This document shows positions 1 to 37,878 of a stretch of DNA of 37,878 nt, one piece after another. Source of the stretch: Thiocapsa sp. (GTDB lineage Bacteria > Pseudomonadota > Gammaproteobacteria > Chromatiales > Chromatiaceae); contig NZ_JAABRP010000027.1 of assembly GCF_011390875.1 (NCBI RefSeq), positions 1 to 37,878 of the forward strand, in the 5' to 3' direction. The notes beneath the pieces were generated by a model. The model was not told the origin of the DNA. It was given only the letters and a program-made list of their open reading frames with translations, and ran no database searches. The translations under genes were made by a program, and so were the position numbers. Every line of letters begins with the position of its first letter. Positions within the stretch are counted from its first letter, which is position 1.

Positions 1-1402
<1,402 letters not shown>

Positions 1403-1430
1403 TTGACGCGAGGCATTGGGTGGGTAGACT
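1403..1430 (+). promoter_or_regulatory. Putative sigma70-type promoter of hicAB
   Basis: TTGACG at 1403-1408, a 16-bp spacer and TAGACT at 1425-1430 fit a -35/-10 pair. A start point 7 bp downstream would fall on or next to the hicA ATG at 1438, so the message could be leaderless. No Shine-Dalgarno sequence is seen upstream of that ATG. Confidence 0.4.
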
Positions 1431-1437
1431 CCACACC

Positions 1438-1626
1438 ATGAAGAGCGGCGACGTGATCAAGCCGCTGGAGTCAGACGGCTGGGAGTTGGTGCGGGTGAAG
1501 GGCTCGCACCATCAGTTTCGCCGTCCCGGACGGCCCGGCCTGGTGACGGTGCCGCATCCAAAAGCCGAGATTCCGCTGCCGACCTTGCGCAGCATCTACC
1601 GTCAGGCCGGTTGGCCTTGGAGGTGA
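1438..1626 (+). CDS. hicA: HicA-family mRNA interferase toxin
   Basis: 62-aa protein of the HicA family (YcfA-like double-stranded RNA-binding fold), a ribosome-independent mRNase toxin. The key block VKGSHHQFRRPG (about residues 20-31) carries the catalytic histidine, followed by the conserved TVPHPKAEIPLPTL segment. Length is typical (about 60 aa). I chose the ATG at 1438 because the family starts with M-K/N-x-G-x-x; the upstream in-frame ATG at 1387 would add 17 residues without homology. hicB follows after 3 bp, so the pair forms a standard toxin-antitoxin operon. Confidence 0.9.
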   Translation: MKSGDVIKPLESDGWELVRVKGSHHQFRRPGRPGLVTVPHPKAEIPLPTLRSIYRQAGWPWR

Positions 1627-1629
1627 GTC

Positions 1630-2037
1630 GTGCGATTTGCGTTGGCCCTGCACACCGACGACGGCGTGGCCTACGGGGTCACGGTACCCGATCTGCCGGG
1701 ATGTTTCTCGGCGGGGGAGACGCTGGACGATGCCGTCCGCAGCACTTACGCGGCGATCGACGCCCATGTCGAGCTGCTGCTGGAAGACGGGGAGGCGCTG
1801 CCGCCGGCGCGATCGCTGGCGCAGCTCCAGGCCGATCCGCTGCTCGCGGGGGCGCTCTGGGTGGTGATCGACGTGCCGGTGGAGCGTTACTTCGGGCCGT
1901 CGGAAAAGATCAACATTACAGTGCCGCGGCGCTTGCTCGCACGCATCGATGCGCACGCTAAGGCGCACCGCTTAAGCCGCTCGGCGTTCCTGGCGCAGGC
2001 GGCCCGGGAGGCGATGCAGCGGGAGGGCGTCTCATGA
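1630..2037 (+). CDS. hicB: HicB-family antitoxin with C-terminal ribbon-helix-helix domain
   Basis: 135 aa, GTG start 3 bp after the hicA stop. The N-terminal half has the HicB partial RNase-H-like fold (YGVTVPDLPGCFSAGETLDDA, then AIDAHVELLLEDGE). The C-terminal residues about 97-131 (INITVPRRLLARIDAHA, then SRSAFLAQAAREAM) form an RHH/CopG-type DNA-binding segment. It neutralises HicA by direct binding and is expected to autorepress the operon. It ends 15 bp before the REP-like hairpin that flanks the neighbouring transposase. Confidence 0.9.
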   Translation: MRFALALHTDDGVAYGVTVPDLPGCFSAGETLDDAVRSTYAAIDAHVELLLEDGEALPPARSLAQLQADPLLAGALWVVIDVPVERYFGPSEKINITVPRRLLARIDAHAKAHRLSRSAFLAQAAREAMQREGVS

Positions 2038-2052
2038 CACCAATCCCTATTC

Positions 2053-2100
2053 TCGTGACACCGCTCTGCGGTGTCACGAATCCCATGGCGCTCCGCGCCA
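2053..2100 (+). repeat. Left REP-like double hairpin flanking the RAYT gene
   Basis: Two stem-loops. The first is a perfect 12-bp stem at 2053-2064/2068-2079 (TCGTGACACCGC) with loop TCT. The second is a 6-bp stem at 2086-2091/2095-2100 (TGGCGC) with loop TCC. Both occur as a mirror image beyond the transposase at 2720-2765, as expected for the REP palindromes around a RAYT gene. Confidence 0.8.
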
Positions 2101-2170
2101 CGTGCAACTGTACACAATAAAGCAACAGATCGTGTAGAGTGCAGGGAAACACAACGTTCTCGGCAGACCA

Positions 2171-2704
2171 ATGGCTCGGACACGGTACCGTTTCGCCTCG
2201 CAGGATCACCCACATTTCTTGACGTGCACCGTCGTCGAATGGCTGCCCATCTTCACTCGACCCGAAACCGTGCAAGTGGTGTTCGACTCTTGGTCGTACC
2301 TACAGAAGCATTCCGGGCTTCGCATCTACGGCTTTGTCGTACTGGAAAACCACCTGCATGCCGTCGCTCAAGCGCCGAACCTGCCGGACGTGTGGAAGCG
2401 CTTCAAATCCTACTCGGCCAGAAACCTCATTGATTTGCTTGAGGAGAAGGGCGCAAGACGGCTGCTGGATCGCATGGGGTTCACGTTCAAGGCGAGGCGC
2501 AGTGATCGCTCGTATCAGCTCTGGCAAGAGGGATCCCACCCGGAATGCATCGAGGGGGACGTCATGCTGCGGCAGAAGCTGGAGTACATTCACAACAATC
2601 CGGTAAAGAGGGGTTTTGTGGATGATCCGGAGCATTGGCGCTGGTCGAGCGCGCGCTGCGATGCCGGGCGCGAGGGGTTGATTGAGGTGTTCAGGGATTG
2701 GTGA
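2171..2704 (+). CDS. REP-associated tyrosine transposase (RAYT, IS200/Y1_Tnp-like)
   Basis: 177 aa. HUH single-strand nuclease family: the His-x-His pair is H61-L62-H63 (ENHLHAVAQ) and the nucleophile is probably Y139 in KLEYIHNNPVKRGFV, the hallmark of RAYTs (rayT/TnpA_REP). They cut REP sequences in single-stranded form and are domesticated single-copy relatives of IS200/IS605 transposases. The usual MPNHVHLL form of the first motif is altered to VLENHLHAV, but both histidines remain. The gene is bracketed by inverted copies of the same two hairpins, its likely substrates. The open frame is full length, so it is probably intact. Start ATG 2171; no strong ribosome binding site seen. Confidence 0.9.
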   Translation: MARTRYRFASQDHPHFLTCTVVEWLPIFTRPETVQVVFDSWSYLQKHSGLRIYGFVVLENHLHAVAQAPNLPDVWKRFKSYSARNLIDLLEEKGARRLLDRMGFTFKARRSDRSYQLWQEGSHPECIEGDVMLRQKLEYIHNNPVKRGFVDDPEHWRWSSARCDAGREGLIEVFRDW

Positions 2705-2719
2705 TCCGTTCTCGGACGG

Positions 2720-2765
2720 GGCGCGGAGCGCCAATAGACGCGTGACACCGCAGAGCGGTGTCACG
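2720..2765 (-). repeat. Right REP-like double hairpin flanking the RAYT gene
   Basis: Mirror image of 2053-2100. GGCGC/GCGCC stem at 2720-2724/2728-2732 with loop GGA, then an 11-bp stem at 2741-2751/2755-2765 (CGTGACACCGC) with loop AGA. The loops and order are the reverse complement of the left copy. Confidence 0.8.
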
Positions 2766-2833
2766 AGCGAACACTCATCGTGCTTCTCGGCATGACTCGG
2801 GCGAATGCCGTCGTCGTTCACTGCATCGAGGGG

Positions 2834-3706
2834 TTAGTCGCCCGGCATGCGCGGCGGTGCGGTGCGCCGGATGAGCGCGATGTCCTCCTCGCTCAATCGG
2901 TAGGCTTGATTCACCAGATCGAAGAGACGGCGTTCGAGTGCGCGGATCTCGGCAGCACCCTGCTGCATGGGGCTGGCATAGCGAGCGTGGGTATCGGTCA
3001 GCTCGCCGATCGCGGCCGGGGTCAGATGTCGGTGTGGATGATCTTCGGCGCATCGAAGACATCGTAACATCGGCTTGCACCCGACAAACTCGGCCAGCGG
3101 CACGCCGCGCTCGCGCAGCCGTCCCATCAGCGTCTCGACCTCGGGCGATCCCAGACTCCAGGGACCGGCGTCGTACCGGCTCCAGGGCACCGGATAGGCA
3201 TGCTCGTGGACATAGTGCTCCAGCGACAGCTCGGTCGGGAAGGCGGCGCGCCAATCGAAGGCGCAGCGATCGGGCGGAAGTGCGGCGAAGGCGTCGACAA
3301 GCGCCTGATCAGCCGGGGTGTCAGCCGCGGCGCCGGGCGACTCGACGAGCGAGTTGCTGCAGCGGATGTTGGCGTCGAGATTATTGAGCGGCTTGTCGCG
3401 CCGGGCGGTCTTGAGCCAGAGACTCAGCTTGGTAATCTCGACCGATTCCGGTGAGCTTGCCGTAGCCGGCGCCCTGCTTGGCATCCAAGTCCGCGCCCGG
3501 CGCCTTCAGCTCCAGGACCGCGCGGGTGAGATCCACGGCGGCCCCGAACCAGCCCAGACGGGCTTGCCCAGAAGGCTTCCGTTCGCCGCACCGGCCGCCC
3601 AGCTCAAGGCGATCGCACGTTGCGCATCGGTCGGTGACGGCGGCAGCTCGCGCAGTGCCTCGGCGAGCAGGCGGGGGTTGAACAGGGGTTTCAGATAATC
3701 GGGCAT
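2834..3706 (-). pseudogene. Decayed type IIG (Eco57I-like) restriction-modification enzyme
   Basis: Remnant of a fused nuclease/N6-adenine methyltransferase. From the ATG at 3706, a N-terminal piece (MPDYLKPLFNPRLLAEAL) runs in one frame, then shifts to another near 3541-3555, where the nuclease-like AVDLTRAVLELKAPGADLD block resumes up to GYGKLT. It then jumps directly to EITKLSLWLKTARR and LDANIRCSNSLV, so the SAM-binding motif I region is missing. After FDWRAAFPTEL the expected NPPY catalytic motif is also absent and the text goes to a target-recognition piece (WSRYDAGPWSLGSPEVETLMG). The C-terminus, DLVNQAYRLSEEDIALI through PPRMPGD, is intact. About 290 codons remain of a protein usually near 1000 aa. 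It is not expected to be active. Confidence 0.85.
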
Positions 3707-3781
3707 GCCGTCGTTCCTCTCAGGCAGCGCATCGGGCCACCGGTCGGTCCCGTCCATCGCGGATCATGCACTCTCCATGAT

Positions 3782-4114
3782 TCATCTCCCGAGCGTGTCC
3801 CGGATTCGCACGAGTCGGTCTTCCCCAATCGAACCAATGCACCCGACCAAAACAGCGCTGTCCAGGACCGCCAATCTGGACAGACGGAGCACGCTCGTCG
3901 CTTTTAGTCCCGAATCGCCAAAGTCAGGATCCGATTCGGTAACGATTTCATCGAGACCGAGCTCTGCTTGATGCAACTGCGAAGAAACCATGCAGACCAA
4001 CCAGTCATCGAACCGACGTGACGCCTGACGGACGAGGAGCACCGGGCGTCGCTTCGAGATCGTAAGGTCGGTGTTGGGAGAAGGCGTCAACGCAATCTGG
4101 CCGGCGCGCTTCAC
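3782..4114 (-). CDS. PemK/MazF-family mRNA interferase toxin
   Basis: 110 aa. The sequence follows the PemK/MazF (CcdB-like barrel) pattern: an N-terminal strand GQIALTPSPNTDL, KRRPVLLVRQ, the WLVCMVSSQL strand and a terminal SGLKATSVLRLSRLAVLD segment. It is predicted to cleave mRNA when unopposed. GTG start at 4114 overlaps the antitoxin stop (GTGA), typical translational coupling. The toxin frame is complete although the antitoxin gene ahead of it is shifted near its start. Confidence 0.85.
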   Translation of the reverse strand: MKRAGQIALTPSPNTDLTISKRRPVLLVRQASRRFDDWLVCMVSSQLHQAELGLDEIVTESDPDFGDSGLKATSVLRLSRLAVLDSAVLVGCIGSIGEDRLVRIRDTLGR

Positions 4115-4343
4115 TGCCAGCGCTCCTTGAGGTCTTTGTCGGTATAGCTGATCGGATCTTCATACATCCCGCGCATTGCCTGCTGCATCGACATGTCCTT
4201 AAACTCCTTTTCAGACCATTCGCCCGTAGCCGAATTCGGCCTGGATGCGAGCTGAGTCATCAGCGAATCGACAAACGCGAACACCTCGGTTTGCTTGTCG
4301 CGAGGCAATAACTTGATTTTTCGATCAGGTCGGCATAGCCCAT
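4111..4343 (-). CDS. DUF2281/VapB-type antitoxin, frameshifted near its N-terminus
   Basis: The body is LPRDKQTEVFAFVDSLMTQL through EWSEKEFKDMSMQQAMRGM and the DLKERWQ tail, the pattern of DUF2281 antitoxins paired with PIN or PemK toxins. The natural start is ATG at 4343 (MGYADLIEK, with CGGAG upstream), but this frame runs out of register after an A5 run (T5 on the given strand, 4317-4321). One extra A would restore MGYADLIEKIKLLPRDK without any other change. As written, only a TTG at 4308 without a clear ribosome binding site could start the 65-aa body. It may be a real inactivating deletion, a slippery site, or a sequencing error. Confidence 0.75.
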
Positions 4344-4416
4344 CGTAAAACTCCGATATGAAGGCGTTCTTGAGACGACGCTCTTCCGACGGTTGCGGAC
4401 CTCGGGCGTCGCCATC

Positions 4417-5736
4417 TCACAGCGTCAAATCGATCCCCGACACCAGGAGACCGGGCAGCAGTGCGCTATCGGTCGAGCGCCCGTCGTAGGTCTCGGCGGA
4501 GAGGAGCAGCTCGCGCTCGCGCGTCAGTCCCTCTAAACGATCGCCGAGCAGATGGTAGAGGCTGTCGTCGAAGCGCATGACCTTCACCGGGGCGACGATC
4601 TCGCCGGACTCGACCCAGTAGGTGCCGAAGCGGGTCATGCCGGTGACGCGGCAGTCGTTGGGATCGGACCAGTTGCAGTACCAGAGGTTGCCGATCCACA
4701 AGCCCGTATCGAGTTGACCCGGGACCTCGGCGGCGTCCAGCGTCCCGGCATCCAGACCGAGCGATCCGGGCGCATCGCTCGCGGCATTGACCGGCTCGCC
4801 GTATTCCTTGCCCGAGCGGGCGTCGACCAGGCAGCCGGCAAAACGACCGCCTTCCACCAGAGCAACGCGCGGCGGCGTCGGAAAGCCCTCGGGCGTGAAG
4901 CGGGGTGCAAGCCCGCGGTCGTGCGCTTCGTGGATCCCGATGCGCGGATCGAAGCTGCGCTCGCCGCGCACCATCTTAAGCAGCGGGGTCTGATGGGTAC
5001 GGTGGCTCTTGAGATCGAAACCGCTCCAACAGAGCATGCCCATTAGCTCCTCGACGGCACTCGGCGCCAGATAGGCGCGGTAGCGGCCCGGCTCCAGGAT
5101 GCGTGCCGGGCGGGACATGATGTGCAGCCCCTCGCGCATCGTCTCGAGCTTGCCGCGCAGGATCGCCGGATCCCAGTCGAACCCGCTGTAGGCCGATTTG
5201 ACCGCTTTATCCGCCTCCAGATAACCACTCCAGTCCAGATTGAAGCTGGCACTCGCGTGCCAGTGGCGGTGCCCGATCGAGCTTGCGAGCCCCTCGGCGA
5301 TCTCGCCGCTCGCCCAGATCCCGACCAGGTCCATTTCGTCGGCGGACGCGATGAGCTCGCCGATCGCCTCGGCGGCGGGCGGGACTCGTGCGTCGCCGCG
5401 ATGGTCGCTCTCCGACGGCTCGGCTGAATAGCTGAGATAGGGATCGTCCGGCACGTGCGCCAAGCGCTCGCGCAGACGGGCGAGCAGACGCCGCGCGCGG
5501 GCCTGATCCTCGGTCGGATCGCCGCTTAAATCACAGCCGCCCTCGACCTGTCGGGAGCCTTCGATGAGGGTCAAGCCCAAGGCGGTCGAGCCAACATGAC
5601 CGGCCTGACGGACCCGGTTGCGATTGAGTCGCACGAAGTCGGACGACTCGTTGGAGAGGTTGGAAAAGAGGATCTCGGCGCCGTGCAGCTCGGCGTTCAG
5701 ATGATCGGCCAAGGCGAAAAATGCATCGGCGTTCAT
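4417..5736 (-). CDS. TldE/PmbA-family metalloprotease partner subunit
   Basis: 439 aa, PmbA/TldE family. TldD/TldE heterodimers degrade unfolded or linear peptides and mature some ribosomally made peptides; TldE lacks the zinc site and completes the groove. Visible blocks: GSTALGLTLIEGSRQ, the PARILEPGRYRAYLAPSAV segment typical of the family's domain junction, and the C-terminal NLWYCNWSDPNDCRVTGMTR block with a late GEIVAPVKVMRFDDSL. Start ATG 5736 has GGAGG 5-9 bp upstream; a longer upstream extension has no homology. Its ATGA overlaps the tldD stop, so it is translated after tldD. The pair resembles the shorter paralogous subfamily rather than the E. coli proteins. Confidence 0.9.
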   Translation of the reverse strand: MNADAFFALADHLNAELHGAEILFSNLSNESSDFVRLNRNRVRQAGHVGSTALGLTLIEGSRQVEGGCDLSGDPTEDQARARRLLARLRERLAHVPDDPYLSYSAEPSESDHRGDARVPPAAEAIGELIASADEMDLVGIWASGEIAEGLASSIGHRHWHASASFNLDWSGYLEADKAVKSAYSGFDWDPAILRGKLETMREGLHIMSRPARILEPGRYRAYLAPSAVEELMGMLCWSGFDLKSHRTHQTPLLKMVRGERSFDPRIGIHEAHDRGLAPRFTPEGFPTPPRVALVEGGRFAGCLVDARSGKEYGEPVNAASDAPGSLGLDAGTLDAAEVPGQLDTGLWIGNLWYCNWSDPNDCRVTGMTRFGTYWVESGEIVAPVKVMRFDDSLYHLLGDRLEGLTRERELLLSAETYDGRSTDSALLPGLLVSGIDLTL

Positions 5737-7175
5737 TCGCCACCTCCGAAGACCGCGACGTCCCGAAACAGACACGGCGGCGTGGCATGACCGACGTAGA
5801 CCGATTGATTCGGCTCGCCTTTGCCGCAGTTGCACACCCCGCGGATCTCCAGGCTCTCCGGGCCGCCGACGCCATCGAGGCTGCGCCAGAAGCTCGCGGA
5901 GATGCCGCGATAGCCGGGGTTGCGCACCAGCCCCTTCAGCTCGCCGTCCTCGATCAGCCGACCCAGCTCGCAGCCGAACTGGAACTTGTTGCGGCTGTCG
6001 TCGATCGACCAGGAGCGGTTGGTGTCCATCAGCACACCCCGCTCCACCTGCGCGATCAGATCGGTGAGACCACCCTCACCCGGCTCCAGGTTGATGTTGC
6101 CCATGCGATCGATCGGCGGTCGATCCCAGCTGCTGGCTCGGGTATTGGCCGTCCCGGGCAAACCGGCGCGCGCTTGAGACAAGGATCCCCCGAGCGGGCG
6201 CTCCAGGATGCCGCGTCGGATGAGATATTCACGTACGGCGGGCGCGCCTTCGTCGTCGGCGACACCCGAGACCAGCTCCATGGGCACGGTCGGATCGAAG
6301 GTGACGTTCAGCAGTTCCGAGCCGTAGCGGTAGCGGCCGAACATGCCGGGCGTGACGAAGCTGGTGCCGGCATAGTTGCGCTCGTCGCCCAAGATGCGGT
6401 CGAGCTCCAAGGGATGGCCGATGCTCTCGTGGATCTGCAGCACCATCTGGCTCGGCAGCAGGACAAGGTCCCGCGTGTCCGCCGGACATTCGGGGGCGCC
6501 CAGGAGGGCGAGCGCCTCCTCGGCGACCCGCGGGGCATCTTCGAGCAGACGCACGGCGACAATCCGCTCCAGACCGCCCTGCTGCGAGCCGTCGGAGCCG
6601 CCTCCGTGCCTACGCTGCGTCTGGCTCCCTTCGTTGGCGACCGCGACGAGGCCCGGATGCACATAGTCCAGTACCTGGGAGACACGCCCCCCGTCGCTCG
6701 TGATCAGGAGCTGCGAGACCCGACGGCGCGCCAGCCAGGCGGACCAATCGACGATGCGATCGTCGATCGCCAAGGCGTCGTTGGCGGCCTGAAGAATGTC
6801 GAGCTTCTCGCCGATCGGCAAGGTCGACCAGGGTTCCTCGATCGGCGTGCGGTAGTCCGCGCGGGTGCTGCTGCGCGGATAGATACCCGCCTCGAAGAGT
6901 CCGAGCCGCGCATGCACCCGGGCCCAGCCCGCAGCCCGCTCGGCCGCAGCGCGCAGCCCGGCGGCGCTCAGATCGCTGGTCGCGCCGTAGCCGATACCGC
7001 CGTCCTTGACGAGGGTCACCATGGCGCCCGAGCTGTACGTCAGCCGACTCGGCTCGACCACGCCTTGGCGGACTTCCAGATGATCGTGCTCTTCCTCGAC
7101 CAGACGCAATGTCCAGTAGTCACAGGCCGGTGCCCGGCTCAGGAAAAGATCGGCAATGTCGCAAAGGTGCTGCAT
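5733..7175 (-). CDS. tldD: TldD-family zinc metalloprotease
   Basis: 480 aa, catalytic subunit of a TldD/TldE protease. The zinc site is visible: HExxxH as HESIGH in MVLQIHESIGHPLELDR, and a C-terminal cysteine ligand in the CNCGKGEPNQSV block that corresponds to the TCGKxGQ motif of E. coli TldD. Other family blocks are YAGTSFVTPGMFG and MGNINLEPGEGG. Start ATG 7175 lies 7 nt after AGGA; the frame stays open upstream but carries no family sequence. It is first of a two-gene operon with tldE (4-nt overlap). The motif HPLELD differs from the E. coli HGLEGD, so this is the divergent paralogue group; orthology to the classical tldD is not certain. Confidence 0.9.
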   Translation of the reverse strand: MQHLCDIADLFLSRAPACDYWTLRLVEEEHDHLEVRQGVVEPSRLTYSSGAMVTLVKDGGIGYGATSDLSAAGLRAAAERAAGWARVHARLGLFEAGIYPRSSTRADYRTPIEEPWSTLPIGEKLDILQAANDALAIDDRIVDWSAWLARRRVSQLLITSDGGRVSQVLDYVHPGLVAVANEGSQTQRRHGGGSDGSQQGGLERIVAVRLLEDAPRVAEEALALLGAPECPADTRDLVLLPSQMVLQIHESIGHPLELDRILGDERNYAGTSFVTPGMFGRYRYGSELLNVTFDPTVPMELVSGVADDEGAPAVREYLIRRGILERPLGGSLSQARAGLPGTANTRASSWDRPPIDRMGNINLEPGEGGLTDLIAQVERGVLMDTNRSWSIDDSRNKFQFGCELGRLIEDGELKGLVRNPGYRGISASFWRSLDGVGGPESLEIRGVCNCGKGEPNQSVYVGHATPPCLFRDVAVFGGGE

Positions 7176-7283
7176 ACGGAGATCCTGTCGTTTCAGAATC
7201 GAATAACGGCACTCTGGTCGAGCGGCGCTCCCGCTGTCAACCGTGCACCGAGCGCTCCCCGGGCGCTTTACCGCCTGTCGGGC

Positions 7284-7324
7284 AGGTGCACCGCAGCCCG
7301 ACTCAACGGCGCTGCGGTGCACCT
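7284..7324. repeat. 14-bp perfect inverted repeat between tldD and the hybrid kinase
   Basis: AGGTGCACCGCAGC at 7284-7297 and its exact complement at 7311-7324, with a 13-nt loop. Each arm contains the self-complementary GGTGCACC. It sits in the 337-bp divergent intergenic region (7176-7512), 109 bp before tldD and 189 bp before the kinase, so it could be an operator or RNA hairpin. I see no other recognisable element in this gap. Confidence 0.6.
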
Positions 7325-7512
7325 CGATCCGATGGTGATAACATCCGCACGGCAGCATGAGGAGACGCCGGGACGCGACGACAGGATCGGGGGTTTCCGC
7401 CGGCCAAGACGTGCAGGGAATAGTATTTCGGGCGGAGCCCGATGTCTTGGGCGTCTGTCCCGCACCAATCGGGCACGCCAACCGGTTTTTCACGTCAACT
7501 GCCCTGTCGAGG

Positions 7513-9867
7513 ATGATGACTCAATTCAATCGTCGGCGATCCGATCAAGGCTCCGCCGATCCGAGACAAGGTCCGGACACGCATCACGGCGCTCGATTCG
7601 GTGCATCTGGACTCGCCCTGATCGGCGGCGCGACGCTGACGAGCGTCGGCGTCTTCTTGTGGGACTTGAACGCACAGGCGCGTGCGCTCGGGTTGAGTCC
7701 GGAACTCTGGTCCGAGTTCGTTCGAACGGACCTGCCGACGCAGACCGCTTTCGTGCTCGGCACGGTCGCCCTCTCAGCGGCGGGCTCGATCCTTTGGTGG
7801 ATCCTGAGAAGCCGAGCGGCAGGACGCGAGATCGCGTTTTTGGCCGAAAGCCGAGCGCGCAATCGGGCGATCGTCGACAACATGGCCGATGGTGCCGTTC
7901 ATATCGATGGGGCCGGCCGACTTGTTGCCATGAACCGCGTCGCCGAACGCATGTTCGGATACGACACCGCCGAAATTCGCGACAAACCCATGTCGATCCT
8001 CTTCGCCGAGCCCTATCGCCGGGAGTATGAAGAGCGGATGCGCGACGCGCGCACGCTCGGCGACGCCGACGCCCTGACCGAAATCCGCGAGCTCGAGGGG
8101 CTGCGCAAGGACGCGACAAGCTTCCCGCTCTACCTGGCGATGAGCCGGGTCGATGTCGGCATCAGCAGCGTCTTTACCGCGATCGTGCGCGATCTCACCC
8201 AGACCCGACGGCAAATGGACGCGCTGGCCCGCGCGCGCGACGAGGCGATGTCGGCAGACCGGGCAAAGAGCGAGTTCCTGGCGATGATGAGCCACGAGAT
8301 CCGCACGCCAATGAACGGCGTCTTGGGCATGCTCGAGCTGCTGCGCGACAGTCAACTCACTCGCCAACAGCAGGATTTCATCACCACTGCCGAGAAGTCC
8401 GGCGGCCTGCTGCTCACGGTCATCAACGACATCCTGGATTTCTCCAAGATCGAAGCCGGCAAGCTCGATCTGCAGGAGATCGAGCTTGATCTGCGCAACA
8501 CCGTGGAGGAGATCACCGGCTTGGTCGCCTCGGGCGTGCGTGCGCGACCGATCGAAGTCGCGAGCTTCGTTCACCCGGACGTGCCCCGACTGCTGATGGG
8601 CGATCCCTATCGGATCCGACAGATCCTCATGAATCTGATGGGGAATGCCGTGAAGTTCACCGACAGCGGCGAGGTGGTGGTGCGTGTCGGCTTGGATCGA
8701 AAGACCGAGGACGGCTGGGAGGTTCGATTCGAGGTCTCGGACACCGGGATCGGGATCGATCCGCAGACCGTCGCAACCCTGTTTCGTCCCTTCACCCAAG
8801 CTGACGCATCCACGACGCGCCGATTCGGCGGCACCGGACTGGGTCTGGTCATCTCCAAACGCCTTGCCGTGCTGATGGGCGGCGACATCGGCGTGGAAAG
8901 CACGCCGGGCGTCGGGTCGCGGTTCTGGTTCACACTGCGCCTGAAGACGACGCCGTCGACTCCTGTCTGCGAGGAGACCGACCTCAACGGCATCCGCACG
9001 CTCATCGTCGACGACAACGCCACCAACCGGTTGATCCTGGAAAACCATCTTGCACGCTGGGGCGCACGGACCGAATGCGCGGAAGACGGACAGCAGGCAT
9101 TGAAGGCGTTACAGCGAGCGCTCGAGCAGGATCAGCCGTTCGACCTGGCGATCCTGGACATGCAGATGCCGGGCATGGACGGGATCGAGCTCGCGCATCG
9201 GATCAAGGGCGACAATGCATTCGGCGCGACCCGACTGATCATGCTCAGCTCGCTCGGTTATCCCGGGCCCGAAGCGCGTCGAGTCGGGATCGAGGTGACG
9301 CTCCTCAAACCGGTCCGCGAGATCCTGCTGCACGATGCAGCCGCCAAGGTCTTGGGCATGTCGAGACCGGATGCCGGCATCGTACCCGTCCCCGCGAAGC
9401 GTCCCACACGGCGTTTCGACGCACGGGTTCTGGTTGCCGAGGACAATGCCGTCAATCAGAAGGTCGTCACCATGATGCTGCGCCGTTTCGGCATCGAGCC
9501 CGGAATCGCACCCGACGGTCAGGCGGCGATCGACGCCCTCGCGCAAGAGCGGTTCGATCTGATCCTCATGGACATTCAGATGCCGAAGCTCAGCGGACAC
9601 GAGGCGGCGCGCCATATCCGAGCGGCCGAGCATGCCCGCGGCGACGGCGAGCATATCCCTATCGTCGCCATGACCGCCGGTGTCTCCGAGCGTGATCGCG
9701 AGGACTGCTTCAGCGCCGGAATGGACGACTTCATCTCCAAGCCCGCACAGATCGCCGAGCTCGAGGCCGTCTTGCTGCGCTGGCTACCGGGCCATGTGAT
9801 CGGACCGATCGGTCACCTTCCCTCGGGCGCAAGCGCTCCGCAACAGCTTGCTTCGCGTCCCGCGTAA
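7513..9867 (+). CDS. Membrane hybrid sensor histidine kinase (2 TM, PAS, HisKA, HATPase, REC, REC)
   Basis: 784 aa. Two hydrophobic segments at about 30-50 and 78-98 bracket a short periplasmic loop. A PAS domain follows (about 117-235: [19 protein letters not shown]). The HisKA box is [15 protein letters not shown] with phosphoacceptor H261, then an HATPase with N box (MGNAVKFTD), G1 (DTGIGID) and G2 (FGGTGLGL). Two receiver domains follow at about 494-615 (aspartate in LDMQMPG) and 637-765 (aspartate in MDIQMPKL, lysine in FISKP). There is no Hpt domain, so a separate phosphotransfer protein or a diguanylate/other output elsewhere is implied. Two adjacent ATGs (7513 and 7516) follow GAGG; the exact one is uncertain. 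It is BarA/LuxQ-like in layout; ligand unknown. Confidence 0.92.
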
Positions 9868-9914
9868 CGCGACTGCTCACGCCCGATTCAGCTGTCCTGC
9901 GAGATCACTGCCCC

Positions 9915-9971
9915 GCGTTCGGCCCGAGGACGGATGCGCTTGTCGAATCCATCCGAGGGACGGCCGAACGC
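9915..9971. terminator. Nested hairpin between convergent genes
   Basis: Outer arms GCGTTCGGCC (9915-9924) and its complement (9962-9971), inner arms CGGATG/CATCCG (9931-9936/9950-9955). It lies between the kinase stop at 9867 and the TPR gene stop at 9979. No T tract follows, so it may be a bidirectional RNA end structure rather than a classical intrinsic terminator. Confidence 0.5.
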
Positions 9972-9978
9972 CAAGAGG

Positions 9979-10440
9979 TCAATGCTGCGGATGCGGCTCG
10001 CCCGATGCGGGCTCCGTGCGGGCAGACGCCCTGTCGATATAGGCCAGCAACGGGTCCGCCTCCTCGCGCTTGTCCGGATCGATCCGGATCGCCTCGTCCA
10101 GTGAGGCACGAGCGAGGTCGTAACGCGCGCTGTGGAGATAGGCCACGGACATCCCGACGAAGGCGTTCGCGTTGTTCGGGTCCAGTCTCACGGTCTCTCG
10201 GAACTGCTCGATGGCACCGGAATAGTCCTGGGTCATCAGGAGCGCCCCGCCGAGACGCAGTCGAGCCAAGGCCGAGCCCGGCTCGGTCGCGACGGCTTCG
10301 CGCAGAACGGTGACGGCGGCATCGAGCTCGCCGGCTTGGATCTTCGCCTCGCCGTCTCGGATCAATGAATCGGCATCGGCGCCAAATGTCGCTGTCGAGG
10401 CCAGCAACAGGGCAAGGAAGACGATCGGAGTCGTACGCAT
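9979..10440 (-). CDS. Exported tetratricopeptide-repeat protein
   Basis: 153 aa. Residues 1-20 (MRTTPIVFLALLLASTATFG with a following A-D) are a Sec signal peptide. The rest is three to four TPR units: IRDGEAKIQAGELDAAV, ALARLRLGGALLMTQDYSGAI with PNNANAFVGMSVAYLHSARYD, and LDEAIRIDPDKREEADPLLAY. TPR proteins act as scaffolds in the periplasm or outer membrane. It lies downstream of the octaheme cytochrome gene on the same strand, separated by 277 bp holding a heptamer array and a TAAACCGCG element, so co-transcription is possible but not certain. An assembly or docking role for the cytochrome is a guess. Confidence 0.8.
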   Translation of the reverse strand: MRTTPIVFLALLLASTATFGADADSLIRDGEAKIQAGELDAAVTVLREAVATEPGSALARLRLGGALLMTQDYSGAIEQFRETVRLDPNNANAFVGMSVAYLHSARYDLARASLDEAIRIDPDKREEADPLLAYIDRASARTEPASGEPHPQH

Positions 10441-10502
10441 AGAGGGACTCTCGGGTGCTGGGCGCTCCGGGGAGTGGGGAGCGGAGGGTTGGGCCTGGAA
10501 GG

Positions 10503-10537
10503 AGCTGTCGGCTATCGGCTATCAGCTATCAGCTATC
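10503..10537. repeat. Short heptanucleotide tandem repeat (5 copies, consensus RGCTATC)
   Basis: AGCTGTC, GGCTATC, GGCTATC, AGCTATC, AGCTATC in direct succession. The unit AGCTATC recurs beside a second heptamer array at 34149-34207. It resembles the heptanucleotide STRR repeats described in cyanobacteria. Confidence 0.7.
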
Positions 10538-10553
10538 AAACGATTTTGGGATT

Positions 10554-10638
10554 TAAACCGCGCCGGCTCCAGCAGTCGTGAAATCCGCCGGGGCCGATCC
10601 CACCCAAAAACATTCCATACCGCACTAGGCGCGGTTTA
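10554..10638 (-). repeat. TAAACCGCG-ended palindromic element, GCC type (single unit)
   Basis: 85 bp bounded by TAAACCGCGCC and GGCGCGGTTTA. The interior shares long blocks with the unit at 19762-19846: GGCTCCAGCAG near the left end and CCGGGGCCGATCCCA in the middle. By the end that carries the conserved GTGCGGTATG block, it is oriented leftward. It lies 79 bp past the octaheme cytochrome stop. Confidence 0.85.
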
Positions 10639-10717
10639 GCGTACCGGCTGCTTGATTAAAGCGGCGGACCCGGGCCGTCTGGCCCGAGTCCTCCGAGTCC
10701 TCCGAGCGCTCGGAGCC

Positions 10718-12238
10718 CTACTTCAAGGACCCCTCACCGTAGCGGGCCTCGAAGCCCTTGCGCACCACCTCGAGCTGATCCTTGCTCATGCCGTTGAAGT
10801 ACCAGTCATGCCCGTCGATGGGCTTGAAGTATTCCTCCAACAGCGCGACCGCAAACTCGTCGTTGCCGTCCTTCTTGACCACCACCTCCTTGAGCTCCGG
10901 AATCCATTTGAAGTAGGTGTGCTGGGCGACCTCGTACATGCCGTGCCACCAGGTATAGTCCGGGCCGCTCATGGAGGCACCGTGACGGGCGCGACGCCCT
11001 TCGTGGTGCCAAATCTCCCACCAGGTCCACTCGATCTTCTCGTCGAAGGGGGCCGGCGAGATGTAGCCGCCGTCCTTGAGTCGATCCATCATGGCAGCGA
11101 TCGGCTTGGCAAATTTGTCGTTGTAGAGGTCGACCACGTCGTCGAACTGCTTGTAGTGACCCGTAATCACGCTCTCGGCATGGCATCCGAAGCAGACCTT
11201 TTCCATCTTGGCGCGACGATCCTTCCAAGTCAGCACCTCGACCACGGTCGATCCTTTGGCCGCGTCTCCGACCGCGGGAATCTCTTGCCCTTCGGGCACG
11301 TCGAACTCTTGGCCGTTTTCGAGCTTGACCAGGTTGATCTTGGTCGAGATCGGCGGACGCAGGGTCCAGGAGATGCGCTCGCCGACATTGTGCGTTGCCC
11401 CGATCCCGGGTCCGGCGCTCATGTGGCAGGTCGCGCACGTGGGTGCGGCCGAGTAGTCCACACCCGCGACCCATTTACGCGAGTCGAGGTTCATCTCGTC
11501 GACCTTGGCGCGGTAGATGATGCCGTGCTTGGATTCGTTGTAGACCTCGATCTGAGGATGATCCGGTCCGACATGGCATTTTCCGCAGGTATCGGGCGTG
11601 CGCGCTTGGGCCCGCGAGAAGCGATGCCGACCATGACAGGCCGTGCAGGAGCCGAGGCTGCCGTCCGGGTTGATCCGGCCGATGCCGGTGTTGGGCCAGG
11701 TCCCGGGTGTCGGGCGACCCTTGTTCTTACCTTCGGTGTAGAACTCCAACTCGCCGCCGTGACACTGCTTGCAGCCGGCGTTGACCGCGGCCGGACCGCC
11801 GATGACCTCGCCGAGCAGGTTATCCAGGGAGCCCAGGATCTGACCGGCCTTGGCGTGATGGGAGCCGTCCATCTCCTCGAACTCGGTCTGATGGCAGGTC
11901 GAGCAATTCTTGGGTGTCACCACGATGGAGATGAATTCACCCTCGTGTTTGAAGGCATCGACCGCCCCCTCATCACGCTGATGGCAGTCGAGACAGTTCA
12001 CGCCGGCCTGACCGTGCGCGCTGTGGTTCCACTCCCAATAGAGACCGGGGTTCTCGGTCATATGACAATCCACACACTCCTCACCGCGTGGATCGCCCCA
12101 ATCGACCCCCGCCTGTCCGGTTGGACGCGCGGCATCGACCGTCGTTGCGAGGGCAAGAAGCCCGATGGCGAGACCCAATCGGGTGAGGTCGACCCGACCG
12201 GGGCCCGCGGGACTCGGTCCGCGAGGATGTTGCTTCAT
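10718..12238 (-). CDS. Octaheme c-type cytochrome, hydroxylamine oxidoreductase (HAO) family
   Basis: 506 aa with a signal peptide (hydrophobic residues 20-36) and exactly eight CxxCH sites, at about 55, 82, 112, 156, 198, 218, 268 and 349. The heme spacing, the lack of hemes in the last 150 residues, and the WTWWEIWHHEGRRARHG and SGPDYTWWHGMYEV blocks match the octaheme HAO family. Members oxidise hydroxylamine or hydrazine when a tyrosine cross-links heme 4 (P460), or reduce nitrite/NO/hydroxylamine when it is absent. A tyrosine in the SGPDYTWWHGMYE region (Y428 or Y435) is a candidate cross-linking residue, but only an alignment can decide. Periplasmic. ATG 12238 is preceded by GGAG. Divergent from a monoheme cytochrome across 431 bp with three FNR-type boxes. 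Confidence 0.88.
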   Translation of the reverse strand: MKQHPRGPSPAGPGRVDLTRLGLAIGLLALATTVDAARPTGQAGVDWGDPRGEECVDCHMTENPGLYWEWNHSAHGQAGVNCLDCHQRDEGAVDAFKHEGEFISIVVTPKNCSTCHQTEFEEMDGSHHAKAGQILGSLDNLLGEVIGGPAAVNAGCKQCHGGELEFYTEGKNKGRPTPGTWPNTGIGRINPDGSLGSCTACHGRHRFSRAQARTPDTCGKCHVGPDHPQIEVYNESKHGIIYRAKVDEMNLDSRKWVAGVDYSAAPTCATCHMSAGPGIGATHNVGERISWTLRPPISTKINLVKLENGQEFDVPEGQEIPAVGDAAKGSTVVEVLTWKDRRAKMEKVCFGCHAESVITGHYKQFDDVVDLYNDKFAKPIAAMMDRLKDGGYISPAPFDEKIEWTWWEIWHHEGRRARHGASMSGPDYTWWHGMYEVAQHTYFKWIPELKEVVVKKDGNDEFAVALLEEYFKPIDGHDWYFNGMSKDQLEVVRKGFEARYGEGSLK

Positions 12239-12408
12239 AGTGCACTCCGGATTCTTTGTTATGGATCCCGTCCCAGGGGCAGTCGGCGAGGTCTCGCGTT
12301 GACGACACTCGCCCGATCGACCGACACGCCGAGAAACCCCAGGCGCTCATCGGCCTTACCGATCCTCCCTATCGACCCGGACGATGCCGAGGGGATCCCC
12401 GGGCGGCC

Positions 12409-12422
12409 TTGATGCAAGTCAA
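12409..12422. promoter_or_regulatory. FNR/Dnr-type operator 1
   Basis: TTGATGCAAGTCAA: half-sites TTGAT and GTCAA around 4 bp, one mismatch from the TTGAT-N4-ATCAA consensus. It lies 171 bp upstream of the octaheme cytochrome ATG. Confidence 0.6.
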
Positions 12423-12446
12423 ATTTCGCCGGCGGATGACGGATGA

Positions 12447-12460
12447 TTGATCTTCGTCAA
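12447..12460. promoter_or_regulatory. FNR/Dnr-type operator 2
   Basis: TTGATCTTCGTCAA: half-sites TTGAT and GTCAA around 4 bp, the same one-mismatch form as operator 1, 24 bp further on. The two share one orientation. Confidence 0.6.
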
Positions 12461-12542
12461 TTCCCCTGCCTTTGATCGGACTTTCCCTGGAGAGACCGCC
12501 ACCGCGCGACCGATGCCGGATGCCGGGACCAACCGATCCGCC

Positions 12543-12556
12543 TTGACTTGAATCAA
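12543..12556. promoter_or_regulatory. FNR/Dnr-type operator 3
   Basis: TTGACTTGAATCAA: TTGAC and ATCAA around 4 bp. It is in inverted orientation relative to operators 1 and 2 and lies 114 bp upstream of the cytochrome c ATG. The rest of the 12239-12669 gap also holds a 12-bp direct repeat CGGTCGCAACCC (12609-12620 and 12627-12638), inside a CCTCCGG/CCGGAGG hairpin in the presumed leader of the cytochrome gene. Confidence 0.6.
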
Positions 12557-12669
12557 GGCCAAGCCCTCGGGAGTCGTACAAGGTGCCGCGAAAACAACAA
12601 TGATCCTCCGGTCGCAACCCTGCAGACGGTCGCAACCCGGAGGCCTGTCGACCCAAAGGAGAGAGTGCC

Positions 12670-13188
12670 ATGCGAAGATCCACTTGGAGCCGCGCCATGT
12701 GCGTCGGGTTCCTGATCGGGACGTTCCCGAGCCTGCCGCTCCATGCCGAGGAGGTCCGCTCCGAGAGCATGCTCGCCAACACCTGCGCCGGCTGTCACGG
12801 CACGCTCGGCGCGAGCGCCGGGGAGGTGATGCCGATCATCGGCGGGATGGACAAGGGCTATCTCGTCGAGGTGCTCACCGACTACAAGACCGGTCGGCGA
12901 CCATCGACCATCATGGGTCGCATCATGCAGGGCTACGGCGATGTCGTCGCCGCGATCAACGGCGAAGCCGCACCCGCGCCATCCTACGTCAACACCTGCT
13001 ACAGCATCATCGCCCCCGAGCACGGCATCTCGGTCGCGGGTGTCTATCGGCTCGAAGACGGGCGGATCGTGGACATTCCCGGCGCGGGCGGGGTCTCGCC
13101 GGCCGACGCGGATGCCCGAACGCGCACGCTCGAGCAACAGTTCGCGCTGGACTGGTTCCGCAACATCACCTCGGATATGTTCACCTAA
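12670..13188 (+). CDS. Monoheme cytochrome c, FccA-like heme domain with unknown C-terminal extension
   Basis: 172 aa. Signal peptide (cleavage after LPLHA, about 26). The heme site is CAGCH at 39-43 in MLANTCAGCHGTLGASAG, followed by MDKGYLVEVLTDYKTGRRPSTIMGRIMQGY, with the probable methionine ligand in STIMGRIM. This matches the N-terminal heme domain of flavocytochrome c sulfide dehydrogenase subunit FccA and cytochrome c4. Unlike FccA there is no second CxxCH; residues about 95-172 (SYVNTCYSIIAPEHGISV through VDIPGAGG) are unrecognised. ATG 12670 has AAAGGAG upstream. Divergent from the octaheme cytochrome, and so a likely electron partner (inference). Its TAA stop is the first triplet of a TAAACCGCG element. 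Confidence 0.85.
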   Translation: MRRSTWSRAMCVGFLIGTFPSLPLHAEEVRSESMLANTCAGCHGTLGASAGEVMPIIGGMDKGYLVEVLTDYKTGRRPSTIMGRIMQGYGDVVAAINGEAAPAPSYVNTCYSIIAPEHGISVAGVYRLEDGRIVDIPGAGGVSPADADARTRTLEQQFALDWFRNITSDMFT

Positions 13189-13230
13189 ACCGCGCCAACA
13201 AACGACGCATTCCGCACCGGGCGCGGTTTA
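13186..13230 (-). repeat. Short TAAACCGCG-ended element (45-bp deletion form)
   Basis: Ends TAAACCGCGCC and GGCGCGGTTTA. Its right half (ACGACGCATTCCGCACCGG) matches the complement of the head of the unit at 13892, but the internal hairpin of about 40 bp is missing, so it looks like an internal-deletion derivative. It begins on the stop codon of the preceding cytochrome gene. Confidence 0.8.
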
Positions 13231-13257
13231 AGTGATCCGACAGCACGGGGGAACATC

Positions 13258-13851
13258 ATGACTCCAGCACACCCAAGCCACGCGACGCTCCACTTTTCCC
13301 TGCTCGGCCTGATCGGACTCGCACTGATCGGGCCGTCGACGGTGGCGAATGCCCAGCCGAGCGCTCGGGCGGAGGTTGACCCGGCGGCGGCACCACAGGT
13401 CGACGCATCCCGTCTTCAAGCGGTGGAGCAGCGTGTCGAGGATCTGGTCCGGCGTCTTGAACGCCTGGAATCCGCGCCGAACTCGGGGGCGTCGACGCCG
13501 TCGACATCCAAGACCGGAGACATCCACTGGACCTTCGATGCCGCACTGAGCCGGAGTCCGTTCAACGTGACGCACCAGAGCTTCGATCGAGGATCCGGGC
13601 GCTTCGACATCCTGCTCAAGGTCGTGGAGCCGATTCCAGATCCGCTCCCCTGGCAGGTGGCGATCGGTGCAGAGGTACCCGTCGTCGCCCGAATCGGGCT
13701 TGCGGACGGCACCGCAAGCGAGAGCCTCGTCTTTCGCCTGGCCCGAGGGCCCCGGCTCGAGCCGGGCGCCATCCTTCACCTTGAGGCATACGTCCCGATC
13801 GAGCAGGCCGGGGCGATCAGCGGCCTGTCGGTCGGCATGCGTCGGGAGTGA
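13258..13851 (+). CDS. Secreted hypothetical protein with short coiled coil
   Basis: 197 aa, unrecognised. Residues 1-32 form a signal peptide (FSLLGLIGLALIGPSTVANA, cleavage probably after ANA). Residues about 50-72 (RLQAVEQRVEDLVRRLERLE) are a heptad coiled coil that could oligomerise the protein. The remaining 120 residues look beta-rich (HWTFDAALSRSPFNVTHQSF, FDILLKVVEPIPDPLPWQVA, LVFRLARGPRLEPGAILHLE). ATG 13258 has GGGGG about 6 bp upstream. It follows the monoheme cytochrome after 69 bp that hold a repeat element, so the two may share a transcript. A periplasmic role with the cytochromes is only contextual. Confidence 0.75.
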   Translation: MTPAHPSHATLHFSLLGLIGLALIGPSTVANAQPSARAEVDPAAAPQVDASRLQAVEQRVEDLVRRLERLESAPNSGASTPSTSKTGDIHWTFDAALSRSPFNVTHQSFDRGSGRFDILLKVVEPIPDPLPWQVAIGAEVPVVARIGLADGTASESLVFRLARGPRLEPGAILHLEAYVPIEQAGAISGLSVGMRRE

Positions 13852-13891
13852 GCAAGCCCAGGATCGGGACAACGCGGCGCGGCAACCGGCC

Positions 13892-14084
13892 TAAACCGCG
13901 CCCGGTGCGGTATGCGTCGTTCGTTTGATTGGCTTGGCCGCGCCGGCTCCGACAACTGTCGGAGCCGGCGCGGTTTAGAGTATTAAAAAAATAAAATCTT
14001 AAACCGCGTCTCCACCGAGGCCGGTGAACTCCCTAAGGCCGAATACAACATGAAACGGACGCATGTCGCTCTGGACGCGGTTTA
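13892..14084. repeat. Composite inverted doublet of TAAACCGCG elements (GCC unit, AT linker, GTC unit)
   Basis: GCC-type unit 13892-13977 (86 bp, TAAACCGCGCC to GGCGCGGTTTA, with an internal perfect GGCTCCGACA-type hairpin at its right end). Then a 22-bp linker 13978-13999 made almost only of A and T, with TATTAAAAAA. Then GTC-type unit 14000-14084 (85 bp, TAAACCGCGTC to GACGCGGTTTA). The conserved heads face outward: TAAACCGCGCCCGGTGCGG on the left, and TAAACCGCGTCCAGAGCGA read from the right. The architecture is repeated at 19655-19846 in the opposite orientation. It fills the gap between two convergent genes, and its right end is the stop codon of the leftward gene. Confidence 0.88.
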
Positions 14085-14417
14085 ATGCGTGCCGAGGCGA
14101 CGCGTTTGGACGAGATCGCCGCGGTAATCGACAAAGTCCATCATGTGCGCCCCGAGACGCGCGGCATAGTCCTGCGGTGACGGCGTATTGTGCGGGTCGA
14201 TCTGGCGGTCGTGGGCCAGATCCGGCTCGACCATCTCCACGGTGACATAGGCAAGCAGTCCCTCGGCGATCAGATTGGCGGCCTCGCACTGCCACTGAGG
14301 GCGCTCCCGGTCCAAGAGCGCCTGTTGATCCTCCCCGAGGGTACCGGCGCGCAACGCCGTCCAGCTGTCGATCAGGAGTCGGATCAGGTCGTCTTCGCTG
14401 GGTTCAAGGTCGCTCAT
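14082..14417 (-). CDS. Conserved-looking hypothetical cytoplasmic protein, 111 aa
   Basis: Unrecognised. Starts MSDLEPSEDDLIRLLIDSWTAL, is acidic and helical, and has no signal peptide or membrane segment. Tryptophan/glutamine-rich middle (RPQWQCEAANLIAEGLLAYV) and a C-terminus HMMDFVDYRGDLVQTRRLG. ATG 14417 has GGAG 4-5 bp upstream, and codon usage is GC-rich like its neighbours, which supports a real gene. The TAA stop (14084-14082) is the outer triplet of the GTC-type repeat unit. The membrane protein gene upstream on the same strand is 128 bp away, across a strong hairpin. Confidence 0.7.
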   Translation of the reverse strand: MSDLEPSEDDLIRLLIDSWTALRAGTLGEDQQALLDRERPQWQCEAANLIAEGLLAYVTVEMVEPDLAHDRQIDPHNTPSPQDYAARLGAHMMDFVDYRGDLVQTRRLGTH

Positions 14418-14447
14418 CGGGCTCCGGGGGTGCTGTTCGGGGCTTCC

Positions 14448-14509
14448 CGCCTGTCGCTCGGATTCGCAGAGCGGTTGGAAGCGGCCGCTTCGGTGTCGAG
14501 CGACAGGCG
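14448..14509. repeat. 13-bp inverted repeat enclosing a 14-bp palindrome
   Basis: CGCCTGTCGCTCG (14448-14460) and its exact complement (14497-14509). The 36-nt loop contains the perfect palindrome GAAGCGGCCGCTTC (14478-14491). It lies between two leftward genes and could end or process the transcript of the upstream membrane-protein gene. Confidence 0.6.
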
Positions 14510-14545
14510 AGTCGCTCGTTATAAAGAAACGATCTCCAACGCTCG

Positions 14546-15022
14546 TCACGCTCCCGCACCGATCATGGCCGGTCCCGCGGCGGCGATGACGACCGTCGCC
14601 AAGCCAAGGCCCAGATTCACGGCCATCAAGCCGCGGATCCAGCCGAAGGCCGACGCGGCCTTCGGCCATTCGGCCGTGGCAACGCTGCCCTGCATCCGGC
14701 GGAACGGGATGAAATAGATCACGGCAAAGATCAGCGTCATGATCAGGGCGATGCCCATCATGGCGTGGACATAGACACCGGCCTTGGCGCCCATGACCCC
14801 GAGAAACACCCAAAGCCCGCTCAACCACAGAACCGCAATCGAGCCCCAGACCCAGGGGAAGAAGCGCTGAAAGACGCCGAGTGCAACCCGCAGGCGGGGT
14901 TGCGGATCCAGCGTCTCTTTGAGCGTCGGACGCAGCGCAAAATGGGCGAAAAACATCCCGCCGACCCAGACGAGGCCGGCGGCTTGATGCAGAGCGATGG
15001 GGATGGCGATTTCGAGATTCAT
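14546..15022 (-). CDS. CopD-like four-helix membrane protein
   Basis: 158 aa, four predicted transmembrane helices: IALHQAAGLVWVGGMFFAHF, VWGSIAVLWLSGLWVFLGV, VYVHAMMGIALIMTLIFAVI and GLMAVNLGLGLATVVIAAAG. The HQ...WVGGMFFAHF start with histidines in helices 1 and 3 is like CopD/YebZ-type and related heme- or copper-linked membrane proteins. I chose ATG 15022; a TTG 21 bp upstream is possible but less likely. Function is not established; a role in copper or heme-linked redox is a family-level guess. No partner CopC lies nearby. Confidence 0.75.
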   Translation of the reverse strand: MNLEIAIPIALHQAAGLVWVGGMFFAHFALRPTLKETLDPQPRLRVALGVFQRFFPWVWGSIAVLWLSGLWVFLGVMGAKAGVYVHAMMGIALIMTLIFAVIYFIPFRRMQGSVATAEWPKAASAFGWIRGLMAVNLGLGLATVVIAAAGPAMIGAGA

Positions 15023-15166
15023 GGTCGGTATCCTCGTGGTCAAGCTGTCTGGTCGTCATTGATGCCGGGCACACGACAGAGGCGTCACGTATCCGCAGCG
15101 GGGTCAGGCAATCGATCGAAACAAGTCGGCGACGGACGGTGGAGCAGAAACGCCCGACCTTCGGGG

Positions 15167-15853
15167 TCAATCTCCTGCGGCATCGGGGTCTATTAAAACA
15201 TCCGTTTTGCCCAGTGCGGCGACCCGCGCGACCGGCAGATCCGCACCGCGACGCCACGCCGCAAGTGCCTCGCGTTTGCCTGCGCCCGTCACCAGGATCA
15301 AACGCTCGGGAGCAGCCGCCAGGGACAATGGGGTCAGGGTTACTCGATCCGGCGGCGGTTTCGGGGCCTCGTGCACGGGTGCCGCGCGCACGCCGGTCGG
15401 GGTCGCATGACCGGGGAAAAGACTTGCGGTGTGGCCGTCCTCGCCCATGCCCAGCAGGATCAAATCGAAGGGGAGCAGATCGGCGATCAGCGCGTCGTAG
15501 CGGACCGCCGCGGACTCTGCCCCCGACTCCGCGGGAATCCAGTGCAGATTATCCGACGGGATGGCAACGCGCTCCGTCAGGGCCAATGCGATCGCGCGAC
15601 TGTTGCGCTCCGGGTCATCGGGCGGAAGACAGCGCTCGTCGCCGAGAAAGAGATGCCAACGCGCCCACTCCTCGGGCCGATGGACCAAGCGGTCATAAGC
15701 GGCCAAGGGGGTGCGCCCGCCGGCCAAGACACACAGAAATCGCCCGCGCGCTTCGATTGCACGGCGCGCCGCCGCGCTCATTCGGCGCGCCGTTTCCTCG
15801 GCCACCGCATCCGCCGATTCGAGACGAATGAAGTGGATCATTTGCTCGCCCAT
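15167..15853 (-). CDS. pgl: 6-phosphogluconolactonase
   Basis: 228 aa, DevB/SOL family (same fold as glucosamine-6-phosphate deaminase). It hydrolyses 6-phosphogluconolactone to 6-phosphogluconate in the oxidative pentose phosphate pathway, in the cytoplasm. Motifs: VLAGGRTPLAAY (substrate phosphate loop), WHLFLGDERCLPPDDPERN, and LILLGMGEDGHTASLFPG, the family signature. Length is typical (about 230 aa). ATG 15853 is chosen; an internal ATG at 15841 is also possible. Divergent from a response-regulator gene across 72 bp. zwf and gnd are not in the window. Confidence 0.93.
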   Translation of the reverse strand: MGEQMIHFIRLESADAVAEETARRMSAAARRAIEARGRFLCVLAGGRTPLAAYDRLVHRPEEWARWHLFLGDERCLPPDDPERNSRAIALALTERVAIPSDNLHWIPAESGAESAAVRYDALIADLLPFDLILLGMGEDGHTASLFPGHATPTGVRAAPVHEAPKPPPDRVTLTPLSLAAAPERLILVTGAGKREALAAWRRGADLPVARVAALGKTDVLIDPDAAGD

Positions 15854-15925
15854 GGCACTTTGCCCCCTCCGACCAGTAAACTGACGGCGTTTTCACTCCC
15901 GACCGATACCGCCCGTTACGACCCT

Positions 15926-16885
15926 ATGAAAATCCTCCTGATCGACGACTCCAGAGTCACGCGATACGCCTTGCGCATCGAGCTGAAGAATTGCGGTATC
16001 GATGTCGATACGGCCGACTCCGCGGAGGCGGCCTTGGAGATGCTCAAGAGCCGAGTTCCGGACGCGATCTTCATGGATCATATCATGCCGGGTTTGAACG
16101 GCTTGGAGGCTTTGGAGATCATCCGCGCAGACCCGCACACGGCCCATGTGCCGATCGTGCTCTGCACCTCGCAGGAGGACAGCGACTTCGCCGCAGCGGC
16201 GCAAAGGAGGGGCGTCCTCACCGTTCTGCCCAAATCACTCGCCGCCGAGCGGCTCCCCGAGGTTCTCGAGTGCGTGCGCGCAGCGATCCAGAGCGACACG
16301 CCGGCCCCGCTCGCTCGGGTCCCGCAGGCCGCCCAATCCGTCGCCGCCGCGCCGTCCCTGCCCGTACCGCCGAGCGAGGCCGAGCTGATCGCATTGATCG
16401 ACGAACGCCTGGAGGCCGGCATCAACCGGCGCTTGACGATCCTCGTCGAATCGCTGCGGCGCGACCTGACCGAGATCCTGATCGCGGAGGCACGCCACCT
16501 CGTCGAGGAGCGACTCGCCGAGGAGCGCGCCGCGAGAGCTGCCGCACCGCCATCTGCATGCCAGCAGGATCTTCGTGATCTCGAGGTGCGTCTGATCGGC
16601 GAGATCCTTCCTGAACTGATCGGAGAACACGTCGCCGCATCACTCTCACGGCAGCGCCCCGAGATCGTCGAAGAGTTGAGGCAATCGCTCCCTGCCGCGA
16701 CGCGACAACCGGCAGCAGCGAGCGACGGGGCCGAGTCCGGCGAGCATGCGCCTGCGCGGCCGCAAGCCGGGTGGCGCCGCAACGCCTCCGACATAGATGT
16801 CGCGGAGGCAGCGAACCGTCTGCGCGACATGGCCACAACAGCCCTTCAATCGCTTCGCGCGGCCATCAAACGTGACGACCGCTGA
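15926..16885 (+). CDS. Response-regulator receiver protein with long helical C-terminal region
   Basis: 319 aa. Residues 1-120 form a CheY-like receiver: ILLIDDSRVTR (acidic pair), the phosphoacceptor aspartate in DAIFMDHIMPGLNG, the CTSQ threonine position, and a lysine in VLPKSL. After an Ala/Pro-rich linker, residues about 155-290 have repeated amphipathic helices (ELIALIDERLEAGINRRL, LRRDLTEILIAEARHLVEER, EILPELIGEHVAASL). The tail has a helix near SDIDVAEAANRLRDMA. There is no known DNA-binding or enzymatic output. Such tails occur in some twitching or polarity regulators, but I cannot assign one. ATG 15926 has no strong ribosome binding site. Confidence 0.85.
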   Translation: MKILLIDDSRVTRYALRIELKNCGIDVDTADSAEAALEMLKSRVPDAIFMDHIMPGLNGLEALEIIRADPHTAHVPIVLCTSQEDSDFAAAAQRRGVLTVLPKSLAAERLPEVLECVRAAIQSDTPAPLARVPQAAQSVAAAPSLPVPPSEAELIALIDERLEAGINRRLTILVESLRRDLTEILIAEARHLVEERLAEERAARAAAPPSACQQDLRDLEVRLIGEILPELIGEHVAASLSRQRPEIVEELRQSLPAATRQPAAASDGAESGEHAPARPQAGWRRNASDIDVAEAANRLRDMATTALQSLRAAIKRDDR

Positions 16886-16923
16886 GTCTGTCCTCCTCGA
16901 CTTGCGCCGCCCCGACCGATGGG

Positions 16924-17088
16924 TCAGCTGGGCGGTTCCTCGTCGTCGTCTCGTTTGCCTGTGCTCGAAGGGTCATTGTCCATTCGATTCCGATCGCGTC
17001 GCGAGGCGATGAATTGGGAATAGACCAGCCAGGCGGCGAGTGCCATGAAGCCGTAAAATTCGATCGCTTTCAGTGCATTTCCGTCCAT
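16924..17088 (-). CDS. Small single-pass membrane protein, 54 aa
   Basis: [20 protein letters not shown] starts a single membrane helix (about residues 10-30), followed by a charged tail ([15 protein letters not shown], then DDDEEPPS). ATG 17088 has GGGGGA 6 bp upstream, better than the ATG at 17106. N-out/C-in topology is suggested by the RR pair after the helix. It sits convergent to the receiver protein and divergent from phosphoketolase; function unknown. Confidence 0.6.
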
Positions 17089-17260
17089 TCGATGTCCCCC
17101 GATCAAGGTGGCGCAGGTTCAAGGCCGCAGGGACCGGCCCGCTGCAAGCCCATTGTTCACCGTCACACGAGCGCTTCCCGCGACCGCTCCCCGTCACCTC
17201 GCGTTCATCCGAGTCATTTACTATGCTGAAACGATCGCCGACGGACACACCGAGAAGCCC

Positions 17261-19657
17261 ATGACGACACGCAGCCTCTCCACGACCGAGATCGCCGCCA
17301 ATCCTTTGCCCCCCGAGCTTCTGACCAAGATCGACGCCTACTGGCGCGCCTGCAACTACCTCGCCGCGGGCATGATCTATCTGCGGGACAACCCGCTGCT
17401 GCGCGAGCCGCTCGCCGAGAGCCACCTGAAAAAGCGTCTGCTCGGTCATTGGGGCGCGAGTCCTGGCCTGTCCTTCATGTATGTCCACCTCAACCGCATC
17501 ATCCGGGAGCATGCACGGGAGGCGATCTTTCTCGCCGGTCCGGGCCACGGTGCGCCGGGCGTGCTCGCCCCAGTGTATTTGGAGGGCACCTACTCCGAGA
17601 TCTACCCCAACAAGAGCGAGGATGAAGAAGGCATGCGCGCCTTCTTCAAACAGTTCTCCTTCCCGGGCGGCATCGGCTCGCATTGCACGCCGGAGACGCC
17701 GGGCTCCATCCACGAAGGCGGCGAGCTGGGTTACTCGATCTCGCATGCCTTCGGTGCCGCCTTCGACAACCCGGACCTTTTGGTCGCCGTGGCGGTCGGC
17801 GACGGCGAGGCCGAGACCGGCCCACTTGCGACCTCCTGGCATTCGAGCAAGTTCCTCAATCCCATCCGCGACGGTGCGGTGCTGCCGATCCTCCATCTGA
17901 ACGGCTACAAAATCAACAACCCGACCCTGCTCGCACGCATACCGCGCGAGGAGCTCGCCGAGCTGATGCGCGGCTACGGATGGTCGCCGTACTTCGTCGA
18001 GGGCGACGACCCGATGACGATGCATCAAACCATGGCGGCCACCCTGGATGCCTGTCTCGCGCGGATCCGCGCCTTTCAGCAGGAGGCCCGCACGAACGGC
18101 ACGGCGACGCGCTGCCATTGGCCGATGATCGTGCTGCGCTCGCCGAAGGGCTGGACCGGACCCGCGGAGGTCGACGGGAAGAAGGTCGAGGGCTTCTGGC
18201 GCGCCCATCAGGTGCCCTTGTCCGGCATGCACGACAACCCGGCCCATCTCGAACAGCTCGAAGACTGGCTGCGCAGCTACAAGCCCGAAGAGCTGTTCGA
18301 CGGCGCGGGCAGGCTGATCCCGGAGCTGCGCGCGCTTGCCCCGGAGGGGACGCTGCGCATGAGTGCCAATCCGCACGCGAACGGCGGTCTGTTGCGTCGC
18401 GCCCTTCGCATGCCGGACTTCCGCGACTATGCCCTTCACGTCGCCGCGCCGGGGAAGATCCGCGCCATGAACACCAAGCCGACGGGCGAGCTGCTGCGCG
18501 ACGTCATGGCCAAGAACATGGACAACTTCCGAGTCTTCGGCCCGGACGAGAACACCTCGAACAAGCTCGACGCCATCTACGAGGTCTCGAAAAAGCTCTG
18601 GCTCTGCGACTACAAACCCGAGGACGCCGACGGCGGCGAGCTATCGCCGGACGGGCGCGTGCTCGAGATGCTCTCCGAGCACACCTTGGAGGGCTGGTAC
18701 GAGGGCTATGTCCTGACCGGTCGGCACGGCTTCTTTGCGACCTATGAAGCCTTCGTCCATGTCATCGACAGCATGTACAACCAGCACGCCAAATGGCTGG
18801 CGATTTGCGAGGAGATCCCCTGGCGGGCGCGCATCTCCTCTCTGAACCTCTTGATCACCTCGACCGTCTGGCGCCAGGACCACAACGGCTTCACCCATCA
18901 GGATCCAGGCTTTCTGGATGTCGTGGTCAACAAGAATCCGGAGGTCACGCGCATCTATCTGCCGCCGGACGTGAACACCCTGCTCTCCACGGTCGACCAT
19001 TGCCTGCAGAGCCGCGACGACATCAACGTGATCGTGGCCGACAAGCAGAACCATCTTCAGTACCTGGACATGGACGCCGCCATCAAGCACTGCACAAAGG
19101 GTATCGGCATCTGGGATTGGGCGAGCAACGACCAGGGTGTCGAGCCCGACGCGGTGATGGTCGGCTGCGGAGACATCCCGACCAAGGAGGCACTGGCCGC
19201 CACCGCACTGCTGCGCGAGCACTTCCCCGACATCCGGCTGCGCTTCATCAATGTCGTGGATCTTTTCAAGATGCAGCCCGCGGGTGAGCATCCGCACGGA
19301 CTGAGCGATCATGACTTCGACAGCCTCTTCACCAAAGACCGGCCGGTGATCTTCAACTTCCACGGCTATCCCTGGTTGATTCATCGCCTCGCCTATCGCC
19401 GCACCAATCACAAGAACCTGCACGTGCGCGGCTACAAGGAAAAGGGCAATATCAACACGCCGCTGGAGCTCGCCATCGAGAACGAGATCGACCGCTTCAG
19501 CCTGGCCATCGACGTGATCAATCGGGTCCCGCGCCTGCAGGTCGCGGGTGCGCATGTGAAGGAAAAGTTGCGCGACATGCAGATCGACTGCAGAAACTAC
19601 GCGCACGAGCATGGAATCGACAAGCCCGATGTCGATGAGTGGATCTGGCCCTTTTAA
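17261..19657 (+). CDS. xfp: Xylulose-5-phosphate/fructose-6-phosphate phosphoketolase
   Basis: 798 aa, full family length. Thiamine-diphosphate enzyme that splits xylulose-5-P (or fructose-6-P) with phosphate to acetyl-phosphate plus glyceraldehyde-3-P (or erythrose-4-P). Family signatures: [35 protein letters not shown] with the active-site histidine, EGTYSEIYP, the ThDP/Mg site [19 protein letters not shown], and [10 protein letters not shown] near the C-terminal domain. Start ATG 17261 ([11 protein letters not shown]) is preceded by a weak GAGAAG; upstream in-frame sequence lacks homology. Acetate kinase or phosphotransacetylase is not in view. Glycogen phosphorylase follows after 224 bp holding a repeat doublet. 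The TAA stop is supplied by that doublet's first triplet. Confidence 0.95.
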
Positions 19658-19846
19658 ACCGCGTCCAGAGCGAGATGCTTATTTTCGAGTGAAATCGAGA
19701 TGTGGTGCATCCACGGCCCTTATCGGGGACGCGGTTTAAAATAATATATTTTTTAATATCTTAAACCGTGCCGGCTCCAGCAGACTTCAAGCCTGCCGGG
19801 GCCGATCCCATCAAAAAACATCGCATGCAGCGCCGGGCGCGGTTTA
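19655..19846. repeat. Composite inverted doublet of TAAACCGCG elements (GTC unit, AT linker, GCC unit)
   Basis: GTC-type unit 19655-19738 (84 bp), a 23-bp AT-only linker 19739-19761 apart from one C, and GCC-type unit 19762-19846 (85 bp). It is the reverse orientation of the doublet at 13892-14084: the complement reads GCC unit, linker with TATTAAAAAA, GTC unit. The GTC head TAAACCGCGTCCAGAGCGA is identical in both copies. One outer base differs from consensus (TAAACCGTG at 19762). The first triplet is the stop codon of phosphoketolase; the other end is 35 bp before the glycogen phosphorylase start. Confidence 0.88.
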
Positions 19847-19881
19847 AGTTCCGAACGCTGCCCTGCCGACGAGACGCCGCC

Positions 19882-22398
19882 ATGAACACCGCAGTCGCCC
19901 CCGAAACCGAGGTCCCCGTCGAGGTCCCGGCCACAACCCCCGAGCACACGCGCACTGGCATGTCGAAGGCGTCTCTGAAGCAGGCCTACATCGACAATCT
20001 CTTCTACATCCAGGGGCGTTTCCGTGAAGTCGCCACGCCCCACGACCTCTACATGGCCGCCGCCTACACGGTGCGCGATCGCATGCTGGACCGCTGGGTC
20101 AAGTCGGCCCAAGTCTACAAGACATCCCGGGCACGCACCGTCTGTTACCTTTCGGCCGAGTACCTGCTCGGGCCGCATCTGGCCAACAATCTGGTGAATC
20201 TCGGGATCGCGGAGGTCGCTCAGCGCGCGGGCGAGGAGTTGGACCTCGATTTCAAAGCCATCCTGGAGGAGGAGGAGGAGCCGGGCCTGGGCAACGGCGG
20301 TCTCGGTCGGCTCGCTGCCTGCTATATGGATTCGCTGGCGACGGTTCAGATCCCGTCGATCGGCTACGGAATCCGCTACGAATTCGGAATCTTCGACCAG
20401 ATCATCGAGGACGGCTGGCAAGTCGAGCGCAGCGACACCTGGTTGCGCAACGGCAACCCCTGGGAGATCCCGCGACCCAAGATCAGCTTCCCGGTCATGT
20501 ACGGCGGCCACACGGAGCACTATCGCGATCATGCGGGCCGTCCGCGGGTGCGCTGGGTTCCGGATATGGTCATCAGCGGCGTCGCCTTCGACACCCCGGT
20601 GTTGGGTTACGGGGTCGACAACGTGAATCTGCTGCGCTTGTGGAAAGCCGAGGCACCCGAATCGTTCGACTTCCAGGTCTTCAATGTCGGGGACTATTAC
20701 GGTGCTGTCCACGCCAAGATCGAGGCCGAGACCATCTCGAAGGTCCTCTACCCGAACGACGAGCCCGAGGCCGGCAAGGAGCTGCGCCTCAAGCAACAGT
20801 ATTTCTTCGTGTCCTGCTCGATCCAGGACATGATCCGGTTGCATCTGAACACCGTCGGACCTCTCGAGACCTTCCACGAGAAGTTCGTCGCCCAGCTCAA
20901 CGACACCCATCCGGCGATCGCCGTGGCCGAGCTGATGCGCCTGCTGATGGACGATCACGAGATGCCCTGGGATACCGCGTGGGCCATCACCCACGCGACC
21001 TTCTGCTACACCAACCACACCCTGCTGCCCGAAGCCTTGGAGACCTGGTCGGTCGGCCTCTTCGAGCGACTGCTGCCCCGCCATCTGGAAATCATCTACG
21101 AGATCAATCGGCGTTTTCTCGACGAGGTGCGCGTGCGATATCTCGGCGACGAGGAACGGGTTGCACGCATGTCGCTGATCGACGAAGCCGGCGGGCGGCG
21201 GATCCGGATGGCTCATCTGGCCGTGGTCGGCAGCCGCGCCGTCAACGGGGTTGCTGCCCTGCATTCGGAGCTCATCAAGACGACCCTGCTCAAAGACTTC
21301 TACGAGATGGCGCCGGAGCGCTTCCACAACGTCACCAACGGTGTGACGCCGCGTCGCTTCATCGTGGTCAGCAATCCGCGTTTGGCAGACTTGATCACCG
21401 AGGTGTGCGGACATGACCGCTGGATCCGGGATCTCGACTGTCTGCGCGACTTGGAGGCACACGCCGATGACCCGGGACTCCAGGCGCGTTGGCGCGAGGT
21501 CAAGACCGCCGCCAAGCGCGATCTGGCGGTCTGGCTGAAACGCCACGCCGGCGTGCTTCTCGATCCGCAGACCATGATGTTCGACATCCAGGCCAAGCGC
21601 CTGCACGAGTACAAGCGTCAGCACCTGAATGTCCTGCACATCATCCGCGTCTATCAGCGCCTGAAACAGAACCCGAATCTCGGCATGGTCCCGCGCGCCT
21701 TCATCTTCGGAGGCAAGGCGGCCCCCGGCTATTACATGGCGAAGCTGATGATCAAGCTCATCAACTCGGTCGCCGAGGTCATCAACAACGACCCGCAGGT
21801 CAACGGCTCTATCCGCGTCGCCTTCATGCCCGACTTCAATGTCAAGAACGGGCAACGGCTGTACCCGGCCGCGGATCTTTCCGAGCAGATCTCGCTCGCC
21901 GGCAAGGAGGCGTCGGGCACCGGCAACATGAAGTTCTCGATGAACGGTGCGCTCACGGTCGGCACGCTCGACGGTGCCAATATCGAGATCCGCGAAGAGG
22001 TCGGTGCCGAGAACTTCTTCCTGTTCGGTATGACCGCCGAGGAGGTCCGTCGCAAGCAGGCCGAGGGCTACCGGCCTCGGGACTACTACCACGACGACAA
22101 CGAGCTGAAATCGGACATCGACCTCATCGCCTCGGGACTCTTCTCGCACGGAGACACCAACCTCTTCCGCCCCTTGACGGATCACCTGATCAATCAGGAT
22201 CCATTCATGGTCTTGGCCGACTATCGCGCCTATCTGGACTGTCAGGACAAGATCAGCCAGGTCTATGACCGGCCCGCCGACTGGGATCGTATGTCGCTCC
22301 TCAACGTCGCCCGGATGGGGAAATTCTCCTCGGACCGGTCGATTCGCGAGTATGCCCAAAGAATCTGGGGGATCGAGCCGAAGCCGATCGTCAACTGA
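19882..22398 (+). CDS. glgP: Glycogen/starch/alpha-glucan phosphorylase
   Basis: 838 aa, full length for GT35. It releases glucose-1-phosphate from glycogen with inorganic phosphate; cytoplasmic. Signatures: SAEYLLGPHLANNLVNLG, GLGNGGLGRLAACYMDSLAT, AQLNDTHPAIAVAELMRL, NVTNGVTPRRF, QAKRLHEYKRQ, and the pyridoxal-phosphate block EASGTGNMKFSMNGALT with the Schiff-base lysine in NMK. ATG 19882 is 35 bp past the repeat doublet; a second in-frame ATG at 19960 would drop the variable proline-rich lead. The spacing to phosphoketolase suggests functional pairing of glycogen breakdown with a fermentative acetyl-phosphate route. Confidence 0.95.
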   Translation: MNTAVAPETEVPVEVPATTPEHTRTGMSKASLKQAYIDNLFYIQGRFREVATPHDLYMAAAYTVRDRMLDRWVKSAQVYKTSRARTVCYLSAEYLLGPHLANNLVNLGIAEVAQRAGEELDLDFKAILEEEEEPGLGNGGLGRLAACYMDSLATVQIPSIGYGIRYEFGIFDQIIEDGWQVERSDTWLRNGNPWEIPRPKISFPVMYGGHTEHYRDHAGRPRVRWVPDMVISGVAFDTPVLGYGVDNVNLLRLWKAEAPESFDFQVFNVGDYYGAVHAKIEAETISKVLYPNDEPEAGKELRLKQQYFFVSCSIQDMIRLHLNTVGPLETFHEKFVAQLNDTHPAIAVAELMRLLMDDHEMPWDTAWAITHATFCYTNHTLLPEALETWSVGLFERLLPRHLEIIYEINRRFLDEVRVRYLGDEERVARMSLIDEAGGRRIRMAHLAVVGSRAVNGVAALHSELIKTTLLKDFYEMAPERFHNVTNGVTPRRFIVVSNPRLADLITEVCGHDRWIRDLDCLRDLEAHADDPGLQARWREVKTAAKRDLAVWLKRHAGVLLDPQTMMFDIQAKRLHEYKRQHLNVLHIIRVYQRLKQNPNLGMVPRAFIFGGKAAPGYYMAKLMIKLINSVAEVINNDPQVNGSIRVAFMPDFNVKNGQRLYPAADLSEQISLAGKEASGTGNMKFSMNGALTVGTLDGANIEIREEVGAENFFLFGMTAEEVRRKQAEGYRPRDYYHDDNELKSDIDLIASGLFSHGDTNLFRPLTDHLINQDPFMVLADYRAYLDCQDKISQVYDRPADWDRMSLLNVARMGKFSSDRSIREYAQRIWGIEPKPIVN

Positions 22399-23181
22399 TC
22401 GTCATCCTAGACGCCGAACGACGTGACTCCCGAGGCCATGTCCCCACGACGGGGCACTCGGCACGTCCCGGCACGCCTCGGCACGCTCGTGACATCGCTT
22501 CGCCTGCGTCACCTCTCTCCCGGCGCTCTGCGCCCCGTGCCGGCTTAGCACCGAAGTAACGAGCGAGGCCACGCTCGACGCAGAGCACCTCGACGACGCA
22601 TCACTCCACTGGAACGGAAAAAGCTCTTTTATCATGGCTTTCCGGATCCGGAACCGCGGTGTCGAGGGGGTCTGCCTTAATCTCCCATTGATCCAGGACA
22701 ACAAAAAGCCGTAACAACCGAGTTCTCCGATAGTAATGATTCGGACACCTCCGCATACTGACGACTACCGAGCGTAGGTGGTTTTTTCCGAAAGCAGGGT
22801 GCCGCATGGATTGCCTCTCAGCACGCCAGACATCTCGTTGCGATTTAGCCGGTCATTGCAATCGGAATCGTTGTTCTCGGCGCCGTCTTGCTCGAATCGG
22901 GCTCGCTCGGGTGAAACGCTCGCCTACATTCCGGCTCGGCGCGAAGCCTTCCATACCCGAGGGCCGACCGGCGCCGCCCGAAGACACATCAGTGCTCAAC
23001 CCCGCTCTATCCCCTCTCGCAGCGACTTTCGAGCACACCCCTGCACCACACCTCCCGATACGACGGATCACGCGGCTTTGCCGTATGTGGCCGCGCAGGA
23101 GGCATCTCGTACACCGCCCTTAAAGGGCACATCATTCCGAACCCAAGGATTCAAACTACCAACGAAGCAAGGAGGAAGGCG
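22399..23181. other. 783-bp region without a supported gene
   Basis: Open frames on both strands are short and have no recognisable domain. A lower-GC patch (about 22610-22790) contains AAAAAGCTCTTTT and TAGTAATGATT and could hold a promoter, but nothing is compelling. No antitoxin-like frame is found upstream of the PIN gene. The last bases carry the AAGGAGGA ribosome binding site of that gene. Confidence 0.45.
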
Positions 23182-23613
23182 ATGACCGCAACACCCAAGA
23201 CACTCGTCGATATCACGGTCTTGATGGACGCACTCACCAACGAGCAGGAAACGGACAACGCATCGAACGCCATCCTCTCCCTCGCCGCCAAGAGACGTAT
23301 TCAAGGCTTTGTCTGCGCCGCAGCCATCGACCCGCTCCATACCGAGCTTTCACGCAACCGCGGCGTGGCCTACGCACGATCGGCGATTCAGCGCATCTGT
23401 GCAATCCTGGCAGTCGCTCCGGTCGATGCCGCGGTGATCGACGGCGCCATGGGCCGCGGCTGGCGAGATCTCGATGATGCACTGACCTTCGAGAGCGCGC
23501 GCCGGAACGGACTCGACTACCTCGTTACGCTCAACGGTCCCGATTTCGACGATCCGTCGTTGACCGTTCAGGCACCCGAGGAGTTTATCCAATTCATCGA
23601 AGAACGGCCTTAG
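23182..23613 (+). CDS. PIN-domain protein (VapC-like RNase), orphan
   Basis: 143 aa. PIN fold with acidic active-site pattern: D10 in TLVDITVLMDAL, acidic residues in DLDDALTFESARRNG (about 96-110), and a final aspartate in YLVTLNGPDFDD, which follows the usual LVTxNxxDF motif. PIN proteins cleave RNA, and most such small ones are toxins. AAGGAGGA lies 5 bp upstream of ATG 23182. No VapB- or Phd-like antitoxin gene precedes it within 780 bp, and none follows, so it is an orphan, has an unrecognised partner, or is not a toxin. Confidence 0.85.
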   Translation: MTATPKTLVDITVLMDALTNEQETDNASNAILSLAAKRRIQGFVCAAAIDPLHTELSRNRGVAYARSAIQRICAILAVAPVDAAVIDGAMGRGWRDLDDALTFESARRNGLDYLVTLNGPDFDDPSLTVQAPEEFIQFIEERP

Positions 23614-23717
23614 GGTTTATGTGGTTCGGTTTCTCTCATTCAGCGTGAACCGCTCGGATGGTTTCAGCGTGGATGATCCCCGAGCCGCATCCCCGCAGCA
23701 GATGGGCCTGACGGCGC

Positions 23718-24518
23718 TCATTCGGCGCAGTCGGTAATCGCCAACTCGCAGTCCGATGAGCCCGTCTCGCAGAAATCCAAGCAGGTGAAGAGCCGTCCTT
23801 CAAAGGCGGCATCGACCGCGACATGCCCGGAGCCGGCACGCACCGCGAATCCGGGCTGCGTAGCCGGTTGGTGATGCACGAGCGCAAGTCGATCGGCCGG
23901 GTAAGACACGTCCAATACCACTTGCATGGGGTAGTAGCCATCGAGAAAGCGGCGCATATATGGCCCGTTGCGCAGCCGGTAACGCCCGTCGCCGAGGGCG
24001 AACATGGCTCGGCTTTCGGCGCGGATACAGAGTCTCGCACCGGGCGCGATGTCCGTAAGCTGGACCGAAGGACCCTCGACCCAGGCACGTCCGATCCCCT
24101 GCGCGCTGACGACCTCCAAGCCGCGTATCCGTTCGACGCTGAAGATGATCTGAGCCGCGCCGACCGCATCGAGATTCTCGTGGCATTGGGTCAGCTCGAT
24201 CCAGCCCTCGCGCAGACTCTCTGCTCCGATGCGGATCCGATTGACGTGCCGATGGGTCGCGGCGGCGCGCTCGGGTCCGACAAACCGAAGCTCGCCGTCG
24301 CTGACCGCCGCAATACGGGCCTCGAGATCCATCTCCGGCCAGTCCTCTTCATCCGGGAACCCGGCCTCGGCGTGCGCGTCTTCGGCGAACGCGGACGCCC
24401 CCGCCAGACCCCAAATCAGGATCAGGAAAGCGCAACTCAGCGGCACGGCCGAACGCGCACGCTCGCGGATCCGTGAGTCGACGATCGGGGTCATGGTCGG
24501 TGTCATTGCTCGCAACAT
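23718..24518 (-). CDS. Secreted hypothetical protein
   Basis: 266 aa, unrecognised. A signal peptide follows an extended basic start (hydrophobic about 28-45, LSCAFLILIWGLAGASAFA). The mature part has an acidic stretch (DEEDWPEMDLEARIAAV) and beta-rich segments ending with LFTCLDFCETGSSDCELAITDC, whose four cysteines suggest disulfides. GAGGAG lies upstream of ATG 24518. Another in-frame ATG at 24506 may be used. It is convergent with the PIN gene. I cannot assign a function. Confidence 0.7.
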   Translation of the reverse strand: MLRAMTPTMTPIVDSRIRERARSAVPLSCAFLILIWGLAGASAFAEDAHAEAGFPDEEDWPEMDLEARIAAVSDGELRFVGPERAAATHRHVNRIRIGAESLREGWIELTQCHENLDAVGAAQIIFSVERIRGLEVVSAQGIGRAWVEGPSVQLTDIAPGARLCIRAESRAMFALGDGRYRLRNGPYMRRFLDGYYPMQVVLDVSYPADRLALVHHQPATQPGFAVRAGSGHVAVDAAFEGRLFTCLDFCETGSSDCELAITDCAE

Positions 24519-24916
24519 GCTCGCTCCTCATCGCACGGGTGTATCGAAAAAGTGTCGGGATAGACCTCGTCGACCAGAATATTGCTTCGCCACTCCTCGG
24601 AAAGGTTGCAAAAACCCTGCTCTCTCATCGTGGATCTCAGCAGCAACCGATTCGCCATGGCCTCATCCGCAATGGTCGATTCGGGGTATGTGAGAGCGGA
24701 CTGAAGCAATCGAAACGAATCCCCGTGTCGACCAGACGACCGGTCATGCGATTCATCCCGGATCCGGCAGTTGAGCGGCGCACGGAGTGCGTCCCGCAGG
24801 CGTCGGGACAAAGCGCACCGACAAGACATGGCGGTCTCAATACGGCGAGGAGGCGCTACGCCGGCCCGGCGTGCGCAGGGCGTGCAACGCGACGAAAAAC
24901 CCACGTGCGCTCGGTC
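24519..24916. other. Intergenic region without a well-supported gene
   Basis: A minus-strand open frame crosses it and ends in GFCNLSEEWRSNILVDE, but it extends into the coding start of the next gene and has no family resemblance or convincing ribosome binding site. I leave it uncalled; a small minus-strand gene about 24503-24830 is possible at low probability. Confidence 0.35.
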
Positions 24917-24922
24917 TATAAT
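24917..24922 (+). promoter_or_regulatory. Putative -10 box upstream of the SSF-kinase operon
   Basis: Perfect TATAAT, 37 bp before the ATG at 24960. No good -35 hexamer is found at the expected spacing, so either an activator is needed or the match is by chance. Confidence 0.35.
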
Positions 24923-24959
24923 GCTCCGGTATGCCCGAAGGACATCCGGTAACCGGCCC

Positions 24960-25160
24960 ATGCCCCGTGCAACCTTGCTGCGACAACGCCTGCTGCTGCT
25001 CTTCCTGGGCGGGATGCTCCTGCTGTTCTCGCCCCTGGTCATGCAGTTCGAGACGCTCGGCCGCTGGCTCGGGGCGCCTGTCCTGTTGATTTATCTGTTC
25101 GTGACCTGGGCGGCGTTGATCGCCATCGCGGCCTGGATCGTTTCGCGCACACGCGACTGA
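24960..25160 (+). CDS. Small two-helix membrane protein upstream of the SSF-histidine kinase
   Basis: 66 aa. Two membrane helices: LLLLFLGGMLLLFSPLVMQF and APVLLIYLFVTWAALIAIAA, with a basic N-terminus and C-terminal RTRD. Small proteins of this kind commonly precede sodium/solute symporter genes in proteobacteria, and this one ends 19 bp before such a protein. It probably assists the symporter domain as a small subunit (inference from context). Confidence 0.75.
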   Translation: MPRATLLRQRLLLLFLGGMLLLFSPLVMQFETLGRWLGAPVLLIYLFVTWAALIAIAAWIVSRTRD

Positions 25161-25179
25161 TCCGCACGGACAACGACGA

Positions 25180-27939
25180 ATGATCAACGGCCCGCTGATC
25201 ATCGGCATCTCGTTCACCTACCTGGGGCTCCTCTTCGCGGTCGCCTACTGGGCCGATCGGCGCGCCGAGCAGGGCCGTTCAGTCATCGCGCGCCCGACGA
25301 TCTATGCCCTCTCGCTGGCCGTCTATTGCACCGCCTGGACCTTCTACGGCAGCGTCGGTCGGGCCACCCAGAACGGCCTGGGATTCCTGCCCATCTATCT
25401 CGGCCCCACCCTGATGGCGTTCCTCTGGGGCTCGCTCCTGCTCAAGATGGTGCGGGTGAGCAAGTCTGAGCGCATCACCTCGATTGCCGACTTCATCGCC
25501 TCGCGTTACGGCAAGAGCCAGGTTCTCGGCGGCTTGGTGACCGTTATCGCCGTGATCGGCGTGGTGCCCTATATCGCGCTGCAGCTCAAGGCGATCGCCT
25601 GGAGCTTCACCATCCTGTCGCATTATCCGGAGGTCCGAATGCCGGTGCACGGCGACGGACCCTTTTGGGCCGACACCGCCTTCGTCGTCGCGCTGTTGCT
25701 CGCCGCCTTCACCATCCTGTTCGGCACCCGTCATCTGGATGCGAGCGAACGCCACGAAGGGCTGGTCGCGGCCATCGCCTTCGAGTCCATCGTGAAGCTC
25801 GTCGCCTTCCTCGCGATGGGACTCTTTATCGCATTCGGCCTCCTCGGGCTGGGCGGGCCGGAGTTGCCGCCTATCGAGGATAGCCCGCTGCTGCTTCCGT
25901 TGCTCGAGCCCGGTATCTCGCCCTTCGCCGACTGGTTCGCCATTTCACTGCTGGCCGGTTTGGCCGTGATGCTGCTGCCGCGCCAGTTTCAGGTCGCGGT
26001 CGTGGAGAACAGCGACGAGCGCCATCTGCGCCGTGCCATCTGGCTCTTTCCGCTCTATCTGTTGCTCATCAACCTCTTCGTGGTCCCGATCGCCATCGCG
26101 GGTCTCCTGACCTTCCCGGACGGGACGGTGAACGCCGATACCTTCATGCTGACCCTCCCGATCGCCTTCGAGCAACCATGGCTCGCGCTCTTGGTCTACA
26201 TCGGCGGGCTCTCGGCAGCGACGGGAATGGTGATCGTGGAAACCATCGCACTCTCGACCATGGTCAGCAACGACCTGGTCCTGCCCGCACTCCTGCGACG
26301 CTGGCGCCGCCGTCCGCCGGCTGCGGACCTCGGGCGTCTGTTGCTGACCATTCGGCGCGGCGCCATCGTGGTGATCCTGCTGCTCGGTTTCCTCTACTAC
26401 TGGCTGGCCGGAGAGGCCTACGCCCTGGTCGGCATCGGATTGATCAGTTTCGTGGCCGTCGCACAGTTCGCGCCCGCCGTAATCGGGGGGCTCTATTGGC
26501 GAGGCGGGACGCGCGAGGGCGCACTTGCGGGCCTGTCCGCGGGCTTTTTGGTCTGGATCTATACACTCCTGCTGCCCTCGTTCGCGAAGTCCGGTTGGCT
26601 CCCGCCGGCATTCATGGAATCGGGGCTCGGCGGGTTCGACATCCTGGCTCCGATGGCGCTGTTCGGCCTCACCGGCTGGAACGAGATCACCCACGGTCTC
26701 TTCTGGAGCCTGACCGCGAATATCGGTGCCTTTCTCTTCGTCTCCTCCCTGCGCGCACCCAATGCGGCGGAGGCATCTCAGGCCGGGATCTTCGTCGATG
26801 CCTCGCGGCGTACCGCGCTCGCAAGCGCACCCCTGTGGCGCGGGAGCGCGGAGATTACGGAGCTGATGACCCTGGCCGAGCGCTTCCTCGGATCGGCGCG
26901 AACCCGCGCCGCCTTCACGCAATACGCGCGCGTGCGCGGACTGGACTCGCCCGACACGCTCCCGGCCGATGCGGAAACCGTCTATTTCGCCGAGACGCTC
27001 CTTTCCGGCGCGATCGGCGGCGCCTCGGCCCGAGTGATGGTCGCCTCGGTGACCGACGAGGAGCCGATTGGGCTCGACGAGGTCCTGAACATCCTCGACG
27101 AGGCGTCGCAGATCCGCGCCTACAGCCGCCAGCTCGAGCAGAAGTCGCGGGCCTTGGAAGCTGCCACCGAGGAGCTGCGCGCGGCCAATATCCGGCTCCA
27201 GGACCTGGATCGCATGAAGGACGATTTCATCTCCTCGGTCACCCATGAGCTGCGCACGCCGCTCTCCTCCATCCGAGCCTTCTCCGAGATCCTCTTCGAC
27301 GACCCCGACATCGATGGCGAACAACGCCGACGCTTCCTCGGCATCCTGGTCAGCGAGACCGAGCGGCTCTCGCGCCTCGTCAACCAAGTACTCGACCTCG
27401 CCAAGATCGAATCCGGCCATGCCGATTGGCGCACCGAGGTGGTGGAGCTACAGACCGTCATCCACCAGGCCGTGTCGGCCACCGAGCAATATGTCGAGGA
27501 GCGCGGCAGCAGCGTCCATCTCGATCTTCCCGACGGGTCCGCCATGGTTTGGGGCGACCGCGACCGAATCGTGCAGGTGCTGGTGAACCTGTTGTCCAAC
27601 GCCGCCAAGTTCGCCCCGACCGGATCCGGCGAGGTCCGAGTACGACTCTCGCCCTCCCCCGCCGGTTGGCGGGTCTGTGTCGAGGACAATGGTTACGGGA
27701 TCCCCGAGAGCGACTTGGAGCTGATCTTCGAGAAGTTCCATCAAACCGCCCGCGGCGGCGCGAAACCCGGCGGGACCGGGCTGGGTTTGCCGATCAGCCG
27801 CCGAATCATCGACAATCTGGGCGGCCGCATCTGGGCGGAAAGCGCGCCCGGAAAAGGTGCTACGCTTTGCTTCGAGCTGCCCGCCCATCCGGGTAACCCT
27901 TCGGACCGAAGGCCTGACCATGAGCCTGACCATGAATAA
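25180..27939 (+). CDS. SSF-STAC-histidine kinase (CbrA/CrbS-like sensor-transporter)
   Basis: 919 aa. Residues about 1-520 form a sodium/solute-symporter-family domain with some 12-13 helices, including SLAVYCTAWTFYGSVGRATQ and SIADFIASRYGKSQ. Next is a linker (about 555-635) resembling the STAC domain: LAERFLGSARTRAAFTQYA, then AETLLSGAIGGASARVMVAS. A coiled stretch and a kinase core follow: HisKA FISSVTHELRTPLSSIRAF with its histidine near 689, N box LLSNAAKFAPTG, G1 DNGYGIPE and G2 GGTGLGLPISRRI. No PAS domain is evident, unlike longer CbrA or CrbS. Its predicted role is to sense a transported substrate, possibly a carboxylate or acetate, and to phosphorylate the regulator encoded next (20-nt overlap). 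Confidence 0.92.
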   Translation: MINGPLIIGISFTYLGLLFAVAYWADRRAEQGRSVIARPTIYALSLAVYCTAWTFYGSVGRATQNGLGFLPIYLGPTLMAFLWGSLLLKMVRVSKSERITSIADFIASRYGKSQVLGGLVTVIAVIGVVPYIALQLKAIAWSFTILSHYPEVRMPVHGDGPFWADTAFVVALLLAAFTILFGTRHLDASERHEGLVAAIAFESIVKLVAFLAMGLFIAFGLLGLGGPELPPIEDSPLLLPLLEPGISPFADWFAISLLAGLAVMLLPRQFQVAVVENSDERHLRRAIWLFPLYLLLINLFVVPIAIAGLLTFPDGTVNADTFMLTLPIAFEQPWLALLVYIGGLSAATGMVIVETIALSTMVSNDLVLPALLRRWRRRPPAADLGRLLLTIRRGAIVVILLLGFLYYWLAGEAYALVGIGLISFVAVAQFAPAVIGGLYWRGGTREGALAGLSAGFLVWIYTLLLPSFAKSGWLPPAFMESGLGGFDILAPMALFGLTGWNEITHGLFWSLTANIGAFLFVSSLRAPNAAEASQAGIFVDASRRTALASAPLWRGSAEITELMTLAERFLGSARTRAAFTQYARVRGLDSPDTLPADAETVYFAETLLSGAIGGASARVMVASVTDEEPIGLDEVLNILDEASQIRAYSRQLEQKSRALEAATEELRAANIRLQDLDRMKDDFISSVTHELRTPLSSIRAFSEILFDDPDIDGEQRRRFLGILVSETERLSRLVNQVLDLAKIESGHADWRTEVVELQTVIHQAVSATEQYVEERGSSVHLDLPDGSAMVWGDRDRIVQVLVNLLSNAAKFAPTGSGEVRVRLSPSPAGWRVCVEDNGYGIPESDLELIFEKFHQTARGGAKPGGTGLGLPISRRIIDNLGGRIWAESAPGKGATLCFELPAHPGNPSDRRPDHEPDHE

Positions 27940-28303
27940 GCGGATCCTGATCGTCGACGACGAGCCCAACATCGTCATCTCGCTTGAGTTCTTAATGATG
28001 CGCGAGGGTCACGAGGTACGCGTGGCGCGCGACGGCGAGGCCGGCCTGGCCGCCGTGCGGACGCTCCGCCCGGACTTGGTGGTACTTGATGTCATGATGC
28101 CCAAACTCGACGGATTCGCCGTTCTCGAGGCGGTCCGCTCCGATCCCGGGCTGGCCGGCACACGGATCCTAATGCTGACCGCGAAAGGGCGCGAGGCCGA
28201 GCAGAGCAAGGGCCTCGCACTCGGTGCGGACGCCTACATGTCCAAACCCTTCTCGACCCGCGACCTGGTCGACAAGGTCAAGGAACTGCTTGATCGCACC
28301 TGA
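27920..28303 (+). CDS. CheY-like single-domain response regulator
   Basis: 127 aa. KRILIVDDEPNIVISLEFLM contains the acidic pair, the phosphoacceptor aspartate is in LVVLDVMMPKLDGF, threonine in MLTAKGRE and lysine in YMSKPFSTRDL. No output domain follows, so it must act by protein contact or be a phosphate relay. It overlaps the kinase gene, which marks it as the cognate partner. ATG 27920 is preceded by AAGG; the internal ATG 27932 would only drop four residues. Confidence 0.92.
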   Translation: MSLTMNKRILIVDDEPNIVISLEFLMMREGHEVRVARDGEAGLAAVRTLRPDLVVLDVMMPKLDGFAVLEAVRSDPGLAGTRILMLTAKGREAEQSKGLALGADAYMSKPFSTRDLVDKVKELLDRT

Positions 28304-28321
28304 CGAGGACGGAGCAACAGC

Positions 28322-29794
28322 ATGCCCGAGACCGATCACCCGGTGAGCGAAATTTCCGATCTCCTGGCCGCGGGGGGAACCGACCAGGGTCTTCTGCGCA
28401 GTTTGGCGCGGCGGGAGCCTTTGATCGTCGGACCGGGGACCAGCCTGCGCGAGACCCTCTATCATTTCAGTCAGGATCATCTGGACGCCGCCGTCGTCTG
28501 CGATCCTGCAAGCGGCCTGCCGCTTGGCCTGATCCGGCTGCGCGACATGCTGCACGTGATCGGCTTCGAGGGCGGCGGGCTCGACGACCCTGTTGCCATT
28601 CACATGATCGGCGCACCCCTCACGCTCACCGCGGATGCACCCGCCCATCGGGCTCGGGTGATGATGGCCAAGCGCGGGGTCGAGCATCTGCTGCTGACCG
28701 AGCATGACGGGCGCCTCTTCGGGCTGGTCAACCAGGCCGACCTGCTGGGGCTTCGCGCCGGCGGTGCGGAGGTCCTGATCGCGGGCATCAAGGCCGCTCG
28801 CGACGTCGAGGCCATGGCGTTGGCCGCGGATCGGGTGCGGCGTCGCGGCGCCGAGCTCTTCCACTCCGGCATGGGCGTCGAGACGCTCTGCTCTTGGATG
28901 TCCGGGCTCAATGATCTGATCGCCATGCGGGTCATCGAGCTGATCGAAGACGAATTCGACCTCCCCGCCGTGTCCTGGTGTTGGATGGCCTTCGGCTCGG
29001 AGGGTCGCTTGGAGCAGACCTTCTCGACGGATCAAGACAACGGACTGCTCTTCGTGCCGCCGGACCCGGACAGCACCGAGACGGTCCGTCGGGCCTTTCT
29101 ACCTTTCGCCCAAGCGGTCAACCAGGCACTTCATTTCTGCGGCTTCGAGCGCTGCCGCGGCAACATCATGGCCGGCAACCCCGATTGGTGTCTGAGCGCG
29201 GACGAGTGGCGCAAGCACTTCAAGACCTGGCTGCGCGAGCCCGACCCCGAGGCCCTGCTCAACGCCGTCATCTTTTTCGATTTCCGCCCGCTCTACGGCA
29301 GCGACGAGCCGGTCGACCGTCTGCGCGACTGGCTGAGTCGAACCGCGCCGGAGCAGACGCGCTTCTTCCACTGCCTCGCCGAGCAGGCGCTCGGTGTCGC
29401 CCCGCCGATCGGCTGGGCCGGACAATTCGCGTTCGATCGCAATCGCGATTTCCCGCACACGATCGACCTCAAGACCCAGGGCGCGCGTTTCTTCATGGAC
29501 GCAGGCCGACTGTGGGCGCTCAAGCACGGCATCTGGGCGACGAGCACGGCCGAGCGTCTGCGCCTCGCCGGTGCTGCAAAGCGACGTGATCCCGAAGAGA
29601 TCGCCGCCGAGATCGAGTCATTCCACCTCATCCAGCGGTTCCGCATCCACCAACAACTCACGACCAAGGACCCGGACGCCGTCAACCGTGTCGACCCCGA
29701 CGACCTCAACGAGCTGCACCGATTGATGCTCAAGGAAGCCTTCAAGCAGGCGAAAAAGCTCCAATCGAGGCTGAAACAGGAGTTCGCCCCGTAG
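28322..29794 (+). CDS. CBS-domain / DUF294 putative nucleotidyltransferase
   Basis: 490 aa. A CBS pair is at about 20-150 (DAAVVCDPASGLPLGLIRLRD and EHLLLTEHDGRLFGLVNQAD). Then a DUF294 nucleotidyltransferase-like core with MAFGSEGRLEQTFSTDQDNG, the GlnD-type G-S-x(n)-R-x-E-Q and D-x-D motifs, and a DUF294 C-terminal domain (TIDLKTQGARFFMDAGRL). Family members lie beside SSF acetate-type transporters and related kinases, as here. A role in modifying a transporter or regulator, with nucleotide sensed by CBS, is a plausible inference. It starts 18 bp after the regulator, third of the operon. CGGAG lies about 8 bp upstream. Confidence 0.9.
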   Translation: MPETDHPVSEISDLLAAGGTDQGLLRSLARREPLIVGPGTSLRETLYHFSQDHLDAAVVCDPASGLPLGLIRLRDMLHVIGFEGGGLDDPVAIHMIGAPLTLTADAPAHRARVMMAKRGVEHLLLTEHDGRLFGLVNQADLLGLRAGGAEVLIAGIKAARDVEAMALAADRVRRRGAELFHSGMGVETLCSWMSGLNDLIAMRVIELIEDEFDLPAVSWCWMAFGSEGRLEQTFSTDQDNGLLFVPPDPDSTETVRRAFLPFAQAVNQALHFCGFERCRGNIMAGNPDWCLSADEWRKHFKTWLREPDPEALLNAVIFFDFRPLYGSDEPVDRLRDWLSRTAPEQTRFFHCLAEQALGVAPPIGWAGQFAFDRNRDFPHTIDLKTQGARFFMDAGRLWALKHGIWATSTAERLRLAGAAKRRDPEEIAAEIESFHLIQRFRIHQQLTTKDPDAVNRVDPDDLNELHRLMLKEAFKQAKKLQSRLKQEFAP

Positions 29795-29896
29795 TTGTGC
29801 TGACGATAGGAGAGGCACAACGTGCGCCGACGGTGAACGATCTGGCGCAAGATCTACACCGGTGGTGGGAGGTGCCTCGCTACCGCTCGGCACATC

Positions 29897-30649
29897 CTAA
29901 GAGATTAATGTGGCTGCGAGGACGACGGCGAGGAGGAGCCCCGTCTCGGTGATTTCGACGAGGGCACCTGCGGTATCTCCGGTAAATCCGGCGATCCGGC
30001 TCATCATGGTTCGGCGCGACAGCCCAAAGACCGCAAGGGTCATTAGGCACAGCGCAAGCCCGATCCAGCCGGCGATCGCGATACTGACAATCCCCGCGAT
30101 CAGGGTTGCCGCCCAAGCCGCGCGACGCGGCAGTTGCGCCATCTGCTCGGAGGCCATCCCCTGTGCACGCGCATAGGGTGTGGTCAGCATCAGCAGCGGC
30201 AATTGCGCCCGTGCCAGCAGCGGAATCAGCAGCAAGATCCAGGCGGAGCCGCTTGCGATCAGGGCCTGAATCCCGGCCCATTTCGCAATCAGGACGAGCC
30301 CGATCGCGGTCACCGCGGCCGGTCCGCTGCGCGGGTCCTTCATGATCTCGAGCGTCCGTTCGCGGCTCGCGATCCCGCCGACCCAGGCGTCCGCGCTGTC
30401 GGCCAAACCGTCCAGATGCAACGCCCCGGTGGACCAGACCCAGAGGATCAGGACGCAGCTCGCCGCGACACCCGGATCCGCAGTCGCAAGCGCGGTCCCG
30501 GCCAAGGCAATCAACACCCCCAACAGCACACCGATGGCAGGATACCAAGGCACCGACAAGCCCGAGAGTCGAGGCTCGAATGGGCTCGGCTCGGGAAACG
30601 GCAGACGTGTCAGGAGACGTCCGGCAAGCCAAAGCGGACGCAGGTCCAC
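29897..30649 (-). CDS. cobS: Adenosylcobinamide-GDP ribazoletransferase (cobalamin-5'-phosphate synthase)
   Basis: 250 aa, integral membrane. It joins adenosylcobinamide-GDP to alpha-ribazole (or its phosphate), the last assembly step of adenosylcobalamin. The signature GALHLDGLADSADAW, with the metal-binding acidic residues, is near residue 75-88, and ERTLEIMKDPRSGPAAV follows. About six helices. GTG start directly abuts the cobC stop (30650-30652). It is the last gene of the B12 operon. Downstream, 102 bp separate it from the convergent DUF294 gene. Confidence 0.93.
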   Translation of the reverse strand: MDLRPLWLAGRLLTRLPFPEPSPFEPRLSGLSVPWYPAIGVLLGVLIALAGTALATADPGVAASCVLILWVWSTGALHLDGLADSADAWVGGIASRERTLEIMKDPRSGPAAVTAIGLVLIAKWAGIQALIASGSAWILLLIPLLARAQLPLLMLTTPYARAQGMASEQMAQLPRRAAWAATLIAGIVSIAIAGWIGLALCLMTLAVFGLSRRTMMSRIAGFTGDTAGALVEITETGLLLAVVLAATLIS

Positions 30650-31231
30650 TTAGGAAGAACCGTGGCGCATGAGACTGGGTCGCCCGGGGAACTCCGGAAC
30701 GCGCAGGCGCGACAGACAGGCCGGCGGAACCTCGATCAGGAGCGATGCCGCGGGCGGCATCCGCAGCACCTCGGCGAGCACGACCCGGATTACGCCGCCG
30801 TGGGTGACAGCCAGAGTGAAGGGCTCGCCCGCCTCGCACATCTGCCCCCAAGTCACCGTGACCCGCTCGCGAAAGACCTCGAACGGCTCGCCTCCGGGCG
30901 GCGCGTAGCCGACCGGATCATCCCAAAACCGGGTCAGCTCCTCGGCCGGGATCTGATGGGCAGCCAATCCCTCCCAGGCGCCGAAGCCGCGTTCGCGCAG
31001 ACCTGGCAGGATGGCTAGGGGGAGTTTTTTGCTCTCGGCGAGGCGGTGCGCAAAGGCGCTGCAACGCAGCGACGGCGAGCAGACCACCCGCGACCAATCC
31101 GGGTTCACTGCGGTTGCACGCGTCATCTGATCCCAGCCTTCAGCACTCAAGGGATCGTCATGGCCGCCCCGAAAACGCGCGCCGCCCTGCGCCTCGCCAT
31201 GGCGCAGCAGATCCACAAAGCGGTCCTGCAT
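30650..31231 (-). CDS. cobC: Alpha-ribazole phosphatase (CobC-type histidine phosphatase)
   Basis: 193 aa. Histidine phosphatase superfamily with the LLRHGEA catalytic block near residue 10 and the second histidine in AVTHGGVIRV. In this operon it should dephosphorylate alpha-ribazole phosphate made by CobT. ATG 31231 overlaps the cobT stop (TGATG), which fixes the start; the frame is open further upstream but without homology. The substrate assignment rests on context since the fold is shared by other phosphatases. Confidence 0.88.
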   Translation of the reverse strand: MQDRFVDLLRHGEAQGGARFRGGHDDPLSAEGWDQMTRATAVNPDWSRVVCSPSLRCSAFAHRLAESKKLPLAILPGLRERGFGAWEGLAAHQIPAEELTRFWDDPVGYAPPGGEPFEVFRERVTVTWGQMCEAGEPFTLAVTHGGVIRVVLAEVLRMPPAASLLIEVPPACLSRLRVPEFPGRPSLMRHGSS

Positions 31232-32286
31232 CAGGCCTCGCTCACCCCGGCCTCGCCGAAGGTCGCCATCTGCTGGTGCAGCGTGCAGGCCAAACGCAAC
31301 AGGGGGACGGCGACGGCGGCGCCGCTGGCCTCGCCGAGTCGCAGACCCAGATCCAGCAGCGGGTCGGCATCCATCGCGGTCATGATGCAGCGATGTCCGG
31401 GTTCCGCGGAGCCGTGCGAGAACAACAGCCAATCGCGCACATCGGGCTGCAGGCGCACCGCCGCGAGGGCCGATGCGCTCACGATGAAACCGTCGACCAG
31501 CACCGGGAGACCGCGCTGGGCGGCCGTAATGAAGGCACCGACCATGGCGGCGAGCTCGAACCCGGAAAGGCGAGCCAGCAGCTCCAACGGGGTGCGATCG
31601 GAAGTCACATGACGTGCCAGCGCCATGGTGATGACCTCGGCCTTGTGCATGACCCCGGGCTCATCGAGCCCGGTGCCGGGTCCCACCAGTGCACCGGCCG
31701 GCAGATCCAGCAGCGCACAGGCCAAGGCCGTGGCCGGGGTGGTGTTGGCGATCCCCATCTCCCCGCAAATCAGCAACCGCGCGCCGCTGTCCACCGCACG
31801 CTCGGCCGCGGCGCGGCCGGCATTCATGGCCGCGGCGAGCTGCTCGTCGGTCATGGCCGGCTCACGCGCGATGTTTCCGGTTCCCGGACCGATGCGCTCG
31901 GGGCGTACGTTCGGGATCGACCCCGGATCCTCGACCGTCCCGAGATCCGTGATCTCCATGCGCGCATCCAGAGCACGAGCAAGCACCGAGATCGCGGCAC
32001 CGCCACCCGCGATGTTGCGCACCATCTGGTTGGTCACGGCCTGAGGGAAGGCCGAGACGCCTTCGGCCGCAACCCCGTGATCAGCGGCGAACAGCAAGAT
32101 CTGCACTGGATCGGGCGACGGTGTAGGGGTTCCCTGCAATCCGGCGAGCCGGATCGCGAGCTCTTCGAGTCGGCCCAGCGAGCCGCGCGGTTTGGTGAGC
32201 TGATCCTGCCGGCGTCGCGCCGCATCGGCGGCCATGGCATCGATCGGCAGACAGGGTTGGCTGATCCAACGTAGACCTTCAATCAT
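31231..32286 (-). CDS. cobT: Nicotinate-nucleotide:dimethylbenzimidazole phosphoribosyltransferase
   Basis: 351 aa, the family length. It activates the lower ligand base by transfer of phosphoribose from nicotinate mononucleotide. Blocks: [19 protein letters not shown] at the N-terminus, [38 protein letters not shown], and the C-terminal [19 protein letters not shown] containing the catalytic glutamate region. ATG 32286 overlaps the cobU stop (ATGA) and one base of its own stop overlaps cobC. Confidence 0.95.
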
Positions 32287-32846
32287 GCCGCGTCTCCTTT
32301 GAGCACGAGGGGCAGACCGGCGACGGTCAGGATGACCTGCTCGCAGCGTGCAGCCAGATCCTGGTGCAGAACACCGGCCAGGTCGCAGAACCGACGCGAG
32401 AGCGCACCGAGCGGGATCACGCCCATGCTCGTCTCGTTGCCGACCATGATGAGGCGCCCGGGCGCCCGTGAAACGACATCGAGCAGTGCCCGGGTCTGAT
32501 CGTGCAGACCCGATTCATCCGTTTTCATAAGCCAATTCGTCAACCAAAGTGTCAGACAGTCGACCAGGATGCAGCGATCGGGCGCACATTCGCGCGCCAG
32601 CACCTCGGCCAACAAGAGCGGTTCTTCAATGAGGCCCCAATCGGGTGGGCGACGTTCGCGATGCCCGGCAATCCGCCGGGTCATCTCCGCGTCCCCGGCG
32701 TGGGCGGTTGCCACATAGACGACCGGAAGGGCGCTTTCGATGGCCAGACGTTCGGCCAGTCGGCTCTTGCCCGAGCGCACCCCGCCGAGGATCAGGCTGC
32801 GTCCGCCCCCCTCGCAGCCGGACCTGAGCGGATCATCCCCGCTCAG
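32283..32846 (-). CDS. cobU: Adenosylcobinamide kinase / adenosylcobinamide-phosphate guanylyltransferase, non-ATG start
   Basis: Bifunctional kinase and GMP transferase of B12 salvage. P-loop [11 protein letters not shown], then [14 protein letters not shown] and [12 protein letters not shown], with [10 protein letters not shown] in the C-terminal half. Ordinary start codons are absent upstream of the P-loop: the first GTG (32780) lies inside it and would destroy it. A CTG at 32846 fits: it overlaps the cobO stop as CTGA, has AAAGGGG about 7 bp upstream, and gives 187 aa, the family length. The alternative is an ATG at 32836 read through a one-base deletion in a G6 run (C6 at 32806-32811). 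I prefer CTG, but a sequencing error is possible. Confidence 0.85.
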
Positions 32847-33448
32847 AGCTCGACCCCTTTTTGCGCCATGATGCCGGCATCGAAGGCATGCTTGAGCGGG
32901 CGCATCTCGGTGACCGTGTCGGCGATCTCGATCAACTCCGCGGGCGCCGCACGACCGGTGACGACCGCATGCTGATGGATCGGGCGGTTCTGCAGGGCAT
33001 CGAGAACCGCATCGAGCGGGACCAGGCGGAGCTTGAGCGCGATGTTGAGCTCGTCCATCACGACCATGCCGAAGGCGGGATCGGCGAGGAAGGCAGCCGC
33101 TTTATCCCAGGCCGCCATCGCCGCACGCCGATCCGCCTCGGCATCCTGCGTCTCCCAGGTGAAGCCCTCGCCCATCACGTGATACTCGAGCTCGGGAAAC
33201 CGCCTGAAGAAGGCCTCCTCGCCGGTCGCGAAGCTGCCCTTGATGAACTGGACCACGGCGACCTTCATGCCGTGGCCCATCGCACGGGCGACCATCCCGA
33301 AGGCAGAGGAGCTCTTGCCCTTGCCGTTGCCGGTGTTGACGACCAAGACCCCGCAGTCCTGGTCGGCCCGCGCGATGCGGGCATCGACGATCTCCTTCTG
33401 GCGCTGCATACGCCGGCGATGGCGCTCCTGTGCGCTGTCGTCGGTCAT
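32843..33448 (-). CDS. cobO: Corrinoid adenosyltransferase (CobA/CobO/BtuR type)
   Basis: 201 aa. ATP:cob(I)alamin adenosyltransferase, which adds the 5'-deoxyadenosyl ligand to the corrinoid. P-loop VVNTGNGKGKSSSAFG at about 36-51, then FIKGSFATGEEAFF, VVMDELNIALK and the typical C-terminal [15 protein letters not shown] 33448 overlaps the upstream gene's stop as ATGA. Confidence 0.95.
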   Translation of the reverse strand: MTDDSAQERHRRRMQRQKEIVDARIARADQDCGVLVVNTGNGKGKSSSAFGMVARAMGHGMKVAVVQFIKGSFATGEEAFFRRFPELEYHVMGEGFTWETQDAEADRRAAMAAWDKAAAFLADPAFGMVVMDELNIALKLRLVPLDAVLDALQNRPIHQHAVVTGRAAPAELIEIADTVTEMRPLKHAFDAGIMAQKGVEL

Positions 33449-34032
33449 TGCGGGCGGGCACGCTCGGAACGCGTCCCCGGCAAGGCGCGCGCCAAGGTTA
33501 GATGAACGACCGCAGCCAGCCCCACATAGACCATCAGGTGCAGCAGGGTCGCCGGCATGTAGGTCGCGAAACGTCCGAGCAGCTCGACCACGCTCAGGTC
33601 GGCAAAGCGACCGGAGAAGAGATAGAAGCCGCCGCTGGCGAAGAGCTCGGACAAGACACCGCCCGCGAGCAGCACGCCGAAGAGCAAAGGCAGGCTTTCC
33701 TTGGTCATCTCGAGCCGACCGGCCGACCAGCGACCCATGCCCCAGACCACACCGTAGGCCGGAACCAACATCCAGTAGGCCGGGGTCATGCAGTAGCCGC
33801 TGACACCGCCCCAACCGATGGCGGTCAGGTCGATGACGGTCGCCAAACCGAACAGGGCCGGGAAGCCCCAAATGGAGCGCAGATACAGGCCGGCCAGGAA
33901 GAAGACGGCCAGCGAGGCATCCGGAAGATGGTGCGCCAGCGGGGCAAACTGTTGACCGCGGGTCGCCGCCATGAGCGCGGCCAAGGCAAGGCCGATCAGG
34001 ATACGGCTGCGAGAGTCGGTGATAGGGGTCAT
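33445..34032 (-). CDS. Membrane protein of the B12 operon (putative ECF-type S component, DUF6580-like)
   Basis: 195 aa, about five to six helices: ILIGLALAALMAATRG, FPALFGLATVIDLTAI, TPAYWMLVPAYGVVWGMG, LPLLFGVLLAGGVLSELFAS and LLHLMVYVGLAAVVHLTL. The SGYCMTPAY loop between helices and the position between btuB and cobO in a riboswitch-led operon suggest corrinoid or cobalt uptake at the inner membrane. I did not find ECF ATPase (EcfA) or BtuCD genes in the window, so a partner would be elsewhere. Start ATG 34032 has GGAG about 11 bp upstream. 4-nt overlap with cobO. Confidence 0.8.
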   Translation of the reverse strand: MTPITDSRSRILIGLALAALMAATRGQQFAPLAHHLPDASLAVFFLAGLYLRSIWGFPALFGLATVIDLTAIGWGGVSGYCMTPAYWMLVPAYGVVWGMGRWSAGRLEMTKESLPLLFGVLLAGGVLSELFASGGFYLFSGRFADLSVVELLGRFATYMPATLLHLMVYVGLAAVVHLTLARALPGTRSERARPQ

Positions 34033-34087
34033 GAGGTCGTGATCTCCTGTTCGCGTCGCCGGGGCGACAATGTGGTGTTGCTCAAGT

Positions 34088-34118
34088 CCCGTGCGGCCAT
34101 TGTAGGTGGTCGCACGGG
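34088..34118 (-). terminator. Hairpin in the btuB to transporter-gene spacer
   Basis: CCCGTGCGGCC (34088-34098) pairs with GGTCGCACGGG (34108-34118) across a 9-nt loop, with one G-T wobble. It lies within the otherwise continuous B12 operon, so it could be an attenuating or mRNA-processing hairpin; no T tract follows on the minus strand. Confidence 0.4.
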
Positions 34119-34148
34119 GTGTCGAAAGCGATTCGATTGTGGGAGACA

Positions 34149-34207
34149 TCCTGCCTCCTGTCTCCTGTCTCCTGTCTCCTGCCTCCTGCTTCCTGCCTTC
34201 AGCTATC
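34149..34207. repeat. Heptanucleotide tandem repeat (7 copies of TCCTGYC, plus AGCTATC)
   Basis: Seven near-identical heptamers at 34149-34197 (TCCTGCC or TCCTGTC, one TCCTGCT), followed by TTC and one AGCTATC at 34201-34207, the unit of the array at 10503. It lies in the btuB/transporter spacer (34033-34242), which contains no gene. Confidence 0.75.
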
Positions 34208-34242
34208 AGCATTCATCAATCAGCTGGCGGCTGGCGGCCATT

Positions 34243-36093
34243 CTACGGCTCGTACCTCAAGGTCAGGTAAAACGCCCTCCCGGGCTGATTGAACAGATAC
34301 GCGGTCTGGTAGTCCTCGTCGAGTGCGTTCTCGAGTCGGGCCTGAATGCGTACTGCGGGGGTGAAGGCGTACTCGGCGCGCAGACCCAATAGGGTATAGC
34401 CGTCCAATCGCTCGTCGTTGGCTAGATCATCGAACGTTCGCCCGGCGACATAGACGCTCAAGCCCGCCGACCAGCGTTCGAACTGACGGTCGAGGTCGAG
34501 CTGGACCATCTGCTCGGGGCGCCGCGGCAAGAGGTTACCCTGATTCGGGCCGTCCGAACGATTTTCGGGATCCAAGAGCGTGAGGCTCGCGCCGAGATCC
34601 CACTCCCGGATTCGGAAGATACCGGACGCCTCGAAGCCGCGGATGCGGGCCGATGCGATATTGGCCGGGGCGAAAGTCACCGAGTCGAACGTGATCAGGT
34701 CGTCGATGTCGGTCTCGTAGAGACTCAGCTCCCAGCGACCCAGCGGGAGCGTTCCGGTCAAACCCAGCTCGACGCTGGCCGAGTCCTCCGGGGACAGATT
34801 CGGGTTGCCGAAGCCGGGATAGTAGAGGTCGTTGAAGGTCGGCGCCTTGAAGGCGGTACCGTAGGACAGGGACACGCGAATCCCCTGATCGAAGAGGTAG
34901 CCCCAAGCGACATTGCCGGTCGTCTGTCCACCGAACTGCTGGTAGTCGTCGTGTCGCAGGCTCGCGGCAAGCTCGTTCGCCCCGATGGAGCCGAGATACT
35001 GTCCGTAGACACCCGTGTTGCTACGCGAGTCGTCCGTGTAGTCGACGGTTCCCGAGATCCGGTCGACCTGGTAGTCCAGACCCACGGTGAAGAGTTGATC
35101 CGGGATCAGGGCGAGATCGTTCTGGATCCCGAAACTGTCGCGCTCGGTCTCGAAGTTGTCGACGAACTGCTCAGGTACAAAGGCGTCGGAATAAAACGCC
35201 CGATACTTGTCCTGACTTCGACCGGCCGAAAGGATCAGGGTCCAGGGATCGAGCGGACGCAAGGTGCCTTCCACGCCGAACACCTGCTGCTCGGAGCGCG
35301 AGAGATTGCCCGAGAAGATGGAGCCGTCGAAATCGGTACGACTATCGGAGGTGAGGAGACTGAAATCGACCTTGGCCTTGTCGCTGAACTCATATCCGGC
35401 GCGCGCACTCACGCCCAGGTTGCGGTAGCCGTCGCGATCCGGCTCGTCCACGCCGCAGCCGGCGAAGGGGAAGGCGCGGCCGTCGCACGCGTTGATACCG
35501 TCGGTTTGCTCCATGTTGGCCCCGAGGTCGAACCAGCCACGCTCGCCGCCGCCGGAGATGCCGCCCGCGATACTCGCGGTATCGAAGCTCCCGGCGCCGA
35601 CGCTGAACCGCGGACGCAACGGACCGCCGCCGCGGCGCGTGAAGATCTGGATCACGCCGCCGATCGCCTCCGATCCGTAGAGGCTCGAGCGCGGGCCGCG
35701 CACGACCTCGATGCGCTCGATCTGAGCGATCGGCAAATCCTGCAACGGCGCGGTGCCGAGGGTCGCCGAACCCACCTTTACGCCATCGATCAAGACCAGG
35801 ACATGGCCGGCATTGGTCCCGCGCAGGAAGATCGACGCCGGCTGACCGGCTCCGCCGCTGCCCGAGATCGAGACGCCCGGCAACCCGCGCAGCGCATCCG
35901 GAACAGAGCGAAACTGACGACGCTCGATCTCCTCGCGATCGATCACGCTCACGGAGGCCAGGGTCCGATCTTCGGACTCGGGCGTTCGCGTTGCAGTCAC
36001 CACCAGGGGATCAAGGGTCACGGTCTGCGTGTCTGCATAGACAGGCAGGCCGAGCGGCAGCGACACGGCCGCCGCCATAAGAGGGAATCTCAT
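34243..36093 (-). CDS. btuB: TonB-dependent outer-membrane cobalamin receptor
   Basis: 616 aa. Signal peptide (MRFPLMAAAVSLPLGLPVYA). The TonB box is in LDPLVVTATRTPE, followed by a plug domain (VPDALRGLPGVSISGSGGAG, FLRGTNAGHVLVLIDGVKVG, IERIEVVRGPRSSLYGSEAIGG) and a 22-strand barrel ending in the aromatic RAFYLTLRYEP. It imports vitamin B12 or corrinoids across the outer membrane. The riboswitch upstream supports the substrate. ATG 36093 is preceded by GGAG. An insert with a cysteine pair, GINACDGRAFPFAGCGVDEP, lies in an extracellular loop. Confidence 0.94.
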   Translation of the reverse strand: MRFPLMAAAVSLPLGLPVYADTQTVTLDPLVVTATRTPESEDRTLASVSVIDREEIERRQFRSVPDALRGLPGVSISGSGGAGQPASIFLRGTNAGHVLVLIDGVKVGSATLGTAPLQDLPIAQIERIEVVRGPRSSLYGSEAIGGVIQIFTRRGGGPLRPRFSVGAGSFDTASIAGGISGGGERGWFDLGANMEQTDGINACDGRAFPFAGCGVDEPDRDGYRNLGVSARAGYEFSDKAKVDFSLLTSDSRTDFDGSIFSGNLSRSEQQVFGVEGTLRPLDPWTLILSAGRSQDKYRAFYSDAFVPEQFVDNFETERDSFGIQNDLALIPDQLFTVGLDYQVDRISGTVDYTDDSRSNTGVYGQYLGSIGANELAASLRHDDYQQFGGQTTGNVAWGYLFDQGIRVSLSYGTAFKAPTFNDLYYPGFGNPNLSPEDSASVELGLTGTLPLGRWELSLYETDIDDLITFDSVTFAPANIASARIRGFEASGIFRIREWDLGASLTLLDPENRSDGPNQGNLLPRRPEQMVQLDLDRQFERWSAGLSVYVAGRTFDDLANDERLDGYTLLGLRAEYAFTPAVRIQARLENALDEDYQTAYLFNQPGRAFYLTLRYEP

Positions 36094-36329
36094 CGACAAA
36101 CTCCGACAGAGGCCCGAGCGCACCCGCAAGGGCCAGCACATGAAGAGGTCGACAGAGGCAGAACGGACGAGAGCGGAGCCGCGAAAGTGGGACGGGGCCA
36201 GCATCCCGGCCGGTCGCCCCGCGCGACCCCGGTTCGAGGCTCCGCTCGATGGCTCGAGGACGACAAGGTCCGACAGCAGGTCGACACTTGCACGCACGCG
36301 AGACGCATCGAAACGGTCCCCGATTATCC

Positions 36330-36521
36330 GGCCGGTCTCCGGGCTTACGAGCGGGGTCGGATCCCGGACGCGGCGCCTTCCCGTGATGACTCACAGTGGC
36401 ATTTCGCCGCGTCTTGACTCGTCTACCGTTGCGGGGGCAGCGCCGGCTTTGCGGGTCCCGAGGGCACCGCGCACCGACTTCCCGTTTAACCCCGAAGGCG
36501 AAGGCCTTCGAGGCACCGGAC
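36330..36521 (-). promoter_or_regulatory. Cobalamin (AdoCbl-type) riboswitch
   Basis: Read on the minus strand, the expected conserved pieces occur in order: CCGGTGCC (P1 start), TTAAACGGGAAGTCGGTG, AAGCCGGCGCTGCCCCCGCA with ACGGTA, the B12 box GCCACTGTGAG (36400-36394 onward), CGGGAAGGCGCCGC, and AAGCCCGGAGACCGG closing P1. It lies 236 nt upstream of the btuB ATG and should switch the whole B12 operon off when cobalamin is plentiful. The intervening leader (36094-36329) holds no gene; whether control is by termination or translation cannot be decided. Confidence 0.93.
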
Positions 36522-36592
36522 AATCAGCGCGGAACTGTAGGGTTTTCGGGATCGCCGCGTCAATGTGTCGACACGCAGGCCGACATCAAAGA

Positions 36593-36606
36593 CTGACTTG
36601 GATCAA
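36593..36606 (-). promoter_or_regulatory. Weak FNR-like half-conserved site upstream of the B12 riboswitch
   Basis: CTGACTTGGATCAA has one intact ATCAA half and a degenerate CTGAC half. It is about 70 bp upstream of the riboswitch, in the promoter area. The single mismatch site could be chance. Confidence 0.3.
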
Positions 36607-36722
36607 TCGTAGGCTGCCCTCGGAGTCGATTGCTCGGCATCCGTGCCGACCTTCCGGGTCGAATCCGGTTTCGGCAGAATCCATGCGCCGGGGTCGATAC
36701 CGCATTCAGGCACTCAAGGCGG

Positions 36723-37694
36723 TTATGCCCCGAAGACGGTTCCGATCAAGTAGGCGGTGTAGCCGACGTAGCAGGCAAGCAGCAGCATGCCCTCGACCCG
36801 GTTGATTCGACCGGGACCGCGGAATCCGTAGCCGATCACGAACAGGGACAGCGTCAGCAGGCCCATCACCAGCATGTCCCGGGAGATGACCTCCGGCGGC
36901 ACGGCCATCGGATGGATGGCCCCCGCGATCCCGACCACGGCCAGGGTGTTGAAGAGATTCGACCCGATCACGTTGCCCAAGGCGAGATCATGCTCGCCCT
37001 TACGCGCGGCGATGATCGACGATGCCAACTCCGGGAGCGAGGTGCCCACCGCAACGATCGTCAGACCGATGATGAGATCGCTCACGCCCAAGGCGTGGGC
37101 GATCTCGACCGAGCCCCAGACCAGCATGCGCGAGCTGATGATCAGGAAGACCAGACCGACGCCCAGCCAGAGCAAGGCGCGGCGCAGCGGCATCCGCGCG
37201 TGATCGAGCTCCTGCGTGACCTCCCCGGCCAAGGCATCCGAGCGTTCCCGCAGACCTTGCAGGATGGTCCAAGCCATCAATGCCGCAAAAACGCCCAGAA
37301 AGGCCCAGGCGTCCATGTGGGTCAGCTCGCCGTCCATGAGCAACACCACGGCGAAGAAGGTGACCCCCGCGAGGATCGGCAGCTCTTTGCGAAGTACGCT
37401 CGAGTGAACCGCGATGGGGCTGATGATCGCGGTGAGACCCAGGATCAGCGCAATGTTGGTGATGTTCGACCCATAAGCGTTGCCGAGCGCAAGCCCCGGG
37501 TTGCCCTGAAAGGCCGCAATGGCCGAGACCACCATCTCCGGGGCCGACGTCCCGAACCCGATGACGACCATCCCGATCAGCAAGGGCGGCATCCCGAGAT
37601 GCTTCGCGGTCACCGCGGCGCCTTCGACGAAGCGATCGGCACTCCATAGAAGCAGCGCCAGACCGAGGAAGACCGAGAGTGATGCTAGGACCAT
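36723..37694 (-). CDS. Calcium/sodium antiporter (CaCA family, YrbG-like)
   Basis: 323 aa, about ten helices. Two inverted alpha repeats with GIGFGTSAPEMVVS/GNAYGSNITNIALILG and AVGTSLPELASSIIA/GNVIGSNLFNTLAVVG; the G-T-S-x-P-E and G-S-N motifs carry cation ligands. Likely an inner-membrane Na+/Ca2+ or related exchanger. ATG 37694 lacks a strong ribosome binding site. The gene ends 117 bp before the FNR-like site and runs toward the B12 operon on the same strand; the riboswitch promoter separates them. Confidence 0.92.
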   Translation of the reverse strand: MVLASLSVFLGLALLLWSADRFVEGAAVTAKHLGMPPLLIGMVVIGFGTSAPEMVVSAIAAFQGNPGLALGNAYGSNITNIALILGLTAIISPIAVHSSVLRKELPILAGVTFFAVVLLMDGELTHMDAWAFLGVFAALMAWTILQGLRERSDALAGEVTQELDHARMPLRRALLWLGVGLVFLIISSRMLVWGSVEIAHALGVSDLIIGLTIVAVGTSLPELASSIIAARKGEHDLALGNVIGSNLFNTLAVVGIAGAIHPMAVPPEVISRDMLVMGLLTLSLFVIGYGFRGPGRINRVEGMLLLACYVGYTAYLIGTVFGA

Positions 37695-37804
37695 GGGACG
37701 CTTGACGCCTCGAAGTGGGATGCGGGGGTGCGGAGGTTGCGGAGTCTACAACGCAGGCGCAGGCATGCGAAGCACCGGCACGCGAGGGCATCCTCACCGA
37801 GGGC

Positions 37805-37878
37805 TAAACCGCGCCCGGTGCGATATGCGTCATGTGTTGGAATGGCTTGGCCGCGCCAGCCCCGACGACTGTCGGAGC
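37805..37878 (+). repeat. TAAACCGCG element, GCC type, cut by window end
   Basis: Begins TAAACCGCGCCCGGTGCG and continues with ATATGCGTCATG and GGCTTGGCCGCGCCAG, matching the unit at 13892 closely, and stops in the terminal hairpin at the window edge. Seventh unit of the family. It lies 110 bp upstream of the antiporter start. Confidence 0.85.

What the first reader, a model, noticed from the sequence alone, without database searches (positions are those of the whole stretch)
13892..19846. Two copies of a composite 192/193-bp inverted doublet built from TAAACCGCG elements
Each doublet is a GCC-type unit and a GTC-type unit facing away from each other, joined by an AT-rich linker of 22-23 bp that shares TATTAAAAAA. 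Copies are 13892-14084 and 19655-19846, in opposite orientation, with nearly equal total length (193 and 192 bp). Unit lengths are 84-86 bp. Conserved heads (TAAACCGCGYCC, then GCG and ATGCG) lie at both outer ends. This is REPIN/MITE-like, but units are longer than classical REPs and have a fixed AT linker. I know of no named family with this layout.
Basis: seen in the sequence. Interest (0 to 1): 0.8.

Follow-up and report, generated by a model that had tools for sequence, protein, structure and literature searches.

The report
Two-hairpin mobile repeats that donate stop codons
These are two of several hundred copies of a small non-coding jumping element in purple sulfur bacteria of the genus Thiocapsa; it lands at a four-letter target, very often exactly in a gene's stop codon, which it then replaces with its own, and old copies keep their hairpin ends paired while the rest drifts.

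Summary
Both doublets are real, and the genome holds 342 exact arm pairs (0 in the reversed control); seven other Thiocapsa genomes hold 117-589 each.

The doublet behaves as a MITE. It sits at YTAR (234 of 248 sites). Clean empty orthologous sites keep two bases: TA at three sites, TG or CA at three. Units lie heads-out (66 of 67 oriented), and each of 76 fully classified pairs is one B plus one A unit with a polar AT linker.

The B head resembles the right end of IS630-family elements of two related genomes (23-24 of 31 positions; shuffle maximum 17). No close relative of that transposase was found intact in the repeat-rich genomes.

At 54 of 116 neighbouring gene 3' ends the element's first codon is the gene's stop. 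Some single units face a doublet at the same site in another species. The ten outer bases of a unit pair and covary, without an RNA-strand signature.

Verdict: an IS630-type MITE of unusual two-unit, modular build; not a REPIN.

The parts
13892..13977 (+). unit A1 (GCC type, 86 bp) of doublet 1, head at the left
   Evidence: 75.4 bits with model R1, which was built with this unit among its 67
13978..13999 (.). AT-rich linker of doublet 1 (22 bp)
14000..14084 (-). unit B3 (GTC type, 85 bp) of doublet 1, head at the right
19655..19738 (+). unit B2 (84 bp) of doublet 2; its first codon TAA (19655-19657) is the stop codon of the phosphoketolase gene called at 17108-19657
19739..19761 (.). AT-rich linker of doublet 2 (23 bp)
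19762..19846 (-). unit A2 (85 bp) of doublet 2, head at the right
10554..10638 (-). solo unit (A2-like)
13186..13230 (-). 45-bp remnant of an A1-like unit; at this site G004 carries a full B1-A1 doublet and G002 a B1 unit with a decayed A unit
37805..37878 (+). A1-like unit cut off by the end of the contig

Best explanation
The doublet is the full-length form of a non-autonomous transposable element (MITE) of the IS630/Tc1-mariner type. It consists of a B unit (its head resembles the right end of an IS630-family element), a polar AT linker of about 23 bp and an A unit, with both heads outward. An IS630-type transposase acting in trans, not found intact in the repeat-rich genomes, inserted it at YTAR and duplicated TA. 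Because the element starts with TAA on both strands, landing in an in-frame TAA or TAG stop is harmless, and very many copies sit exactly there. After insertion, deletion between the repeated 10-bp arms can remove one unit and the linker and leave a solo 85-bp unit. Shown here: copy number, target motif, empty sites, heads-out B+A grammar, similarity of the B head to IS ends, stop-codon overlap, doublet, solo and empty states at one site, pairing and covariation of the arms. Inferred: mobilisation by such a transposase, A as the other IS end, deletion as the source of solos. Not resolved: whether the hairpin is kept by selection or by arm-to-arm correction.
For: 342 exact arm pairs in the genome, 0 reversed; 10 of 56 genomes by exact pattern, 17 of 56 by covariance model. 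YTA..TAR at 234 of 248 sites against 2,790 of 24,594 TA dinucleotides of the same DNA. Empty sites with two bases left, for example CC[TA]G in G002, G007 and G008 opposite L284 10611-10803. Heads-out in 66 of 67 confidently oriented doublets, of 88; B+A in 76 of 76 doublets with both units classified, of 108. The IS630 transposase (NF033545, E 2.5e-45) of G006 lies between ends that match the heads; G014 has related ends. Stop codon equals the element's first codon at 54 of 116 gene 3' ends, and at 36 of 43 plus 15 of 20 ends into which an ORF runs. Doublet, solo and footprint at one site in different species (site 7); doublet, solo and empty at another.
Against: The window's genome has no DDE_3 (PF13358) hit, though it is 91.5% complete, and a transposase at least 60% identical to the one with matching ends was found only in G006 (itself) and G014, genomes with 0 exact units. 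A heads match the IS ends only weakly (best 18 of 31, against the right end). At three of six clean empty sites the two bases are TG or CA, not TA, and a seventh, less clean one reads TG. In G001 the A2 unit is identical in all 20 loci read while the B partners differ, which whole-doublet transposition alone does not explain (loci chosen for equal score). Free-energy folding of the two window doublets pairs head with head and tail with tail, wholly or in part, rather than simply unit by unit.
Confidence: 0.8

Rival explanations
1. REPIN/REP system: two inverted palindromes moved as single-stranded DNA by a RAYT (Y1) transposase.
For: Inverted pair of palindromes with linker; Y1_Tnp proteins occur in all 11 genus genomes searched.
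Against: 20 RAYT-type loci read: 10 of 20 hold units, none within about 1.3 kb of the Y1_Tnp match, and 8 of these 10 are one conserved place. Y1_Tnp is also present in G005, G006 and G009, which have 0 exact units. Target YTAR and IS630-like ends point to a DDE enzyme.
Confidence: 0.05
2. Each 85-bp unit is itself the mobile thing (its two 10-bp arms serve as ends), and doublets are pairs of units that landed in register.
For: Single units outnumber doublets (36 against 17 clusters in the first own sample); identical A2 units occur alone and beside different B units in G001; a solo in G000 faces two empty sites (L051 8811).
Against: Linker of 22-24 bp in 72 of 88 doublets, heads-out in 66 of 67, B+A in 76 of 76. 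23 of 115 classified solos have a linker-like AT stretch at the tail and 0 at the head, so part of the solos are doublets with a decayed partner. Solos and doublets share sites: 20 doublet-to-solo and 18 solo-to-doublet directional pairs of 326. G003 has a doublet, and G000 a unit with linker and the start of a partner, where G001 has a solo.
Confidence: 0.15
3. The units are primarily structured RNA elements (intercistronic or 3'-end hairpins, as proposed for NEMIS and ERIC) kept by selection after insertion.
For: Arms more conserved than interiors in 15 of 18 evaluated units at shared sites; 6 of 40 variable arm pairs have more than one Watson-Crick type against 5 of 250 slid pairs; 98.6% of cells pair in 67 diverse units, 0 of 500 shuffles reach it.
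Against: On the transcribed strand G-U and A-C departures are about equal (27 against 21, p 0.47; 5 against 4 in tandem contexts), so no RNA-strand signature. Reference units were found by their arms, which favours conserved arms. Terminator-like sites are not clearly in excess (9 against 5.9, sd 2.3). Folding of whole doublets prefers head-to-head pairing.
Confidence: 0.3
4. Arm matching is not selected but made by template switching between the arms (quasipalindrome correction) or by gene conversion among copies.
For: No strand bias; identical A2 copies in G001; different modules at one site in different species.
Against: Pairing stops sharply after position 10: at position 11, 0 of 19 head changes are matched and 0 of 67 units show a matched double change.
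Confidence: 0.3

Closest known systems
RUP (repeat unit of pneumococcus), an IS630-type MITE
   Same: Short non-coding element, inverted ends like an IS630-family element, TA target, 108-110 copies (PMC2229807 parts 1-2; PMC3049150 passages)
   Different: RUP is one simple 107-bp AT-rich repeat; here two GC-richer units with an AT linker, A and B module families, a YTAR target and many stop-codon insertions
ERIC / Correia-NEMIS
   Same: TA at both ends, palindromic, mostly between genes, predicted RNA hairpin (PMC2229807)
   Different: 127 bp, or 107 and 155 bp, with one stem-loop from 5'-3' end pairing; no sequence comparison with them was made here
CIR repeat of Caulobacter and relatives
   Same: Described as two stem-loops joined by a linker (PMC2229807)
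   Different: About 110 bp and carries GANTC; here GANTC is not enriched (37 in 76 doublets, shuffled mean 55.5)
REPIN / REP with RAYT
   Same: Inverted pair of palindromes with polarity (recalled)
   Different: No RAYT association found, 85-bp units, YTAR target

Membership tests
IS630-type MITE | inserts at TA with 2-bp duplication | tested here: met
   Two bases in clean empty sites: TA at three sites; exceptions TG or CA at three and TG at one less clean site; YTA..TAR 234 of 248
IS630-type MITE | ends homologous to an IS630-family element | tested here: met
   B1/B3 heads agree with the right ends at 23-24 of 31 positions beyond the first 9 (best of 2,000 shuffles of one end: 17); A heads best 18, so the A end is not settled; transposase NF033545
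IS630-type MITE | moved by that transposase | not testable with these tools
   No assay; no close intact relative in repeat-rich genomes
IS630-type MITE | short, without transposase gene, high copy number | tested here: met
   85 and 193 bp; 342 exact arm pairs
REPIN/REP-RAYT | RAYT gene flanked by the repeat | tested here: not met
   20 loci, no unit within about 1.3 kb of the Y1_Tnp match
REPIN/REP-RAYT | 20-40 bp palindrome with GTAG or CGTC at one end (PMC3733652, listing and passages) | tested here: not met
   Units 84-86 bp, ends TAAACCGCG
CIR | GANTC motif, about 110 bp | tested here: not met
   GANTC below shuffled level; 192-193 bp
CIR | two stem-loops joined by a linker | tested here: inconclusive
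   Covariation supports one stem per unit, but free-energy folding of whole doublets pairs head with head
ERIC | 127-bp single element | tested here: not met
   192-193 bp in two units; TA ends are shared
Rfam families | match at gathering score in the window | tested here: not met
   Only a cobalamin riboswitch elsewhere in the window

The most novel reading that the evidence does not exclude
Thiocapsa elements form a modular population of mobile hairpins that overwrite one another in place: a fixed genomic socket, often a stop codon, is kept for long times while its A and B modules are exchanged or homogenised between loci (identical A2 beside different B units in G001; B2-A2, B2-A1 and A1-B1 at one site in three species), and the hairpin itself is maintained by compensatory change as a functional gene-end part.
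Probability: 0.2. Interest if true: 0.8.

Novelty: new variant of a known kind. Interest (0 to 1): 0.58.

Why it matters
A mobile element that supplies 53 of the 126 TAA stop codons called in the sampled 665 kb (the stretches were chosen because they carry elements) shows how a genome can absorb hundreds of insertions with little damage. The long-kept sites with paired changes in the arms make it testable whether MITE hairpins are exapted as gene ends or only corrected by their own symmetry. The strict B+A rule together with a candidate IS630 relative gives a defined substrate for a transposition assay.

Tried and rejected
RAYT as mobiliser: 20 loci read, no flanking units. Autonomous element with the same heads in repeat-rich genomes: of 30 IS630-type loci, arm matches (at most 1 mismatch) bracket the DDE_3 match in L221 (G006) and L225 (G007); in L225 the DDE_3 match is partial and the sequence shows no head at the right arm match. 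Among outward head pairs only L221/L242, the same G006 element, holds a transposase as far as looked at; of the other five pairs only L293 was looked at and holds ordinary genes between cut units. RNA-strand test: no bias; a tally by eye over four tandem sites (11 against 2) had looked biased, the larger test did not bear it out. On the contig strand itself counts 32 A-C against 6 G-U cells; the strand there is arbitrary. CIR by GANTC: not enriched. Plasmids: no match to doublet 1. Viral contigs: 4 stretches with unit lengths of 110-111 and head scores of 7-9 of 13, taken as chance. The genome-contig scan used a gap of 70-95 and so missed the main 84-86 bp class; it served to name hosts. 'Solo plus linker as landing socket': of 24 cases read, several show a decayed or truncated partner after the linker and others unrelated sequence. 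Papers: no listed title or abstract start points to this family; most listed papers were not opened. PMC2229807 was read in parts 1 and 2 of 3; PMC10969869, PMC3049150 and PMC3733652 as found passages only. The script ended in an error after printing its rows; the counts used are from the printed rows.
Full report
What was checked. The two doublets are present at the stated coordinates, in opposite orientation, with units of 84-86 bp and linkers of 22 and 23 bp. The window is one contig (C82, 37,878 bases) of a 3.98-Mb genome in 390 contigs. The exact arm pair TAAACCGCG-N(60-90)-CGCGGTTTA occurs 342 times in that genome and 0 times in the reversed control.

Host and spread. By exact pattern (gap 65-95), 10 of 56 genomes carry it: 8 of 11 genomes of the genus (117 to 589 pairs; 338 in the own genome), G028 of the same family (81) and G031 (1); G005, G006 and G009 of the genus have 0. 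With a covariance model from 67 diverse units, 17 of 56 genomes have matches, including G005 (8), G009 (22) and G025 (6); at most 80 candidates per genome were scored, so 80 is a lower bound for the nine richest. The genus is Thiocapsa: contig lengths of G008, G004, G007 and G002 equal those of named records of Thiocapsa sp. KS1, T. marina 5811, Thiocapsa sp. UBA6158 and T. roseopersicina DSM 217. Among the named loci, those of Thiobaca trueperi and Thiocystis minor also hold more than one unit, while most hits outside this family have one single, longer match.

Anatomy. I collected 283 distinct units from fetched stretches of nine genomes: 262 of 283 are 84-86 bp long. Each is read as a head (TAAACCGCGYCC, then GCG and ATGCG where conserved) and a tail. 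Of 88 doublets, 67 could be oriented confidently and 66 of these have both heads outward; the linker is 22-24 bp in 72 of 88. By similarity to five class strings, 76 of 108 doublets have both units classified and every one is A+B; pairs A1-B1 and A2-B2 (27 each) dominate, other combinations make up 22; 32 doublets hold an unclassified unit. Read from B to A, the linkers resemble RAATTTAATATTTTTTAATACTT.

Hairpin. RNAalifold on the 67 diverse units predicts exactly the ten outer pairs and nothing else. For 11 tested pairs, 98.6% of cells pair, 40 cells have changes on both sides (shuffles 8.6 on average, 0 of 500 as high), sliding the partners by 1-3 columns gives 29-43% paired; the number of further pair types is not clearly raised (12 against 10.5, 48 of 500 as high). 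Pairs 2 (A-U, G-C), 5 and 10 vary most; pair 11 shows no matched double change. The units were found by their arms, which inflates pairing. In a set found by the head motif with only weak arm demands (193 units; each arm at least 5 of 9), positions 1-9 show 66 single-arm changes, 13 matched double changes and 2 unmatched ones. At shared sites extracted by their flanks, 6 of 40 variable arm pairs have two Watson-Crick types against 5 of 250 slid pairs, and arms are more conserved than the interior in 15 of 18 evaluated units (a nineteenth had one species only); the reference unit at each site was found by its arms. Clear cases in place: site 5, position 4 (A-T in five species, G-C in three); site 2, position 2 (A-T three, G-C three, G-T one); site 4, position 8 in G008. 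If the stem acted in RNA, G-U should exceed A-C on the transcribed strand; it does not clearly (27 against 21, p 0.47; 5 against 4 in tandem contexts). Against a simple two-hairpin picture, free-energy folding of the window doublets as whole strands pairs head with head, and tail with tail in the second (z -8.2 as DNA; -4.5 as RNA). So the pairing within units is real in evolution, but the level at which it acts, and the fold of a whole doublet, are open.

Insertion. The bases next to the terminal TA are Y and R at 234 of 248 sites; among all TA dinucleotides of the same DNA 2,790 of 24,594 are YTAR. In directional comparisons of orthologous sites doublets face empty sites 18 times and solos 14 times; 98 of 326 comparisons fell in no class. 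Clean empty sites hold two bases between the flanks: TA opposite L051 9481, L284 10611 (G003 and G004 have four bases ending in TA there) and L324 14793; TG opposite window 19655 and L051 8811; CA opposite L351 613. The site L173 9363 looks empty with TG in G007 and G008, but its right flank aligns poorly. One further site shows an 11-nt footprint in G002 (site 7), and one (site 11) is unclear. Whether TG/CA reflects later mutation of TA or a second target is unexplained.

Stop codons. With a simple codon-position gene caller of my own on 665 kb of own DNA (stretches chosen because they hold elements), 116 gene 3' ends neighbour an element; at 54 the stop codon is the element's first codon, and no other distance occurs more than three times. 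Elements supply 53 of 126 TAA stops, 5 of 323 TGA stops and 0 of 97 TAG stops. The caller made at least one visible error (site 4). In the finding itself, doublet 2 supplies the TAA of a phosphoketolase gene ahead of a glycogen phosphorylase gene; species without the element end this gene with TGA. As a codon in frame, TAR is a stop, and the element restores TAA, so a neutral target-plus-tolerance account suffices.

Source. An IS630-family element in G006 (L221 1371-2647) has a transposase (NF033545, E 2.5e-45) between ends that begin TAAACC and match heads: B1 and B3 against the right ends of G006 and G014 agree at 23-24 of 31 positions beyond the first nine, A heads at 18 at best, shuffled maximum 17. 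Matches at 60% identity or more to that transposase are only in G006 and G014; G001 has a 40% remnant beside whose end a doublet sits; other repeat-bearing genomes have more distant IS630 transposases or none. The window's genome has no PF13358 hit. The repeat-rich genomes therefore seem to lack an intact source; it may be lost, unassembled or more diverged.

Life history. Thirty orthologous sites were tabulated. One shows a doublet (G001, G004), a solo B2 (G000, G008, G010 and, by flank extraction, G007) and a footprint (G002). Another shows a doublet in G003, a unit with linker and the start of a partner in G000 (contig end), a solo in G001 and empty in G008 and G010. Such solos are explained by deletion between the direct 10-bp arms 108 bp apart (inference); 89 of 143 directional comparisons of solos only meet another solo and say nothing on this. 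At window 19655 the modules differ between species: B2-A2 here, B2-A1 in G004, A1-B1 in the other orientation in G010, solo A2 in G003 and G007, empty in G002 and G008. In G001, 20 loci chosen for equal model score have an identical 85-bp A2 unit: 7 show only one intact unit of the pair, 5 of them without a linker, and 13 are intact doublets, 9 with B2 partners and the others B1- or B3-like by eye. In stretches not chosen that way, G001 A2 units are 0.86 identical on average, with 14 of 231 pairs at 0.98 or more. Module exchange or conversion is the likely cause; the mechanism is not shown.

Known families. RUP is the nearest by mechanism, CIR by layout, ERIC and Correia by ends (PMC2229807 parts 1-2; PMC3049150 passages). 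The eight paper searches named in Tried and rejected list nothing that points to this family. I rate it a new variant of a known kind. On re-checking, facts were mended (empty sites, folding of whole doublets, decayed partners), none of which moved the odds.

Noticed in passing
window:36313-36535 (-): Cobalamin riboswitch, 110.4 bits.
   Followed up: no
window:37805-37878; L037 end: Contigs end inside or beside units (the window contig C82 ends inside an A1-like unit; C13 ends after a unit, its linker and the next arm), suggesting that these repeats break the assembly.
   Followed up: no
L195, L203, L200, L204, L316, L273, L272, L291 and others: Tandem copies of the element's end motif 9-17 bp apart in 13 candidate cases; perhaps footprints of a second element that inserted at an end and was lost.
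   Followed up: partly
L284:10611-10803: This doublet is 99% identical over 194 bp to a copy in G001 (C1:4381817), while the surrounding DNA of the two genomes is 90-92% identical; recent movement or transfer between species.
   Followed up: no
G031:C225:5963-6046 (L025): One B1-like unit with exact arms in a genome of another genus of the family (2 by covariance model), a possible transfer.
   Followed up: no
window:2052-2103 and 2716-2767: A 52-bp inverted repeat pair, 88% complementary, 612 bp apart, with no arm motif of this family.
   Followed up: no
window 19655; L051 8811; L173 9363; L351 613: Empty sites read TG or CA where occupied ones have TA; unexplained.
   Followed up: partly
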